Source: Nocardioides marinus (GTDB taxonomy: Bacteria > Actinomycetota > Actinomycetes > Propionibacteriales > Nocardioidaceae). From it: 64,000 bases of DNA. Of this stretch, positions 1 through 64,000 are shown piece after piece (position 1 is the first letter of the stretch; the number at the start of each line of letters is the position of its first letter). Under the pieces are notes generated by a model. It worked only from the letters and a program-made list of their open reading frames with translations, was not told where the DNA came from and made no database searches. A program made the translations under genes and the position numbers. Location: assembly GCF_013408145.1 (NCBI RefSeq), contig NZ_JACBZI010000001.1, positions 2,184,001 to 2,248,000 of the forward strand, in the 5' to 3' direction.

Positions 1-2
1 GC

Positions 3-587
3 GGCGCCCTCGACGAACCCGCCTACGCGGAACTACTCGGTTGGTACCTCGGGGACGGGCATCTGAGCCGGGGCCGTCGGGATGTCTGGAACCTTCACAT
101 CTACAACGACGCGAGGTACGTCCATGACAACGCAGTGATCGCCGCGATCATGCGGCGCGTGAAGCCTGGTGGCATGCCGCACACCCGGCTGGTCCCAGGC
201 TGCGTGATCACCACCGTGTCGTGGAAGCACTGGATCTGTCTGCTCCCGCAGCACGGCCCCGGGCGCAAGCACGAGCGGGTCATCGCTCTCGAGCCGTGGC
301 AGGAGGAGATCGTCGAGCGCCACTCGGGCCCGTTCCTCCGCGGTCTCCTCCACTCGGACGGGTGCCGCGCCAACAACTGGACGACGCGACAGGTCGGTGG
401 TGAGCGGAGGCGCTACGACTACCCGCGCTGGCAGTTCTCCAACCGGTCCGAGGACATCCTCGGTCTGTACACGTGGGCGCTCGGCCTGGTCGACGTTCCC
501 TGGCGGCGCAGCGGGCGCTGGTGCGTGAGCGTCTCCCGGCGCGAGGGGGTCGCACGCCTCGACGACCTGGTGGGTCCCAAGCGCTGA
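3..587 (+). CDS. LAGLIDADG-type endonuclease-domain protein, 3' part (5' end outside window)
   Basis: The frame is open from the left edge and ends with TGA; no start is visible, so the gene is cut by the window. Two copies of a LAGLIDADG-like motif are present: LLGWYLGDG near the left edge and FLRGLLHSDG about 100 residues later, the spacing of a single-chain two-motif homing-endonuclease fold. Between and after them are the aromatic and basic residues usual for this DNA-binding fold. Free-standing proteins of this type are common in actinobacteria, often with an N-terminal helix-turn-helix and annotated as regulators; that part would lie outside. No intein splice motifs or flanking extein are seen. 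Whether it still cuts DNA cannot be told. It converges on pyk with a 7-nt gap. Confidence 0.75.
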   Translation, partial: GALDEPAYAELLGWYLGDGHLSRGRRDVWNLHIYNDARYVHDNAVIAAIMRRVKPGGMPHTRLVPGCVITTVSWKHWICLLPQHGPGRKHERVIALEPWQEEIVERHSGPFLRGLLHSDGCRANNWTTRQVGGERRRYDYPRWQFSNRSEDILGLYTWALGLVDVPWRRSGRWCVSVSRREGVARLDDLVGPKR

Positions 588-594
588 ACCCCCG

Positions 595-2055
595 TCAGGG
601 GCGCCGGTACGCCGGGGCGACGCCATTGATGGCGTCGCCCATCTTGTGGATGCGCAGCGCGTTGGTGGAGCCGGGGATGCCCGGCGGGGCGCCGGCGATG
701 ATCACCACGAGGTCGCCCTCCTGCACCCGGCCGATCTGCAGCAGCTGCTCGTCGACCTGACGCACCATCTCGTCGGTGTGCTCGACCTCGGAGGTCTTGA
801 AGGTCTCGATGCCCCAGGACAGCGAGAGCTGCGAGCGCACCTTGTCCTCGGGGGTGAAGGCCAGTAGCGGCACGGGGCCGCGCAGCCGCGACATCCGCCG
901 GGCGGAGTCGCCGGACTGGGTGAACGCGACGACGTACTTGGCGTTGACCCGCTCGGCGACCTCGGCCGCAGCCTTGGCGATCACCCCGGACTTGGTGTGC
1001 GGGTCCCACTCGATGGCGTCCAGGCCGGTCTCGTGAGCACTCTCGAGCGCGTGCAGCTCGGTGGCGGAGATGATCCGCGCCATCGTCTCGACGGTGTGGA
1101 CGGGGTACTCCCCCACGCTGGTCTCGCCGGAGAGCATCACGGCGTCGGCGCCGTCGAGCACGGCGTTGGCGACGTCGGAGGCCTCCGCGCGGGTCGGCTG
1201 CGGGTTGCCGATCATCGACTCCAGCATCTGGGTCGCGACGATGACGGGCTTGGCGTTGAGCCGGGCCTTGCGGACCACCTGCTTCTGCAGGAACGGCACC
1301 TCCTCCAACGGGCACTCCACGCCCAGGTCGCCGCGGGCGACCATGAAGCCGTCGAAGGCGGCGATGACGTCGTCGAGGTTGTCGATGGCCTGCGGCTTCT
1401 CGATCTTGGCGATGACGGGCACCATCACGCCCACCTCACGCATGATCCGGCGCACGTCCTCGGCGTCCTTGGCGTCGCGGACGAAGGACAGCGCCACGAA
1501 GTCGACGCTCAACGAGAGCGCGAAGCGCAGGTCGGCCTCGTCCTTGGCCGACAGCGCCGGCACCGAGACGGCCACGCCGGGCAGGTTGATGCCCTTGTTG
1601 TTGCTGACCCGACCACCGACCAGCACCTCGCAGCGCACGTCGGTCTCCCCGACCTCGAGGACCCGCAGGCGGATCTTGCCGTCGTCGATGAGGATCGGGT
1701 CGCCGGGCGAGACGTCCCCGGGCAGCCCCTTGTAGGTGGTGCCACAGACCTCGGCGTCACCTGGCACGTCGCGGGTGGTGATGACCCACTCCTGCCCGCG
1801 CCGCAGGTGGGCCGAGCCCTCCGCGAAGGTCTCGAGCCGGATCTTGGGCCCCTGGAGGTCGGCGAAGATGCCGACCCCGTGCCCACTGGCGTCCGACGCC
1901 TCGCGGACCAGGCGGTAGGACTCCGCGTGGTCCTCGTGGCTGCCATGGCTCATGTTGAGCCGGGCGACGTCCATCCCGGCGTACACCAGCTCACGGATCC
2001 GCCGGGGCGACGCCGTGGCCGGCCCCAGCGTGCAGACGATCTTCGCTCTACGCAC
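595..2055 (-). CDS. pyk: Pyruvate kinase
   Basis: Last step of glycolysis: phosphoenolpyruvate plus ADP gives pyruvate plus ATP, in the cytoplasm. The 486-residue product has the usual length. It opens with the family N-terminus (KIVCTLGPA), has the metal/substrate stretch AKIEKPQ at about residues 216-222 with the catalytic lysine, and MVARGDLGVE at 238-247. The C-terminal regulatory domain is complete. The start is GTG; a TAGGGT box ends 6 nt before it, so the transcript is probably leaderless and no ribosome binding site is needed. It is transcribed alone, separated from the upstream gltBD operon by a strong hairpin. The same order (pyk near gltBD and lgt) is known in Streptomyces. Confidence 0.97.
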   Translation of the reverse strand: MRRAKIVCTLGPATASPRRIRELVYAGMDVARLNMSHGSHEDHAESYRLVREASDASGHGVGIFADLQGPKIRLETFAEGSAHLRRGQEWVITTRDVPGDAEVCGTTYKGLPGDVSPGDPILIDDGKIRLRVLEVGETDVRCEVLVGGRVSNNKGINLPGVAVSVPALSAKDEADLRFALSLSVDFVALSFVRDAKDAEDVRRIMREVGVMVPVIAKIEKPQAIDNLDDVIAAFDGFMVARGDLGVECPLEEVPFLQKQVVRKARLNAKPVIVATQMLESMIGNPQPTRAEASDVANAVLDGADAVMLSGETSVGEYPVHTVETMARIISATELHALESAHETGLDAIEWDPHTKSGVIAKAAAEVAERVNAKYVVAFTQSGDSARRMSRLRGPVPLLAFTPEDKVRSQLSLSWGIETFKTSEVEHTDEMVRQVDEQLLQIGRVQEGDLVVIIAGAPPGIPGSTNALRIHKMGDAINGVAPAYRRP

Positions 2056-2067
2056 GGACCCACCCTA
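2056..2067 (-). promoter_or_regulatory. Likely leaderless promoter of pyk (-10 box TAGGGT)
   Basis: TAGGGT at 2062-2067 (read on the minus strand) matches the actinobacterial TANNNT -10 consensus and is followed after 6 nt by the GTG start of pyk. Transcription starting about 7 nt downstream would begin at the start codon. No convincing -35 is visible. Confidence 0.5.
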
Positions 2068-2099
2068 GCGGACCTTGGATCGTTACAAGGCCGGAGACG

Positions 2100-2133
2100 G
2101 AACAGGCCCGGTGCAAAGGCACCGGGCCTGTTC
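2100..2133 (-). terminator. Terminator hairpin after gltD
   Basis: A perfect 15-bp stem (2100-2114 pairing with 2119-2133) with a 4-nt AAAG/CTTT loop lies 15 nt past the gltD stop. There is no U-tract, as usual in high-G+C actinobacteria. It separates the glt operon from the pyk promoter. Confidence 0.85.
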
Positions 2134-2148
2134 GATGTCCTGCGGACC

Positions 2149-3615
2149 TCAGACCACCAGCGGGCGGTCGGTCGGCTTGACCGGCGCGGGCAGCGCGGTG
2201 TCGCCGGTGAGGAAGGCATCGACGTACGACGCGGCGGCCCGCCCCTCGGCGATCGCCCAGACGATCAGCGACTGACCGCGCCCGGCGTCGCCGGCCACGA
2301 AGACGCCGGGGCGCGAGGACTGGTAGTCCTGGCCCCGCACGACGTTGCCACGCTCGTCGAGCTCCACACCGAGCTGCTCGACCAGGCCGGGCTTCTCCGG
2401 ACCCAGGAAGCCCATGGCGAAGAGCACCAGCTGGGCCGGGATCTCGCGCTCGGTGCCCTCGACCTCGACCAGCTTGCCGTCCTCGAAGCGGACCTCGACG
2501 AGCTTCAGCGCGCGCACGTTGCCCTCGTCGTCGCCGAGGAACTCCTTGGTGGAGACGCTGTAGACGCGCTCGCCACCCTCCTCGTGGGCCGAGGAGACGC
2601 GGTAGGTCATCGGGTACGTCGGCCACGGCTGGCCCGAGGGGCGCGCCTCCGGGGGGTGCGGCATGATCTCGAGCTGGGTGATCGAGCGCGCCCCCTGACG
2701 GATCGAGGTGCCCAGGCAGTCGGCACCGGTGTCACCGCCACCGATGATCACGACGTCCTTGTCGGTGGCCATGATCTGGCCCTCGACCTCCTCGCCGAGC
2801 GAGGAGCGGTTGGCCTGCGGCAGGAACTCCATCGCCTGGTGGATCCCACCGAGCTCCCGGCCGGTGACCGGCAGGTCGCGCGGCTCGGTGGCGCCTATGG
2901 CGAGCACCACGGCGTCGTAGCGGTCGACCAGCTTGTCACCGGTCAGCTCACCGCCGACCTCGACACCGGCCCGGAAGACCGTGCCCTCGCGGCGCATCTG
3001 GTCCAGCCGACGGTCGAGGTGCTTCTTCTCCATCTTGAACTCGGGGATGCCGTAGCGCAGCAGGCCACCGATCTTGTCGGCACGCTCGTAGACCGCCACG
3101 GTGTGCCCGGCCCTGGTGAGCTGCTGGGCGGCGGCCAGACCGGCCGGGCCCGAGCCGATCACGGCGACGGTCCGGCCGGAGAGCCACTCGGGGGGCTGGG
3201 GCCGCACGAAGCCGGACTCCCACGCCTTGTCGATGATCGAGACCTCGACGTTCTTGATCGTCACCGGGTCCTGGTTGATGCCCAGCACGCAGGCGGTCTC
3301 GCAGGGGGCGGGACACAGACGACCGGTGAACTCCGGGAAGTTGTTGGTCGCGTGCAGGCGCTCGATGGCGCCCTCCCAATCATCACGCCAGACCAGGTCG
3401 TTCCACTCCGGGATGATGTTGCCCAGCGGGCAGCCCTGGTGGCAGAACGGGATGCCGCAGTCCATGCAGCGCCCCGCCTGCGGGGTGATGATCGGCAGCA
3501 GCGCGCGGCCGATGCCGTCGGGGTAGACCTCGTCCCAGTCCTTGACCCGCTCGTCGACGGGGCGACGCTCTGCACTCTTGCGGCCTTCCTTCAGAAAGCC
3601 CTTGGGGTCAGCCAT
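2149..3615 (-). CDS. gltD: Glutamate synthase small subunit
   Basis: Electron-input subunit of NADPH-dependent glutamate synthase (GOGAT): it takes electrons from NADPH and passes them through FAD and iron-sulfur clusters to the large subunit. At 488 residues it is full length. Two cysteine groups at C50/C53/C58/C62 and C101/C105/C109 bind 4Fe-4S clusters; GSGPAG at 154-159 is the FAD fold and GGGDTG at 292-297 the NADPH fold. The ATG start follows a strong AAGGAGG site. It lies 32 nt downstream of gltB and is clearly in one operon with it, ending at the hairpin at 2100-2133. Confidence 0.97.
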   Translation of the reverse strand: MADPKGFLKEGRKSAERRPVDERVKDWDEVYPDGIGRALLPIITPQAGRCMDCGIPFCHQGCPLGNIIPEWNDLVWRDDWEGAIERLHATNNFPEFTGRLCPAPCETACVLGINQDPVTIKNVEVSIIDKAWESGFVRPQPPEWLSGRTVAVIGSGPAGLAAAQQLTRAGHTVAVYERADKIGGLLRYGIPEFKMEKKHLDRRLDQMRREGTVFRAGVEVGGELTGDKLVDRYDAVVLAIGATEPRDLPVTGRELGGIHQAMEFLPQANRSSLGEEVEGQIMATDKDVVIIGGGDTGADCLGTSIRQGARSITQLEIMPHPPEARPSGQPWPTYPMTYRVSSAHEEGGERVYSVSTKEFLGDDEGNVRALKLVEVRFEDGKLVEVEGTEREIPAQLVLFAMGFLGPEKPGLVEQLGVELDERGNVVRGQDYQSSRPGVFVAGDAGRGQSLIVWAIAEGRAAASYVDAFLTGDTALPAPVKPTDRPLVV

Positions 3616-3647
3616 GCTGTGCAGCCTCCTTCATGTCCTCGCCTCGC

Positions 3648-6600
3648 TCAGCCATGGAGGGCCTCCATCATCTTCTGGGCGGTCTCGTTCTCGTCCAGGC
3701 CGTCGGCCTCGGCCTTCGCCTTCGCCTCCAGCACGATCCGGAAGTCGCGCGGCATGATCTCGGTGAACCGGGTCAGCGAGCTCTCCCAGTCCTCCAGCAG
3801 CTCTGCGGCGACCTCGGAACCGGTCTCCTCCAGGTGGGCCCGGACCAGGCCCTCGAGCTCGACGGCGGCCTGGTCCTTGACCGGGCCGAGCTCGACGAGC
3901 TCCTTGTTGACGCGGAAGTCCTTGAGGTCCAGGACCCAGGCGATGCCGCCGGACATGCCGGCCGCGAAGTTGCGCCCGGTCTTGCCCAGCACCGCCAGGC
4001 GTCCCCCGGTCATGTACTCCGCGGCGTGGTCGCCCACGCCCTCGGTCACGACCCAGGCGCCGGAGTTCCGCACGCAGCACCGCTCCCCCACGCCACCGCG
4101 GATGAAGATGTTCCCCGAGGTGGCGCCGTAGGCGATGGTGTTGCCGGCGATGATCTGCTCCTGGGAGCGGAACGGCGCGGACCGGTCGGGCCGGACCACG
4201 ATCCGTCCGCCGGAGAGACCCTTGCCGACGTAGTCGTTGCTGTCGCCTTCGAGCCGCAGGGTGATGCCCTTGGGCACGAACGCGCCGAAGGACTGACCGG
4301 CGGACCCGGTGAAGGTCAGGTCGATGGTGCCCTCGGGCAGCCCCTCACCGCGGTACTTCTTGGTGACCTCGTGGCCCAGGATGGTGCCGACGGTGCGGTT
4401 GACGTTGCGGATCGTGAGCTGGGCGCGCACGGGCTCGCCCTTCTCGATCGCCGGCTGGCACAGCGGCACCAGCTCGGTGACGTCGAGGGAGGCCTCCAAC
4501 GCGTGGTCCTGCTCCTTGGTGCAGCGCAGGTCCTGGTCGGGGAAGGCCGAGCCGTCCGGCACGTGCAGGATCGGGCTCAGGTCGAGACCGTGGGCCTTCC
4601 AGTGGTCCACGGCCGGCTCCACGTCGAGCGCGGCGACCTGGCCGATGGCCTCGTCCAGCGTCCGGAAACCCAGCTCGGCGAGGTACTCGCGGACCTCCTC
4701 GGCGATGTACTCGAAGAAGTTCACGACGTACTCGGCCTTGCCGGAGTACCGCTCCCGCAGGACGGGGTTCTGCGTGGCCACGCCCACCGGGCAGGTGTCG
4801 AGGTGGCAGACCCGCATCATGATGCAGCCGGAGACCACCAGCGGAGCCGTGGCGAAGCCGTACTCCTCGGCACCGAGCAGCGCGGCGATGACCACGTCGC
4901 GACCGGTCTTGAGCTGACCGTCGGTCTGCACGACGATCCGGTCGCGCAGGCCGTTGAGCAGCAGGGTCTGCTGGGTCTCGGCCAGGCCGAGCTCCCAGGG
5001 GCCGCCAGCGTGCTTGAGCGAGGTCAGAGGCGAGGCGCCGGTGCCACCGTCGTGCCCGGAGATCAGCACGACGTCAGCGTGCGCCTTCGACACACCCGTC
5101 GCGACCGTGCCGACACCGACCTCGGAGACCAGCTTCACGTGGACGCGGGCGCTGGGGTTGGCGTTCTTCAGGTCGTGGATCAGCTGGGCGAGATCCTCGA
5201 TGGAGTAGATGTCGTGGTGCGGCGGCGGGCTGATCAGGCCCACACCCGGCGTGGAGTGCCGGGTCTTCGCCACCCAGGGGTAGACCTTGTGGCCGGGCAG
5301 CTGCCCGCCCTCACCGGGCTTGGCGCCCTGGGCCATCTTGATCTGGATGTCGTCGGAGTTCGTGAGGTACTCCGAGGTGACCCCGAACCGTCCGCTCGCG
5401 ACCTGCTTGATCGAGCTGCGCCGCTCCGGGTCGTAGAGGCGGTCCGGGTCCTCGCCGCCCTCACCGGTGTTGGACTTGCCGCCCAGCCGGTTCATCGCGA
5501 TGGCGAGGGTCTCGTGCGCCTCCTGGCTGATCGAGCCGTAGGACATCGCACCGGTCGAGAAGCGCTTGACGATCTCGGAGACCGGCTCGACCTCCTCGAT
5601 CGGGATCGGCTGGCGCCCGGTGCTGGCGGCGTCCTTGAACCGGAACAGCCCACGCAGGGTCATCAGCCGCTCGGACTGCTCGTCGACGCGCGAGGTGTAC
5701 TGCTTGAAGACGTCGTAGCGGCCGGCGCGCGTGGAGTGCTGGAGCCGGAAGACGGTCTCGGGGTCGAACAGGTGCGGCTCGCCCTCGCGGCGCCACTGGT
5801 ACTCGCCGCCGATCGTCAGCTCGCGGTGCGCCGGGCTGATGCCGCCGCGCGGGTACGCCGTGCGGTGCCGCATCGCGACCTCCTCGGCGATCACGTCGAG
5901 CTCGATGCCGCCGAGCTTGGACGTCGTGCCGGTGAAGTAGCGGTCGACGAGCTCCTGGGAGAGCCCCACGGCCTCGAAGATCTGCGCGCCGGTGTAGGAG
6001 GCCACGGTGGAGACGCCCATCTTGGACATCACCTTCAGCACGCCCTTGCCGAGCGCCTTGACGAGGTTCCTGACCGCGACCTCGGGCTCGGCCTTGACGT
6101 AGTAGCCCTCCCGCGCGAGGTCCTCGACGGACTCCATCGCCAGGTAGGGGTTGACCGCCGCGGCGCCGTACCCGACGAGCAGGGCGACGTGGTGGACCTC
6201 GCGGACGTCGCCGGCCTCGATGAGCAGGCCGACCTGGGTGCGGGTCTTCTCGCGCACCAGGTGGTGGTGGACGGCCGCGGTGAGCAGCAGCGAGGGGATC
6301 GGCGCCAGGTCGGCGGTCGAGTGCCGATCGGAGAGCACGATGATGCGCGCCCCGTCGGCGATCGCGGCGCTGACCTCGGCGCAGATCTCCTCGATCCGCG
6401 CGGCCATCGCCGCTCCCCCGCCCTCGACGTCGTAGAGACCGCGCGAGACGTGGGTGATGAAGCCGGGCATGTCGCCGTCACGGTTGATGTGACGGATCTT
6501 GGCCAGGTCGTCGTTGGAGATGACCGGGAACGGCAGGACCACCTGCCGGCACGAGGCCGGCGTCGGCTCCAGGAGGTTGGCCTCCGGACCGATGGTGCCG

Positions 6601-8207
6601 TTGAGCGAGGTCACGAGCTCCTCGCGGATCGCGTCCAGCGGCGGGTTGGTGACCTGCGCGAACAGCTGGGCGAAGTAGTCGAAGATCAGCCGAGGCTTCT
6701 CCGACAGCGCCGCGATCGGGGTGTCGGTGCCCATGGAGCCGATCGGCTCGGCGCCGGTGTTGGCCATCGGCGTGAGCAGGACCCGCAGCTCCTCCTCGGT
6801 GTAGCCGAAGACCTGCTGGCGCCGGGTGACCGACGCGTGGGTGTGCACGACGTGCTCACGGTCGGTGATGTCGTCGAGGTGCACCAGGCCGGCGTGCAGC
6901 CACTCGTCGTAGGGATGCTCGGAGGCGAGCTGGGACTTGATCTCCTCGTCCTCGACGATGCGGTGCTCCTCGGTGTCGACGAGGAACATCCGGCCGGGCT
7001 GCAGGCGGCCCTTGCGGACCACGGTGGCCGGGTCGAGGTCGAGGACGCCGACCTCGGAGGCCAGCACGACCAGGCCGTCGTCGGTGACCCAGTAGCGCGA
7101 GGGGCGCAGACCGTTGCGGTCGAGCACGGCGCCGATCTGGTCACCGTCGGTGAACACGACGCACGCGGGGCCGTCCCACGGCTCCATGAGGCTGGCGTGG
7201 AACTCGTAGAAGGAGCGACGGGCGTCGTCCATCTCGGTGTGGTTCTCCCAGGCCTCCGGGATCATCATCAGCACCGAGTGCGGCAGCGAGCGACCGCCCA
7301 TGTGCAGCAGCTCGAGCACCTCGTCGAAGGACGCGGAGTCCGAGGCGCCGGGCGTGCAGATCGGGTAGAGCCGCTCGAGGTCGCCGGGGATCAGGTCCGA
7401 GGACAGCAGTGCCTCGCGGGCCCGCATCCAGTTGCGGTTGCCCATGACGGTGTTGATCTCACCGTTGTGGGCGATGAACCGGAACGGGTGCGAGAGCGGC
7501 CAGCTCGGGAAGGTGTTGGTCGAGAACCGCGAGTGCACGACCGCCAGCGCCGAGGCGACGCGCTCGTCGACCAGGTCGGGGAAGAAGTGGTCGAGCTGGT
7601 CGGTGGTGAGCATGCCCTTGTAGGCCATGGTCCGCGACGACAGCGACGGGAAGTAGACGTCGGTCTCGCGCTCGGCGCGCTTGCGCAGGCAGAAGGCCAT
7701 CCGCTCCAGCTGCATGCCCGCGACGCGCTGCGTGGCGCCGGCGACGAAGAGCTGGCGGAAGGTCGGCATCACGCCGAGGGCGGTGGCACCGAGGACCGAG
7801 GGGTCGGTCGGGACGTCGCGCCACCCGAGGACCGCGAGGCCCTCCTCGGCCGCGATCTCCTCGATCCGGGCGACCTGGGTGGCGACCTGCTCCTCGTCAC
7901 CGGGCAGGAACGCGGTGCCCACGGCGTACGAGTGCTGCGTGGGGAGCTCGATGCCGAGCTCTGCGGTCACCTCGCGCAGGAAGGCGTCCGGCACCTGCAT
8001 GAGGATGCCGGCGCCGTCGCCGGAGTTCGGCTCGGCGCCCGCGGCACCGCGGTGCTCGAGGTTGCGCAGAGCGGTCAGTGCCTTGGCCACGATGTCGTGG
8101 CTGGCGACGCCGGTCAGGGTCGCGACGAAGGCCACACCACACGCGTCGTGCTCGTGGCGGGGGTCGTAGAGCCCTTGGGGCGGCGGGAATGCGTGCTGAT
8201 AGGGCAC
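3648..8207 (-). CDS. gltB: Glutamate synthase large subunit
   Basis: Catalytic subunit of GOGAT: glutamine plus 2-oxoglutarate gives two glutamates, the main ammonium assimilation route with glutamine synthetase. Domains in order: N-terminal glutamine amidotransferase with catalytic Cys23 (HDACGVAF, the new N-terminus after propeptide removal), central domain, FMN-binding synthase barrel, a 3Fe-4S cysteine cluster ([15 protein letters not shown]) and the C-terminal beta-helix GXGXG domain. I choose the GTG start at 8207 because GGGAG lies 8 nt upstream and the propeptide is then 22 residues; an ATG at 8294 would add 29 residues but lacks a ribosome binding site. The 132-nt leader carries a TAATCT box near 8316-8321 as a possible -10. 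Confidence 0.96.
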
Positions 8208-8315
8208 CGGGCGTTCTCCCGTCGTCGTGGTGCCGGGCGGTCTCCCGCCGGCATCTCGGTGTGAACTCAAGCGTTCAGGTGCAGGGGACGACATTGGCCC
8301 ACGCGCGGAGCCGTC

Positions 8316-8333
8316 AGATTACCACTGGGTTTC
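8316..8333 (-). promoter_or_regulatory. Possible gltB promoter with GlnR-like half sites
   Basis: On the minus strand GAAAC, six bases, then GTAAT occurs here, overlapping a TAATCT -10-like box. GlnR sites of actinobacteria are built from GTnAC and GAAAC half sites spaced by 6 nt, so this is a partial match only (the second half site ends in T, and no further pair follows). It lies about 110 nt before the chosen gltB start. Confidence 0.25.
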
Positions 8334-8339
8334 GTGGTG

Positions 8340-9221
8340 TCAGTCCGGGGCGGCGTCCGGGACGAGGGATGAGACGTGACGGTCGGTGTACACGGCCTCC
8401 TCCCGCCCCGGGTGACGTCGCGAGGACCACACGAGGTACGCCGCGGCCGCGAGGAAGAGCACCAGGGAGGTCCACACGTTGAACCGCAGCCCCCCGACGT
8501 CGGCCAGCTCCACGTCGTCGATGCGCAACATCTCGATCCAGCCCCGCCCGGCGGTGTAGAGCATCACGTACGCCGCCATGACGCGGCCGTGGCCGAGGCG
8601 GAAGCGACGGTCCAGCCAGATGAGCACCGCGAAGGCGGCGAGGTTCCACAGGCACTCGTAGAGGAAGGTGGGGTGGAAGGTCGTGCCCAGCGGGAAGGTC
8701 AGGTCGCCGGGCCAGTGCCGCGGGTCGATCTCCAGGCCCCACGGCAGGTCGGTCGGCCGGCCGTAGAGCTCCTGGTTGAACCAGTTGCCCCACCGCCCCA
8801 GGGCCTGGGCCACCAGCACGCCCGGGGCGATCGCGTCGAGGACGGGGGCGATCCTGATGCCCTTGGCCCGGGCGCCGAGGTAGACGCCGAGCGCACCCAT
8901 GGCGATCCCGCCCCAGACCCCGAGGCCGCCCTTCCACAGGTAGAGCGCCTCCCAGGGGTTGCCGCCGTCGCCGAAGTAACGGCCGGCGTCGGTGGCGACG
9001 TGGTAGGCCCGTGCGCCGACGAGCCCGAAGGGCACCGCCCAGATGGCGAGGTCCTGGATCTCTCCGGCCTCCCCGCCGCGGGCGACCCAGCGGCGCTCGG
9101 CGATCCAGATCGCGGCGACGATGCCGGCGATGATGCTCAACGCGTAGCCGCGCAGCGGGAGCGGGCCGAGGTACCACGTGCCCTCGGCGGGGCTCGGGAT
9201 GGACAACACGTCGAGGACCAC
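8340..9221 (-). CDS. lgt: Prolipoprotein diacylglyceryl transferase
   Basis: Integral membrane enzyme that transfers diacylglycerol from phosphatidylglycerol to the lipobox cysteine of prelipoproteins, the first step of lipoprotein maturation. The 293-residue product has about seven hydrophobic helices. The Lgt signature is clear: GRWGNWFNQE near residues 143-152, followed by HPTFLYE. The start is GTG. It begins 3 nt after the gene for a SCO lipoprotein, itself an Lgt substrate, and ends the trpCBA-sco-lgt run. lspA, the next enzyme of the pathway, is at 35681-36187. lgt after trpA is a standard actinobacterial order. Confidence 0.97.
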   Translation of the reverse strand: MVLDVLSIPSPAEGTWYLGPLPLRGYALSIIAGIVAAIWIAERRWVARGGEAGEIQDLAIWAVPFGLVGARAYHVATDAGRYFGDGGNPWEALYLWKGGLGVWGGIAMGALGVYLGARAKGIRIAPVLDAIAPGVLVAQALGRWGNWFNQELYGRPTDLPWGLEIDPRHWPGDLTFPLGTTFHPTFLYECLWNLAAFAVLIWLDRRFRLGHGRVMAAYVMLYTAGRGWIEMLRIDDVELADVGGLRFNVWTSLVLFLAAAAYLVWSSRRHPGREEAVYTDRHVSSLVPDAAPD

Positions 9222-9224
9222 GGG

Positions 9225-9836
9225 TCAGCTCCTGAGCAGAAGGTGGATGTCGGCGGCGAGGTCGGCCGAGGAGACGTCCTGGCGCCAGAACGCCGGTGCC
9301 TCTCCCCCGGCGTCGACCGCGAGGACCTGCGAGCCGTGGCTGCCCAGGTCGTAGCCGCCGGAGGCGAGCTCCTCGGCGTCGGCCACGAAGATGCCCACGC
9401 TCTCGCCGAGCGCCTCGATGTCGTCGAGGTCGCCGGTGAGGCCCACAGCGGTGGGGTCGTAGCCGTCGAGGTAGCGGCGGATCGTCGTGGCGTCGTCGCG
9501 CGGGGGGTCGGTGGTGACGAACACCAGCTGCACCTGCTCGCGGTCCTCGGGCTCCAGCCGGGTCAGCGCCGTGGCGATCGTCGACATGACCAGGGGGCAG
9601 ACGTCGGGACAGTTGGTGTACCCGAAGAAGACGAGCGTGAGGCGCGCGCCGGGGTCGGCGAGGCTGAGCGTGCCCCCCTCGGTGGTCGCCAACGACACGT
9701 CGGCGACGTCGAAGGGCGGGTCCACCGGCGAGGCCGTCAGCGTGCCCGAGGGCTCGTCGGCTCCCCCGCACGCGCCGAGCACGAGGGCGCAGACCAGCGC
9801 GAGGACGACGAGCGGGCCCGGGCGGCGCTCAGGCAC
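9225..9836 (-). CDS. SCO family lipoprotein (copper chaperone, SCO1/SenC)
   Basis: Probably an exported copper chaperone or thiol-disulfide protein for cytochrome c oxidase assembly. The 203-residue product has an N-terminal hydrophobic stretch and lipobox LGAC with Cys23, so it should be anchored outside the membrane by Lgt. The thioredoxin-like core carries the SCO copper motif TNCPDVCP (C76, C80) and a histidine in the C-terminal third (LGSHGSQ). The start is GTG and overlaps the trpA stop by 8 nt; lgt follows after 3 nt, so it is translationally coupled in the trp operon tail although its role is respiratory. Confidence 0.9.
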   Translation of the reverse strand: MPERRPGPLVVLALVCALVLGACGGADEPSGTLTASPVDPPFDVADVSLATTEGGTLSLADPGARLTLVFFGYTNCPDVCPLVMSTIATALTRLEPEDREQVQLVFVTTDPPRDDATTIRRYLDGYDPTAVGLTGDLDDIEALGESVGIFVADAEELASGGYDLGSHGSQVLAVDAGGEAPAFWRQDVSSADLAADIHLLLRS

Positions 9837-10647
9837 GTCGTACGCCCCTCGCGAGCTCCTCGGTGAGGGTGCGGAGGGCGGCGAGCCCGGCGTCGCGGTC
9901 GTCGGCGTGGTCCAGGAGGGTACGCACGAAGGCGGTCCCCACGATGATGGCGTCGGCGTGCTCCGAGAGGGCCGCGGCCTGGGCGCCGGTGCTCACGCCG
10001 ACCCCGACCCCGACCGGCAGGTCGGTGGTGGCCCTGGTCCGGGCGATGAGGGGCGCGACGCCCTCGGCCGTGGCCTGCGTCGTGCCGGTCACGCCCATGA
10101 TCCCGGTGGCGTAGACGAACCCCCGGCACTGCGCGGTGGTCGTGGCGATCCGCTCGTCGGTGCTCGACGGGGCGACCAGGAAGACCTTGTCGAGGTCGCG
10201 GGCGTCGGCGGCCGCGATCCACTCCAGCGCGAACTCGGGGATGATGTCGGGGGTGATCAGGCCCGCGCCGCCGGCGTCGTCGAGCTGCTGGGCGAAGCGC
10301 TCGACGCCGCGGCGCTCGACGGGGTTCCAGCTGGTCATCACCAGGGTGGGCGTGCCGGTCTCGGCGACCGCCTCGACCACGCGGAACAGGTCGTCGACGC
10401 GGAACCCGCCGTCGAGGGCCTGCTGGACCGCGCGCTGGATGGTGGGGCCGTCCATGACGGGGTCGCTGTAGGGCAGGCCCACCTCGATGACGTCGCACCC
10501 GGCGTCGACCATCGTGCGGAGCGCGGCGATCGACCCCTCGACGTCGGGGAACGCCGCCGGGAGGTAGCCGACCAGCGCGGCCCGCCCCTCGGCCCGTGCC
10601 CGCTCGAAGGCGGCGGCGGTCCGCGCACCGCTCACCGGCGCGCTCAC
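9829..10647 (-). CDS. trpA: Tryptophan synthase alpha subunit
   Basis: Cleaves indole-3-glycerol phosphate to indole and glyceraldehyde 3-phosphate; indole is channelled to TrpB. The 272-residue barrel has the catalytic glutamate E55 and aspartate D62 in [16 protein letters not shown]. The start is GTG at 10647, overlapping the trpB TGA as GTGA. The same frame stays open far upstream through trpB, but that stretch is only an out-of-frame reading of trpB and is not part of the protein. Confidence 0.96.
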
Positions 10648-11888
10648 CGGCCGGCCTCGCCCAGGCCGAAGTACTCGATGGCGGTGCCCATGTCCTTGTC
10701 CCCGCGCCCGGAGAGGTTGATCAGGATCGTCGCCTCGGGACCCTTCTCGGCCGCCAGCTGCTCGGCGACCTTGAGGCCACCGGCGATCGCGTGGGAGGAC
10801 TCGATGGCCGGGATGATCCCCTCGGTCCGGGCGAGCAGGCTGAAGGCCTCCATCGCCTCGGTGTCGGTCACCGGCAGGTAGGTCGCGCGCCCGCTGTGGG
10901 CGAGCTGGGCGTGCTGCGGCCCGACGCCGGGGTAGTCCAGCCCGGCGGAGATCGAGTGCGACTCGACGGTCTGGCCGTCGTCGTCCTGCAGGACGTAGGT
11001 GCGCGCGCCGTGCAGCACGCCGCTGTCGCCGGCGTGGATCGTGGCGGCGTGGCGCGGGGTGTCGACGCCGTCGCCGCCGGCCTCGAAGCCGTAGATGTCC
11101 ACCTCGTCGTCCTCGAGGAAGGCGGTGAAGAGGCCGATCGCGTTGGAGCCGCCGCCGACGCAGGCCGCGATCGCGTCGGGCAGCACGCCGTACTGCTCGA
11201 GGCACTGGGCGCGGGCCTCGTCGCCGGTGCCGCGGACGAAGTCGCGGACCATGCTCGGGAAGGGGTGCGGGCCGGCAGCGGTGCCGAAGAGGTAGGCGGT
11301 GTGGTCGACCGAGGCGACCCAGTCGCGCAGCGCCTCGTTGATGGCGTCCTTGAGGGTGGCGCTGCCGGACTCGACGGGGACGACGGTGGCGCCGAGCAGC
11401 TGCATGCGCGCCACGTTGAGGGCCTGGCGGCGGGTGTCGACGGCGCCCATGTAGACGGTGCAGTCGAGCCCGAAGTACGCCGCGGCGGTCGCGCTGGCCA
11501 CGCCGTGCTGGCCGGCCCCGGTCTCCGCGATGACCCGCTGCTTGCCCATCCGCTTGGTGAGCAGCGCCTGGCCGAGCACGTTGCGGATCTTGTGGGCCCC
11601 GGTGTGGTTGAGGTCCTCCCGCTTGAGCAGCACCCGGCAACCGACGCGGTCGCTGAGGCGACGGGCGTGGAAGAGGGGGCTCGGCAGGCCGGCGTACTCG
11701 CGCAGGACCTGCTCGAACTCGCCGACGAACGCCGCGTCGGCCATCGCGTCCTGCCAGGCGACGGTGAGCTCGTCGAGCGCTGCCATCAGCGCCTCGGGCA
11801 TGAAGCGGCCGCCGAAGAGGCCGGGCTCGCCGAACCAGCCCTGGTCGTCGGCCTCGAAGCGGCTGCGCTCGGTGCTCACGTCGGTCAT
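10644..11888 (-). CDS. trpB: Tryptophan synthase beta subunit
   Basis: PLP enzyme that joins indole with serine to make tryptophan. The 414-residue product is of usual TrpB1 length. The PLP lysine is K100 in LNHTGAHK, and the phosphate-binding glycine loop GGGSNAIG is present. The ATG start overlaps the trpC stop as ATGA and the stop overlaps the trpA start as GTGA, so trpC-trpB-trpA are coupled. The small trpM/trpX gene often found before trpB in Streptomyces is absent. Confidence 0.97.
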
Positions 11889-12667
11889 GCGCCTACTCCT
11901 GTCATCGCTGCCACGGCGGCCGTGGGGTCGCCGTCCTTGACCAGTGCCTCCCCGACGAGGACGGCGCGGGCGCCCTCGGAGACGAAGCGGGTCACGTCGG
12001 CGGGGGTGAAGATGCCGGACTCCGCGACCTTGACCCGGTCGTCGGGGATGCCGGGGGCGAGTCGACCGAAGGTGTCGGGGTCGATCGCGAGGGTCTTGAG
12101 GTTGCGGGCGTTGACGCCCACGAGCTCGGCGCCGAGGTCGACCGCCCGCTCGGTCTCGGCCTCGTCGTGGACCTCCACCAGGGCGGTCAGCCCCAGCTCG
12201 CCCGCGAGGTCGTGGAGGCGCCGCAGCTCGTCGTCGTCGAGGGCGGCCACGATGAGCAGGGCCAGGTCGGCACCGGCGGCGCGGGCCTCCCAGAGCTGGT
12301 AGTCGGTGACGATGAAGTCCTTGCGCAGCAGCGGCACGTCGACCGCGGCGCGCACGGCCCGCAGGTCCTCCAGGCTGCCGCCGAAGCGGCGCTGCTCGGT
12401 CAGGACGCTGATGGCGGCCGCACCGCCGGCCGCGTAGGCCCTGGCCAGGACCGTCGGGTCGGGGATCTCGGCCAGGTCGCCCTTGGAGGGGCTGCGGCGC
12501 TTGACCTCGGCGATGACGCTGGAGCCCGCGGCGCGCAGCGCCGGCATCGGGTCACGGGGCGCGTCGACGTCGGCCAGGGCGGCCTTGAGGTCGACCAGGG
12601 GCAGCACCGCCTCGCGCTCGGCGAGGTCCTGGCGCACGCCGGCGACGATGTCGTCGAGCACCGACAT
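11885..12667 (-). CDS. trpC: Indole-3-glycerol phosphate synthase
   Basis: Closes the indole ring from carboxyphenylaminodeoxyribulose phosphate. 260 residues, single-domain TrpC (no fused TrpF). Motifs: [14 protein letters not shown] at 51-64 with the substrate lysine, [12 protein letters not shown] with the catalytic lysine, GVNARNL and AESGI. The ATG start at 12667 follows CGGAG; an upstream in-frame ATG would add a non-conserved Arg/Pro tail and is rejected. It is the first gene of the trpCBA-sco-lgt run, divergent from the DUF4190 gene. I see no leader peptide with tandem Trp codons in the 149-nt gap. Confidence 0.95.
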
Positions 12668-12816
12668 TGCGGCTCCGTTCGAGGCGTGGGGAGGGACACC
12701 CGAGTCTGTCACGTGAGGCGAAGCGGGCCCGGCGGCGGGTACGGTCGCCGCACGCACCACAGGAGCACCCCAGGATCGTCCGCAGATCGCCAGGGGCCCG
12801 TCCACGAAGGAGACCC

Positions 12817-13149
12817 ATGAGCTACGACCAGCCTCCCCCGCCTCCGCCGCCGGGCTACGGCGCCGCGCCCCAGCCCCCGTACGGCGGACCGCCGCCGGGC
12901 ACCTCGCAGAAGGCGGTCTGGTCGCTGGTGACGGGCATCTTGAGCCTGTTCTGCTGCGGGCTCGTGCTCGGCATCGTGGCCATCGTCCTGAGCCGGTCGG
13001 CGAAGGCGGAGATCGCGAGCACCGGCAAGGGCGGTGGCGGCATGGCCCAGGCCGGCCTGGTCACCGGGATCGTCGGCGTCATCTTCTTCATCGTCCAGAT
13101 CATCCTGATCTCGACCGGCGCGTTCGAGTTCAGCTTCGAGGCCGGCTGA
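12817..13149 (+). CDS. DUF4190 domain small membrane protein
   Basis: 110 residues. The N-terminus is a Pro/Gly/Tyr-rich disordered tail (a run of seven prolines near residue 6), followed by two membrane helices separated by a small polar loop rich in Gly and Lys, the DUF4190 arrangement. The function is unknown; Pro-rich tails of this kind occur in many actinobacterial membrane proteins. The ATG start at 12817 follows GAAGGAGA. It is the only plus-strand gene in the trp region and converges on the DUF2752 gene 20 nt away. A TACGGT box near 12739 may be its -10. Confidence 0.85.
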
Positions 13150-13169
13150 GCCGGACCGCTCGCGCCGCC

Positions 13170-13601
13170 TCAGGGCGCCAGCCAGGGCGCGGCCGGGGTG
13201 TTGCGCAGCAGCCCGAACACCCCGGCCGCCGCCAGCAGGGCGTAGCCGCCCACGACGACGACGCGGCGCGGCAGCCGCCGCGACCGGCCCCGCCAGCGGT
13301 CGCTCGCCCACACCGCCAGGGCCAGCACCGCGAACGGCATCAGGACCACGACGAGCAGGTTGCTGCTCGCGGCGGAGACGACCTCACCGTGGGTCAGGTC
13401 GTTGACCGCACGCAGGCCACCGCAGCCGGGGCACCAGAAGCCCATGGCCGCACTGGGGCACAGGCCCCACGAGCCGTCGACGTGCGGGTCGCGCAGGTGC
13501 AGCGCGAGGGTGGCGATGCCCAGGCCGCCGATCGTGAGCAGCGGGGCGCGCACCCGGTCCCACCGGCTCGGGGCCGGTGCCGGGGCGAGCAGGGCGCTCA
13601 T
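13170..13601 (-). CDS. DUF2752 membrane protein
   Basis: 143 residues with several membrane helices and the DUF2752 hallmark CPGCGGLRA preceded by a tryptophan/cysteine stretch (WGLCPSAAMGFWCPGC). The role is unknown. Members are regularly found in actinobacterial trp clusters next to the HGxxPAAW gene, as here (11-nt gap). The paired cysteines could bind metal or form disulfides; this is inference. ATG at 13601. Confidence 0.88.
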   Translation of the reverse strand: MSALLAPAPAPSRWDRVRAPLLTIGGLGIATLALHLRDPHVDGSWGLCPSAAMGFWCPGCGGLRAVNDLTHGEVVSAASSNLLVVVLMPFAVLALAVWASDRWRGRSRRLPRRVVVVGGYALLAAAGVFGLLRNTPAAPWLAP

Positions 13602-13612
13602 GGGCGTGGGCC

Positions 13613-13810
13613 TCAGTGGCCCTCGTGCAGACCCATCTTGGCCATCACGAGGAAGACGACGCCGCCGGCGAGGGTGATCACCACGCCCGCCCAGAAGACC
13701 GGCATGCTGATCGGGTCGAAGATCAGCCCGACGCTGCCCACCACGAAGCCCAGGAGGCCCACGACCACTGCGCTCCACGCGGCGGGGGTGTTGCCGTGGC
13801 TGTTCGACAT
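13613..13810 (-). CDS. HGxxPAAW family membrane protein
   Basis: 65 residues. The N-terminus shows the family signature HGNTPAAW at residues 5-12, followed by two hydrophobic helices and a short His-containing tail. Function unknown. The family is named from its conservation in actinobacterial trp operons. ATG start behind a GAGGAG site. A TAGACT box at 13886-13891 could serve as an internal -10, giving a leader of about 70 nt. Confidence 0.9.
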   Translation of the reverse strand: MSNSHGNTPAAWSAVVVGLLGFVVGSVGLIFDPISMPVFWAGVVITLAGGVVFLVMAKMGLHEGH

Positions 13811-13888
13811 GCGGGGCTCCTCTGTGGCACGGGTGGATCGGGGTTCGTCGGTGCTGCGGGCGACGTCGTCGGCGCTGCTGGCGACAGT

Positions 13889-14482
13889 CTAGGGGGACGT
13901 GCGGTCGGTCGGGTCGTGACCCTCGTCCATGGCCCTCCACAGGTCCAGAGGGCTCTCGGGGTCGCCGGTCACGGCCCGCTCCTCGCCCGTCGGTGAGTCG
14001 TAGCGGCGCCCCATCTCGGGCCAGGCGGGCACCTGCCACACCGCGAGCCCCGCGGCCAGGACCAGCACCACCCCACCTACCACGGCGGCGAGGTACCACC
14101 CCGTGACGCTCGCTCCCCCGGTCGCGCCGACCTCGGTCAGGGCGTCCTCGACGGTGCCCCGCAGGTCGCCCAGGGCCGCCGCGGCCGCGGCGAGCAGCCC
14201 CAGGGACGCCAGCAGCGCCAGGGCGGCTGCACTGCGTCGTACGACGCCGCGGGTGACGAGCAGGACGCCCCACGACGCCAGGGCGACCAGCGCCAGCGAG
14301 GTCACCAGCGGCATCGTCAGGGCGTCGCCCTGGGCGGTCCCGGCGGTGACCATGGCCGCGGCCTGGCCCTCCGCGTCGACCTCGACGGCCGCGCGGGTGC
14401 CGGCGACCGCGCAGGTGGTGCCGGCCGCCAGGGCCGCCAGCGTGGCGAGGCCGAAGCCGCGCCGGCCGCGGCGCTCAGCCAC
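13889..14482 (-). CDS. Trp biosynthesis-associated membrane protein (TIGR02234 type)
   Basis: 197 residues with four predicted membrane helices and a polar C-terminal tail ([11 protein letters not shown]...). It matches the actinobacterial membrane protein family found beside trp genes; biochemical role unknown. GTG start, overlapping the hisI stop by 8 nt, so it is coupled to hisI. In Streptomyces trpE lies between hisI and this gene; here nothing does. Confidence 0.87.
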
Positions 14483-14831
14483 GGCCGAGCACCAGGTCGG
14501 CGTCGAAGCAGGTGCGGTCGCCGGTGTGGCAGGCGCCGTCGACCTGGTCGACCTTGACGAGCAGCGTGTCCCCGTCGCAGTCGAGGCGGACCTCGACGAC
14601 GTGCTGGGTGTGGCCGGACGTCTCGCCCTTGACCCAGTACTCCTGCCGGCTGCGCGACCAGTACGTCGCCCGGCGGGTGGTCAGCGTGAGCGCGAGCGCC
14701 CGGTCGTCCATCCACCCCAGCATCAGCACCTCACCGGTGTCGTGCTGCTGGACCACGGCCGGCACCAGCCCGTCGGCGGTGCGCTTGAGGCGGGCGGCCA
14801 GGGCCGGGTCGAGCTCCGGGGCGGCGTTCAT
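14475..14831 (-). CDS. hisI: Phosphoribosyl-AMP cyclohydrolase
   Basis: Third step of histidine synthesis: opens the purine ring of phosphoribosyl-AMP. 118 residues, the single-domain HisI form without the HisE fusion. Motifs: [25 protein letters not shown], and the metal-binding DCDGDTLL and HTGDRTCF with conserved cysteine. I use the ATG at 14831 (GGGGAC upstream); a GTG-like extension of 13 residues is possible. It heads the run that continues into the trp-associated membrane genes, apart from the other his genes at 20982-26548. Confidence 0.93.
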
Positions 14832-14867
14832 GTCCCCATCATCCCCGCCCGCCCGGCCCGGACGTGC

Positions 14868-14906
14868 CACGGGGCACCGCGGCGGTCTCCCGCCGGGTGC
14901 CCCGTG
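14868..14906 (-). terminator. Terminator hairpin after the secreted repeat protein gene
   Basis: An 11-bp outer stem (14868-14878 with 14896-14906) continues after one unpaired G into a 6-bp inner stem (14880-14885 with 14890-14895) and a 4-nt loop. It lies 28 nt past the stop at 14935 and just before hisI. Confidence 0.85.
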
Positions 14907-14934
14907 ACCGGTGCTGCTGTGCTGCTGCTGGCCC

Positions 14935-17900
14935 TCAGCCGATGGAGAAGCTGAGCGTCTTGGCCCGCTTCTTCACCAGGTCGTTGCCGAGGAAGGTCAG
15001 CTTCACCGAGTGGAAGCCCTTCGTCAGGCCCTTGACGACCAGCTTCTTCTTGCCGTTGTTGAGCGTCTTGAGGGCGTAGAGCTTCTTGCCCTCGGTGAGC
15101 TCGACCTGGCCCGTCACCGGGCTCTGGTTGTCGGCCAGCACGCGGACCTTGACCACGAGCTTCTTGCCCTTGACCTTCTTGGAGGTCTTGAGGGTCGGCT
15201 TCTCCAGCTCGACCGGCTCCGTGACCGGGACCGTGGAGACGGTCTCGACCAGGTCGGTGTAGCCCGCCCGCTTGTAGGTCATCCGAGCCGACAGCGTGGC
15301 TCCCAGGTCGGCCCGCGCCACCGCGTAGCTGGTACCGGTTCGTCCGGCCACCGGGGTGCCGTCACGCAGCCACTGGATGGCCACCGTGCTGTAGGCCGGG
15401 GACGTGGAGCCGACAGCCAGGCGCAGGGTCTCCCCCACCACCGGCTCACCGCTGATGGCCGAGGCCACTGCCTGGTCCATCGAGGTGTCTCCATCGGGAG
15501 TGACGAGCACCGGGTCGGACGTCGCGCTGGAGCTTGCGTAGCCGGGGGCGGAGGCCGTGACCCGGACGCTGAGCAGCTTGTCCACCTCGCCCTCCTTCAC
15601 CGGGTACGTCGACGTGGTGGCCCCGCTGACCGGCGCTCCGTCCAGCAGCCACTGGTACTCGTAGGAGACCCCGGTCGAAGGCGCCCAGGAGCCCGGCAGT
15701 GCCGCCACCGTCGAACCGGGCCGGACCGTGCCCGTGACCGAGGGCTTCTCACTGTTGGTGAACACGCCCTTGGCGACCGGGTTGGTCGGGTCGGTCTCCA
15801 TCGTGACCGGCTCGAAGCCGTCGCGACGCGCGGTCACCTCGACCGAGACGACCTTGCCCTCCTCGCCCGCCGTCAGCAGGTAGGTCCTCGACGTGGCGCC
15901 CGTGATGTCCGTGCCGTCGGCTAGCCACTGGTAGGTGAACGTGGGGGCATTGGTCCACTCCCCGTTCTCGGCGGTGAGGGTCCGCCCGACCTGGGCAGTG
16001 CCCGTCACCGTCGGCTCGGTCTTGTTCACGAGCTTCGTCGGGTCGGTGCCGTCCAGGGAGACCGGGGAGGTGCCCGACGACTGCTTGGAGGCCGAGGTGT
16101 AGCCGGCCAGCTGAGCCGTCACCTGGACGGTGATGACCTTCGCGACGTCCGCCTCGACCGGCTTGTAGGTCGACGACGTGGCGCCCGTGATGGGCTGGCC
16201 GTTGGCGAGCCAGGCGTAGGTGAACGAGGACGGCGTCGGAGACCAGGTCCCGGGGCTGGCCGTCAGGGTCTCCCCGACCTTGGCGGTGCCGCTGATGGAC
16301 GGCGCCCTGGTGTTGCTCAGGGTGCCGTTCCCGACCCTGGCCGTGGGCGTAGAGGCAGCAGGCGGGTTGCTCGGTGCGCTGGTGGGTCGCACCTCGACCA
16401 TCAGCGTCGAGCCGATGTCTGCGGGGACCGGCTGGTAGGCCGACGCGGTGGCGCCGTCGATCGGGACGAGCCCACGGAACCACTGGTACGTGTAGCTGCT
16501 CTGCTGCGCCCACACTCCCGAGTCGGTGGTCAAGGTCTCACCGACCACGGCCTTCCCGATGATGCGGGGAGCCGCACGGAGCTCGTCGGCCGGCGTCGTG
16601 TCGTCCGTGAGCTGGGTGGCCAGGGATGTCGGCGCCGTGACGGTCACTCCGTTCCGAGTCGCCGAGACCGTCACCCGGTACTGCGCGTTCGCCGGGCAGC
16701 TCATGCTGAACACCGTGCACGAGGTCGAGGCGCTCGGAATGGCGACGGTCCGACCATTCGCCGACGGGTTGCCCAGCCCGTCACTCCGATTGGTCTCGCG
16801 CGTGAGGGCGAGCCACTGAGGGTTGGGGGCACTGGTCGTGGGTGCCAGTCGAGACTCCCAGGCATAGGTGAAGCTGAGGCCCGCCTGAGGGGACCACGCA
16901 CCCTCGTTCGCGGTGAGCGTCGACCCCCGGTCGTTGAGTCCGCTGATCCAGGGAGTCCGAGTGTTCTGCAGGACTCCCCCGTCGAGGGTGACATCGATGC
17001 CTGACACGTCGCTGGAGGCGACGACCACGTCGCGCGCGATGCGCGTACCGTCCTCCTGCTTGTCGCCGAAGTAGCTCCTCTCGGTGGCCGTCGGCCCCGT
17101 CTTTGCAAACACCCGATAGGTGCGAGACCGGAGCTGCAACGTGTAGGTACCGCCGGTCTGCGTGCTGGCACTGCGACGAGCGGGGGACGCGTTCGGGCCG
17201 ATCGGATCGCTCGTCTGAGCCACGCCGTCGCGGATGTCGCCGACGTAGGTGTACTCGGCGCCGACGAAGGCGCCTACCACCGGGGTGCCCGCGATGTCGC
17301 TGACCAGGCCTCGGACCGTCTGGACCGACGGCAGCTGGTAGGTCTGGCCCGCGAGGTCCTGCTGGGCTCCGACGCTCACGTTCGGCGCCTGGTCGAGGCC
17401 GACCAGGCCCGGGAGGAATCCCTCCTCGGTGGTGGCGGAGTCGACGAACTTCAGTCGGTAGCTGCCCTGCGGGACACGCACGGTGAAGGCGCCGTTGGAG
17501 ACCGTCGCCGAGCTGCCCGGCACCTGGAACCAGGAGGTGTGCGAGACCCCGCCCTGCTCGCCGAGCTCGGTCCAGGTGACCTCCTTCCACGCACTGACGG
17601 TGCCGGAGCCCGCGTAGGCGCTGCCCGTCGTCTCGGTCAGGGCGCCCCGGATGGTCGAGACCGTGGGGAGAGTCATGTTCCGACCGGTCAGCGCGGTGCT
17701 TGCCGGCACCGACAGGGTCGTGCCCTCGTCGGCGAAGATGGCCGAGGGGAAGTACCGGGTCGGGCGCTGGTCGGCAGCCGCGAACTCGAGCCTGAACTTG
17801 GTGTCGGCGGGGACGTCGAGCACGTACGTGCCGTCACCCAGCGTCTCGGTCTCGGCGATCCTCGTGTTCCAGTGGCCGCGGGCACCGTTGGCGCCGGCGG

Positions 17901-19095
17901 TGTACGTCACTGCGCTCACGTCGACCGCGGCGAGCGCCGCACCCGACTGATCGGTGACCTTGCCGGTCACCTGGGTCGCACGGTCCAGGTCTGCTGAGAT
18001 GCCCGTGACCGGGGACCCGATCTCCGGCGTCTGGCGGACCACCGACGCGCCGTTGCGGGTGCTCGAGTCGTCGAAGTACTCGGTCCGGAACCCGGGAGCG
18101 CTGAAGCCGACGACGTACTGACGCCCGTCCCGTGCCGGGGGCACCGTGGCGGTGTAGGAGCCGTTGGCCGCGGTCTTCGCCTTCGACGACTGGACCTCGG
18201 TCCACGTCGTCTGACCCTGAGCGTTGAGCTGGGCGTACTCCACCGAGATCTCGACACCCTGGACCGGTGTCCCCCCCGAGGTCACCTGTCCCGAGATGGT
18301 GGTCGTCGTCTGCGCGGTCAAGGTGGCGTTGAGCGGGACCGCCACACCCTCCTTGACCTCGATCTCGGGCGCGCTGTCGCGACTGCTGGTCAGCGAGTTG
18401 TTGCCCTGGTAGTAGAAGGTGCCGTACGCCGGGGCGGAGACGCGCACGACGTACTTGCCGAATGCCTGGTCGAGCTTCCAGGTGCCCGCGGGTCGACCGT
18501 TGCCCGTCGTCTGGGAGACGACCTCCTCGTAGGCCACTTCCCCGGTGCCGGCGTTGGCGGGCTTGCGCCGCAGCAGGGTGATGGTGGCGCCGTCGATGGG
18601 AGCACCCCCGTTGGTCTTGACCAGGCCACCGATCTCGGAGCGGTTGGTGCTCGCGACCGCCGCGTTGATGCCTGTCAGCGAGGCCCCGTTGCCCACGGTG
18701 ACCGAGGAGGCGGCCGCCGCGGTCGCGGCGTCGTTGTAGTACTCAGTCCGGAACTCGCCCTCCTCATCCGAGAACTTGAGCTTGTACGAGGCGGAGTTGC
18801 CTGTGTCCGGAGTGGTGAGGGTGTAGCTGCCGTCGTTCCCCGTCGTCGCCGTGACGGCAGTTGCCGGGTCACCGGTCATCACCGGCGTGCCCTCCGTCGT
18901 CAGGAGACTCACGACCACCCCTTGCAGAGGTGTGGTCTCCAGCGCCCCTGCGCGGGTCACCGTCCCCTTGATGCTGCCGGCAGCGGCGTACGCAGGGGCT
19001 CCGAGGCCCCCGATGAGCAGGCCGAGCACGGTCAGGAAGAGCAGAGGAAGCGCACTGATTCTTGTGCGGCGTCGGGACGAGCGGGGGAACAACAT
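14935..19095 (-). CDS. Large secreted protein with carboxypeptidase-regulatory-like and Ig-like repeats
   Basis: 1386 residues. Residues 1-37 are a signal peptide (Arg-rich start, hydrophobic core, APAYA cleavage site). The first half holds about six beta-sandwich repeats of the carboxypeptidase-regulatory/Cna-B type (units like [19 protein letters not shown]). The second half holds about six Ig-like repeats with the pattern P-x-I-x-G-x-x-x-V-G-x-T-L and YxWLxDGxxIxGAT, then a Lys-rich Ig-like C-terminal domain. No enzyme domain, LPXTG motif or C-terminal membrane helix is seen, so it is probably free or cell-wall-associated. ATG at 19095 is preceded by GAGGTG. It ends at a strong hairpin and interrupts the his/trp region. 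Function unknown; adhesion or matrix role is inference. Confidence 0.85.
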
Positions 19096-19228
19096 GGTCA
19101 CCTCGAAGCGGCGGGGGGTGGGGAGCACGACAAGCACCGGGAGATCCCAGCGCCGCCTCAACGTGACGGGAGCGCGCAGCGTTACGGCTGGGGGCAAAGA
19201 AACTTGACAGGCACGGCAAAGCGGGGTC

Positions 19229-19244
19229 TGTGGTCCAGACCACA
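19229..19244. promoter_or_regulatory. Palindrome TGTGGTCCAGACCACA in divergent intergenic region
   Basis: A perfect inverted repeat (7-bp arms, CA centre) lies in the 233-nt gap between the divergent secreted-protein and HerA-like genes, about 135 nt before the former and 85 nt before the latter. It is of operator size. A TTGACC (19258-19263), 16 nt, TCTAAA (19280-19285) pair nearby could be a plus-strand promoter. Confidence 0.4.
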
Positions 19245-19316
19245 CGACTTTACTGATTTGACCTTTACTCTCGGCCCGGTCTAAAGAACCCCGACTATCA
19301 GGCCGGCCGGGCCGTC

Positions 19317-19322
19317 TAGGGT
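19317..19322 (+). promoter_or_regulatory. Likely leaderless promoter of HerA-like gene (-10 TAGGGT)
   Basis: TAGGGT is followed by 6 nt and then the GTG start at 19329. Spacing fits a transcript starting at the start codon. No clear -35. Confidence 0.5.
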
Positions 19323-19328
19323 CGAGAG

Positions 19329-20942
19329 GTGAGCAGCTCAGACAGTGACGCACCCGACCCGCATGCCCTCGTGACCCAGGTGCAGGAGGGGTACGCCTTC
19401 GACGGCCCGGCCCTGGAGCTGGGCGCCCTGATGAGCACGGCGGACGACGTGCACCCCGAGGCCCCGGTGCGGATACCGCTGGGGATGCTCAACCGGCACG
19501 GCCTGGTGGCCGGCGCTACGGGCACGGGCAAGACCAAGACCCTGCAGCTGTTGGCCGAGCAGCTCTCGGACGCCGGGGTGCCGGTGTTCGCGGCGGACGT
19601 GAAGGGCGACCTGTCCGGCCTCCTGGCTGCGGGCGACCCCTCGGCCAGGGTGGACTCGCGGATGACCGCCCTCGGGCAGGAGTGGGCGCCGACCGGCTAC
19701 CCGGTCGAGCTCTACGCGCTGGGCGGGGAGGGCACCGGCGTACCCCTGCGCGCGTCCATCAGCTCCTTCGGCCCGCTGCTGCTCAGCAAGGTGCTCGGAC
19801 TGAACAAGACCCAGGAGTCCAGCCTCGGACTCGTCTTCCACTACGCCGACAAGGCCGGCCTGCCGCTCCTGGACCTCTCCGACCTGCAGGCCCTGCTGCG
19901 CTACCTCACCTCCGACGAGGGCAAGGCCGAGCTGAAGGGCATCGGGGGGGTGTCCACCGCCACCGCCGGCGTCATCCTGCGCTCCCTGGTGACCCTGGAG
20001 ACCCAGGGGGCCGACCGGTTCTTCGGGGAGCCGGAGTTCGAGCCGTCGGACCTGATGACGACCACCGAGGACGGCCGTGGCCTGATCTCGCTGCTGGAGC
20101 TCCCCCGCCTGCAGGACCGGCCGGCACTCTTCTCGACCTTCCTGATGTGGCTGCTCGCGGACCTGTTCCACTCCCTTCCCGAGGTCGGCGACCCCGAGAA
20201 GCCCTCACTGGTCTTCTTCTTCGACGAGGCGCACCTGCTGTTCGACGACGCCTCGGACGCCTTCCTCGACCAGGTCGCCCAGACCGTCAGGCTGATCCGC
20301 TCCAAGGGCGTGGGCATCTTCTTCGTCACCCAGTCCCCCACCGACGTACCCGACGAGGTGCTCGCCCAGCTCGGCTCCCGCGTCCAGCACGCCCTGCGCG
20401 CCCACACGCCCAAGGACGCCAAGGCGCTGAAGGCAGCGGTCAGCACCTACCCGCACTCCGAGTACGACGACCTCGGCCGGGTCCTCACCTCGCTCGGCGT
20501 CGGCGAGGCCGTCGTGACCGTGATGGACGAGCGCGGGGCGCCGACGCCCGTGGCCTGGACGATGCTGCGCGCACCGCAGTCGCGGATGGCGCCGGCGGAC
20601 CCCGCCTCCATGGAGGCCCTGGTCGCCGCCAGCCCCCGCCAGGCGACCTACGGCACCGCCATCGACCGCGAGTCGGCGCGCGAGAAGCTCGCCGCCCGCC
20701 TCGAGCAGGCGGCCGAGAAGGAGGAGGCCCCGCCGGCGTCTCCTGCTCCGGATCAGCAGCCCGGACCGGTCCCGCCGTCGCAGCGCAAGATCCCGGTCCC
20801 GCGCACCACCGTGCCGTCGGGCGGCGACGACAGCGGGGAGTCGACGCTGGACAGGGTCGTCTCCTCGCCGGTGTTCAAGGACGCGGTCCGCACCGCGGCC
20901 CGCGAGATCGTGCGCGGGATGTTCCGGACCGGGCGGCGCTGA
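19329..20942 (+). CDS. HerA-like (DUF853) ATPase
   Basis: 537 residues, cytoplasmic P-loop ATPase of the HerA/FtsK superfamily, DUF853 branch (E. coli YjgR type). Walker A is GATGTGKTKT at 62-71 and Walker B LVFFFDEAHLLF near 295-306; an arginine-finger region follows (QLGSRVQHALRAHTPKD). The C-terminal 90 residues are Pro/Glu-rich and less ordered, ending in a short conserved helix. Members are proposed to translocate or process DNA, but the cellular role is not established. GTG start directly behind a TAGGGT box. It converges on hisF with a 39-nt gap. Confidence 0.9.
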   Translation: MSSSDSDAPDPHALVTQVQEGYAFDGPALELGALMSTADDVHPEAPVRIPLGMLNRHGLVAGATGTGKTKTLQLLAEQLSDAGVPVFAADVKGDLSGLLAAGDPSARVDSRMTALGQEWAPTGYPVELYALGGEGTGVPLRASISSFGPLLLSKVLGLNKTQESSLGLVFHYADKAGLPLLDLSDLQALLRYLTSDEGKAELKGIGGVSTATAGVILRSLVTLETQGADRFFGEPEFEPSDLMTTTEDGRGLISLLELPRLQDRPALFSTFLMWLLADLFHSLPEVGDPEKPSLVFFFDEAHLLFDDASDAFLDQVAQTVRLIRSKGVGIFFVTQSPTDVPDEVLAQLGSRVQHALRAHTPKDAKALKAAVSTYPHSEYDDLGRVLTSLGVGEAVVTVMDERGAPTPVAWTMLRAPQSRMAPADPASMEALVAASPRQATYGTAIDRESAREKLAARLEQAAEKEEAPPASPAPDQQPGPVPPSQRKIPVPRTTVPSGGDDSGESTLDRVVSSPVFKDAVRTAAREIVRGMFRTGRR

Positions 20943-20956
20943 GGGGACCCGGCCGG

Positions 20957-20975
20957 AGGGTCGCGGAGTGACCCT
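20957..20975. terminator. Weak hairpin between convergent genes
   Basis: AGGGTC (20957-20962) and GACCCT (20970-20975) form a 6-bp stem with a 7-nt loop in the 39-nt gap between the HerA-like gene and hisF. It may end both transcripts, but the stem is short. Confidence 0.3.
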
Positions 20976-20981
20976 GCGCGG

Positions 20982-21758
20982 TCAGCGGACCGGGTGGCCC
21001 GCCTGCGCCAGTGACTCCTTGACCTCGGAGATCCGGCAGGTGCCGAAGTGGAAGACGGTCGCGGCCAGCACGGCGTCCGCGCCCGCGTCGACGGCGGGCG
21101 CGAAGTGCTCGACCCGCCCCGCACCGCCGGAGGCGATCACGGGCACGGTGACCTCGCGGCGTACCCGGGAGATGAGGTCGAGGTCGAAGCCGTCCTGGGT
21201 GCCGTCGGCGTCCATCGCGTTGAGCAGGATCTCCCCCGCCCCCAGCTCGCACGCCCGCGCCGCCCACTCCAGCGCGTCGATGCCGGCCGACTGCCGGCCC
21301 CCGTGGGTGGTGACCTCGAAGCCGGAGGGACACTCGCTGGTCGAGCCTGTCGAGACCCGACGGGCGTCCACCGACAGCACCAGCACCTGGTTGCCGAACC
21401 GGTCGGCGATCTCGGCGATGAGCTCGGGACGGCGGATGGCCGCGGTGTTGACCGCGACCTTGTCGGCCCCGGCGCGCAGCAGTCGGTCGACGTCCTCGGT
21501 CGAGGAGACTCCCCCGCCGACCGTGAGCGGGATGAAGACCTCCTCCGCACACCGCGAGACCACCTGCATGGTCGTGGCGCGGCCCTCGTGGGAGGCGGAG
21601 ATGTCGAGGAAGGTCAGCTCGTCGGCGCCCTCGGCGTCGTAGGTGCGGGCGAGCTCGACCGGGTCACCGGCGTCGCGGAGGTCCTGGAAGTTGATGCCCT
21701 TGACCACCCGGCCGCCGTCGACGTCCAGGCACGGGATGACGCGGACAGCCAGGCTCAC
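20982..21758 (-). CDS. hisF: Imidazole glycerol phosphate synthase subunit HisF
   Basis: Cyclase barrel that, with ammonia from HisH, makes imidazole glycerol phosphate and AICAR. 258 residues. Catalytic aspartates: D12 in [15 protein letters not shown] and the one in VLSVDAR near 131. The loop after it encodes STGSTSEC from a short repeated sequence (see 21337-21357), followed by GFEVTTHGG; loop length matches that of mycobacterial HisF, so function should be kept. GTG start overlaps the hisA stop as GTGA. Last gene of the hisDCBH-x-AF operon. Confidence 0.96.
21337..21357. repeat. Short repeat-like sequence CTGGTCGAGCCTGTCGAGACC inside hisF
   Basis: Read on the other strand it begins GGTCTCGACAGGCTCGACC, which I recognise as a short interspersed sequence frequent in high-G+C actinobacteria, usually between genes. 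Here it lies in frame in a surface loop of HisF. I see only partial relatives elsewhere in the window (near 27400 and 38875). Confidence 0.45.
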
Positions 21759-22498
21759 TGCGACGCCCCAGTCCCCTGGGTCAGCGCCAGCGCGTCCTCG
21801 AGCGTGAACCGGCCCTCGTAGAGCGCTGTGCCGGCGATCGCACCCTCGACACCGAGCGGCACGAGGTCCATCAGGGCACGGATGTCGTCGAGCGTCGTGA
21901 CACCGCCCGAGGCGACGACCGGCGCGTCGGTGGCGGCACACACGTCGCGCAGCAGCTGCAGGTTGGGGCCGGCGAGCATGCCGTCCTTGTTGACGTCGGT
22001 GACGACGTAGCGGGCACAACCCTCGGAGTCCAGGCGCGTCAGCACCTCGTAGAGGTCCCCTCCGTCGCGGGTCCAGCCGCGGGCGGCGAGGGTGCGGCCC
22101 CGGACGTCGAGGCCGATCGCGACCCGGTCGCCGTGCTCGGCGATGATCTTCGCGCACCACTCGGGCTGCTCGAGCGCGGCGGTGCCGATGTTGACCCGGG
22201 TGCAGCCCGTGGCCAGCGCGGCCTCCAGGGACTCGTCGTCGCGGATGCCGCCGCTCATCTCGACCTTGATGTCGAGGGCGCCGACGATCTCGGCCTGCAG
22301 CTCGCGGTTGGTGCCCCGGCCGAAGGCGGCGTCGAGGTCCACCAGGTGCAGCCACTCCGCGCCAGCGTCCTGCCAGCGCCGGGCGGCGGCCACCGGGTCG
22401 CCGTACACCCGCTCGGAGCCCGCCACGCCCTGGGCGAGCTGGACGGCCCGGCCCTCGGTGATGTCGACGGCGGGCAGCAGCTCGAGGTAGTCGCTCAT
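21755..22498 (-). CDS. hisA: Phosphoribosyl isomerase (HisA/PriA)
   Basis: 247-residue (beta-alpha)8 barrel that isomerises ProFAR to PRFAR in histidine synthesis. In actinobacteria without trpF the enzyme (PriA) also does the phosphoribosylanthranilate isomerase step of tryptophan synthesis; no trpF is visible with trpCBA here, which favours the dual role. Motifs: [15 protein letters not shown] with catalytic Asp11, and [12 protein letters not shown] with the second aspartate. ATG at 22498. Overlaps hisF by 4 nt. Confidence 0.95.
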
Positions 22499-22530
22499 GT
22501 CTTCTCTCGGTCGTGGGTGGTGGGGCTGGA

Positions 22531-22866
22531 TCAGGTACGTCGGAACAGCATGGTGTGGAGGACGGGAGCGCCCAGGGCGCCGACCGCGAGGGCCAGCAGC
22601 ACGGCCGCGGGGCTCTCGGTGAACGCCCAGGTCAGGACGACCGCCGCGAGCACCAGCGCCACGGTCGTCGCCGTCTGCCGGCGACGACGCTCGGCGAGGA
22701 TGCCGGACTGCCGGTTGCGCGCCCCCGCCGAGCGGAACCAGCCGGTCAGCGCGCGTCGACGGGCGGCCCAGCGCTCGCGGCGGGCGGCCTCGGCGGCGCG
22801 CTTCTGTGCCAGCAGCGCGGCCGCCGCCTCCCGCTCGGCCCGGCGTCGCGCGCGCTCCTTGCTCAC
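22531..22866 (-). CDS. Small basic two-helix membrane protein within his operon
   Basis: 111 residues. The first 55 are strongly basic and alanine-rich, probably one long helix ([20 protein letters not shown]), followed by a linker and two hydrophobic helices at about 69-86 and 90-107. No known enzyme motif. The GTG start at 22866 overlaps the hisH TGA as GTGA, and hisA follows 32 nt later, so it is expressed with histidine genes. Related unnamed proteins occur at this position in other actinobacteria. Function unknown. Confidence 0.8.
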
Positions 22867-23495
22867 AGGGTGCGGACCCAGTTGCGCAGCAGGGCCGCCC
22901 CGGCGTCGCCGGACTTCTCGGGGTGGAACTGGGTGGCCCAGAGCGGGCCGTTCTCGACCGCCGCGACGAACCGGTCCTCGCCGTGGGAGGACCAGGTCAC
23001 CAAAGGCGCGGCCGTGCGGTCGTTGGTCACCAGGGTCCAGTCGCGCACGCCGTAGGAGTGCACGAAGTAGAACCGCTCCTGCTCGATGCCCTCGAACAGC
23101 TTCGTGCCCTCGGGCGCCGACACGGTGTTCCAGCCCATGTGCGGCACGACCGGGGCCTGCAGCCGCTCCACCAGCCCGGGCCACTCGTCACAGCCCTCGG
23201 TCTCCACGCCGTGCTCGATCCCGCGCGCGAAGAGGATCTGCATCCCCACGCAGATGCCGAGCACCGGACGGCCGCCGGCCAGCCGCCGTCCGATGATCCG
23301 CTCGCCCTTGATCGCCCGCAGGCCCTCCATGCACGCGGCGTACGCCCCGACGCCGGGGACCAGCAGTCCATCAGCCGCCAGGGCTGCGTCGAAGTCGGAG
23401 GTCAGCGTGACGTCGGCCCCGGCGCGCTCGACGGCGCGCACGGCCGAGCGGAGGTTGCCCGACCCGTAGTCGAGGACGACGACCGAAGGGGCCAC
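22863..23495 (-). CDS. hisH: Imidazole glycerol phosphate synthase subunit HisH
   Basis: Class I glutamine amidotransferase that feeds ammonia to HisF. 210 residues. The nucleophile is C82 in GICVGMQ; the His/Glu pair is in FHPEKSG near 192-197. GTG start at 23495 abuts the hisB TAA with no gap. Confidence 0.96.
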
Positions 23496-24104
23496 TTAGA
23501 GCGCGCCCTTCGTGGAGGGCACGCCCGTCTCGCGGGGGTCGAGCGCGACGGCGTCGCGGAACGCCCGCGCGAACGCCTTGAACTGGGTCTCCACGATGTG
23601 GTGCGGCTCGCGGCCGGCCAGCACGCGCACGTGCAGGGCCAGGTGGGCGTGGAAGGCGATCGACTCGAAGACGTGCTGGGTCAGCGAGCCGAGGTAGGAC
23701 ACCCCGGAGCCGCCGAGCTGAACGTACTGCTGGCCCTCCGGCTCACCGGTGTGCACGCAGTAGGGCCGGCCGGAGACGTCGACCACGGCCTGCACCAGCG
23801 CCTCGTCGAGCGGCACGGTCGCGTCCCCGAAGCGGCGGACGCCCACCTTGTCCCCCAGCGCCTGGCGCAGCGCCTGGCCGAGCGCGATGGCGGTGTCCTC
23901 GACGGTGTGGTGGGCGTCGATGTGGACGTCACCGTCGGTCTGCACCGTCAGGTCGACCAGCGCGTGCCGCGCGAAGGCGGTGAGCATGTGGTCGTAGAAC
24001 CCCACGCCGGTGGAGATGTCGTGGCGGCCGGTGCCGTCGAGGTCGACCTCGACGAGCACCTTCGACTCGCTGGTCTGGCGCTCCACGCGTCCGGTGCGGC
24101 TCAT
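23496..24104 (-). CDS. hisB: Imidazoleglycerol-phosphate dehydratase
   Basis: Monofunctional HisB (202 residues, no phosphatase domain) that dehydrates imidazole glycerol phosphate. Metal-binding histidine motifs: [22 protein letters not shown], and AFHAHLALH...EPHHIVE. The ATG at 24104 shares one base with the hisC stop; a GTG one codon earlier is an alternative. Confidence 0.95.
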
Positions 24105-25222
24105 CACTTGCTCCCACTCTCGTCCAGCACGACGTCCAGGGCCTCCCTGAACGCGGTCATCTCCGCAGGGGTCCCGATCGACACCCGCAGCCAGCCCTCG
24201 GGGCCGACCTCACGGACCAGGACGCCCTGGTCCAGCAACCGTTGCCACACAGCATGCCGGTCCGGGAACGTCCCGAACAACGCGAAGTTGGCATCGGAGT
24301 CGGCGACGTCGAGGCCGCGATCCCTCAACCAGACCACGGTCTCGTCGCGCTCGCGGCGCAGCTCGTCGACCCTGCCCAGCAGCTCCTCGCGGTGGCGCAG
24401 CGCGGCCAGCGCGACCGCCTGGCTGACCGCGGAGAGGTGGTAGGGCAGTCGCACGACCCGGATCGCGTCGCAGATGCGGGGGTCCGCCGCGAGGTAGCCC
24501 AGCCGCAGACCTGCCCCGGCGAAGGCCTTGCTCATCGTGCGCGTCACCACGAGGTTCGGGTACGCCGGCAGCAGCTCGATCGCGCTGGGCGTGCCGGACC
24601 GGCGGAACTCGCCGTACGCCTCGTCGACCACCAGCAGGCCGTCCTCCCCCAGCGCCTCGCAGAGCACCCCGACGACCTCGGGCTCGAGCGCGGTGCCGGT
24701 CGGGTTGTTGGGGCTCGGCAGCAGCACCAGGCTGGGTCGCTCGGTGCGCACCAGCCCCAGGGCGGCGTCGACGTCGAGGGTGAAGTCCTCGGCCCTGCGA
24801 CCGGCCACGAAGCGGCTGTGGGTGTCGCGTGCGTACTCGGGGTACATCGAGTACGTCGGCGCGAAGCTGACCACGGTCCGGCCGGGGCCCCCGAAGGCCT
24901 GCAGCAGCTGCAGCATGACCTCGTTGGAGCCGTTGGCCGCCCACACCTGCGCGGGCGAGATCGGCTCCTGGTCGGCGGCCACGTCGCGCGAGAGGTAGTC
25001 GGCCAGCGCCTCGCGCAGGGCGACGTGCTCGCGGTCGGGGTAGCGGTTGAGCCCGCGGGCCGCCTCGGCCGCGGCCGCCGCGATGTCGGCGACGCAGGCC
25101 TCGGAGGGGCCGTAGGGGTTCTCGTTGGTGTTGAGCTGCACCGGCGCCTGCTCCAGCGAGAGCTGGGGGGCGCCGTACGGCGCGAGGCCGCGCAGCTCCT
25201 CACGGAGCGGCGGGAAGGTCAC
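24104..25222 (-). CDS. hisC: Histidinol-phosphate aminotransferase
   Basis: PLP aminotransferase converting imidazole acetol phosphate to histidinol phosphate. 372 residues. [11 protein letters not shown] near the start, PSPNNPTGT at about 169-177, and the PLP lysine K232 in [18 protein letters not shown] start at 25222, 9 nt after hisD. Confidence 0.96.
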
Positions 25223-25231
25223 GTGCCGCCC

Positions 25232-26548
25232 CTACTTCTGGAACCGGATGCGCACGGACTGCCCGTGACCGGGCAGGTCCTCGGCGTCCGCGAGGGTCAC
25301 CACGTGGTCGGCGACCGCCTCGAGGCCCTCGCGCGAGTAGTCCACGACGTGCACCGACTTGGTGAAGGCGCGCACCGACAGCCCCGAGGAGTGGCAGGCG
25401 CAGCCACCGGTGGGCAGCACGTGGTTGGAGCCGGCGCAGTAGTCACCGAGGGCGGTCGGGGCGTAGTCGCCGATGAAGATCGCGCCGGCGTTGCGGATGC
25501 GCGCGGCCACGGCCGCGGCGTCACGGGTCTGGATCTCGAGGTGCTCGGAGGCGTAGGCGTCGCAGACCTCGACCCCCTGGTCGAGGTCGTCGACCAGCAC
25601 GATCCCGGACTGGTTGCCACCCAGCGCGATCTTGACCCGCTCGACGTGGCCGGTGGTGGCCACCTGCTTCTCGAGCTCGGCCTCGACGTCGTGGGCGAGC
25701 GTCTCGGAGTCGGTGACCAGCACGGCGGCGGCCAGCGGGTCGTGCTCGGCCTCGGAGATCAGGTCGGCGGCGACGTACGCCGCATCGGCCGTCTCGTCGG
25801 CGAGGATCGCGACCTCGGTCGGGCCGGCCTCGGAGTCGACGCCGACCAGGCCCTTGAGCAGTCGCTTGGCGGTGACGACCCAGATGTTGCCGGGGCCGGT
25901 CACCAGGTCGACCTTGGCGCAGGGGTCGGTGCCGTAGGCGAACATGGCGATCGCCTGGGCGCCACCCACGGCGTAGACCTCCTCGACCCCGAGCAGGGCA
26001 CAGGCCGCGAGGATGGTGGGGTGCGGGAGCCCGCCGAACTCCGCCTGCGGCGGGCTCGCGAGGGCCAGCGACGGCACGCCGGCCACCTGGGCGGGCACGA
26101 CGTTCATCAGCACGCTGGAGACCAGCGGCGCGAGGCCGCCGGGGACGTAGAGACCCACCCGGCCGACGGGCACCTTGCGGTGGACGACCCGGGCACCGGG
26201 GCCGAGGTCGGTGACGACGTCGTGCTCGAGCTCGGCCTCGCTGGCCACCCGCAGCCGGCGCACCGACTCCTCGAGGCCGGCGCGGATCGCGGGGTCGAGC
26301 TCCTCGAGCGCGCGGGTCATCTCCTCGACGGGGACCCGGATGTCGGTCTGGGTGACACCGTCGAACTTCTGCGACATCTCCAGGATCGCGTCGAGGCCGC
26401 GGGTGCGAACCTCCTCGCAGATCGCATGGGTCGCCGGGACCGCCGCTTCCACGTCGAAGTCCGCACGCGGCAGGGCCGTCCGGTAGTCGAACGGCTCGCC
26501 CGGCGTGCGGCCCGTGGCGGCGCTGCGCAGGTCGATCCGGCGAATCAT
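25232..26548 (-). CDS. hisD: Histidinol dehydrogenase
   Basis: Final two oxidations of histidine synthesis, histidinol to histidine with NAD. 438 residues. Conserved DSEAGPTEV, the zinc/acid-base stretch SEHLEI, and [11 protein letters not shown] are present. I choose ATG at 26548 because TAGACT lies 7 nt upstream (leaderless) and the family N-terminus begins here (MIRRIDLR); longer in-frame starts would run into the divergent gene's promoter. First gene of the his operon. Confidence 0.96.
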
Positions 26549-26555
26549 GTCCCTG

Positions 26556-26561
26556 AGTCTA
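26556..26561 (-). promoter_or_regulatory. Likely leaderless promoter of hisD operon (-10 TAGACT)
   Basis: TAGACT on the minus strand followed by 7 nt and the hisD ATG. It is back to back with the plus-strand TAGGGT at 26621-26626. Confidence 0.5.
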
Positions 26562-26620
26562 CGAGCGGGCCGTGGCACGCCCGAACCCGCGATGCCCCGG
26601 TGGACACTCCAGGCATCGCC

Positions 26621-26626
26621 TAGGGT
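26621..26626 (+). promoter_or_regulatory. Likely leaderless promoter of LON-domain gene (-10 TAGGGT)
   Basis: TAGGGT followed by 7 nt and the GTG at 26634. Divergent from the hisD promoter within 85 nt. Confidence 0.5.
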
Positions 26627-26633
26627 CGTCGAC

Positions 26634-27308
26634 GTGACCTCGACGCTGCCGATGTTCCCGCTGAACTCGGTGCTGTTCCCCGGGATCACCGTCCCGCTGC
26701 GGGTCTTCGAGGACCGCTACCGCGCCCTCGTGCACCACCTGCTGCGCATCGAGGACCCGGCCGAGCGGGTCTTCGCCTCCGTGGGCATCCGGGAGGGCTA
26801 CGAGGTCGGCGAGCACGGCGCCCAGTCGCTCTACCGGGTCGGGGTGCGGCTGCAGCTCACCGAGGCCGAGCGCCACGACGACGGGACCTTCACGATCCTG
26901 GCCGTGGGCAGGGACCGGATCTCCCTGGACCGACTGGACAGCTCGGGGCTCTTCCCCCTGGGGCACGTCGAGGACCGCCCCGAGGCGGTCCCCGTCATGG
27001 ACCCGATGCTCGAGGCCGTCATGGCCCGGGCCCGGGCGACCTTCACCGCCTACCGGGTGGCGCTGGCCCAGATCCGCGCCGACCCGCACGAGGGTGCCCT
27101 GCCCCAGGACCCGACGTACCTCTCGTGGACGCTCGCCGCCAGCGCCCCGCTGCCGATGCCCGAGCGGCAGGGGCTGCTGGAGTGCGACGACCCCATCTCG
27201 CGGCTGGAGATGGTCACCGACCTGCTGCGCGCCGAGCTGCGGGCGATGAACGTCATCCCCTCGCTGCCCGCCACCGAGGTGGCGCGCACCCGATGGTCGC
27301 CGAACTGA
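26634..27308 (+). CDS. LON peptidase substrate-binding-domain protein
   Basis: 224 residues consisting essentially of a stand-alone N-terminal LON domain: [13 protein letters not shown] at the start, [13 protein letters not shown] after it, and a helical C-terminal half ending in a long helix ([15 protein letters not shown]). It has no AAA+ or protease domain, so it is not Lon itself. Such proteins are widespread in actinobacteria; role uncertain (possible protein binding). GTG start fixed by the TAGGGT box 7 nt upstream. Confidence 0.9.
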
Positions 27309-27435
27309 GACGCCAGGAACCGTGCGAGGAACGAGCACGGTGCCGTGGGCGGTGAAGGTCGAGCAAGCGCCGCGACCGAGGGACGAGGTCGCGACGCGCG
27401 GGTCGAGACCCGGTGAGACGAAAGGCAACCTGACG

Positions 27436-27927
27436 ATGGCCAAGAAGACGAAACAGTCGGCCGGCACCCCCGCGACCGTGGCACTCATCCGCGCAGGCGT
27501 GGAGTTCACGGTCCACCCCTACGAGCACGACCCGCGGGCGGAGTCCTACGGCCTGGAGGCCGCCGAGGCGCTCGGCCTGGCGCCGGAGCAGGTCTTCAAG
27601 ACCCTCTTCGCCAGCCTCGACGGACGACTCGTGGTCGGCGTGGTGCCGGTGACCGGACACCTCGACCTCAAGGCGCTGGCCCGAGCCCTGGGCGCCAGCA
27701 AGGCGGTGATGGCCGACCCGTCAGCGGCTGAGCGGGCCACGGGGTACGTCGTCGGCGGCATCTCGCCGGTGGGCCAGAAGCGCGCGCACCCGACCGTCGT
27801 CGACGAGTCGGCCCTGACCCACGACCGGGTCTACGTCTCCGGCGGTCGGCGGGGCCTGGACCTCGGTCTCTCCCCCGCCGATCTCGTGCGCGTCACCGAT
27901 GCCGTGACCGCCCGCATCGGCCGCTGA
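27436..27927 (+). CDS. ybaK: Cys-tRNA(Pro)/Cys-tRNA(Cys) deacylase YbaK
   Basis: 163 residues, YbaK/EbsC editing fold. It hydrolyses mischarged aminoacyl-tRNA(Pro) in trans. Conserved elements: FTVHPYEHD near 29, EQVFKTLF with the catalytic lysine, LVVGVVPV, and the glycine loop YVVGGISPVGQK. ATG at 27436 behind AAAGG; the 127-nt gap before it holds no gene. It follows the LON-domain gene in the same direction and ends before a pair of palindromic repeats. Confidence 0.93.
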   Translation: MAKKTKQSAGTPATVALIRAGVEFTVHPYEHDPRAESYGLEAAEALGLAPEQVFKTLFASLDGRLVVGVVPVTGHLDLKALARALGASKAVMADPSAAERATGYVVGGISPVGQKRAHPTVVDESALTHDRVYVSGGRRGLDLGLSPADLVRVTDAVTARIGR

Positions 27928-27955
27928 ACGACTCCCCTCCCGCGGGACCCTGCCT

Positions 27956-27987
27956 GCCGAACCGGCGTATTGATACGCCGGCTCGGC
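27956..27987. repeat. Palindromic repeat, copy 1
   Basis: 15-nt arms with a 2-nt centre (core ACCGGCGTATTGATACGC), one mismatch between arms. Lies between the convergent ybaK and DUF3352 genes, followed 12 nt later by copy 2. Likely a bidirectional hairpin. Confidence 0.85.
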
Positions 27988-27999
27988 GTACGCGACGGG

Positions 28000-28030
28000 T
28001 CGAACCGGCGTATTGATACGCCGGCTCGGC
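28000..28030. repeat. Palindromic repeat, copy 2
   Basis: Same sequence as copy 1 except for the first bases; ends 9 nt before the stop of the DUF3352 gene. Confidence 0.85.
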
Positions 28031-28039
28031 GTGGTCGGG

Positions 28040-29725
28040 TCAGTCGGTGGAGATGCGCAGGAGACCGCGCAGGCTGCCGTCGGCCTCGATCCAGGACGAG
28101 GAGCCAAGCGCGGCCAGGGGCTCGAGGTTCTCCCGGATCTCGTCCATCTCGCCGCCGTCCTGCGGCGACCCGGTGCCGGGCAGCTCGCTGAAGCCCGCGG
28201 AGAACGCCTCCTCCAGGGCTTCCATGAAGCTGATCACCACGTCGGACACCACGTCGATGTCGGCGTAGGTGACGCTGATCAGACCGTCGTTGTCGGGGAC
28301 CACGTCACGGAAGCGCTCGCTGTCGCCGAGGCCGCCGCCCTCCGCGACCTCGTCACGCCACCCGGCGTCGGGACCGACGGCCACGGCGTCCTCGCCGGCG
28401 CTGACGCCCAGCAGGTCGGCGCCGGGGGCCTGGAACGGGCCGAGGAACGGGACGAGGGCGTCGGCCAGGGCCTGCACCGCCTGCGCGTCTCCGTCCATGA
28501 CCAGTGCGATCGGGACGGAGCCCAGGTCACCGCGGAACAGCACGTCGGCGTCCACGTCAGAGCCGACGGCCAGCGCGAGCGCGTCCCCCGTGGCCTCCTC
28601 GATGTCGTCGAGCCCGAGACCCACCGTCTCCTGGAGCGCACGCTCGACGTCGCCGGGCTCGAGACCCGCCGTCGGGTCGGACTCGATCAGCCCGGCGAAC
28701 CAGTCGGTCCAACCCTCCCCCAGGCCGTAGGCGTAGACCAGCGCGGTGTCCTCGGGCAGTGCCTCGGTGAGCGCACCGGCGTCACCGTCGAGCGCGGTGA
28801 GCAGCTGGGACTCCCCCATCGACCCGGCCAGCTCGAGCTCCAGGCCGCCGTCGTCGAAGCGGACCTGCGCGATCCCGCCCTCGAACTCCTCGGCGGCCTC
28901 GACCACCTCGGCGGGAGGCTCGGACGGGGCGCCCAGGCCGGGGTCGAAGCCCATGACCTCGTCCCAGTGGTCGACCACCAGCGCGCCGGCCCCGGGCGCT
29001 GCGTAGAGCGTGACGAGCCCCGCGTCGAGCTCGCCGGTCCAGCGCTGGAAGTCCTCGTCGTCCGCGAGGGTCCCCTCGTCCTCGACCAGCTCCCGCGCGC
29101 GCTGCAGGTTCTCCTCCGTCTCGGCCACCAGCATCCAGTCGCCGTCCACCGCGTACGCCGTGGAGTCCCCCTCCCCGGCGCACTCGGTGACCGCGGCCAT
29201 GCCCTCCATCGCCGCGTCGCCGTCACGGACCTCCAGGGCGAACAGCGGCTGTGGCTCGTCGCCGAGCGCGACCGCCGCGAGCCCGATCCGGTCCCCGAGC
29301 CAGGACTCGAGGTCGTCGGTGTAGGACAGCCCTTCGCAGTCGGCCTCCTCCAGGAGGGCCTGCGCCAGCGTCTCCCGCAGGTCGACGTCGCCCAGGTCGC
29401 CGTCGAGCCCGAGCTCCTCGGCGACCCACGGGAACTTCTCCAGCGTGCGGAGCGCCTCGAGCTTCTGGCTGCCACTGGGGTCGAGCGTCAGGCCGACGTA
29501 CCCCACCGCCGAGGCGGGGAACGCCTCGGCGGCCTGGGCGCCGTCGTCGAGGAACCACCAGGCACCGAACGCAGCACCGCCGACAGCGGCCAGGCCCAGC
29601 CCCGCCAGGACGGGGACGAGCACCCTGCGACGGCGGCCCGAGGACTCCCGGTCCAGCGGCCGCCCCCCGCCCTGCTCGAGGAACTCCGGCTGCACGCCGT
29701 CCTGCGGGTCGGGGGTCTGGCTCAT
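28040..29725 (-). CDS. DUF3352 membrane-anchored extracytoplasmic protein
   Basis: 561 residues. A cytoplasmic tail with a basic cluster (SGRRRRVLVPV), one membrane helix at about 35-55, then a large acidic extracytoplasmic region matching DUF3352, seen as repeated lobes (AAEAFPASAVGYVGLTLDPS, and VYAYGLGEGW further on). It is rich in Asp/Glu/Ala and poor in Lys. No catalytic motif is recognised. ATG at 29725; the neighbouring membrane-protein gene lies 7 nt upstream and is probably co-transcribed. Confidence 0.85.
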   Translation of the reverse strand: MSQTPDPQDGVQPEFLEQGGGRPLDRESSGRRRRVLVPVLAGLGLAAVGGAAFGAWWFLDDGAQAAEAFPASAVGYVGLTLDPSGSQKLEALRTLEKFPWVAEELGLDGDLGDVDLRETLAQALLEEADCEGLSYTDDLESWLGDRIGLAAVALGDEPQPLFALEVRDGDAAMEGMAAVTECAGEGDSTAYAVDGDWMLVAETEENLQRARELVEDEGTLADDEDFQRWTGELDAGLVTLYAAPGAGALVVDHWDEVMGFDPGLGAPSEPPAEVVEAAEEFEGGIAQVRFDDGGLELELAGSMGESQLLTALDGDAGALTEALPEDTALVYAYGLGEGWTDWFAGLIESDPTAGLEPGDVERALQETVGLGLDDIEEATGDALALAVGSDVDADVLFRGDLGSVPIALVMDGDAQAVQALADALVPFLGPFQAPGADLLGVSAGEDAVAVGPDAGWRDEVAEGGGLGDSERFRDVVPDNDGLISVTYADIDVVSDVVISFMEALEEAFSAGFSELPGTGSPQDGGEMDEIRENLEPLAALGSSSWIEADGSLRGLLRISTD

Positions 29726-29732
29726 GGGGGAA

Positions 29733-30305
29733 CTACTCCCGGTGTCGCCCAGGGATGAGGAGGAAGACCGTGCACAGCGCCAGCAGCGAGGCGAACGGCC
29801 AGGCGAGCAGGGCCCCTGGAGATCCCAGCTCGAGGTTGTCGGGCAGCACGGTACCCCGATCGGCCGCCAGGGCGAGGACCTGGGGATCGGGCGGTCCCAG
29901 CCGGGTGCCCACCTGCCACATCACCACCGCGGCCACCACGGAGCCGACCGCGACCGTGCCGAGCACCAGCAGCTCGTCGCGCCGCGACAGCAGCGCCGTG
30001 AGGCCTCCGAGGACGGCGCCGGCCGCCAGGGCCATCACCACGAACAGGCCGGTCCCCGAGAACTGGTTGCGCAGCCCCTCCAGGTCGTAGCGGAAGTCAC
30101 CGTCGACGACGAACCACTCGTGGCGCACGACCGTGCCCTGGCTGGGTTGCCACAGGTGCTCCCACCACACGCCCAGCCCCGCGCCGGTCAGCGCGAACAG
30201 CACGACCACGAGCACGGCGCGCACCCAGGCCCGACGGGTCTCCCTCGTGGGCGGCACGGTCGTCACCCGGATCGGGGCGGAGTGGTCGGTCAGCTGGTGA
30301 GACAT
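29733..30305 (-). CDS. Four-helix membrane protein of unknown function
   Basis: 190 residues with hydrophobic segments at about 28-47, 84-107, 114-134 and 166-186, and an extracytoplasmic loop of about 35 residues rich in aromatic and acidic residues after helix 1 (HEWFVVDGDFRYDLEGL). It resembles actinobacterial membrane families such as DUF2567, but I am not certain. Its ATG start overlaps the dnaE stop by 16 nt, so it is coupled to dnaE. Confidence 0.75.
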   Translation of the reverse strand: MSHQLTDHSAPIRVTTVPPTRETRRAWVRAVLVVVLFALTGAGLGVWWEHLWQPSQGTVVRHEWFVVDGDFRYDLEGLRNQFSGTGLFVVMALAAGAVLGGLTALLSRRDELLVLGTVAVGSVVAAVVMWQVGTRLGPPDPQVLALAADRGTVLPDNLELGSPGALLAWPFASLLALCTVFLLIPGRHRE

Positions 30306-33300
30306 CCCGGCCCCAGCAGCTGCTTGAGGTCCGCGAACAGGGCCGGGGTGGGGGTCACCCGCAGCCGGTCGTCCAGCCTCATGACGAGGGTCTGCTCACG
30401 CTTCATCAGCCGCAACCGTACTTCGGTCATCCCAGGATGGGTGGCGAGCACGTCACGCAGCTGCTCGACGACCGGCCCCGTGCACCGGGTCGAGGGCAGC
30501 GAGATGACGACCGGTCCCGAGGGGCCGTCGGTGATGTCGGGGACCGAGACCTCCTGGCCGTGGATCTCGGGCTGGTCCTTGCTCTTGGACAGCCTGCCCT
30601 TGACGGTGAGGATGGCGTCCTCGACCAGCAGGGTGCTGGCCAGCTGGTAGGAGCTGGGGAACAGCAGCACGTCGATCGCGCCGTCGAGGTCCTCCAGGGT
30701 CACCATCGCCCAGGCGTCGCCGCGCTTGGTGATCTTGCGCTGCACCGAGGTCACCAGCCCGCTGATGCAGATCGGCGAGCCGTCGGTGCGCGACTCGTCG
30801 AGCATCAGCTCACCGATCGTGCAGTCGGTCCCCTGGGACAGCACGTGCTCCAGCCCGAGCAGCGGGTGGTCGGAGACGTAGAGACCGAGCATGTCGCGCT
30901 CGTGGCCCAGCAGGGTCATCTTGTCCCACTCGTCGATCTCGGGGATCGCCACGGTGACGCCGAAGGAACCGGAGTCCTCCTCGTCGAGCCCCCCGAACAG
31001 GGAGTCCTGGCCGATGGCCTCGTTGCGCTTGATGTCGACGTACTGGTCGACCGCGGTCTCGTGCACCGCGACCAGCGCCTTGCGGCGGTGCTTCATGTCG
31101 TCGAACGCCCCGGCCTTGATCAGCGACTCGATGACGCGCTTGTTGCACACGTGCGCGGGGACCTTGGAGAGGAAGTCGTTGAAGTCGGTGTAGCGACCCT
31201 TCTCCTCCCGGGCGGTGACGATGCCGTCGACGACGTTGCCACCGACGTTGCGCACCGCGGTCAGGCCGAAGCGGATGTCGGTGCCGACGGGGGTGAAGTC
31301 GGCTGCCGACTCGTTGACGTCGGGAGGCAGGACCTGGATCTTCATCCGGCGGCACTCGTTGAGGTAGATGGCCGACTTGTCCTTGTCGTCGCGCACCGAG
31401 GTGAGCAGCGCGGCCATGTACTCGGCCGGGTAGTTGGCCTTGAGGTAGGCGGTCCAGTAGGAGACCAGGCCGTACGCCGCGGAGTGGGCCTTGTTGAAGG
31501 CGTAGTCGGAGAAGGGCAGCAGGATGTCCCACAGCGTCTTGATCGCGGCCTCGGAGTAGCCGCGCTCCTTCATGCCGCCGGAGAAGCCCTCGAACTGCTT
31601 GTCCAGCTCGGCCTTCTTCTTCTTGCCCATCGCCCGGCGCAGGATGTCGGCCTGGCCCAGGCTGTAGCCCGCGAGCTTCTGCGCGATCGCCATGACCTGC
31701 TCCTGGTAGACGATGAGACCGTAGGTCTCCCCCAGGACGTCCTCGAGCGGCTCGGCCAGCTCGGGGTGGATCGGCTCGACCGGCTCGCGACCGGTCTTGC
31801 GGCGGGCGTACTTGTTGTGGGAGTCCGCACCCATCGGGCCCGGACGGTAGAGCGCGCCGACGGCGGAGATGTCCTCGAAGGTGTCGGGGCGCATCGAGCG
31901 CAGCAGCGCCCGCATCGGCCCGCCGTCGAGCTGGAAGACCCCGAGGGTGTCGCCGCGCTGGAGGAGGGCGTAGGTGGCGGGGTCGGTGAGCGGCAGCTCC
32001 TCGAGGACGACGTCCTCGCCGCGGTTGGCCTTGATGTTCTTCACGGCGTCGTCCATCACCGTGAGGTTGCGCAGCCCGAGGAAGTCCATCTTGATCAGGC
32101 CGAGGCCCTCACAGGTGGGGTAGTCGAACTGGGTGATCATCGCCCCGTCGGCGGGCCGCTTGAGCAGCGGGATCACGTCGATCAGCGGCTCGCTGGACAT
32201 GATCACGCCGGCGGCGTGCACGCCCCACTGGCGCTTGAGCCCCTCGATGCCGATGGCGGTGTCGACCACGCGCTTGACGTCGTTGTCGGCGTCGTAGAGC
32301 TGACGGAACTCCCCGCCCTCGCCGTACCGCTTGTGCTGGGGGTCGAAGATCTCCTGCAGCGGGACGTCCTTGCCCATCACCGCGGCCGGCATCGCCTTGG
32401 TGATGCGGTCGCCCATGGCGAAGGGGTAGCCGAGGATGCGCGAGGAGTCCTTGACGGCCTGCTTGGCCTTGATCGTGCCGTAGGTGACGATGTAGCTGAC
32501 CCGGTCGTCGCCGTACTTCTCGGTGACGTACTTGATGACCTCACCACGCCGACGCTCGTCGAAGTCGATGTCGAAGTCGGGCATCGAGACGCGGTCGGGG
32601 TTGAGGAACCGCTCGAAGATCAGGCCGTGCTCGAGCGGGTCGAGGTCGGTGATCCGCAGGGCGTAGGCGACCATCGAGCCCGCCCCGGAGCCACGGCCGG
32701 GACCGACGCGGATGCCGTGGTCCTTGGCCCAGTTGATGAAGTCGGCGACGACGAGGAAGTAGCCGGGGAACCCCATCTGCGTGATGACGCCGAGCTCGTA
32801 CTCGGCCTGCTTGCGCACGTGGTCCGGGACGCCATCGGGGTAGCGGTGCGAGAGGCCGGTCTCGACCTCCTTGACCAGCCAGGAGTCCTCGTTCTCCCCC
32901 GGCGGGCAGGGGAAGCGCGGCATGTACTTGCCGACGGCCTCGGTGAACTGGACGTCGCAGCGCTCGGCGATGAGCAGGGTGTTGTCGCAGGCCGCCGGGA
33001 AGTCGCGCCACAGCTCGCGCATCTCGGCGGCGGACTTGATGTAGTAGCCGTCGCCCTGGAACGCGAATCGCTGCCCGGGCCCGTCGCCGGCGGGGATGTC
33101 CATCGTCGAGCCGGAGTTGATGCACAGCAGGTGCTCCTGGCTGGCGGCGTCCTCGCGGTTGACGTAGTGGGAGTCGTTGGTCGCCAGCAGCGGGATCCGC
33201 AGGTCCTCGGCCAGCCGCAGCAGCCCGTCGCGGACCCGGCGCTCGATGTCGAGGCCGTGGTCCATCAGCTCCAGGAAGTAGTTCTCCTTGCCGAGGATGT

Positions 33301-33841
33301 CCTGGAAGTCGCCGGCGGCCTTGCGGGCGGCGTCGTAGTTGCCGTACCGCAGGTGGACCTGCACCTCGCCGGAGGGGCAGCCGGTGGTGCCGATGATGCC
33401 CTTGGAGTGCTGGGCGAGCAGCTCGCGGTCCATGCGGGGGTGCTTGAAGAACCCGTCGCGCCACGAGCCGGTCGAGAGCCGGAAGAGGTTGTGCATGCCC
33501 TCGGTCGACTCGCTGAGCAGCGTCATGTGCGTGTAGGCACCGCGGGCGGAGACGTCGTCGGGGCCGCCGTCGTAGAAGTTGACGCCCTTCTTCTCGAAGC
33601 GGCTGATGTTGGGGGTGAAGTAGGCCTCGATGCCGATGATCGGCTTGATCCCGGCCGCCTTGGCCTTGGCGTAGAACTCGTAGGCGCCGAACACGTTGCC
33701 GTGGTCGGTCATCGCGACCGCAGGCATGCCCAGGTCGGCAGCGCGCTGGGTGAGGTCTCCGAGACGGGCGGCGCCGTCGAGCATGGAGTACTCGGTGTGG
33801 ACGTGCAGGTGGACGAAGGAGTCCTGCGAGCCGGCGGGCAT
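30290..33841 (-). CDS. dnaE: DNA polymerase III alpha subunit (replicative, DnaE1)
   Basis: Replicative polymerase, 1183 residues. Domains: N-terminal PHP domain (SFVHLHVHTEYSMLDG, MTDHGNVFGAYEF), polymerase palm with the catalytic aspartates in PDFDIDFDERRR near residue 420, fingers, helix-hairpin-helix, and a C-terminal OB fold plus tail. The PHP metal-ligand residues look intact, as expected for actinobacterial DnaE1 with built-in proofreading. ATG at 33841. The 177-nt gap upstream holds no gene. The second alpha-type polymerase (dnaE2) is at the right edge. Confidence 0.97.
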   Translation of the reverse strand: MPAGSQDSFVHLHVHTEYSMLDGAARLGDLTQRAADLGMPAVAMTDHGNVFGAYEFYAKAKAAGIKPIIGIEAYFTPNISRFEKKGVNFYDGGPDDVSARGAYTHMTLLSESTEGMHNLFRLSTGSWRDGFFKHPRMDRELLAQHSKGIIGTTGCPSGEVQVHLRYGNYDAARKAAGDFQDILGKENYFLELMDHGLDIERRVRDGLLRLAEDLRIPLLATNDSHYVNREDAASQEHLLCINSGSTMDIPAGDGPGQRFAFQGDGYYIKSAAEMRELWRDFPAACDNTLLIAERCDVQFTEAVGKYMPRFPCPPGENEDSWLVKEVETGLSHRYPDGVPDHVRKQAEYELGVITQMGFPGYFLVVADFINWAKDHGIRVGPGRGSGAGSMVAYALRITDLDPLEHGLIFERFLNPDRVSMPDFDIDFDERRRGEVIKYVTEKYGDDRVSYIVTYGTIKAKQAVKDSSRILGYPFAMGDRITKAMPAAVMGKDVPLQEIFDPQHKRYGEGGEFRQLYDADNDVKRVVDTAIGIEGLKRQWGVHAAGVIMSSEPLIDVIPLLKRPADGAMITQFDYPTCEGLGLIKMDFLGLRNLTVMDDAVKNIKANRGEDVVLEELPLTDPATYALLQRGDTLGVFQLDGGPMRALLRSMRPDTFEDISAVGALYRPGPMGADSHNKYARRKTGREPVEPIHPELAEPLEDVLGETYGLIVYQEQVMAIAQKLAGYSLGQADILRRAMGKKKKAELDKQFEGFSGGMKERGYSEAAIKTLWDILLPFSDYAFNKAHSAAYGLVSYWTAYLKANYPAEYMAALLTSVRDDKDKSAIYLNECRRMKIQVLPPDVNESAADFTPVGTDIRFGLTAVRNVGGNVVDGIVTAREEKGRYTDFNDFLSKVPAHVCNKRVIESLIKAGAFDDMKHRRKALVAVHETAVDQYVDIKRNEAIGQDSLFGGLDEEDSGSFGVTVAIPEIDEWDKMTLLGHERDMLGLYVSDHPLLGLEHVLSQGTDCTIGELMLDESRTDGSPICISGLVTSVQRKITKRGDAWAMVTLEDLDGAIDVLLFPSSYQLASTLLVEDAILTVKGRLSKSKDQPEIHGQEVSVPDITDGPSGPVVISLPSTRCTGPVVEQLRDVLATHPGMTEVRLRLMKREQTLVMRLDDRLRVTPTPALFADLKQLLGPGCLTS

Positions 33842-34018
33842 GGGTCGCGCTGCATCCCTTCGGGGGTCGTCGGTGGGCAGGGTGAGTCGGCCGAGCCTGA
33901 GCCCGACGCCGATCCCGGGGAAGGGGATCAGACTACGCGAGCCGACAGCCGCAGACTGCCAGGGCGCCCCGACAATCCGAGCCGGCGGAGTGCGGTGGGG
34001 GTCGGGCCCATGGGGCCC

Positions 34019-34756
34019 TCAGCGCGTGGCGGCATCGAGGGACTCCTCGATGACGACCCTGATGATGCGCTCGAGCCGGTCGACCCCCAGCGCCGGTGCG
34101 CGCGTGGCGAGGTGCTCGGCGACGGCGCGCTCGCGCGCTGGGTCGCGGTGCGTGCTGGTCTTCAGCGGCTGGATCGCGCGGGTCAGCGCCGCCCGCCGGG
34201 CCAGCAGGTCCCCGAGCTGGGCGTCGACGTCGTCGACGAGACCGCGCAGGAAGGTGACCGGGTCCTGCCCGGGCCAGGCGAGCCGGACGTCGGGCTCGCC
34301 TTCCTCGTTGCCGGAGCCGTCGGTGCGCTCGAGCTCGACCAGCCCGCGGTGCGCGTAGAAGTCACGGGCGGGTCGGTTGCCCTCGAAGACCCACAGGCAG
34401 AAGCCGCCGGGCTGACGTGCCATCACCAGGTCGAGCAACGCGCCGCCGACGCCCGCACCCTGGTGGGCGGGCTGGACGTAGAGGTCGTCGAGCCAGCCTG
34501 CGGTGGTGCGGGCGTAGCCGACGGGCGACCCCTCGACCTCGGCCACCCACGTCTCGGCACCGGGGGCGTCCTCGACGACGCGCTCACGCAGCCAGCGGCG
34601 TACGTCGTCGTCGGGGTGGACGGGGTCGGGCATGGGGGCCGCGCGCCGGGCCAGCACGTGGATGAGCGCCAGCGCGTCGGCGTCGTCAGGCTCGGCCGGA
34701 CGCAGGACCAGCTCGGACTCCGGGACGGGCACGGCGGCACCGCCCTCAGTGGGCAT
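34019..34756 (-). CDS. GNAT acetyltransferase fused to AroQ-type chorismate mutase domain
   Basis: 245 residues, two domains. Residues 15-150 are a GNAT fold with acetyl-CoA loop [15 protein letters not shown] at 94-108. Residues 171-245 match the three-helix AroQ chorismate mutase: [16 protein letters not shown]199, then D205-P-A-R208-E209, the D-x-x-R-E pattern of the E. coli enzyme, and VIEESL near the end. The position equivalent to E. coli Gln88 appears to be Ala, so mutase activity is uncertain. The ATG at 34756 has GAGG 9 nt upstream and overlaps the upstream pseudouridine synthase gene by 11 nt; a GTG one codon earlier is possible. Physiological role unknown. Confidence 0.82.
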
Positions 34757-35684
34757 CACGGATGACCTCGAGCGCGGCCGCGAGGTCGTCGGGGTAGGTG
34801 GACTCGTACTCCACCTCGTCGCCGGAGTCGGGGTGGGTGAAGCCGAGCTTCACCGCGTGCAGCCACTGGCGCTCGAGGCCGACCCGACGGGCCAGCTTCG
34901 GGTCCGCCCCGTAGGTGAGGTCCCCGACGCAGGGGTGCTTGAGCGCGCTCATGTGCACCCGGATCTGGTGGGTACGCCCGGTCTCGAGGTGGATCTCCAG
35001 CAGGCTCGCGAAGCGGTGCGCCTCGAGGGTCTCGTAGTGCGTCACCGAGGCACGTCCGTCGGCCATGACCGCGAACTTGTAGTCGTGCTTGGGGTGCCGC
35101 CCGATCGGGGCGTCGACCGTGCCCTGCAGAGGGTCGGGGTGGCCCTGCACCAGCGCGTGGTAGGTCTTGTCGACCGTGCGGTGGCGGAAGGCGTTCTTGA
35201 GCACCGAGTAGGCGTGCTCGGACTTGGCGATGACCATCACGCCGGAGGTGCCGACGTCGAGCCGCTGGACGATGCCCTGGCGCTCCGAGGCTCCGCTGGT
35301 GGCGATCCGGAAGCCGGCCCCCACCAGGTGGCCGACGACCGTCGGACCGTTCCAGCCCGGCGAGGGGTGGACGGCCACCCCCACCGGCTTGTCGATCACC
35401 ACGATCGACTCGTCGTCGTGGATGATCTTGATGCCCTCGACGATCTCCGGGACCACCTCGAGGGGGTCCACCGTGCTCGGGATCGTCACGTCGAGCACCG
35501 CGCCCGGCAGGACGCGGTCGCTCTTGCCGACGTCGTGGCCATCCAGTCGCACCAGGCCCTCGACGATGAGGTCGGCCGCCCGGGTGCGGGAGAGCCCGAA
35601 CATCCGGGCCATGGCGGCGTCGACACGCTCCCCGGCGAGGCCGTCGGGCACCGTCAGGGTGCGCTGCTCGGAGGCCTGGGTCAT
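34746..35684 (-). CDS. RluA-family 23S rRNA pseudouridine synthase (RluD-like)
   Basis: 312 residues: N-terminal S4 RNA-binding domain (about 14-60; [17 protein letters not shown]) and the RluA catalytic domain with [16 protein letters not shown], where the aspartate is catalytic (the usual HRLD is QRLD here). It converts uridines to pseudouridine in rRNA; RluD-type specificity is likely from its place after lspA but not proven. ATG overlaps the lspA stop as ATGA. Confidence 0.94.
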
Positions 35685-36187
35685 GCGTCGTCCTCCTCGG
35701 GGACCCGGGTGCCGTCGAGCCGCACGCCGCGGAACGCCTGGACCAGGATGATGCCCGCCGCCACGTTGATGCAGATGTCGGCGATGTTGAAGACCGGCCA
35801 GTTCGGCAGCATCAGGAAGTCGATCACGTGGCCGCGCAGGGGGCCCGGCTCACGCAGCACCCGGTCGGTCAGGTTGCCGGCCACCCCGGCCAGCAGCAGG
35901 CCCAGGCCCACGGCCCACACCAGGCTCCGCACCCGCAGGCTGAGGTAGAGCACGACCACGACCGCGACCACCGCCAGGCAGCTGAGCACCACGGTGTACT
36001 CGGTGCCGGTGCTGAACGCCGCCCCCGGGTTGCGGGTCAGGTGGAGGACCAGGAGGTCACCCACCAGCGGCACGTCGGGACGGCCGTCGAGGTGATGGAC
36101 CGCGAGCACCTTGGTGAGCATGTCGACGGCGTACAGGGTGAGCGCGACGAGCGCGAACACCCAGCGGGGTCGGACCGGGGACGTCAT
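35681..36187 (-). CDS. lspA: Lipoprotein signal peptidase
   Basis: 168 residues, four membrane helices. Removes signal peptides from lipoproteins after Lgt action. Aspartyl active site: GNLTDRV and FNIADICI, with the conserved RNPGAAFS segment. ATG at 36187 gives the usual short N-terminus; its GGAGG at 36202-36206 is 14 nt upstream and can pair with CCTCC next to it. An upstream ATG (36247) would add 20 non-conserved residues and overlap the zinc-finger gene. Confidence 0.93.
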
Positions 36188-36192
36188 GGGGC

Positions 36193-36206
36193 GGAGGGGA
36201 TCCTCC
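36193..36206 (-). promoter_or_regulatory. Hairpin occluding the lspA Shine-Dalgarno sequence
   Basis: On the minus strand GGAGG, ATCC, CCTCC forms a 5-bp stem with a 4-nt loop; the first arm is the only good ribosome binding site before the lspA ATG. Confidence 0.4.
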
Positions 36207-36210
36207 GGGG

Positions 36211-37128
36211 CTATCGCCGCTCCTCGCGCTGCTTGCATGTCATGCACAGTGTGGCACGCGGGAAGGCCATCAGACGAAGCTTGCCGATGGGCTGGCCGCA
36301 GGACTCGCAGACGCCGTAGGACCCGTCCTCGATCCGGGCCAGGGCGCGGTCGATCTGGGCCAGCTTCTCCCGCTCGTTGTTGAGCACGCTCATCTCGTGG
36401 TCACGCTCGAAGGTCGTGGCCCCGAGGTCCGCCTGGTCCTGGCCGGCGCCGTCACCGGAGTCGCGCATGAGACCGGACAGCTCGTCCTCCTGCTCGGCCA
36501 CGATGCCCAGGCTGTGGGTGCGCTGCTCCTCGAGCTCGGTGAGCACCTCCGCCAGCTCGGCCGGGGTCCACGCGCCCTCGCCCTCCTTGACGACCAGGGT
36601 GTCGGCAGCGGCCTCCGGGGCAGGTGTCGGCTTCTTCACGGCAGCAGTCTTCTTGGTCGGGGCCTGCTTCGCAGGGGTTTTCGCGAGCGCGGTCTTCTTC
36701 GCGGGCGCGGTCTTCTTCGCCGGCGCAGTCTTCTTCGCCGGCGCAGTCTTCTTCGCCGGCGCAGTCTTCTTCGCCGGCGCAGTCTTCTTCGCCGGCGCAG
36801 TCTTCTTCGCCGGCGCAGTCTTCTTCGCCGGCGCAGTCTTCTTCGCCGGCGCAGTCTTCTTCGCCGGCGCAGTCTTCTTCGCCGGCGCGGCCTTCTTCGC
36901 CGGCGCAGTCTTCTTCGCCGGCGCGGCCTTCTTCGCCGGCGCGGCCTTCTTCGCCGGCGCAGTCTTCTTCGCCGGCGCGGCCTTCTTCGCCGGCGCGGCC
37001 TTCTTGGCGGGGGCTGCCTTCTTCGCGGGCTTGTCGGGCTCGGAGTCGGTCGCGCCACGGCGACGGATCACGCGCCGAGCGGCGGAGGCTGCGGTACCGG
37101 CCAGGGACTTGCGTGCGGCTCGAGCCAT
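36211..37128 (-). CDS. TraR/DksA zinc-finger protein with long PAKK(A/T)A repeat
   Basis: 305 residues. N-terminus basic; residues 34-147 are 19 tandem hexapeptides PAKK[A/T]A, like the tails of histone H1 and mycobacterial HU; a short linker; then a DksA-like coiled coil (about 200-270) and a C4 zinc finger (CESCGQPIGKL...CMTCK, two CxxC pairs 17 apart) at the end. DksA-type proteins act on RNA polymerase; the Lys-rich part should bind DNA or RNA nonspecifically. ATG at 37128 behind GGGGAG. A TAGCCT box near 37193-37198 and an 8-bp hairpin (37151-37171) lie in its leader. Confidence 0.9.
   Translation of the reverse strand: MARAARKSLAGTAASAARRVIRRRGATDSEPDKPAKKAAPAKKAAPAKKAAPAKKTAPAKKAAPAKKAAPAKKTAPAKKAAPAKKTAPAKKTAPAKKTAPAKKTAPAKKTAPAKKTAPAKKTAPAKKTAPAKKTAPAKKTAPAKKTALAKTPAKQAPTKKTAAVKKPTPAPEAAADTLVVKEGEGAWTPAELAEVLTELEEQRTHSLGIVAEQEDELSGLMRDSGDGAGQDQADLGATTFERDHEMSVLNNEREKLAQIDRALARIEDGSYGVCESCGQPIGKLRLMAFPRATLCMTCKQREERR
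36688..37029 (-). repeat. 18-nt coding tandem repeat (19 units)
   Basis: Nineteen head-to-tail 18-nt units (plus-strand unit about GCAGTCTTCTTCGCCGGC) encode PAKK[A/T]A. Eleven consecutive units encode PAKKTA and are almost identical in DNA, which suggests recent expansion by slippage. Confidence 0.95.
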
Positions 37129-37237
37129 GTGGCTCGACTCCCCTCGACAGGCCCGCCGTCGGCCGGCGGGCTCGATCAGATGATGGCCGGAGGCTAGTGG
37201 GTGCGGCCGAGGCACTCAATGCGCCTCGCCGAACGCG

Positions 37238-37270
37238 ACGAGGCCGGTTCCTGGAAGGAACCGGCCTCGT
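37238..37270 (-). terminator. Terminator hairpin after divIVA
   Basis: Perfect 14-bp stem (37238-37251 with 37257-37270) with a 5-nt loop, 18 nt past the divIVA stop. It ends the dcw run before the zinc-finger gene, where ileS often lies in relatives but is absent here. Confidence 0.85.
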
Positions 37271-37288
37271 GCGTGAGGAGAGGAGGAC

Positions 37289-38038
37289 TCAGCCCTCCTC
37301 CTCCCCGAGGATCGAGCGCAGCCGCTTGGGCGCGGGCGCGTCGTCGTTGGGCGTGTCGTCCGAGCTGCCCTCGAGCGCCTCGAGCTGCTGGGTGAAGTAG
37401 CTGCGCAGGCGGGAGCGGTACTCGCGCTCGAAGGAGCGCAGGCGGTCCACCTCGCCGGAGAGCTTGTCGCGCTCGCGCTCGAGGTCGCCGAACATCTGCT
37501 GGCGGCGCTCGGCGGTCTCGGAGTCGAGCATCTGCGCGCGGGTACGGGCGTCGGCCTCCATCCGGTCGGCCTTGGTCTTGGACTCGCTCTCCAGGCGCTC
37601 GGCCTTGGTGCGGGCCTCGCCGATGATCTTGTCGGCCTGGTCCTTGGCGTCCTCGACCAGCTCGTCGGCGTTGCGCGTGGCGATCTCCAGCAGCCGGGCG
37701 GCCGCGTTGGAGGCCTCCGGCACGGTCTCGACGCGGATGGTCTCGACGGGGCTGGCCGCAGCCACAACCGGCTCGGGCGCGGGAGCCTTGGCGGGCTCGG
37801 GAGCCTTGGCGGGCTCGGGCTCGGCGACCGGCGCGGGAGGCGTGAACGCCTCGGTCGGCGCGCCTCCGGCCTGCACCTGGGAGAGCTGGACGCGCAGGTC
37901 GTCGTTCTCCTTGGTGAGGCGGGCGAGCTCGGCCTCCACCTCGTCGAGGAACTGGTCGACCTCCCCCATGTCGTAGCCCTCACGGAGGCGGACGGGCGTG
38001 AAGCGCTTGTTGCTCACGTCCTCGGGCGTCAGCGGCAT
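37289..38038 (-). CDS. divIVA: DivIVA/Wag31 polar growth protein
   Basis: 249 residues. The N-terminal DivIVA lipid-binding domain (MPLTPEDVSNKRF, EGYDMGEVDQFLDEVEAEL) is followed by a Pro/Ala/Glu-rich linker (about 65-105) and a long coiled coil (about 110-220). In actinobacteria it gathers at poles and septa and directs cell wall growth. I prefer the ATG at 38038, matching the family N-terminus; an ATG at 38050 adds four residues. Transcribed after yggT with its own terminator. Confidence 0.93.
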   Translation of the reverse strand: MPLTPEDVSNKRFTPVRLREGYDMGEVDQFLDEVEAELARLTKENDDLRVQLSQVQAGGAPTEAFTPPAPVAEPEPAKAPEPAKAPAPEPVVAAASPVETIRVETVPEASNAAARLLEIATRNADELVEDAKDQADKIIGEARTKAERLESESKTKADRMEADARTRAQMLDSETAERRQQMFGDLERERDKLSGEVDRLRSFEREYRSRLRSYFTQQLEALEGSSDDTPNDDAPAPKRLRSILGEEEG

Positions 38039-38162
38039 GACCTCACCCATTCGTTGTCGTCTGCAGCGGTGGTCTGGTCGACCATCGCACTTGTCGGTCG
38101 AACAATAGCGTCCCGGGTGGGACTGGTGGGACTCACGGGTCCCAGGCGGCGCGGCGGGCGCC

Positions 38163-38456
38163 TCAGGACAGCAGCAGGCTGTCGTTGACGTTGAGCAGCA
38201 CCCAGGCGATCACGAGCACCAGCAGGAAGCTCAGGTCCAGGGCGAAGTTGCCCAGGCGCAGCGGCGGGATGACCTTGCGCAGCGCCTTGATGGGCGGGTC
38301 GGTGATCGAGTAGACGACCTCCAGCACCACCAGCAGCGGGCCCGTGGGCTGCCACTGACGGGCGAAGACCATCACCCAGTCGACGATGAAGCGGACCCAC
38401 ATCAACGCGATGAACACGAAGAGGACCACGTGGATGATCGAACCGGCGACGTACAC
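38163..38456 (-). CDS. YggT family membrane protein
   Basis: 97 residues with two membrane helices (about 5-25 and 73-92) and the YggT core TDPPIKALRKVIPPLRLG. Conserved next to sepF and divIVA in Gram-positive bacteria; linked to septum placement or membrane insertion in other species, mechanism unclear. GTG start, 38 nt after sepF. Confidence 0.92.
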   Translation of the reverse strand: MYVAGSIIHVVLFVFIALMWVRFIVDWVMVFARQWQPTGPLLVVLEVVYSITDPPIKALRKVIPPLRLGNFALDLSFLLVLVIAWVLLNVNDSLLLS

Positions 38457-38494
38457 GTCGGTGAAACTCTCCTCGTCAGCGCCGGTGAGGGCGC

Positions 38495-38974
38495 TCAGCT
38501 CTGGTTGAAGAAGCCACCCTCGACGATGCGCTCCTTGTCCTCGGCCGTGACCGAGACGTTGTGCGGCGAGAGCAGGAACACCTTGTTGGTGACACGCTCG
38601 ATGGTGCCACGCGTGGCAAACACCAGCCCGGCCGCGAAGTCGACCAGACGCTTGGCATCGGCGTCGTTCATCTCGGTGAGGTTCATGATGACCGGGATGC
38701 CCTCGCGGAAGTGCTCACCGACGGTGCGCGCCTCGTTGTAGGTGCTCGGGTGGAGCGTCGTGATCCGGGACAGCTCTGCCACCACCGCGGTCGGGCCGGG
38801 CGCAGCCGGGCGCCGGCGCTCGGAGAGGTCGGAGACGGGCGCCGGACGGGCAGCCCGCGGGGAGGCGACGGGTCGGGTCTCGACAGTCTCGTCGTGGCCG
38901 TCGTACTCGTCGTACCGGCCGGTGTCCTCGACGAGGCCGAGGTACTCGCCGATCCTGCGCATCGCGCCGCTCAT
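38495..38974 (-). CDS. sepF: Cell division protein SepF
   Basis: 159 residues. N-terminal amphipathic membrane anchor ([15 protein letters not shown]), a disordered Arg/Pro linker, and the C-terminal SepF domain (about 75-155; [29 protein letters not shown]). In actinobacteria, which lack FtsA, SepF is the main membrane tether of FtsZ. ATG preceded by GGAGG. Confidence 0.96.
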
Positions 38975-39031
38975 GAGTCGTGTCCTCCGGGATCGAGCGC
39001 CCCGGTGACGGGACGCTGGTTGTAGTGAACG

Positions 39032-39730
39032 CTAACGGTGCAGCGGCCTGGAACCGAGGATTGCCGAGCCGACACGCACGTGTGTCGCGCCGATGGCGAT
39101 CGCCGCCTCCAGGTCTCCGCTCATGCCCGCGGACAGCAGGTCCGCAGACGGGTGCTGGTCGAGGAAGTGGGCCCGGACCTGCGCCAGCCGGGCGAACGCC
39201 GAGGACGGCTCCTCCCCCAGCGGCGCGACGGCCATCAGCCCGCGCAGGCGCAGGTGCTCGGCCGCAGTCACCGACTCGGCCAGCACGGCCAGGTCGTCGG
39301 GGTCGACTCCGGCCCGGTGCTCCGCACCGGGCGGGTCGAGGGAGACCTGCAGCAGCACGTCGACGGGGCGTCCGCGCTCCTGCGCGCCGCGGTCGAGCCG
39401 ACCCACGAGCTTGGGGCGGTCCAGGGACTCGACCACGTCGGCGTACCGCGCGACCGCGCCGGCCTTGTTGGACTGCAGCCCGCCGATGTAGTGCCAGCGC
39501 AGTCCGAGGTCGGCGCACTCCGCCGCCTTGGCCTCCGCCTCCTGGTGCCGGTTCTCGCCGACGTCGGTCACGCCGAGGTCGGCGAGCAGGCGCACGTCGG
39601 AGGCGGGGAAGAACTTCGTGACCGCGACCAGGGTCACCTGGGACGCGTCGCGGCCGGCGTCGGCGCAGGCCCGCTCGATGCGAGCCCGGACCTCGCCCAG
39701 GCCGCTCTCCAGCTCCGCGCGCCGGCTCAC
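39032..39730 (-). CDS. YggS family PLP-binding protein (PLPBP)
   Basis: 232 residues, single-domain alanine-racemase-like barrel. PLP lysine in LVAVTKFFP; phosphate-binding SAGMSGDLEAAI and THVRVGSAIL near the end. It holds PLP homeostasis and has no known reaction. GTG at 39730 with GGAGGGGG just upstream overlaps the pgeF stop as GTGA; a start seven codons earlier is less likely. Confidence 0.94.
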   Translation of the reverse strand: MSRRAELESGLGEVRARIERACADAGRDASQVTLVAVTKFFPASDVRLLADLGVTDVGENRHQEAEAKAAECADLGLRWHYIGGLQSNKAGAVARYADVVESLDRPKLVGRLDRGAQERGRPVDVLLQVSLDPPGAEHRAGVDPDDLAVLAESVTAAEHLRLRGLMAVAPLGEEPSSAFARLAQVRAHFLDQHPSADLLSAGMSGDLEAAIAIGATHVRVGSAILGSRPLHR

Positions 39731-40425
39731 CGTTCCCCCTCCGAGGTCCACACCAGCCCGGCGAACCGCCCGGCCCGCTCGCCGTCGCGACGGTAGGAGT
39801 GCAGGGTGTCCTCCTCCAGCGTGCAGCGCCCGAGCTCGGTGACCACGACGTCGTGCGCCTCGAGCTGGGCCCGGACGCCGGCGCCGAGATCGAGACCGGG
39901 GGTGCCACGGCGGGTCTCGGCGTACGTCGCCGGCACCACTGCGGCGACCTCGGCCCGCATGTCCTCGGGCACCTCGTAGCAGGCTCCGCAGACGTGCGGC
40001 CCGACCCAGGCCTCGATGTCGCTCGCCCCGAGGTCCCGCATGGCGGCCACGGCGCGCCCCACGACGTCGAGCGCGACGCCCTTGCGGCCAGCGTGCACGG
40101 CGCCCAGGACGCCGGTGCGGGGGTCCGCGAGCACGACGGGCACGCAGTCGGCGACCCGGACCATCAGCCCCAGCCCAGGGGTCGAGGTGACCAGGGCGTC
40201 GGCGGTGGGCACCCGACCGGTCGGCTCCGGGCCGGGCCGGTCCACGACGAGGACGGCGTCGCCGTGCACCTGGTTCATCCGGGCGAACCGCACTCCACAG
40301 GCCCGCTCGAGCTCCGGGAGGCTGTCCACGAACGCCGGGCGCAGCCCCTGCAGGTCGAGGGTGGCGTCGGTGAAGGCGACGTCCACGCGGACGTCGCCCT
40401 CCCGATGGTCGCGGTGGGAGAACAC
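39727..40425 (-). CDS. pgeF: Peptidoglycan editing factor PgeF (YfiH/polyphenol-oxidase family)
   Basis: 232 residues. Metal-site motifs of the family: MNQVHGDAV, ADCVPVVLADP, AVHAGRKG and HVCGACYEV. In E. coli PgeF removes wrongly incorporated L-serine from UDP-MurNAc-peptides; purine nucleoside activity has also been reported for the family. The N-terminus is short (VFSHRD) and starts with GTG 2 nt after the ftsZ stop. The frame remains open upstream through ftsZ but that reading is not coding. Confidence 0.92.
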   Translation of the reverse strand: MFSHRDHREGDVRVDVAFTDATLDLQGLRPAFVDSLPELERACGVRFARMNQVHGDAVLVVDRPGPEPTGRVPTADALVTSTPGLGLMVRVADCVPVVLADPRTGVLGAVHAGRKGVALDVVGRAVAAMRDLGASDIEAWVGPHVCGACYEVPEDMRAEVAAVVPATYAETRRGTPGLDLGAGVRAQLEAHDVVVTELGRCTLEEDTLHSYRRDGERAGRFAGLVWTSEGER

Positions 40426-40427
40426 CC

Positions 40428-41633
40428 CTACTTCAAGAAGTCCGGCACGTCGAGGTCGTCGTCGTCGAACTCGACCTGGCGCGGGGCCGGGCGGGGTGCC
40501 GGCGTGGTCGGGCGGGCCGACTGCTGGCTGCTCGGCTGGGCCTGGCCTGCCGGCGAGGGCGCCTGCGGGGCAGCCTCGTCGGGACGGCGCTGGGCGACCG
40601 CGGCGGCGACGGCCGCGCGGGTCTCCTCCTGCGTCTGCTGCGGCTTGGGCTCGCGGCGCAGCACCGTGCCCTCGTCGCGACGCTTGGGGGTGCCGCCGTC
40701 GAAGCCGGCAGCGATCACCGTCACCCGGACCTCGTCGCCGAGGGCGTCGTCGATGGTGGCACCGAAGATGATGTTGGCCTCGGGGTGCACGGCCTGGGCC
40801 ACCAGCGCGGCGGCCTCGTTGATCTCGAACAGGCCGAGGTCGGAGCCACCGGCGATCGAGAGCAGGACGCCGTGGGCTCCGTCGATGCTGGCCTCGAGCA
40901 GGGGCGAGGAGACCGCCATCTCCGCGGCGGCGACCGAGCGGTCCTCCCCGCGGGCCGAGCCGATGCCCATCAGGGCCGAGCCGGCGTTGGCCATGACCGA
41001 CTTCACGTCGGCGAAGTCGAGGTTGATCAGGCCCGGGGTGGTGATGAGGTCGGTGATGCCGGAGACACCCTGCAGCAGCACCTGGTCGGCCTGCTTGAAG
41101 GCGTCGAGGACCGACACGTTGCGGTCGGAGATCGACAGCAGCCGGTCGTTGGGGATCACGATGAGGGTGTCGACCTCGTCGCGGAGCGCCGCGATGCCCT
41201 CCTCGGCGGAGTTGGCCCGACGGCGTCCCTCGAAGGCGAACGGGCGGGTCACGACGCCGATGGTCAGTGCGCCCAGCGAGCGGGCGATGCGCGCCACGAC
41301 GGGCGCGCCGCCGGTGCCGGTGCCGCCACCCTCGCCGGCGGTCACGAAGACCATGTCGGCGCCCTTGATGACCTCCTCGATCTCGTCGGCGTGGTCCTCG
41401 GCGGCGCGCCCCCCGACCTCGGGGTTGGCGCCGGCACCGAGGCCGCGGGTGAGCTCGCGGCCGATGTCGAGCTTCACGTCGGCGTCGCTCATGAGCAGCG
41501 CCTGCGCGTCGGTGTTGATGGCGATGAACTCCACGCCCTTCAGACCGACCTCGATCATCCGGTTGACGGCGTTCACACCACCACCACCGATACCGACGAC
41601 CTTGATGATGGCCAGGTAGTTCTGTGCTGCCAC
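40428..41633 (-). CDS. ftsZ: Cell division protein FtsZ
   Basis: Tubulin-like GTPase that forms the Z ring. 401 residues. The tubulin signature GGGTGTG is at 102-108, T7 loop region [13 protein letters not shown] is intact, then a disordered Gln/Pro-rich linker (about 315-385) and the C-terminal peptide [11 protein letters not shown] that binds SepF. GTG start at 41633 with GAGAGG upstream. It has its own 306-nt upstream region rather than being coupled to ftsQ, so separate control is likely. Confidence 0.97.
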
Positions 41634-41737
41634 GGCTCTCGCCTCTCGAATCCGAACGTTGGGTGGGTGCTGGTCTGTTCTGGTGCTCGGGACGTCCGCT
41701 GCAGTCGTCCTGGGCCTGTACGCCGGTCTCAACTCTG

Positions 41738-41754
41738 ACCCTCAGCCTGAGGGT
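41738..41754. promoter_or_regulatory. Perfect palindrome ACCCTCAGCCTGAGGGT upstream of ftsZ
   Basis: 8-nt arms around one C, about 105 nt before the ftsZ start and beside an AT-rich promoter-like patch. Size and symmetry suit a dimeric regulator; a similar TTGAGG-rich dyad upstream of ftsZ exists in other actinobacteria as far as I recall. Confidence 0.45.
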
Positions 41755-41852
41755 TATAGTTATGTCAACCTCGTCGTGCCCACGACAGTAGGAGTCGCCC
41801 GGCGCGGATCCGCGCAGACACGCCCGGACACGCCGCCCCTCCAGAGATTTCT

Positions 41853-41884
41853 GCCGAGCCGGCGTATCAATACGCCGGCTCGGC
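41853..41884. repeat. Palindromic repeat, copy 3
   Basis: Perfect version of the repeat: 15-nt arms, centre CA (core GAGCCGGCGTATCAATACGC). Lies 56 nt past the ftsQ stop and 220 nt before ftsZ; may end upstream transcripts. Confidence 0.85.
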
Positions 41885-41939
41885 ACGCATTCCACCGGCC
41901 CCGGCGCCCGGCTACGGGTGCTCGGTCACGGGTGCTCGG

Positions 41940-42659
41940 TTACTGGCGGGTCGTGGGGTTGCTGGGGACCGAGACGTCGTAGACCGACGCCTCCTGGCCC
42001 AGCAGGACCTCGAGGACCTCGGCCTTCTGGGCGGAGTCCTCGGCACTCCCCCACACCACGGTGCGACCGTCGCGCAGGGCCAGCTCGATCTGGTCGACGG
42101 TGGCCACGGAGACGTGGTCCACGCGCGGCACGAGGTCGTCGGGCAGGGCGGAGACGACCGCGGCCGCCTCGCGCAGGCTCTCGGTGGTGGCGCCCGACGA
42201 GGTCTGGACGCGGGGCAGGTCGGCCGGAGGCGACGCGAAGTCGCGGAACACCACGCCGTCCTCGTCCAGGCCCCGCAGGCTGGCGCCGATCTGGACCACG
42301 GCGACGGCCTCACGCTCCACGACGGTGATCTCGACCGTGTGCGGCCAGCCGCGCACGACGTCGACCTCCTTGACGACGGCCAGGGACTGCACGCGCGTGG
42401 AGACGGCGTCGAGGTCGACCCGGGCCAGCGGCTCGTCGAGCGGCACGGCAGCCACCCGCTCGACCTCCGCGACCGAGAGCTGGTCGGCCCCCGTCACCGA
42501 CACCTGCTCGGCGCGCAGCCAGGCGGAGAACCACACGGCGTACGCACCCAGCCCCAGCAGGCCCACGACGAGGAGCACGAGCAGCGCCCGGCGCCACGAC
42601 AACCATCGGCGGGCCCAGCGGCGGCGGAGGAAGGCCCGGCGGGTGCGCTCCTGGCTCAC
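41940..42659 (-). CDS. ftsQ: Cell division protein FtsQ (DivIB)
   Basis: 239 residues: basic cytoplasmic tail, one membrane helix (about 24-46), extracytoplasmic POTRA domain (WLRAEQVSVTGADQLSVAEV) and FtsQ domain (REAVAVVQIGASLRGLDEDG). Part of the FtsQLB complex that activates septal synthesis. GTG start overlaps murC as GTGA. Confidence 0.94.
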   Translation of the reverse strand: MSQERTRRAFLRRRWARRWLSWRRALLVLLVVGLLGLGAYAVWFSAWLRAEQVSVTGADQLSVAEVERVAAVPLDEPLARVDLDAVSTRVQSLAVVKEVDVVRGWPHTVEITVVEREAVAVVQIGASLRGLDEDGVVFRDFASPPADLPRVQTSSGATTESLREAAAVVSALPDDLVPRVDHVSVATVDQIELALRDGRTVVWGSAEDSAQKAEVLEVLLGQEASVYDVSVPSNPTTRQ

Positions 42660-44083
42660 GGGAGCGCCCGGCGCAGCAGGTCGAGGACCTGCGGGCCGAT
42701 CTCGGTGATGCTGCCCGCCCCCAGCGTGAGGACGACGTCGCCGGGCCGGGCCCGGGCGACCAGCTCGGCGGGCACGTCGGCCTGGTCCGGCACGAACGCG
42801 ACCCGCTCGGGCGGCAGCGGGACGGCCCCGGCCACCAGGGCGCCGGTGACGGCGGGGTCGGGGTCCTCGCGGGCGAGGTAGACGTCGAGGACGACCACCT
42901 CGTCGGCCGCGCCGAGCGCTTGTCCCATCGCCGTGCCGAAGAGCCTCGTGCGGGAGACCAGGTGCGGCTGGTAGGCGACCACGACGCGCCCCTCCCCCGC
43001 CAGCGAGCGGGCGGCCTCGAGGTCGCCGGCGATCTCGATGGGCTGGTGGGCGTAGGAGTCGTAGACCCGGACGCCGTCCACCTCGCCCTTGAGCTCCATC
43101 CTCCGACCGGTGCCGGTGAACGACTCCAGGCCGGCGCGCAGGCCCGCGAAGGGCAGGCCGAGACGCAGCCCGGCGGCCAGCGCGCCCAGCGCGTCGAGGA
43201 CGTAGTGGCGACCCGGGATGCGCAGGGTCACGCGACCGAGCTCCTCACCGCGGTCGAGCACCGTGAAGGCGGAGGTGCCGCCCTCGAGCACGACGTCGAC
43301 GGCGCGGACCTCGGCGTCCTCGCCCTCCCCCACCGCCACGAACGTCAGGTCGCGGGCCGCGGCCACCGCACGCAGGTCGGCGGCCCCGGGGTCGTCGGTG
43401 CAGGCGACGAGGAAGCCGTCGGAGTCGATGCGCCCCACGAACTCGGTGAAGGCCGCGCGGTAGGCCTCCTCGGTGCCCCACTGGTCGAGGTGGTCCGCGG
43501 CCACGTTGGTGACGACGGCCGCGAAGGGCGAGTAGACCAGGAAGGCACCGTCGCTCTCGTCGGCCTCGGCGACGAAGAGCGGGCCGGCACCGGCGTCGGC
43601 GTTGCGGCCGGTGGTCGACAACAGCCCCCCGACGGCGTACGTCGGGTCCGCGTCGCAGGCGAGCAGTGCGCAGGTCAGCAGCGAGGTCGTGGTGGTCTTG
43701 CCGTGGGTCCCGGCGACCGCGACGACCTGGCGGCCCGCCATCGTCGCGGCCAGCCCGGCCGAGCGCGGCAGCAGCCGCAGCCCGCGACGACGCGCCTCCG
43801 CCACCTCGGGGTTGTCCTCACGGGCCGCGGTCGTGACCACGACCGAGTCGCCGGCGCCCAGGTCGCCGAGGTGCTCGGCGTCGTACCCGCGGTGGATGGT
43901 GACCCCCAGCTCGCGCAGGCTGGGCAGGAAGGGGGTGTCGGCGTCGTCGGAGCCGGTGACCTCGATGCCCGAGGCCGCCATGATGCGCGCGATCGCCGAC
44001 AGGCCCGCGCCACCGATGCCGACGAAGTGCACACGCCCCAGGTCGTCTGCCGGCAGGATCTCGTCGGGCACGGGGAGCCTCAT
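42656..44083 (-). CDS. murC: UDP-N-acetylmuramate--L-alanine ligase
   Basis: Adds L-Ala to UDP-MurNAc, first amino acid of the peptide stem. 475 residues: N-terminal UDP-binding fold (HFVGIGGAGLSAIA), ATP P-loop GTHGKTTTT at 125-133, C-terminal ligase domain (SYAHQPIEI). ATG start overlaps murG as ATGA. Its place between murG and ftsQ is the mycobacterial-type order; in Streptomyces murC lies elsewhere. Confidence 0.96.
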   Translation of the reverse strand: MRLPVPDEILPADDLGRVHFVGIGGAGLSAIARIMAASGIEVTGSDDADTPFLPSLRELGVTIHRGYDAEHLGDLGAGDSVVVTTAAREDNPEVAEARRRGLRLLPRSAGLAATMAGRQVVAVAGTHGKTTTTSLLTCALLACDADPTYAVGGLLSTTGRNADAGAGPLFVAEADESDGAFLVYSPFAAVVTNVAADHLDQWGTEEAYRAAFTEFVGRIDSDGFLVACTDDPGAADLRAVAAARDLTFVAVGEGEDAEVRAVDVVLEGGTSAFTVLDRGEELGRVTLRIPGRHYVLDALGALAAGLRLGLPFAGLRAGLESFTGTGRRMELKGEVDGVRVYDSYAHQPIEIAGDLEAARSLAGEGRVVVAYQPHLVSRTRLFGTAMGQALGAADEVVVLDVYLAREDPDPAVTGALVAGAVPLPPERVAFVPDQADVPAELVARARPGDVVLTLGAGSITEIGPQVLDLLRRALP

Positions 44084-45159
44084 GCGAGCCGTCCCGCGGC
44101 CTCGAGCACGACCCGGGCCAGGACCTCGTCGGCGTCACGCGGGACCAGCGAGGCCGCGGCGGCGCTCATCGCGGTCAGGCGCGCGGGGTCGGTGAGCAGC
44201 GGGACGGCGTGCTCGACGACCCACGAGGTCGTCAGCTCGGCGTCCTCGACCAGCAGCGCACCGCCCGCCTCGACCACGGGCAGGGCGTTGAGCCGCTGCT
44301 CGCCGTTGCCGATCGGCAGCGGCACGAACACCGCGGGCAGCCCGGTGGCGGCCGCCTCGACCACGGAGTTGGCGCCCGAGCGGCAGATGGTCAGGTCGGC
44401 CGCCGCGAGCGCGAGGTCCATCCGGTCGCAGAAGTCGAGGACCACGTACGGCGTGGAGGTCGGGGCCGGCTCGGCGCCACCGTGCTTGCCCTGCACGTGC
44501 AGCACCTGCACCCCCGCCTGCGCGAGGGCCGCGGCCGCGCCCGAGACCGAGCGGTTGAGGCTCTGGGCACCCTGCGAGCCCCCGGTGACCATCAGCGTCG
44601 GCCGGTCGGGGTCGAGGCCGAAGAAGGCGCGCGCCTCGGCGCGGACGGCCGCACGGTCGAGGGTGGAGATCATCCGGCGGATCGGCAGGCCGACGTACTC
44701 AGCGCCGCGCAGCGGGGTGTCGGGGAAGCTGGTGCAGACCCGGGTGGCCACCCGGGCTCCCACCTTGTTGCCGATGCCGGGCAGCGCGTTCTGCTCGTGC
44801 ACCACGATGGGCAGCCGGCGCCGACGGGCGGCGAGGTAGGCGGGGACCGAGACGTAACCGCCGTAGCCCACGACGACGTCGGGACGCACGCGGTCGATCA
44901 CGTCGTACGTCGCCCGGACCGCGGCACGCAGCCGGCCGGGGACCTTGAGCAGGTCCGCGCCGGGTCGCCGGGGCAACGGCACCGGCGGCACCAGCTCGAG
45001 GGGGTAGCCGGCGGCGGGGACCACGGTGTTCTCGAGCCCGCGCGGGGTCCCGAGGCAGGTGATCTCGGCAGAGGGCTCCAGCCGTCGCAGGGCGTCGGCG
45101 GTCGCGAGCAGGGGCGAGGTGTGGCCGGCGGTGCCACCACCGGCGAGCAGGATGCGCAT
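44080..45159 (-). CDS. murG: UDP-GlcNAc transferase MurG
   Basis: Membrane-associated GT28 enzyme that adds GlcNAc to lipid I to give lipid II. 359 residues. Glycine loop LLAGGGTAGHTSPLL, HEQNALPGIGNK, GGSQGAQSLN and the UDP site CRSGANSVVEAAA are all present. ATG at 45159 is fixed by the TAGAGT box 8 nt upstream, so it may be transcribed without a leader as well as from ftsW. Confidence 0.96.
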   Translation of the reverse strand: MRILLAGGGTAGHTSPLLATADALRRLEPSAEITCLGTPRGLENTVVPAAGYPLELVPPVPLPRRPGADLLKVPGRLRAAVRATYDVIDRVRPDVVVGYGGYVSVPAYLAARRRRLPIVVHEQNALPGIGNKVGARVATRVCTSFPDTPLRGAEYVGLPIRRMISTLDRAAVRAEARAFFGLDPDRPTLMVTGGSQGAQSLNRSVSGAAAALAQAGVQVLHVQGKHGGAEPAPTSTPYVVLDFCDRMDLALAAADLTICRSGANSVVEAAATGLPAVFVPLPIGNGEQRLNALPVVEAGGALLVEDAELTTSWVVEHAVPLLTDPARLTAMSAAAASLVPRDADEVLARVVLEAAGRLA

Positions 45160-45167
45160 CGGGGCTG

Positions 45168-45173
45168 ACTCTA
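45168..45173 (-). promoter_or_regulatory. Possible leaderless internal promoter of murG (-10 TAGAGT)
   Basis: TAGAGT on the minus strand followed by 8 nt and the murG ATG, in the 31-nt gap after ftsW. Confidence 0.45.
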
Positions 45174-45190
45174 GGGAGCGGGGCGGCCGG

Positions 45191-46447
45191 TCAGCCGACC
45201 CGACCCGCCGAGACCCCGGTCGAGCGTGACCGACGCCGCGCGGCCAGCGCACGGGCCGCCTCGGGCTCGCGGCGGGCGAAGCCGATGAGCAGGCCCAGCG
45301 CGGTCAGGGAGGGCAGCAACGAGGACCCGCCGTAGGAGACCAGCGGGAGCGGGATGCCGATGACCGGCAGCAGCGCCAGCACCATGCCGACGTTGATCAT
45401 CATCTGGCCCACCAGCCACACGACGATGCCGAAGGTGGCGTAGCGGACGAAGGCGTTCTCGGTGGTGTGGGCCACCCGCAGGGCCGCGAACGCGATCGTG
45501 AGGAAGAGCCCCACCACCAGCAGCGTGCCGACCAGGCCCAGCTCCTCGCCGAGCACGGCGAAGATGAAGTCGGTGTGCGCCTCGGGCAGGTCGCCCCACT
45601 TCTGCTGCGAGGCGCCGATGCCCTGACCCAGCCAGCCGCCGCTCGAGAGCGCGTAGAGGCCGTGCGCCGGCTGCCAGCCGGTGTCGTGGAAGTCGGCGAA
45701 GGGGTCCATGAACGTGGTCAGTCGCGACCAGCGCTCACCGTCGGTGATCGCGAACCCGGCGGCGATGGTGCCGACCACGGCGAAGGTGAGGACGAAGAAG
45801 CGCATCGGGGCGCCGACCACCCACAACATGCCCATGAGGATCGCGCCGAAGACCAGGGCGGTGCCGAGGTCGCGACCGGCCACGACCAGGCCGGTGGCCA
45901 GGAACATGCCCGGCACCACCGGCACCACCAGCTGGTGCAGGCTGTCGAGGCGGCGCTCCTTGTTGGCGTAGACCGTGGCGGCCCACAGCACCAGCGCGAG
46001 CTTGGCCACCTCCGAGGGCTGGATGGCCAGGCCGCCGACCCCGAGCCAGTTGCGGTTGCCGTTGATCTCGGTGCCCAGGAAGATCGTGAGGAAGAGCAGC
46101 AGCAGCGAGGCCATGTAGGCCCACACCGATGCTCGACGCACGAACGTCAAGGGAAGTCGCGAGGCGATGAACGCCGCGGGCAGACCGATCATCAGCCACA
46201 TCAGCTGCCGTCGGACCACGGCGTAGGAGTCGCCGTCGTGGACGCGGAAGGAGTACACGCTCGAGGCGCTGAGGACCATGATCAGGCCGATCGTCAGCAG
46301 CAGCGCGGAGGCGCCGAGCAGCAGGTAGTACGACGTCAGCGGCTTGTCGAGCGCCTCGCGCACCGAGGCCAGCGCAGCGAACCTGCCCCGTCCCGCCGGC
46401 TGCTCGCCCGGGGTGACCAGCCGGGTCTCGTCAGCGGTGGTGGTCAC
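45191..46447 (-). CDS. ftsW: Septal peptidoglycan polymerase FtsW
   Basis: SEDS-family glycosyltransferase that polymerises lipid II at the septum with FtsI. 418 residues, about ten membrane helices. Signature near the C-terminus: INVGMVLALLPVIGIPLPLV then SYGGSS. The GTG start lies 41 nt after murD. Basic cytoplasmic C-terminal tail. Confidence 0.95.
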   Translation of the reverse strand: MTTTADETRLVTPGEQPAGRGRFAALASVREALDKPLTSYYLLLGASALLLTIGLIMVLSASSVYSFRVHDGDSYAVVRRQLMWLMIGLPAAFIASRLPLTFVRRASVWAYMASLLLLFLTIFLGTEINGNRNWLGVGGLAIQPSEVAKLALVLWAATVYANKERRLDSLHQLVVPVVPGMFLATGLVVAGRDLGTALVFGAILMGMLWVVGAPMRFFVLTFAVVGTIAAGFAITDGERWSRLTTFMDPFADFHDTGWQPAHGLYALSSGGWLGQGIGASQQKWGDLPEAHTDFIFAVLGEELGLVGTLLVVGLFLTIAFAALRVAHTTENAFVRYATFGIVVWLVGQMMINVGMVLALLPVIGIPLPLVSYGGSSLLPSLTALGLLIGFARREPEAARALAARRRSRSTGVSAGRVG

Positions 46448-46488
46448 CTGGCGCTCCCTGCTCCTCGGCGTCGTGTCGGTGCTGCGGT

Positions 46489-47976
46489 TCAGCCTCCGAG
46501 GTGGGCCCGGACGGCCGCGGCGAACGCGTCACCGCGGGCGCCGTAGTGGGCGAACTGGTCCATCGAGGCGCATCCGGGGGCCAGCAGCACCGTGTCGCCC
46601 GGCTGGGCGAGCGAGGCTGCTGCCTCCACGACGCGCCCCATGGGGCCGTGTCCGTCGTCGGCCCCAGTCTCGTCCGTGCCGACGCGGATGACCGGCACAT
46701 CGGGCGCGTGTCGGGACAGGGCCTCCGCCACGACGTCCGCGTCGCGGCCCAGCAGCACCGCGCCGCGCAGCCGGTCGCGCACCGAGGCGACCAGGTCGTC
46801 GAAGCGTGCGCCCTTGGCCAGTCCCCCGGCCACCCAGACGACCGGGTCGTAGGCGCGCAACGAGGACAGTGCCGCGTGCGGGTTGGTCGCCTTGGAGTCG
46901 TCGACCCAGGTGATGCCGTCCTGCTCGGCGACGACCGCGATCCGGTGGCCGTCGAGGGAGAAGCCACGCAGGCCGTCGCGCACCGCCTGCTGGGAGACGC
47001 CGTGGGCGCGGGCGAGCGCTGCGGCGGCGAGGGCGTTGAAGACCACGTGCGGCGCCGGGCTGGGGAGGTCGTCGACCGTGCACAGCTCCGCGGCGCTGGT
47101 GGAGCGCTCCTCGATGAAGGCACGGTCCACCAGCAGGCCCTCGACGAGACCGAGCATGCCGGGCTGGGGCATGCCGAGGGTGATGCCGATGGCACGGGCC
47201 CCCTCGACCACCTCGGCGTCCCGGACGAGCTGCTCGGTGGTGGGGTCGGCCACGTTGTAGACGCACGCCCGCTGCACCCGCTCGAAGACCCGGCCCTTGT
47301 CGGCGGCGTACTCGGTCATGGAGGGGTACCAGTCGAGGTGGTCCTCGGCGACGTTGAGGACCGCGGCGGACTGTGCGCTCATGGAGTCGGTGTAGTGCAG
47401 CTGGAAGCTGGAGAGCTCGACGGCCAGCACGTCGTGCGGGACCGGGTCCATGACGGCCTCGACCAGCGGGAGGCCCACGTTGCCCGCCGCGACGCTGCGC
47501 AGCCCCGCTGCGCGCAGGATCGCGTCGAGCATCTGCACGGTGGTGGTCTTGCCGTTGGTGCCGGTCACCGCCAGCCAGGGGGTGTCGTGGTCGGGGTGGC
47601 GCAGGCGCCACGCCAGCTCCACCTCGCCCCAGACGGGGATGCCGCGCTCGCGGGCCTGCACCAGCAGCGGGCTGTCGGGCCGCCAGCCCGGCGAGGTGAC
47701 CACGACGTCCACGTGGTCGAGGTCGGCGGGCAGGGCTGCCGTCCTGCCGGGGCCCAGGCGCACGTCGGCGCCCAGGACGCCGAGCAGCTCGGCCTGCTCC
47801 TCCTTGCCGACCGGGTTCTCGTCCAGGACGGTGACCGAGGCGCCGAGGTGGGTGAGGTTGTCCGCGGCGGCGAAGCCGGAGACGCCGAAGCCGGCGACCA
47901 CGGCGCGCACGCCGTCCCACGAGTCGGTCTGCCCCAGGGCCTGGAGGTCCGGGCGGGGGCGGTCGCCGGCGCTCAC
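46489..47976 (-). CDS. murD: UDP-N-acetylmuramoyl-L-alanine--D-glutamate ligase
   Basis: Adds D-Glu to UDP-MurNAc-L-Ala. 495 residues, a little longer than E. coli MurD. N-terminal Rossmann fold (VVAGFGVSGFAAADNL), P-loop GTNGKTTT at 139-146, C-terminal DDSKATNPHA. GTG at 47976 overlaps the mraY stop as GTGA; the frame is open five codons further. Confidence 0.95.
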   Translation of the reverse strand: MSAGDRPRPDLQALGQTDSWDGVRAVVAGFGVSGFAAADNLTHLGASVTVLDENPVGKEEQAELLGVLGADVRLGPGRTAALPADLDHVDVVVTSPGWRPDSPLLVQARERGIPVWGEVELAWRLRHPDHDTPWLAVTGTNGKTTTVQMLDAILRAAGLRSVAAGNVGLPLVEAVMDPVPHDVLAVELSSFQLHYTDSMSAQSAAVLNVAEDHLDWYPSMTEYAADKGRVFERVQRACVYNVADPTTEQLVRDAEVVEGARAIGITLGMPQPGMLGLVEGLLVDRAFIEERSTSAAELCTVDDLPSPAPHVVFNALAAAALARAHGVSQQAVRDGLRGFSLDGHRIAVVAEQDGITWVDDSKATNPHAALSSLRAYDPVVWVAGGLAKGARFDDLVASVRDRLRGAVLLGRDADVVAEALSRHAPDVPVIRVGTDETGADDGHGPMGRVVEAAASLAQPGDTVLLAPGCASMDQFAHYGARGDAFAAAVRAHLGG

Positions 47977-49061
47977 GTGCCCGCGACCCACTCGGCGTAG
48001 AAGATCCCGAGGCCACCGGCGACGCAGAGGCCGGCGAGGATCCAGAAGCGGATCACCACGGTGACCTCCTCCCAGATCATCTCGAAGTGGTGGTGGATGG
48101 GCGCGATCCGGAAGAGCCGCTTGCCCGTGCCGGTGAGACGTCGGGTGGCCTTGAACCAGGTCACCTGGAGCATCACCGAGACCGTCTCCATCACGAACAC
48201 GCCGCCGAGCACGATCAGCAGCAGCTCGGTGCGGGTCAGGATCGCCAGGCCAGCCAGGGCCGCACCCAGCGCCAGGGAGCCGGTGTCACCCATGAAGATC
48301 TGCGCCGGCGCGGCGTTCCACCACAAGAAGCCGAAGCAGGCCCCGGTGATGGCCGCGGCGATGACCGCGAGGTCCAGCGGGTCACGCACCTCGTAGCACT
48401 TGCCGTAGGTGATGTCCTCGAGCCGGCACCACTGGTTGTTCTGCCAGATGTTGACGATCGTGTAGGCGCCGAAGACCATCACGCTGCAGCCGGTGAGCAG
48501 GCCGTCGGCGCCGTCGGTGAGGTTGGTGGCGTTGCTGGTGGCGATCACCATCAGCAGGATCAGCAGCACCACCACGACCGCGGGCAGCACGAAGCTGTCG
48601 AAGTCGCGGATGAAGGAGAGCGAGAACGACGCCGGCCGCTGGCCGCGGTCGTCCTCCAGCAACGGGCTCAGCGCCAGGATGCCGAAGGCCAGGCCGACCA
48701 CCGTCTGACCGACGATCTTGGCCTTGCTGCGCAGGCCCAGGCTGCGTTGCTTGTAGATCTTGATGAAGTCGTCGAGGAAGCCCACCAGGCCGGTGCCGAC
48801 GAAGAGCAGGAGCAGCAGCAGCGCCGAGGCGCTGGGCGTGGTCATCGTGATCAGCTTGGCCGCGAAGTAGCCCACCACGCTGGCGCCGATGAGCACGACC
48901 CCGCCCATGGTGGGGGTCCCGCGCTTGACGTGGTGGCTGGTCGGTCCGTCGTCGCGGACCTCCTGGCCGTAGCCCATCTTCGTGAACTGCCGGATGGCGT
49001 AGCGGGTGCCGATCAGCGAGATCAGCAGCGAGATGCCGCCCGCCAGCAGGATCGCCCTCAC
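47973..49061 (-). CDS. mraY: Phospho-N-acetylmuramoyl-pentapeptide transferase
   Basis: Makes lipid I from UDP-MurNAc-pentapeptide and undecaprenyl phosphate. 362 residues, ten membrane helices. Signature stretches: GTPTMGGV, FLDDFIK, NLTDGADGLLTG, FMGDTGSLALG and APIHHHFE. GTG start. The 145 nt upstream of it, where murF would be expected, hold no coding sequence. Confidence 0.96.
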   Translation of the reverse strand: MRAILLAGGISLLISLIGTRYAIRQFTKMGYGQEVRDDGPTSHHVKRGTPTMGGVVLIGASVVGYFAAKLITMTTPSASALLLLLLFVGTGLVGFLDDFIKIYKQRSLGLRSKAKIVGQTVVGLAFGILALSPLLEDDRGQRPASFSLSFIRDFDSFVLPAVVVVLLILLMVIATSNATNLTDGADGLLTGCSVMVFGAYTIVNIWQNNQWCRLEDITYGKCYEVRDPLDLAVIAAAITGACFGFLWWNAAPAQIFMGDTGSLALGAALAGLAILTRTELLLIVLGGVFVMETVSVMLQVTWFKATRRLTGTGKRLFRIAPIHHHFEMIWEEVTVVIRFWILAGLCVAGGLGIFYAEWVAGT

Positions 49062-49206
49062 CGCTCGTCCACCTCCGCGCGCCCGTGCGCCGTCGTCCCT
49101 CGTGACCCGGTCGGCCCGAGGTCACGTGGCCCGGGTGCGGGCCGTCGACCATCTTGACGCATGGCGCGGGGTCCGCCGCCACGCCCCGCCGCGCGGGTGG
49201 TGATCC

Positions 49207-50763
49207 TCACGTGCTCTCCGCACCCTCACCCGGCCCGGGCAACGAGCGGAGAGCCTCGAGGGCGACCTCCCGGTCATCGAAGGGGTGCACGATCCCGTCG
49301 ACCTCCTGGCCGGTCTCGTGGCCCTTGCCGGCGATCAGCACGATGTCGCCGCGACGGGCCTCGGTCACGGCGTGGACGATCGCCGCACGGCGCTCCCCCA
49401 CCTCCACCACCTCGGCACGCTCGGAGGCCGACACCTGCTGGGTCCCGCTCAGGACCTCGCTGCGGATCAGGGCGGGGTCCTCGGTGCGCGGGTTGTCGTC
49501 GGTGACCACGACGAGGTCGGCCAGCCGCGCGGCGATCTCCCCCATCAGCGGACGCTTCCCGGTGTCGCGGTCGCCACCGGCGCCGATCACGACGATCACC
49601 CGACCGGCGGCCAACGGCCGCAGCGCGCCGATCGCCGCCTCGACGGCGTCGGGCTTGTGGGCGTAGTCGACGACGACCTCGAAGTCCTGACCGGCGTGGA
49701 CCGACTCCAGGCGGCCGGGCACCCCGGCCAGGCCACTGATGCCGCGCGCCACGGGGACGGGGTCGAGCCCGGCCTCCCCGGCGGCCGCCACCGCGGCCAG
49801 GGCGTTGGAGACGTTGTAGCCGCCCGCCAGGGGGACACCACCTGGGGTGCGCAGGCCACCGGGCCCCACGACGTCGAAGTCGGTGCGGCTCGGCGCCGGG
49901 AGCACCTCGGCGCTGCGCCAGTCGGCGGACTCCGAGGACACCGACACCGTCGCCACCGGAAGCGTCGTGCGGGCCGCCAGGAGACGGCCGTGCTCGTCGT
50001 CGACGCACACGACCGCACGACGTGCCCGCTCGGGGGTGAACAGCGACGCCTTGGCCTCGAAGTACTCCTCCACGGTCTCGTGGAAGTCCAGGTGGTCGCG
50101 CCCGAGGTTGAGGAAGACCGCGACGTCGAAGACCACCCCGTCGACACGTCCGAGGACCAGGGCGTGGCTGGAGACCTCCATCGCGCACACCTGCACCCCG
50201 CGCTCCACCATCAGCGCGAACAGGCCGTGCAGGTCGGGCGCCTCCGGGGTGGTCAGGGCGGTCCGGACGTCCTCACCGGCGATCCGGGTGCCGACCGTCC
50301 CCACCACGGCAGCGACGTGACCGGCCGCGGCCAGTCCGCCCTCCAGCAGCCGGGTCGTGGTCGTCTTCCCCTGGGTGCCGGTGACGCCGATCATCGTCAG
50401 GCTGCGCGCCGGGTGCCCGTAGACCTCGGCACTGACCTCACCCAGGACCCGCCGCGGGTCGTCGACCACCAGCGTCGGCGTGCCCTCGGGCAGCCGGTCG
50501 GCACCGACCGGGTCGGTCAGCACGGCGACCGCCCCCGCGGCCAGGGCCTCGGCCGCGAAGTCCGCCCCGTGCGCCCGCGCGCCCGGCAACCCCGCGTAGA
50601 GGTCGCCCGGTCGGACCCGTCGGGTGCTCAGGGTGACACCGGTGACCACGACCGACTCCGGCTCCCGGCCACGCCAGGTGGCCCCGGGGCAGGCGTGCGC
50701 GGCCAGCTCGCCCAGCGTCGTACGAGGCGGGTGGGTGGGGCGGGGGTTCGGGTCGCTGCTCAC
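49207..50763 (-). CDS. murE: UDP-MurNAc-tripeptide synthetase (diaminopimelate-adding)
   Basis: Adds the third stem residue. 518 residues. P-loop GTQGKTTTT at 129-137; the DDNPRTEDP motif near 420 contains the DNPR signature of diaminopimelate-adding MurE (Lys-adding enzymes differ). Nocardioidaceae use LL-diaminopimelate; the isomer cannot be read from the motif. Start is GTG, 9 nt behind a TAGGGT box. It is followed directly by mraY, without murF, and no MurF domain is fused to it. Confidence 0.95.
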   Translation of the reverse strand: MSSDPNPRPTHPPRTTLGELAAHACPGATWRGREPESVVVTGVTLSTRRVRPGDLYAGLPGARAHGADFAAEALAAGAVAVLTDPVGADRLPEGTPTLVVDDPRRVLGEVSAEVYGHPARSLTMIGVTGTQGKTTTTRLLEGGLAAAGHVAAVVGTVGTRIAGEDVRTALTTPEAPDLHGLFALMVERGVQVCAMEVSSHALVLGRVDGVVFDVAVFLNLGRDHLDFHETVEEYFEAKASLFTPERARRAVVCVDDEHGRLLAARTTLPVATVSVSSESADWRSAEVLPAPSRTDFDVVGPGGLRTPGGVPLAGGYNVSNALAAVAAAGEAGLDPVPVARGISGLAGVPGRLESVHAGQDFEVVVDYAHKPDAVEAAIGALRPLAAGRVIVVIGAGGDRDTGKRPLMGEIAARLADLVVVTDDNPRTEDPALIRSEVLSGTQQVSASERAEVVEVGERRAAIVHAVTEARRGDIVLIAGKGHETGQEVDGIVHPFDDREVALEALRSLPGPGEGAEST

Positions 50764-50772
50764 GGTCGGACC

Positions 50773-50778
50773 ACCCTA
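50773..50778 (-). promoter_or_regulatory. Possible promoter of murE (-10 TAGGGT)
   Basis: TAGGGT on the minus strand, 9 nt before the murE GTG, in the 77-nt gap after ftsI. Would give a leader of 0-2 nt. Confidence 0.45.
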
Positions 50779-50840
50779 GGGACGGGGGCCGCCGGTCACC
50801 ACTCGAGGCGTCACCAGCGGTCGCCTCACCACGGGGCGCC

Positions 50841-52634
50841 TCACCACTCGACAGGCAGGTCGGAGGGCCTGGTGCTCGTGGGCGGCACCGCGTAGCGACG
50901 CAGCGCGTAGCCCATGATCTGGGAGAACGCGGGGCCCGCGACCGAGCCGCCACCGCCGCCGTTGCGGGGGTTCTGGACGACGACGTAGACGGTGAAGCGC
51001 GGGTCGTCGGCCGGGGCGAAGCCCGCGAAGGACACGGTGAAGGTGCCGTCGTAGCAGCCGCACTCCGAGGAGGCGCGTTGGGCGGTACCGGTCTTGCCGG
51101 CGACCCGGTAGCCGGGCACCTGGGCCCGCGGCGCGACGCCCGCGTCGGGGTCGACCACCCGCTCCATCATCAGCATGGTCTTGCGCGCCGCCTCCTCCGA
51201 GAGCACCCGGCGCGACGTCGTGGTCTCGGTCCCGACCTGCTCCCCGGTGTCGGTCGTGGCCGAGCCACGCACCAGGCTCGGGTCGACCCGGACCCCGCCG
51301 TTGGCCACGGCGTTGATCGCGGCCGCCATCTGCAGGGCGTTGACAGAGACCGACTGGCCGAAGGCGACCCGGTCCTGCGTCTGGGAGGTCCACAACGAGC
51401 CCGACGGCACGATGCCCGCCGACTCCCCGCGCACGCCGACGCCCGTGGGCTCACCCAGCCCGAAGGCCGTGAGGTAGTCGCGCAGCTCGTCACCCTCGAA
51501 CTTGTCCGCCGCCAGCACCGTGCCGATGTTGGAGGACTTGGCCAGCACCCCGGCCAGCGTCAGCTTGATGGTGCCGTGGTCGAACCAGTCGCCGATCGAG
51601 CGGTCCTGGCGGGCCAGCGAGGACGGCACCGTGAGGCGGGTCCGCGGCGTCACCCGACCGGCGTCGACCAGGGCACCCAGCGTCAGCACCTTCTCGACCG
51701 AGCCGGGCTCGTAGACGTCGCTCATCGCGCGGGAGCCGAGGTCGGCCTCGTCGGACTCCAGCGGCTCGTTGGCGTCGTACGTCGGGTAGTCGGCGAGGCT
51801 GAGCACCTCACCGGTCCGGCTGTCCATGACGATCGCGACGCCCGAGTCGGCCCGCGCGCCGTAGACCGTCTCGCGCAGGACGCGCTGGACGTACCACTGC
51901 AGCTCGCGGTCGATCGTGGTGGTGAGGTCCTCGCCGTCGACGGCCTCGACGACGGTCTGCTCGCCCAGGGGGATCTTCTGCCCCGCGGCCACCGAGTAGC
52001 GCGCCGAGCCGTCGGTGCCGGAGAGCCGGGAGTCGAAGGTGCGCTCGAAGCCGGCAAGCGGCTGCGGGGTGCCGTCGGCCAGCGGCGTACCGAGGAAGCC
52101 GACGAGGTTGGCCGCCACGTCGCCGGCCGGGTAGACGCGGATCGGGTCGCGCTGGGTGGTCAGCCCGTCGAAGCCACGGGCGCGCGCTCGGTCGAGCACG
52201 TGGGCGGCCTTGGCGGCCGGCACCGAGCGCGCCATGTACTGGAAGCGGGTGTCGGTGCGGCGCAGCCGCTCCAGGACGGTCACGTAGTCGACGTCGAGCT
52301 TGGTCGAGAGCAGCTTGGCCAGCTGGGGGGCGCGATCGACCGGGTTGCCGGCCTCGTCGGTGTTGACCAGGGCCGGGTCCGCGATGACCATCACCCCGTC
52401 GACCGACTCGGCCAGGGGCTCGCCGTTGCGGTCGAGGATGTCTCCACGCGTCGCCGGCAGGACCACGTCGCGCGACCCCTCGGCGGCCGCCATCGCGGCG
52501 TACGAGCCCGGGTCGAGACCCTGGAGCTGGACCAACCGGCCACCGAAGACCGAGAGCACCATGGCGATCAGCACGAAGCCGATGCGCAGTCGCACCTGCG
52601 GTGCGCCCCGGCGGGGCTGACGGGTGGTCGACAC
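50841..52634 (-). CDS. ftsI: Septal transpeptidase FtsI (PBP3)
   Basis: Class B penicillin-binding protein that crosslinks septal peptidoglycan. 597 residues: one membrane helix (about 17-36), pedestal domain (RGDILDRNGEPLAESVDG), transpeptidase domain with S312-x-x-K315 in EPGSVEKV, S367-x-N369 in KSSNIG and K514-T-G in AGKTGTAQ. GTG start, 51 nt after ftsL. A C-terminal cysteine pair (SSECGCYDG) sits near the active site, as in some actinobacterial enzymes. Confidence 0.96.
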   Translation of the reverse strand: MSTTRQPRRGAPQVRLRIGFVLIAMVLSVFGGRLVQLQGLDPGSYAAMAAAEGSRDVVLPATRGDILDRNGEPLAESVDGVMVIADPALVNTDEAGNPVDRAPQLAKLLSTKLDVDYVTVLERLRRTDTRFQYMARSVPAAKAAHVLDRARARGFDGLTTQRDPIRVYPAGDVAANLVGFLGTPLADGTPQPLAGFERTFDSRLSGTDGSARYSVAAGQKIPLGEQTVVEAVDGEDLTTTIDRELQWYVQRVLRETVYGARADSGVAIVMDSRTGEVLSLADYPTYDANEPLESDEADLGSRAMSDVYEPGSVEKVLTLGALVDAGRVTPRTRLTVPSSLARQDRSIGDWFDHGTIKLTLAGVLAKSSNIGTVLAADKFEGDELRDYLTAFGLGEPTGVGVRGESAGIVPSGSLWTSQTQDRVAFGQSVSVNALQMAAAINAVANGGVRVDPSLVRGSATTDTGEQVGTETTTSRRVLSEEAARKTMLMMERVVDPDAGVAPRAQVPGYRVAGKTGTAQRASSECGCYDGTFTVSFAGFAPADDPRFTVYVVVQNPRNGGGGGSVAGPAFSQIMGYALRRYAVPPTSTRPSDLPVEW

Positions 52635-52685
52635 GGTGTCCTCTGCTCGTCTCGTACGTGGGTGCTGGTCGGGTCGCGTGCCGGC

Positions 52686-53390
52686 TCAGGCGTCGCGGTT
52701 CTTCTTGGCCCGCTGCTCGGCCTTCTTCTTCGCCTTCTCCTTCGCCGCCTTCTTCTCGGCCTTCTTCTCGGCCTTCTTCTCGGCCTTCTTCTCGGCCTTC
52801 TTCGCCTGCTTCTCGGCCCTCTTCTCGGCGCGGGCCTCTGCGCCATTCCTACCGCCGCGCTCGGCCGCCGCGGCGTCGCCACGCCCGTCGCTCAGCACAC
52901 CCTCGGCCGGAGCCACCACCGTGGCCGGCGGGTCCAGCAGCGAGGGACGGGCAGCGGGACGCGGGTCGAGCAGCACCGGGGTGACGATCCGGGCACCGGC
53001 GGGGTCACCCTCGACCGAGCCGTCGGCGAGGTCGAGGAACAGCGGCGCGGCCGGCACCCGCATGCCCAGCTGCTGGGCCTTGCGGGCGACCACCTGGGGG
53101 TCGCGCAGGTTCTCCAGCTGCATGCCCAGCGACTCCTCGCGGGCCGAGAGGAGGGTCGCGCGCTGCTCCAGCGAGGTCGCCGTGAACGAGGACTGCTGCA
53201 TGGAGGTGTTGAAGAGCAGCAGCCCGACCACCCCGCCGAGCAGGAGCAGCGTGACCAGGGAGACGAACGGCACGCGGGCGGCACGGGTGCGGGCGCGGGG
53301 GACGACGGTCAGCCGGGCGCGCTCGACGGCGGCCTCGGCCAGGCGCGGTGCGCGCTGGCGCAGCGCTGCGGTGCTGACGGGGCTGGGCAT
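52686..53390 (-). CDS. ftsL: FtsL-like septum protein with Lys/Glu-rich tail
   Basis: 234 residues, longer than usual FtsL. Basic cytoplasmic tail, one membrane helix at about 41-60, a coiled-coil segment (SLEQRATLLSAREESLGMQL), then a Pro-rich linker and residues 184-234 made of AEKKAEKK-like units ending in KKKAEQRAKKNRDA. Its place between rsmH and ftsI supports FtsL. The membrane topology puts the charged tail outside the cell. ATG shares one base with the rsmH stop. Confidence 0.85.
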   Translation of the reverse strand: MPSPVSTAALRQRAPRLAEAAVERARLTVVPRARTRAARVPFVSLVTLLLLGGVVGLLLFNTSMQQSSFTATSLEQRATLLSAREESLGMQLENLRDPQVVARKAQQLGMRVPAAPLFLDLADGSVEGDPAGARIVTPVLLDPRPAARPSLLDPPATVVAPAEGVLSDGRGDAAAAERGGRNGAEARAEKRAEKQAKKAEKKAEKKAEKKAEKKAAKEKAKKKAEQRAKKNRDA

Positions 53391-54418
53391 CAGACGGCTC
53401 CCCTGTTCCTGCTCTGGTTCCTGCTGTGGGTCCTGCTCGGGCGGTGGGTACGGGACGGGTGGACCCGCTCGACGGCGCGCAACCGGACGGAGGCCGCCCG
53501 TGGGTTCTCGGCGATCTCGCCCTCGTCGGCCTTCTCCGCGCCCCGGGTGACCAGACGCAGTGGCGGCTCGCTGCCCTCCGGCACGAACGGGAGGTCCGGG
53601 GGGACCTCCGAGCGGGTGGCGGCGGTGAAGGCCTGCTTGACCATCCGGTCCTCCAGGGAGTGGTAGGACTCCACGACCACGCGGCCCCCCACCCCGATCG
53701 CCTCGATGGCCGCGGGCAGCGCCCGGCGCAGCACGGCGAGCTCGTCGTTGACCTCCATCCGCAGCGCCTGGAAGGTGCGCTTGGCCGGGTGCCCACCGGT
53801 ACGCCGGGCCGGAGCCGGTATCTCGGCGTACAACAGCTCGACCAGCGGGCCAGAGGTGGTGAACGGCTCGGAGTCACGGCGACGCACGACCGCCTGGGCG
53901 ATCTTGCGGGCGAACTTCTCCTCGCCGTAGTCACGCAGGATGCGGGTCAACTCCCCCACCGAGTAGGTGTTGAGCACATCGGCGGCCGTCGGCCCGGTGG
54001 TGCCGTCCATGCGCATGTCGAGCGGCGCGTCCTCGGCGTAGGCGAAGCCCCGCTCACGCACGTCGAGCTGCATCGAGGAGACCCCGAGGTCGAAGAGCAC
54101 GGCGTCGACCTCGGCGAGCCCTAGCTCGACCAGGACGTCCGGGATCTCGTCGTAGACCGCGTGCACGCCGGTGAACCGGTCACCGAACGGCGCCAGTCGC
54201 TCACCGGCCAGCGCCAGGGCCTGGGGGTCGCGGTCGATGCCGATCACCCGGGTCGAGGGCAGCCGGGTGAGGACGGCCTCGGAGTGCCCACCCAGACCCA
54301 GGGTGCAGTCGACCATCACCCGTGAGTGGGTCTCGGTGTCGGTGTCGCGCTCCAGGGCGGGCGCCAGCAGCGCCACGACCCGGTCGAGGAGCACCGGGAC
54401 GTGCAGGGGGCCGGCCAC
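53390..54418 (-). CDS. rsmH: 16S rRNA (cytosine(1402)-N(4))-methyltransferase RsmH (MraW)
   Basis: 342 residues. Methylates C1402 in the ribosomal P site. SAM fold [36 protein letters not shown], and [10 protein letters not shown] are all family motifs. The C-terminus is a basic tail of Arg/Ser/His repeats ([16 protein letters not shown]), beyond the usual end. GTG start, 1 nt after a small membrane-protein gene. It is the first large gene after the mraW-type RNA hairpins. Confidence 0.96.
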
Positions 54419-54419
54419 G

Positions 54420-54581
54420 TCAGCGACCCAGGCCCGAGAGGCCGGTGAGCAGCGCCAAGGCCACGGCCGCTCCCACCGAGGTGGCGAAGGAGAACGCCAT
54501 GAGGGCGGCTGCGTCGCGGGCCTGGTGCCGGACCCGCCGCTCGGCGGCCGGCGCCGGCGACGGCGCGTGCGTGCTGCTCAT
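54420..54581 (-). CDS. 53-residue single-helix membrane protein between mraZ and rsmH
   Basis: Short gene reading [17 protein letters not shown] at the start, then a basic stretch (RHQARDAA) and one hydrophobic helix at about 25-50 ([18 protein letters not shown]), ending GLSGLGR. The TGA is 1 nt before the rsmH GTG (TGACGTG), which suggests translational coupling. No strong ribosome binding site. It is the first reading frame after the two RNA hairpins, so it, rather than rsmH, may be the immediate target of their control. Function unknown. Confidence 0.65.
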
Positions 54582-54608
54582 GGTTCGACCCATCTGGACG
54601 GCGTTGCG

Positions 54609-54657
54609 GGGGTGGTGGAGCGGGGTGGTGGAGCGGGGTGGTGGAGCGGGGTGGAGC
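54609..54657 (+). repeat. 13-nt tandem repeat GGGGTGGTGGAGC
   Basis: Three exact units and a 10-nt partial unit in the mraZ-rsmH spacer. Each contains GTGGAG, the box seen at the mraZ promoter, but on the opposite strand and with 13-nt spacing. Confidence 0.9.
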
Positions 54658-54708
54658 CGGTGGGGGATCCCGCCGGGCCTGGTCCTCGCCCGCTCCGTGA
54701 GCTCGTGA

Positions 54709-54734
54709 TCTGGGGCCGGGGAAGGTGTCCCAGA
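54709..54734 (-). ncRNA. mraW-type RNA hairpin, copy B
   Basis: Minus strand: TCTGGG, loop ACACCTTCCCCGGC, CCCAGA. 6-bp stem, 14-nt loop. Loop is identical to copy A while the stem differs by paired changes. Matches what I recall of the mraW RNA motif of actinobacteria: a hairpin with highly conserved terminal loop before mraW (rsmH) operons. Confidence 0.75.
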
Positions 54735-54742
54735 GACGTCCG

Positions 54743-54768
54743 TCTGCGGCCGGGGAAGGTGTCGCAGA
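54743..54768 (-). ncRNA. mraW-type RNA hairpin, copy A
   Basis: Minus strand: TCTGCG, loop ACACCTTCCCCGGC, CGCAGA. First of the pair in transcription order, about 95 nt past the mraZ stop and 8 nt before copy B. Confidence 0.75.
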
Positions 54769-54821
54769 AGGGGATGGAGCGGGCAGGGACCAGGCCCTGC
54801 GGTGTCCCGCTGTGCAGTTGT

Positions 54822-54849
54822 GTGGAGCGTGGGTGGAGCGCTGGTGGGG
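54822..54849 (+). repeat. Three GTGG(A/G)G boxes at 11-nt spacing
   Basis: GTGGAG at 54822 and 54833 and GTGGGG at 54844, on the plus strand just past the mraZ stop. Possibly further MraZ contacts in inverted orientation, or chance in a G-rich stretch. Confidence 0.4.
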
Positions 54850-54862
54850 CAGTCGGTCGCCC

Positions 54863-55288
54863 TCAGTCGCTGGGCGACTCGTCGAGCTCGGCGAACTTGG
54901 CCTGCGCCCCGCTGGAGTACTCCTCCCAGCGGGCCGGCGACCAGATCTCCACGCGGTCCCCGACCCCCACCACGACGACGTCGCGCTCGAGGCCGGCGCT
55001 GGCGCGCAGGAAGGTCGGGATGCCGATGCGCCCCTGCTTGTCCGGGGTCCCCTGCTCGGCTCCGGCGAACAGCACGCGGCGGTAGTCACGCGCGTCCTTG
55101 TTCGTCATCGGCGTCGCCTGGGCCCTGGCCGCCTCGGCCATGAACGTCTGCTCGGGCCACACGGTCAGGCAGTTGTCCTGTCCCTGAGTGATCACGAGGC
55201 CCTCCGCGAGCGCGTCCCTGAACTTGGCGGGGAGGAAGAGGCGGCCCTTCTCGTCCAGCTTCGGCGTGTAGGTGCCCATGAAGAACAC
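54863..55288 (-). CDS. mraZ: Transcriptional regulator MraZ
   Basis: 141 residues: two SpoVT/AbrB-like halves (about 6-48 and 77-120) with the family sequences YTPKLDEKGRLFLPAKFR and PDKQGRIGIPTFLR. MraZ forms ring oligomers and binds repeated TGGG/GTGG boxes at its own promoter, repressing the dcw operon. GTG at 55288 is chosen because GGAGG lies 6 nt upstream and the protein then starts FFMGTYTPKLD; an ATG three codons in is possible. The GTGG box array lies 38-83 nt upstream. Confidence 0.95.
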   Translation of the reverse strand: MFFMGTYTPKLDEKGRLFLPAKFRDALAEGLVITQGQDNCLTVWPEQTFMAEAARAQATPMTNKDARDYRRVLFAGAEQGTPDKQGRIGIPTFLRASAGLERDVVVVGVGDRVEIWSPARWEEYSSGAQAKFAELDESPSD

Positions 55289-55325
55289 GGGGCACCTCCG
55301 CTGGACGTCAGGAACCACCCGGCTC

Positions 55326-55371
55326 CTCCACTTTCCCCCACTCTACTCCACTTCCCTCCACCGTCAACCAC
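55326..55371 (-). promoter_or_regulatory. MraZ operator: five GTGG boxes at exact 10-nt spacing
   Basis: On the minus strand GTGGTT, GTGGAG, GTGGAG, GTGGGG and GTGGAG start at 55371, 55361, 55351, 55341 and 55331. One turn of helix per box is the arrangement of known MraZ sites (repeats spaced by 10). They cover the promoter at 55340-55367. The rest of the 304-nt divergent gap to the MoxR gene is a pyrimidine-rich plus strand with no gene. Confidence 0.8.
55340..55367 (-). promoter_or_regulatory. mraZ promoter (TTGACG - 16 nt - TAGAGT)
   Basis: -35 TTGACG at 55362-55367 and -10 TAGAGT at 55340-55345 on the minus strand, spacer 16 nt. Start expected near 55333, giving a leader of about 45 nt. 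It lies within the MraZ boxes. Confidence 0.65.
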
Positions 55372-55592
55372 CTTCCTCCCCTTTCGCGCCCCTTCTGCTC
55401 CCCTCCTCGCTCCCCCTCCTCCCTCCCACTCCTCACGCCCCCCGCCGGGGTCACGCCCGGCGCCCTCCCGGACCCGGCGGGGCCGCTTCGCAACCAACCC
55501 GTGACCGGGTGCGTCAGACCGGGTGCGCAGCGGACGGCTAAGTTGCTGCGACCGCCTACGGTGGTCAGACCGACGAGGGAGAGGACGCAGCC

Positions 55593-56570
55593 GTGGCAGC
55601 ACCGAGCGCCGACGGGGCGGACCTGGGCACGCTGGCCCGGGTCGCCGACCAGGTCCGCGGCAACATCGAGCGGGTCATCGAGGGCAAGCCCGACGTGGTG
55701 TCGGCCACGCTCGTCGTGCTCCTGGCCGAGGGGCACCTGTTGATCGAGGACGTGCCCGGTGTCGGCAAGACGATGCTGTCGAAGTCGCTCGCGCGCAGCA
55801 TCGACTGCTCCGTGCGGCGCATCCAGTTCACCCCGGACCTGCTGCCCTCCGACGTCACGGGCGTCTCGGTGTTCAACCAGGACACCCGCACCTTCGAGTT
55901 CCGACCGGGCGGGGTCTTCGCCAACGTCGTGGTCGGCGACGAGATCAACCGCGCGTCACCCAAGACCCAGTCGGCGCTGCTGGAGTGCATGGAGGAGCGG
56001 CAGGTCACTGTGGACAACACGACCTACCAGCTCGACACACCGTTCATGGTCATCGCGACCCAGAACCCCATCGAGATGGAGGGCACCTACGCCCTCCCCG
56101 AGGCGCAGCGCGACCGCTTCATGGCACGGGTCTCGGTCGGCTACCCGGTGGAGGCCGCCGAGCTCGCCATGCTGCAGACCCACACCAGCCACCGCCCCCT
56201 CGACGACCTCGAGCCGGTCACCGACGCCGCCGAGCTGCGCAAGCTGATCGCGATCGTTGCGCAGGTCTACGTCTCCGAGCCGGTCCAGCGCTACGCCGTG
56301 GCCATCAGCGCCGCCACCCGACGCAGCAGCGACCTCTCGCTGGGCGCCTCCCCCCGAGCGACCCTGCACCTGGTCCGTGCCGCCAAGGCGTACGCCGCCA
56401 TGGCGGGGCGCGACTACGTGCTGCCCGACGACGTCGCCACCCTCGCCGAGCGGGTGCTCGCCCACCGCCTGCTGCCCAGCACCGAGGCGGCGATGAGCGG
56501 CCGCACGACCCCGGAGATCCTCCGCGGCATCCTGGGGTCGGTGGCGGTGCCCGAGGGGCACCGATCCTGA
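55593..56570 (+). CDS. MoxR family AAA+ ATPase
   Basis: 325 residues. Walker A EDVPGVGKTML at 52-62, Walker B VVVGDEINRASPKTQ near 110, sensor and arginine-finger region (IATQNPIEMEGTYALPEAQ), C-terminal lid. MoxR ATPases are thought to act as chaperones with DUF58 or VWA partners. GTG start behind GAGGGAGAGG. First gene of the moxR-DUF58-tgpA operon, divergent from mraZ. Confidence 0.93.
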   Translation: MAAPSADGADLGTLARVADQVRGNIERVIEGKPDVVSATLVVLLAEGHLLIEDVPGVGKTMLSKSLARSIDCSVRRIQFTPDLLPSDVTGVSVFNQDTRTFEFRPGGVFANVVVGDEINRASPKTQSALLECMEERQVTVDNTTYQLDTPFMVIATQNPIEMEGTYALPEAQRDRFMARVSVGYPVEAAELAMLQTHTSHRPLDDLEPVTDAAELRKLIAIVAQVYVSEPVQRYAVAISAATRRSSDLSLGASPRATLHLVRAAKAYAAMAGRDYVLPDDVATLAERVLAHRLLPSTEAAMSGRTTPEILRGILGSVAVPEGHRS

Positions 56571-56610
56571 TGGTGCCCACCGCCGGCCCGCCGCGCGGGG
56601 GTGAGCACTA

Positions 56611-57849
56611 GTGCGGGAGGCGCTCGCCGGCCTGACCCTGCGGGGCCGGGCCTTCGTGGCCGCCGGCATCGCCGCGATCGTCTGCGCGGTGCTGCTCGGC
56701 CAGCCGGCCGTGACCCGGGCCGGCGTGCTGGTCCTGGCGCTGCCCCTGGTGACGGCCCTGGTCCTCGGACGCAGCCGCTACCGGCTGGCGCTGGTCCGCA
56801 GCGTCTCCCCCGGGCTGGTCGCCGCCGGCCAGCCGGCCCGCGTCACCTTGTCCATCACCAACGACGGCCGGACCCCGAGCGGGGTGCTGCTGCTGGAGGA
56901 CAAGGTCCCCTACGCGCTCGGGACGCGGCCCCGCTTCGTGCTCGAGGGGGTGCGCAGCGGCTGGCACCGCCAGGTGACCTACCAGGTGCGCTCCGACGTC
57001 CGGGGGCGTCACGAGGTCGGCCCGATGCAGGTGCGCATCACCGACCCCTTCGGCCTCGTGGAGCTCGGCCGCGCCTTCCGCTCCACCTCCTTCCTCACCG
57101 TCACCCCTCGCACGGTGCCCCTCCCGGCGGTCCCGCTGAGCGGGTCCTCGCACGGGTCCGGTGACCAGCGACCCCGGGCCTTCGCCACCGGCAGCGCCGA
57201 GGACGTCACCGTCCGGGAGTACCGCCGTGGTGACGACCTGCGCCGCGTGCACTGGCCGAGCTCGGCCCGGATGGGCGAGCTCATGGTGCGTCGCGAGGAG
57301 CAGCCCTGGCAGGCCCGCGCGACCGTCGTCATCGACAACCGGGTCTCGGCCCACCGCGGCCAGGGGGCCGGCTCCTCGCTGGAGGCCGCCGTCAGCATCG
57401 CCGCCTCGGTCGCCACCCACCTCGCCCACCGCGGCTTCCAGGTCCGCCTGGTCACCGCCAACGCCGTCGAGCACGCGGTCTGGCACGACCGCGACGCGGA
57501 CCGCAACACCGGGCCGCTGCTGGAGTCGCTCGCCGTCCTGCAGGCCAGCCCCGTGACCAGGCTCGACGCCGGCTGGCTGGCCGAGGCCGGCCACGGCGGG
57601 CTCGTGGTCGCCGTGCTCGGCGCCGTCGGGGAGGCCGACGCCCCGGTGCTGCGCCGGATGCAGTCGCACACCGCCGTACCCCTCGCCCTGGCCCTCGACG
57701 TCGACGCCTGGACCGGTCGCCCGAGCGGCTCCGCCGCGCCGGCGCTCGCCGCCCGGGGCTGGCGAGCGGTCGGTCTCGGACCCCAGGATCCCCTCGACGT
57801 CGCCTGGCAGGAGCTCGGCAACCGGGCCGGCGCAGGAGCGGCCCGATGA
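56611..57849 (+). CDS. DUF58 domain protein
   Basis: 412 residues. Two N-terminal membrane helices (about 10-50), a beta-rich domain, then the DUF58 motif VREYRRGDDLRRVHWPSSAR near 203-222 within a VWA-like fold (TVVIDNRVS). Usual partner of MoxR ATPases. GTG start 40 nt after moxR; its stop overlaps the next gene as ATGA. Confidence 0.93.
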   Translation: MREALAGLTLRGRAFVAAGIAAIVCAVLLGQPAVTRAGVLVLALPLVTALVLGRSRYRLALVRSVSPGLVAAGQPARVTLSITNDGRTPSGVLLLEDKVPYALGTRPRFVLEGVRSGWHRQVTYQVRSDVRGRHEVGPMQVRITDPFGLVELGRAFRSTSFLTVTPRTVPLPAVPLSGSSHGSGDQRPRAFATGSAEDVTVREYRRGDDLRRVHWPSSARMGELMVRREEQPWQARATVVIDNRVSAHRGQGAGSSLEAAVSIAASVATHLAHRGFQVRLVTANAVEHAVWHDRDADRNTGPLLESLAVLQASPVTRLDAGWLAEAGHGGLVVAVLGAVGEADAPVLRRMQSHTAVPLALALDVDAWTGRPSGSAAPALAARGWRAVGLGPQDPLDVAWQELGNRAGAGAAR

Positions 57850-60209
57850 GCCGCCCCTCCCCCACTCCCGGGGCCGCGACCATGACCGCCGCCGTGGCCG
57901 CCGGCACCACCTGGGTGGCGCTGCTGTCCTGGCGCGGCCTGACAGACCGTCCCAGTGACGTGCTGGTGCCGCTCGTCGTGCTCGGCGGCGTCGTGGCGAC
58001 GGTCGGCGCGGTGGGACGCTGGGGCCGCCTGGGGCCCGTCTCCGTCCTGGTGCTGCAGAGCGTGCTGGCCGGGATGGTCCTCAGCTACGTGGTGAGTGGC
58101 TCCCCCGTACCCGTGGGGTCGGCCTGGGCCGACCTGAGGGCGGAGGTCGACCTGGCGCTCGAGGGAGCGCGAGCCTTCGCTCCCCCGGTCCCCGCCGACG
58201 AGGCGGACGTCTCGCCCCTGCTGCTGGCCGGCGGGTTGCTGTGCCTGCTTCTCGTGGACCTGCTGGCCGCCGGCCTGCGCCGGGTCCCCCTGGCCGGCAT
58301 CCCGCTGCTCGTCGCCTACAGCCTGCCGGTCGGGCTGCTCGGCACCGACCTGACCTGGTGGGTCTTCGCCCTGACCGCCCTCGGCTTCCTGGTGCTCCTG
58401 TTCGGCCAGGAGGCCCGCGACGTCGGACGGTGGGGCCGGGCGCTCGACGACGGCGCACGAGCGGACTCCGGCACCGGTCTCCAGTCGGCCGGGGTCCGGC
58501 TCAGCGCTGTGACGATCGGCCTCTCGGCCACCGCCCTGGCCGTGGTGGTGCCGATGGCCATCCCCACCCTCGAGGTGCGGCTGCTCGACATCGGTCGCGG
58601 CGGGCCCGGTGGCGACGGCATCGAGATCGAGAACCCGATGGTCGACCTGCGCCGAGACCTCAACCGGGGCAGTGACATCCCCCTCCTGCGCCTGACCACC
58701 GACGACCCCGCACCCTCCTACCTGCGCACCTCGGTGCTCACGCGCTTCACCGCCAACGAGTGGAGCTCCGGCGACCGCCAGATCCCCACCGAGCACCGGC
58801 CCGAGGGCCGGATGCCCGACCTCGTGGGCGTGGCCGACGACGTGCCGCGCACCAGCTACCGCTACGAGGTCGACGTCCTCGACCAGCTCCGCTCGCGCTG
58901 GCTGCCGACGATGGCACCGGTCACCGCGGTGCGCGCCGATGGCGACTGGCGCTACGACGCCTCGACCATGGACTTCCTCTCGGCCGACAAGGAGCTGGAC
59001 ACCCGCGGCGTGAGCTACTCCATGACCGGCGTGCAGCTCGACCTGTCGGCCCAGGAGCTCGCCGACGCGCCCAGCTCCGCCGGTCAGGTCTCCGCCGACT
59101 TCACCGCGCTGCCTCCGGGCCTGCCCCCGATGATCCGCCAGCTGGCCAACGACGTCACGCGCGACGCCCCGACCCGCTTCGAGAAGGCGGTGGCGCTGCA
59201 GGACTGGTTCCGGGCGAACTTCACCTACTCCCTGGAGAACGTGCCTCCCGGCAACGGCACCGACGAGCTCGTCGACTTCCTGTCCACCGAGGAGGGTGGG
59301 CGCACCGGCTACTGCGAGCAGTTCGCGGCCGCGATGGCGGTGATGGCGCGCCAGCTCGGCATCCCCGCCCGCGTGGCGGTGGGCTTCCTGGTGCCGGACG
59401 AGGTCGAGGACGGGGTCTTCGAGTACTCCGCCTACGACCTGCACGCGTGGCCCGAGCTGTTCATCGCGGACGCCGGCTGGGTGCGGTTCGAGCCGACCCC
59501 GGCCGACCGGGCCAGCGGCGTACCGTCCTACACGCGGCAGTCCGTCGACGGCCCGGGCCCCGACCCGATCGACCCCGGCGGCCGCCCCCAGGACGACACC
59601 GCGAACCCCGGCGGGCCCGCTGACGAGACCCCCGACCGGACGCCGGAGGAGGCCGAGGACCCGCAGGCGGCCGGCCAGGAGGACGGCGGGGTGACCTCGG
59701 CGTGGGTCGTGCGCGCGCTCGGGACGGTGGCGGCGCTGCTGCTGGTGGTCGTGCTGGCCGCCGTGCCGGGGGTCTGGCGCCGCCGCCGTCGGGTACGCCG
59801 GTTGGCCGGTGGCCTGGAGTCGGTGTGGGCCGAGCTGCGCGACACCGCGGTGGACCTCGGGGTCCCGTGGCAGTCCGGTCGCTCACCCCGGGTGACCGGC
59901 GCGGCCCTGCGCGAGCACCTCCCGCAGGTGGGCGGACAGGACGCGCCCCGGCCGGCACTGGACCGGCTCGTGGCCCGGCTGGAGCGGCACCGCTACGCGC
60001 CGGCCGGCTCCGCGGAGACGGCCGCGGCGGCCGAGGCCGCCGAGACCGAGCGCGACGGGGTGCTCGTGGTCGGGGGGCTGGTCACCGCGGCCGATCCGCG
60101 GGCCCGGCGGCGGGGGCACTGGCTGCCCCGGACGCTCGTGCGGCCGACCCGCCCCGCCTCGTCGGGTGCGCCGACCGTGGACCGCGAGCTGGTCGACCAG
60201 GCGCGCTGA
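57846..60209 (+). CDS. TgpA-like membrane transglutaminase (DUF3488 plus transglutaminase core)
   Basis: 787 residues. Several N-terminal membrane helices (about 15-215, DUF3488), an extracytoplasmic transglutaminase core with C490 (RTGYCEQFA), H533 (DLHAWPELF) and E549 (FEPTP) where most family members have Asp, an acidic Pro-rich linker, a membrane helix (about 620-640) and a cytoplasmic DUF4129-like tail. Pseudomonas TgpA is needed for viability; substrates are unknown. Third gene of the operon, coupled to DUF58 by ATGA. Confidence 0.92.
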   Translation: MSRPSPTPGAATMTAAVAAGTTWVALLSWRGLTDRPSDVLVPLVVLGGVVATVGAVGRWGRLGPVSVLVLQSVLAGMVLSYVVSGSPVPVGSAWADLRAEVDLALEGARAFAPPVPADEADVSPLLLAGGLLCLLLVDLLAAGLRRVPLAGIPLLVAYSLPVGLLGTDLTWWVFALTALGFLVLLFGQEARDVGRWGRALDDGARADSGTGLQSAGVRLSAVTIGLSATALAVVVPMAIPTLEVRLLDIGRGGPGGDGIEIENPMVDLRRDLNRGSDIPLLRLTTDDPAPSYLRTSVLTRFTANEWSSGDRQIPTEHRPEGRMPDLVGVADDVPRTSYRYEVDVLDQLRSRWLPTMAPVTAVRADGDWRYDASTMDFLSADKELDTRGVSYSMTGVQLDLSAQELADAPSSAGQVSADFTALPPGLPPMIRQLANDVTRDAPTRFEKAVALQDWFRANFTYSLENVPPGNGTDELVDFLSTEEGGRTGYCEQFAAAMAVMARQLGIPARVAVGFLVPDEVEDGVFEYSAYDLHAWPELFIADAGWVRFEPTPADRASGVPSYTRQSVDGPGPDPIDPGGRPQDDTANPGGPADETPDRTPEEAEDPQAAGQEDGGVTSAWVVRALGTVAALLLVVVLAAVPGVWRRRRRVRRLAGGLESVWAELRDTAVDLGVPWQSGRSPRVTGAALREHLPQVGGQDAPRPALDRLVARLERHRYAPAGSAETAAAAEAAETERDGVLVVGGLVTAADPRARRRGHWLPRTLVRPTRPASSGAPTVDRELVDQAR

Positions 60210-60213
60210 GTCG

Positions 60214-60240
60214 GATCAGGCCGGGGCCCCGGGGCTGATC
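60214..60240. terminator. Bidirectional hairpin between tgpA-like and DUF3040 genes
   Basis: GATCAG and CTGATC arms closed by a CCGGGG/CCCCGG stem, with one small bulge, 5 nt past the tgpA-like stop in a 77-nt convergent gap. Confidence 0.65.
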
Positions 60241-60286
60241 GGTGTGCGGCGCGCAGGCCGCAGGCACCGGACCCGCGGCTGGAGGC

Positions 60287-60739
60287 TCAGAAGCCGCCGT
60301 TCTCCTCGCGGCGACGGCGCCACCGCTCCTCGACCCGCTCCATGAAGGAGCCGGAGGAGCCGCGCGAGCGGGAGCGCATCTTGCCGCGGCGGCCACCATC
60401 GATGACGGTGAAGCCGGAGTGCCCGGCGGGCTGACCGGCCGCCTCGGGACTCGGGACCGCGGCGGCCTGGGCCTGGCCGCGCAGGGCGTTGAGCCCGAGG
60501 GTAGCCGAGCCGAGCATGACGACGAAGCCGGCGATGCCGATGGGCCAGATGTTGATGACCGCGCCGGTCATCAACAGCACGACCCCGAGGACGAACACAG
60601 CTCCGGCCAGCACCGCGCGCCGCCGAGCGGCACGGCGCAGCGAGGTGCCGCGCAGGGTGGAGACGAACTTGGGATCCTCCTCGGAGAGGGCGCGCTCCAT
60701 CTGCTCGAGCAGTCGCAGCTCCTCTTCCGAGAGTGGCAC
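60287..60739 (-). CDS. DUF3040 domain membrane protein
   Basis: 150 residues. N-terminal acidic helix typical of DUF3040 (VPLSEEELRLLEQMERALSE), two membrane helices (about 40-60 and 65-85), and a basic Ser/Arg/Gly-rich C-terminal tail (KMRSRSRGSSGS). Function unknown; conserved in actinobacteria near dinB and the dcw cluster. GTG at 60739 preceded by GGAGGAACC. Confidence 0.92.
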   Translation of the reverse strand: MPLSEEELRLLEQMERALSEEDPKFVSTLRGTSLRRAARRRAVLAGAVFVLGVVLLMTGAVINIWPIGIAGFVVMLGSATLGLNALRGQAQAAAVPSPEAAGQPAGHSGFTVIDGGRRGKMRSRSRGSSGSFMERVEERWRRRREENGGF

Positions 60740-60966
60740 GGTTCCTCCATGGTGCTCGCCTGGGTGCACGGCCTCGTCCCCCGTGGCCGACGGCACAAGT
60801 CTAGGCAGGCCGTCGCGTGCATGGTAGGGATGCCTCGATTTTGGGGCCACTGGTCCCGACCGGCAACCGTCACAGCAGGAACTTCACACCACCTCCACGG
60901 CCCACCCCACCCACCGAAGCGGCGCGTCCTTCCGGAAGTCAGCGCCGGCTCGACCCACCCAGCCCC

Positions 60967-60997
60967 GCCGAACCGGCGCATCAATACGCCGACTCGA
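60967..60997. repeat. Palindromic repeat, copy 4 (degenerate)
   Basis: Same element with three or four changes (GCGCATC in place of GCGTATC; right arm ends GACTCGA). 13 nt from copy 5. Confidence 0.8.
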
Positions 60998-61009
60998 CCC
61001 ACCCTGCCC

Positions 61010-61041
61010 GCCGAACCGGCGTATCAATACGCCGGCTCGGC
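61010..61041. repeat. Palindromic repeat, copy 5
   Basis: 15-nt arms, centre CA, one mismatch. Ends 4 nt before the dinB stop codon, so the hairpin would form right at the end of the dinB message. Confidence 0.85.
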
Positions 61042-61045
61042 GTGC

Positions 61046-62248
61046 TCACCCCAGCAGGCTGGCCGGTCGGACCGCGGCGTTCCCGAAGCGGCGGGCGGCC
61101 CGGTCGACCGCCCGGTCGGCGTCGGACCAGCCGTGCTCGCGCTCCCCGAGCAGTGCCTGGCGGTGCACGCTCTCGCGCGGCACCAGCCCCTCCACGCGCA
61201 CGCCCACCAGTCGCAGCCGGGCGCGCTGCAGCCCGAGGGCGTCGAAGAGCCCCACGGCGGTGCGGTAGAGGTCCTGGGTGACGTCGGTGGCCTCGGGCAT
61301 CGTCCGGGAGCGGGTCAGGGTGGTGAAGTCGGCGAAGCGCACCGTGATCGTCACGGTCCGCCCGGCGACCTCGGCGACCCGCATCCGACGCGACACCGTG
61401 CCGGTGAGCGCCAGCATCTCGCGCAGCACCACCTCGCGGTCGTCGACGTCGCGGGAGAAGGTCTGCTGCGCCCCCATCGACTTCTCAGGATCGGCGCCGC
61501 CGCCGATGCCGAAGACCGGCGTCTGCTTGGCCACCACCTCGCGCCGGTCCAGGCCCCAGGCCAGCTCGTGCAGGTGGCTGCCCACCGCATGGCCGACCGC
61601 GCGCTGGAGGGTCCGCAGCGGGGTGTGCGCGACGTCGCCGACGGTGACCAGCCCCAGCCGGTGCAGCATCGCCCGGGTCTTCTCCCCCACGCCGTAGAGC
61701 TCCCCCACGTCGAGCGGGTGCAGGAACGTCGTGACCTCCTCGGGCGGCACCACCACCACGCCGTCGGGCTTGGCCCGGCGGCTGGCGAGCTTGGCCACCG
61801 AGATCGACGCCGCCACCCCCACCGAGCAGGTGATGCCCTGCTCGTCGTGGACCGTGGCGCGGATCCGCTCGGCGATCTCCACGGGGCTCCCCCAGCGGCG
61901 TACGGAACCACGGACGTCGAGGAACGCCTCGTCGATGGAGACCACCTCCACCACCGGCGTGATCCGGCGGAAGGTCTCGACCACCGCGGCGGAGACGGTG
62001 CCGAAGACCTCGTGCTCGGGACTGACCGTCACCGCCTGCGGGCACAGCCGGCGGGCCCGGGCCGAGGGCATGCCGGAGCGGACGCCGTACTCACGGGCGA
62101 GGTAGTTGGCCGAGAGCACCACCCCGCGGTGCCCACCGCCGACGATCACCGGCACGTCGTGCAGCTCGGGACGGTCACGGGTCGCCACGGAGGCGTAGAA
62201 CGCGTCCATGTCGACGTGCAGGACCGGGGTGTCGGTCACGACCCCCAC
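61046..62248 (-). CDS. dinB: DNA polymerase IV
   Basis: Y-family translesion polymerase, 400 residues. Catalytic carboxylates in HVDMDAFYASV (D13) and VSIDEAFLD; helix-hairpin-helix region (VGEKTRAMLHRLGLVTVGD); little-finger domain after about 240. The extreme C-terminus ends in a short tail without an obvious beta-clamp peptide. GTG at 62248, or GTG at 62239 (three codons in); neither has a strong ribosome binding site. Its neighbour across the methyltransferase gene is the other translesion polymerase, dnaE2. Confidence 0.93.
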   Translation of the reverse strand: MGVVTDTPVLHVDMDAFYASVATRDRPELHDVPVIVGGGHRGVVLSANYLAREYGVRSGMPSARARRLCPQAVTVSPEHEVFGTVSAAVVETFRRITPVVEVVSIDEAFLDVRGSVRRWGSPVEIAERIRATVHDEQGITCSVGVAASISVAKLASRRAKPDGVVVVPPEEVTTFLHPLDVGELYGVGEKTRAMLHRLGLVTVGDVAHTPLRTLQRAVGHAVGSHLHELAWGLDRREVVAKQTPVFGIGGGADPEKSMGAQQTFSRDVDDREVVLREMLALTGTVSRRMRVAEVAGRTVTITVRFADFTTLTRSRTMPEATDVTQDLYRTAVGLFDALGLQRARLRLVGVRVEGLVPRESVHRQALLGEREHGWSDADRAVDRAARRFGNAAVRPASLLG

Positions 62249-62260
62249 CGCCCGGGCACC

Positions 62261-62320
62261 AGTGACGTCTCGAGCGTGCGGGAGTGACCTCTCGGCCGTG
62301 CGTGAGTGACCTCTCGGCGG
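62261..62320. repeat. 22-nt tandem repeat (about 2.7 units) upstream of dinB
   Basis: AGTGACGTCTCGAGCGTGCG, then two copies starting AGTGACCTCTCGG, fill the gap between the methyltransferase stop and dinB. The units at 62275-62296 and 62297-62318 differ at two positions. Confidence 0.8.
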
Positions 62321-63064
62321 TCAGGCGCGGGCGAGCAGGTGCAGCTGGGTGGCCAGGGGGAGGTACTCCGGGCGCTGGGCGACGGCCTGCTCGAGCTCGA
62401 GCAGGGCCGCGGTGGCACCGGGCTCGAGGTCGAGCAGCGAGCCGGGGACAAGGTCGGCGAAGACCCGGATACCGTGGACGGTCTCGGTCCGCAGGTCGGC
62501 GGCGTCGAGCAGGTCGGTGAGCTCGTCGCGGGTGAAACGACGACCCGCACGGCCGGGGTCGGTGCTGGCCTCCGAGGTGGGGTCCAGCAGCGCCAGCGCC
62601 TGCCCGAAGTGGCCGGCCATCGCCCGCGCGATGACCGCGGCGTGGCGCTGGGCGACCAGCAGGGACAGGGCGCCGTCGGGGCGCAGCACCTCGCGCAGCG
62701 TGGTGAGGGCGCCGGCCGGGTCACCGACGTGCTCGAGCACGCCGTGGCACAGCACCAGGTCGGCGCTGCCGGGGGCCACGGGGCCCCCGGGTGCGAGCAG
62801 GCTGGAGAGATCGCCCTGGTGGGCGACCACCTCGACGCCCTGCTCGCGGGCGCGGCGGCCCAGCGAGGCGAGCGCGTCGGGGCTGGGGTCGACGACGGTG
62901 ACGCGGTGACCCATGCCGGCGATCCGCACGGCCGAGCCGCCGGTGCCGCCACCGATGTCGAGGACGTCGAGCGGCTCGCCGTCGAGGAGGTCGCGCAGGG
63001 CCTCCCACACCACGGCGGTACGGGCGTTGGCGCGACGCTGCTCGGGCCGGTCGGTACCTGGCAT
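62321..63064 (-). CDS. Class I SAM-dependent methyltransferase
   Basis: 247 residues. Motif I VLDIGGGTGGSAVRI at about 34-48, VVDPSPDAL, CHGVLEHVGDP, and REVLRPDGALSLLV are those of the small-molecule class I fold. Substrate unknown. The ATG at 63064 is chosen because TAGGGT lies 7 nt upstream (leaderless). Possibly co-transcribed with dinB, 72 nt downstream. Confidence 0.9.
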   Translation of the reverse strand: MPGTDRPEQRRANARTAVVWEALRDLLDGEPLDVLDIGGGTGGSAVRIAGMGHRVTVVDPSPDALASLGRRAREQGVEVVAHQGDLSSLLAPGGPVAPGSADLVLCHGVLEHVGDPAGALTTLREVLRPDGALSLLVAQRHAAVIARAMAGHFGQALALLDPTSEASTDPGRAGRRFTRDELTDLLDAADLRTETVHGIRVFADLVPGSLLDLEPGATAALLELEQAVAQRPEYLPLATQLHLLARA

Positions 63065-63071
63065 GTCCCCC

Positions 63072-63077
63072 ACCCTA
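63072..63077 (-). promoter_or_regulatory. Likely leaderless promoter of methyltransferase gene (-10 TAGGGT)
   Basis: TAGGGT on the minus strand followed by 7 nt and the ATG at 63064. Lies in the 31-nt gap after dnaE2. Confidence 0.5.
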
Positions 63078-63095
63078 GGGCGTCGATGGGCCGGG

Positions 63096-64000
63096 TCATC
63101 CCGGGCTCCCCGGGCTGCGGTGCCACAGCTTGCGGGCGACGTCGCGGGCGTCGTCGCCGGCCGGCTTGATGTCGGCGTACGGCGAGAGCTTGAAGCCGCT
63201 GGAGTGCACCAGCACCCGACGCCGGCCCATGCCGCCCGCGGTCGGGCCGTCCTGCGGCTCCTCGGAGAAGTCCGGCGGCCGGGCCATCACCGGGCGCGAG
63301 GCCCGGCTCTCGGCGGCTCCGGCGCCGGCGAGCTCGACGCCGACGCCGCCGAACCCGGTGGGGACGACGGCCATCTCCGCCCGCACCGCCTCGAGCCCGC
63401 CGCCGCGCCAGGTCTGGTGCAGGGCGGGCAGCTCCCAGCAGCCGGTGGCGCGCAGCGAGACCCCGCGGTGCCCGGTGCGGCGCAGCTCGCCGCGCACGAC
63501 CAGCAGCCAGGAGTGGAAGACCGTGGCGGCGTAGGGGCCCTGGGCGTCCTCGAAGAAGGTCGCGTCGACCGGGCCGGTGCCGTCGTCGAGGGTCAGGAAG
63601 ACGACCCGCCGCCCCGAGCGGATCGGCGGGGTCTGGGTGGCGACCTTGACCCCGGCGACCAGCAGCTCGGCCTTGCTGCGCTGACCGAGCAGGTCGCGGC
63701 TGCGGGTCACCCCGAGGGCGTCGAGGAAGGGGCCGTAGGTGTCGACGACGTGCCGGCTGGCATCGAGGCCGAGGATCTCCAGCTCCGCGCGCATCCGCTC
63801 CTCCCCGGTCATCTCGGGCAGCCCGGAGAGCTCGCCGTCTCCGGGGGCGTCCCCGAGGTCGAGGGCCAGCTGGACCGACTCCACGGGCTCCGGGGGCGGG
63901 GCCGTGCGCGCCTGGGCCGAGGAGCGGCCCCAGATCCCGTCGCGGCGGCCCCCCTGGTCGGTCCCGAGGTCGGCAGGGCGCCGGTCGCCACGCAGGTCGC
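63096..64000 (-). CDS. dnaE2: Error-prone DNA polymerase DnaE2 (ImuC), C-terminal part
   Basis: The frame is open to the right edge, so only the last 300 or so residues are present. They match the C-terminal region of DnaE2: LGLDASRHVVDTYGPFLDAL, GVKVATQTPPIRSGRRV, FLTLDDGTGPVDATFFEDAQ (OB-fold), SWLLVVRGELRRTGHRGVSL, and the end SSGFKLSPYADIKPA. DnaE2 is the damage-induced polymerase that works with ImuA'/ImuB in mycobacteria; those genes would lie outside the window. A Gly/Arg-rich stretch precedes the conserved part. Confidence 0.92.
   Translation of the reverse strand, partial: DLRGDRRPADLGTDQGGRRDGIWGRSSAQARTAPPPEPVESVQLALDLGDAPGDGELSGLPEMTGEERMRAELEILGLDASRHVVDTYGPFLDALGVTRSRDLLGQRSKAELLVAGVKVATQTPPIRSGRRVVFLTLDDGTGPVDATFFEDAQGPYAATVFHSWLLVVRGELRRTGHRGVSLRATGCWELPALHQTWRGGGLEAVRAEMAVVPTGFGGVGVELAGAGAAESRASRPVMARPPDFSEEPQDGPTAGGMGRRRVLVHSSGFKLSPYADIKPAGDDARDVARKLWHRSPGSPG

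Follow-up and report, generated by a model that had tools for sequence, protein, structure and literature searches.

Twin CUUCCCC-loop hairpins within one outer stem between mraZ and rsmH of Nocardioides marinus: a putative variant of the mraW RNA

The mraW RNA (Rfam RF01746) is found before rsmH, also called mraW, in Actinobacteria, and consists of an outer stem around a CCUG..CUUCCCC..CAGG hairpin; its consensus contains one hairpin and no second CUUCCC. In the passages of Weinberg 2010 that deal with it, the motif is described as probably an RNA and probably cis-regulatory, its status as a switch being left ambiguous (PMC2864571). Corynebacterial papers, in the excerpts consulted, report it as an Rfam match (PMC5784534, PMC3890552, and one more). 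According to these excerpts, the mraW start of C. diphtheriae is downstream of the motif (PMC5784534), and in C. glutamicum the mapped mraW start (2,266,932) falls inside the 3′ end of the motif (2,267,021-2,266,916; PMC3890552). As the corynebacterial motif is thus upstream of, or ends at, the mraW start in the cases excerpted, the element need not be a 5′-UTR switch, and it may act mainly in the mraZ read-through RNA. A search of the open-licence literature found no functional study of the reader or mechanism of the mraW RNA, which has been catalogued since 2010.

We analysed a stretch of 64,000 nucleotides from Nocardioides marinus, hereafter the window, in which the mraZ–rsmH spacer carries two hairpins on the minus strand, the coding strand of both genes (Table 1). 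Read on this strand, they are TCTGCG-ACACCTTCCCCGGC-CGCAGA (54768..54743) and TCTGGG-ACACCTTCCCCGGC-CCCAGA (54734..54709). An earlier note on this DNA had described two hairpins 8 nt apart with an identical 14-nt loop, and stems differing by one compensated G-C/C-G swap; both descriptions proved exact, down to the coordinates. In the register shared with relatives, each hairpin has 6 bp, an A.C mismatch, a closing C-G pair and a 10-nt loop, ACCUUCCCCG; the site of the mismatch is mostly occupied by G-C, G-U or A-U in relatives.

Table 1. Features of the mraZ–rsmH region, with positions in the window.
Feature	Position	Strand	Description
Five MraZ-type GTGG boxes, period 10	55328..55371	minus	from sequence, upstream of mraZ
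mraZ	54863..55279	minus	138 aa, Pfam MraZ E 1.3e-38
Outer stem, 5′ strand (CCGCAGGGCCUGGUCCCUGCCCGCUCC)	54776..54802	minus	25 predicted pairs with 3′ strand
Hairpin 1 (first in transcript)	54743..54768	minus	UCUGCG/CGCAGA, A.C mismatch, closing C-G, loop ACCUUCCCCG
Linker between hairpins	54735..54742	minus	8 nt
Hairpin 2	54709..54734	minus	stem UCUGGG/CCCAGA, loop ACCUUCCCCG as in hairpin 1
Outer stem, 3′ strand (GGAGCGGGCGAGGACCAGGCCCGGCGG)	54670..54696	minus	predicted fold, conserved in relatives
Small ORF directly before rsmH	54420..54581	minus	53 aa
rsmH/mraW	53390..54418	minus	342 aa, Pfam MraW methylase E 1.9e-107

Both hairpins are united into one branched element by an outer stem, which was absent from the earlier note and is of the variant form GGUCCC/GAGGACC. 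The whole element (54670-54802, 133 nt) had a predicted folding energy of -87 kcal/mol (z -6.92), with 0 of 200 shuffles as low; it also folds as DNA (z -5.04). For the 86-nt stretch with just the two hairpins, the signal was moderate (z -2.15, 6 of 200 shuffles as good). In predicted folds of other elements, the three hairpins of a three-hairpin element lay within the outer stem, and a second hairpin inserted on the 5′ side was likewise kept inside it.

To what extent the element belongs to RF01746 depends on whether threshold or homology is considered. At the Rfam gathering score (50 bits), no match was found in the window; under relaxed settings, RF01746 matched hairpin 2 alone (18.4 bits, model positions 39-65), with E 0.69 for a 931-base search. 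Among 20 loci of relatives, the cut-off was passed by 0 of the 14 Nocardioides loci and by 4 of the 6 other loci of the order. When 11 Nocardioides loci were searched at E ≤0.5, seven of the eight single-hairpin loci matched the model at full length below threshold (31.6-49 bits, E 1.4e-7 to 0.0068). No match was listed for the remaining single-hairpin locus, L060, or for any of the three tandem loci, among them that of the window. The extra hairpin of the window lies outside the model and the genus has diverged from it, and RF01746 is likely under-counted in Nocardioides. The window has the site upstream of rsmH, the apical hairpin CCUG..A.CUUCCCC..CAGG and the enclosing outer stem; it stays under the 50-bit gathering score and has two hairpins, not one, inside its outer stem. 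We therefore assign the element to the mraW RNA as a variant on the homology of position, loop and outer stem and not on the Rfam threshold, and the best reading of the sequence is an mraW RNA with a duplicated apical hairpin. The earlier proposal of an mraW-type RNA thus stands as regards conserved place, loop and pairing, and stands only in part as regards the Rfam model, whose match stays below the cut-off.

The element was widely conserved. In a first set of 58 genomes including the window's own, MraZ was detected in 57, and a CUUCCCC-loop hairpin was present 3′ of mraZ in 57/57 of these loci; the MraZ of one genome (G016) is 99% identical to that of the window. For the genus survey, 176 genomes were searched, and 100 requested regions, L107 and L111, and 36 loci of the first set were brought to 136 loci, leaving out L124 (contig end) and L211 (mraZ missed by the pattern), which has the hairpin according to the covariance search. 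By a rule set by hand (stem score ≥4.5, with three loci admitted at 3), the hairpin was present in 135 of the 136 loci. A covariance model of the hairpin found it in 135 of 137 loci at E ≤0.1, missing L010 and L142. The spacer comparison suggested by the earlier note was thereby borne out, both loop and pairing being conserved in sister species. The sole locus of the 136 that lacks the element, L142 (genome G411), misses it as a whole; its sister loci L145 and L143 have it, and the junction lies at CCGCAG, a sequence that flanks the element on either side in these two loci. This loss may be a natural deletion or an assembly collapse.

Some hairpin matches were observed away from mraZ. Two (L099 and L100) had no mraZ in the stretch fetched, and the L100 hairpin has a different loop context. 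L099 (G197, contig C227) is a well-paired CUUCCCC hairpin with neither mraZ nor rsmH in 1,000 bases, which may reflect another target, a contig break or contamination. The secondary matches L103, L108 and L110 contained no qualifying hairpin.

Beyond the genus, a class-wide covariance search at E ≤0.1 returned 155 of 296 genomes, a figure that is an undercount, with 23 candidates scored per genome, and that may include up to about 30 chance matches. Among 30 loci returned by this search, the MraZ motif was found upstream in 30 and the RsmH motif downstream in 28; the remaining two had little downstream sequence. In the window's own genome, the spacer alone was below E 0.5 among the 150 of 5,699 candidates scored; hairpin 1 matched the covariance model with 48.4 bits (E 2.1e-8), and the second hairpin itself was unlisted in this search. 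The pattern CACYTTCCCCGG occurs eight times in this genome, and two of these are the spacer copies. The six other sites are in open frames of at least 187 codons, on the sense strand, which in GC-rich DNA is weak evidence of coding; under a loose rule, the stem score was at least 6 in three of them.

Conservation is strictest in the loop letters; the stem changes in a compensated manner, with little change in its CUG/CAG part. In the first hairpin alignment, 69 of 70 matches were kept, one spurious match in G029 being dropped; the C before UUCCCC was invariant in all 69, which had been chosen via UUCCCC, so that UUCCCC itself is fixed by construction. The loop reads ACCUUCCCCG in 127 of 179 loops. 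Such nearly fixed letters, in repeated sites, would also suit a trans-acting sRNA that kisses the loops with a G-rich GGGGAAG seed, since bacterial sRNAs do pair at C-rich loops. We consider such a partner distinctly unlikely: it would need a spread as wide as that of the element, which reaches 155 of 296 genomes of the class, and to our knowledge there is no sRNA with such a spread.

To evaluate the pairing, we compared aligned hairpins and whole elements. In counts that are, here and below, uncorrected for relatedness, 10 of the 11 pairs of 33 aligned hairpins (29 distinct) change on both sides, and 90.3% of the cells are paired, versus 28-46% with the partners slid. For single-hairpin loci, an outer-strand pattern and length limits kept 64 of 93, of which 45 were aligned as whole elements; 13 of the 25 pairs change on both sides and 96.2% of the cells are paired (at most 54.1% in the slid control). 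The outer-stem pairs, paired in 97.9% of cells, supply 5 of these 13 pairs. As both-side changes are few (5) and 5 of the 17 outer-stem pairs are invariant, the outer stem is conserved mostly in sequence, and it resembles a scaffold in which some letters are conserved in their own right.

The two copies within tandem loci were also compared (34 distinct loci; in three-hairpin loci, the first two copies only). Of the differences that keep pairing, 36 out of 42 change both sides, against 0 out of 7 in the slid control; 35 further pairs had at least one copy unpaired. At least one compensated pair between copies was observed in 24 of the 34 loci. The earlier note had argued that covariation inside one genome shows selection on structure. 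This went too far for the window, where a single pair is concerned: according to an excerpt on template-switch mutation, such an event can yield compensated changes in one step (PMC8794818), and one compensated pair in one genome is, alone, thin evidence. The argument that pairing is maintained is carried by the cross-species data, which support it. In L185 (G359), a locus with three hairpins, the middle stem has opposite letters (CCCAG..CUGGG) with the same loop, a natural stem swap.

In 68 distinct stems, G.U cells outnumber A.C cells (49 versus 19), so that the mRNA strand is favoured. This bears on the idea that the element works in the DNA, as an operator or a cruciform read, for example, by MraZ. 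The large inverted repeat, which folds as DNA with the z given above, and the opposite strand of CACYTTCCCC, which resembles part of the G-rich MraZ box, would agree with it, as would the motif upstream of the mraW start in the C. diphtheriae excerpt (PMC5784534). Nevertheless, stems that vary by compensation and the excess of G.U over A.C speak for an RNA, and MraZ binding to the element, tried as a candidate, was rejected on the counts of tandem GTGG boxes (10-nt period), which were present in 26/26 mraZ upstream regions and in 0/26 elements. A DNA-level role is accordingly judged highly unlikely.

The number of motif copies differed among loci. Of the 136 genus loci, 93 have one hairpin, 40 have two, 2 have three and 1 has none. 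In 68 of the 93 single-hairpin loci, a UUCCC was observed 19-26 nt 3′ of the loop, against 2.5 loci expected from shuffles of that slice; this linker motif was rarer in loci with two or three hairpins (6 out of 42). When both forms were counted, 103 of 135 elements have two copies, 25 have one and 7 have three. Among 177 copies in hairpins and 73 in linkers, 98.3% and 94.5%, respectively, were predicted to be unpaired (probability >0.5). A second ACUUCCCC was found on the 3′ side in 8 of 8 loci from another family of the order; in the one locus that was folded, it is predicted to form a one-sided bulge of the outer stem. Thus, the motif has three formats, namely hairpin loop, single-stranded linker and outer-stem bulge, the latter two as predicted by folds. 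One locus, L199 (G406), has an extra CUUCCCC-loop hairpin (GUCGUCACUUCCCCGGACGAC) beyond the outer stem, in addition to a hairpin and the linker motif; this genome was counted as multi-hairpin, among the 40 loci with two, in the 136-locus census, and was reset or left out in the tree test, the unpaired prediction, the copy comparison and the copy total.

Although frequent in Nocardioides and in some relatives, a second site is not universal. Most of 16 other families sampled (one to three loci each) have one copy and, together with the 25 of 135 Nocardioides elements with one, this indicates that two sites are not generally required. The second hairpin and the linker motif were negatively associated (Fisher p 1.2e-10, uncorrected for relatedness). 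With relatedness controlled, 5 pairs on supported branches were available, and the association was not recovered (median p 1); over 200 pairings, the linker motif differed in the same way in 0.1, in the opposite way in 1.3 and not at all in 3.6 of the 5. As independent pairs are too few, we do not claim a trade-off between hairpin and linker as proven, and it is suggestive only.

The three formats also bear on a metabolite riboswitch, here in tandem, like the double switch suggested by the earlier note. Other tandem riboswitches exist. The excerpt of Weinberg 2010 left the question of a switch ambiguous for mraW (PMC2864571). Against this, the core is one short loop that recurs as hairpin, bare linker or bulge, whereas a binding pocket normally comprises several conserved junction parts; a metabolite pocket would hardly be copied in the form of a bare linker, and we regard a riboswitch as barely probable.

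Further motif copies seem to have arisen more than once. On the best tree of MraZ and the start of RsmH (136 rows), much of whose backbone is weakly supported, no fewer than 10 changes are required for the tandem state and no fewer than 16 for the linker motif. We read gain and loss of further copies, repeated between lineages, as real. A scan by sequence only, for two CACCTTCCCCGG copies 34 to 64 nt apart and with no stem information, covered 84,980 species (one genome each) and returned 36 stretches. An rsmH motif followed in 29 of these, and in each of the 29 both copies formed at least 6 of 8 stem pairs; 27 of the 29 also had an mraZ motif. Gene identity at these loci was assigned by short protein motifs. 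None of the seven matches elsewhere had both stems (0/7). Besides Nocardioides and Pimelobacter, the 29 loci included Gulosibacter macacae, a Sporichthya MAG, an Acidothermales MAG and other MAGs.

Anatomy, covariation, the position upstream of rsmH and the turnover of copies between lineages are established as far as sequence comparison goes, and from these we propose a role. The element would be a scaffold on which one to three CUUCCC sites are offered to a reader that recognizes the sequence and is probably a protein, and passage from mraZ to rsmH would thereby be controlled; we hold this tentatively, at a little less than an even chance. Transcription from the mraZ side would run through the element, giving an intercistronic RNA. 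The outer stem, with its predicted pairs, would hold the two hairpins side by side, each showing an unpaired loop, and an RNA-binding reader would grip the CUUCCC sites. This reader would most likely be a protein, either dimeric or with two binding surfaces, so that two sites give a tighter grip. Bound or free, it would alter the share of the mraZ transcript that continues to the small ORF, rsmH and the division genes; termination, processing and translation are candidate routes.

A sequence-specific reader is the simplest account because the loop letters are the most strictly kept and are repeated, and the frequency of two copies would be explained by a reader with two sites. A protein is favoured because the comparisons made here gave no incidental pointer to a partner RNA and because the strongest matches are almost only before rsmH; this restriction would also agree with control by an operon product. 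One such product was considered and not supported: RsmH binding its own mRNA through mimicry of 16S rRNA. The best 16S match of the window's loop with two flanking letters on each side is about 30 nt 5′ of what we take to be the position of the RsmH target, and it is not significant, with 30/500 single-letter and 21/500 dinucleotide shuffles as good (151 to 402 of 500 for seven other loops).

A broader version of the reader proposal is possible and more doubtful. In it, the mraW RNA would present modular sites to a bivalent CUUCCC-binding protein, which couples expression of the rRNA methyltransferase RsmH with that of the division genes. Selection would keep the number of sites and not the details of the fold; the second site would have been rebuilt repeatedly in Actinobacteria, as a hairpin, an unpaired linker or a stem bulge.

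The same exposed motifs could serve RNA processing or stability. RNases would cut the C/U-rich loops, the outer stem would protect one side, and the ratio of mraZ to rsmH would be set without a dedicated regulator. The long outer stem appears stable in predicted folds, the motif is predicted to be exposed, the position is intercistronic, and in the C. glutamicum excerpt a mapped mraW 5′ end lies within the 3′ edge of the motif (PMC3890552). Yet a cut site alone would not obviously keep loop and outer-stem letters so constant, and the corynebacterial mraW ends are, in the excerpts, described as TSSs or compared with primary 5′-end data. We consider processing unlikely on balance.

The region behind the element was also considered, as its structure together with a G-poor, C/A-rich stretch could form a transcription attenuator, that is, a Rho-type or pausing site shaped by the hairpins. 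Rho prefers C-rich, G-poor RNA, and the 85-nt 3′ flank of the window element is composed of 52% C and 20% G. This does not hold across the genus, where the 3′ flank has on average 37% C and 31% G, so that a C-rich, G-poor flank is not general, and an attenuator of this kind seems very unlikely. As regards read-through, which the reader proposal assumes, no TANNNT hexamer was found between the element and the next start in any of the 130 genus spacers (of 135) that could be delimited by pattern; these are short (median 88 nt) and GC-rich, with few hexamers expected, and the absence is a weak hint of read-through.

Several other sequences were observed near the element. The 53-aa ORF before rsmH has, by eye, one hydrophobic stretch, and a Pfam search with it gave no match. 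Its stop is separated by 1 nt from the assumed GTG start of rsmH, and its motif R[VM]RxQAR[ED]A is present in 75 of the 136 genus loci; it is possibly a leader peptide or a small membrane protein. The GTGG boxes upstream of mraZ, which the pattern count resolves into four tandem matches, are context and outside the RNA element. On the plus strand, antisense to the operon, 54615-54656 contains three GTGG-N6-GTGG matches with a 13-nt period (GGTGGTGGAGCGG repeat), located in the spacer 3′ of the RNA element, and two further GTGGAG are at 54822 and 54833; these look like MraZ-type boxes in the reverse direction. Finally, several relatives (e.g., L049-L054) also have CTTCCCCGG where the mraZ coding sequence ends; it may reflect coding constraint or a further motif copy.

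Among other known systems, certain alphaproteobacterial sRNAs with CCUCCUCCC loops also have hairpins with C/U-rich loops; they act in trans, come from other loci and differ in loop sequence. UpsM is an sRNA of Rhodobacter sphaeroides whose source is the 5′ leader of the dcw cluster (PMC5089854). As described in the excerpt, it stands before mraZ, derives from a Rho-independent terminator and is alphaproteobacterial (PMC5089854); we claim no homology. Twin hairpins in one outer stem are a new layout of the known mraW RNA family. What is repeated is the loop sequence itself, which takes three formats and in Nocardioides is usually present exactly twice; candidate readers are thereby narrowed to loop-specific binders, possibly with two sites, and the twin-site layout suggests that the reader of the mraW RNA grips two sites. 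Tandem riboswitches and protein-binding leaders similarly place two like RNA modules in series on one transcript. Here, in contrast, a single stem encloses both modules, which are minimal stem-loops, and in many relatives the place of the second hairpin is taken by an unpaired motif copy.
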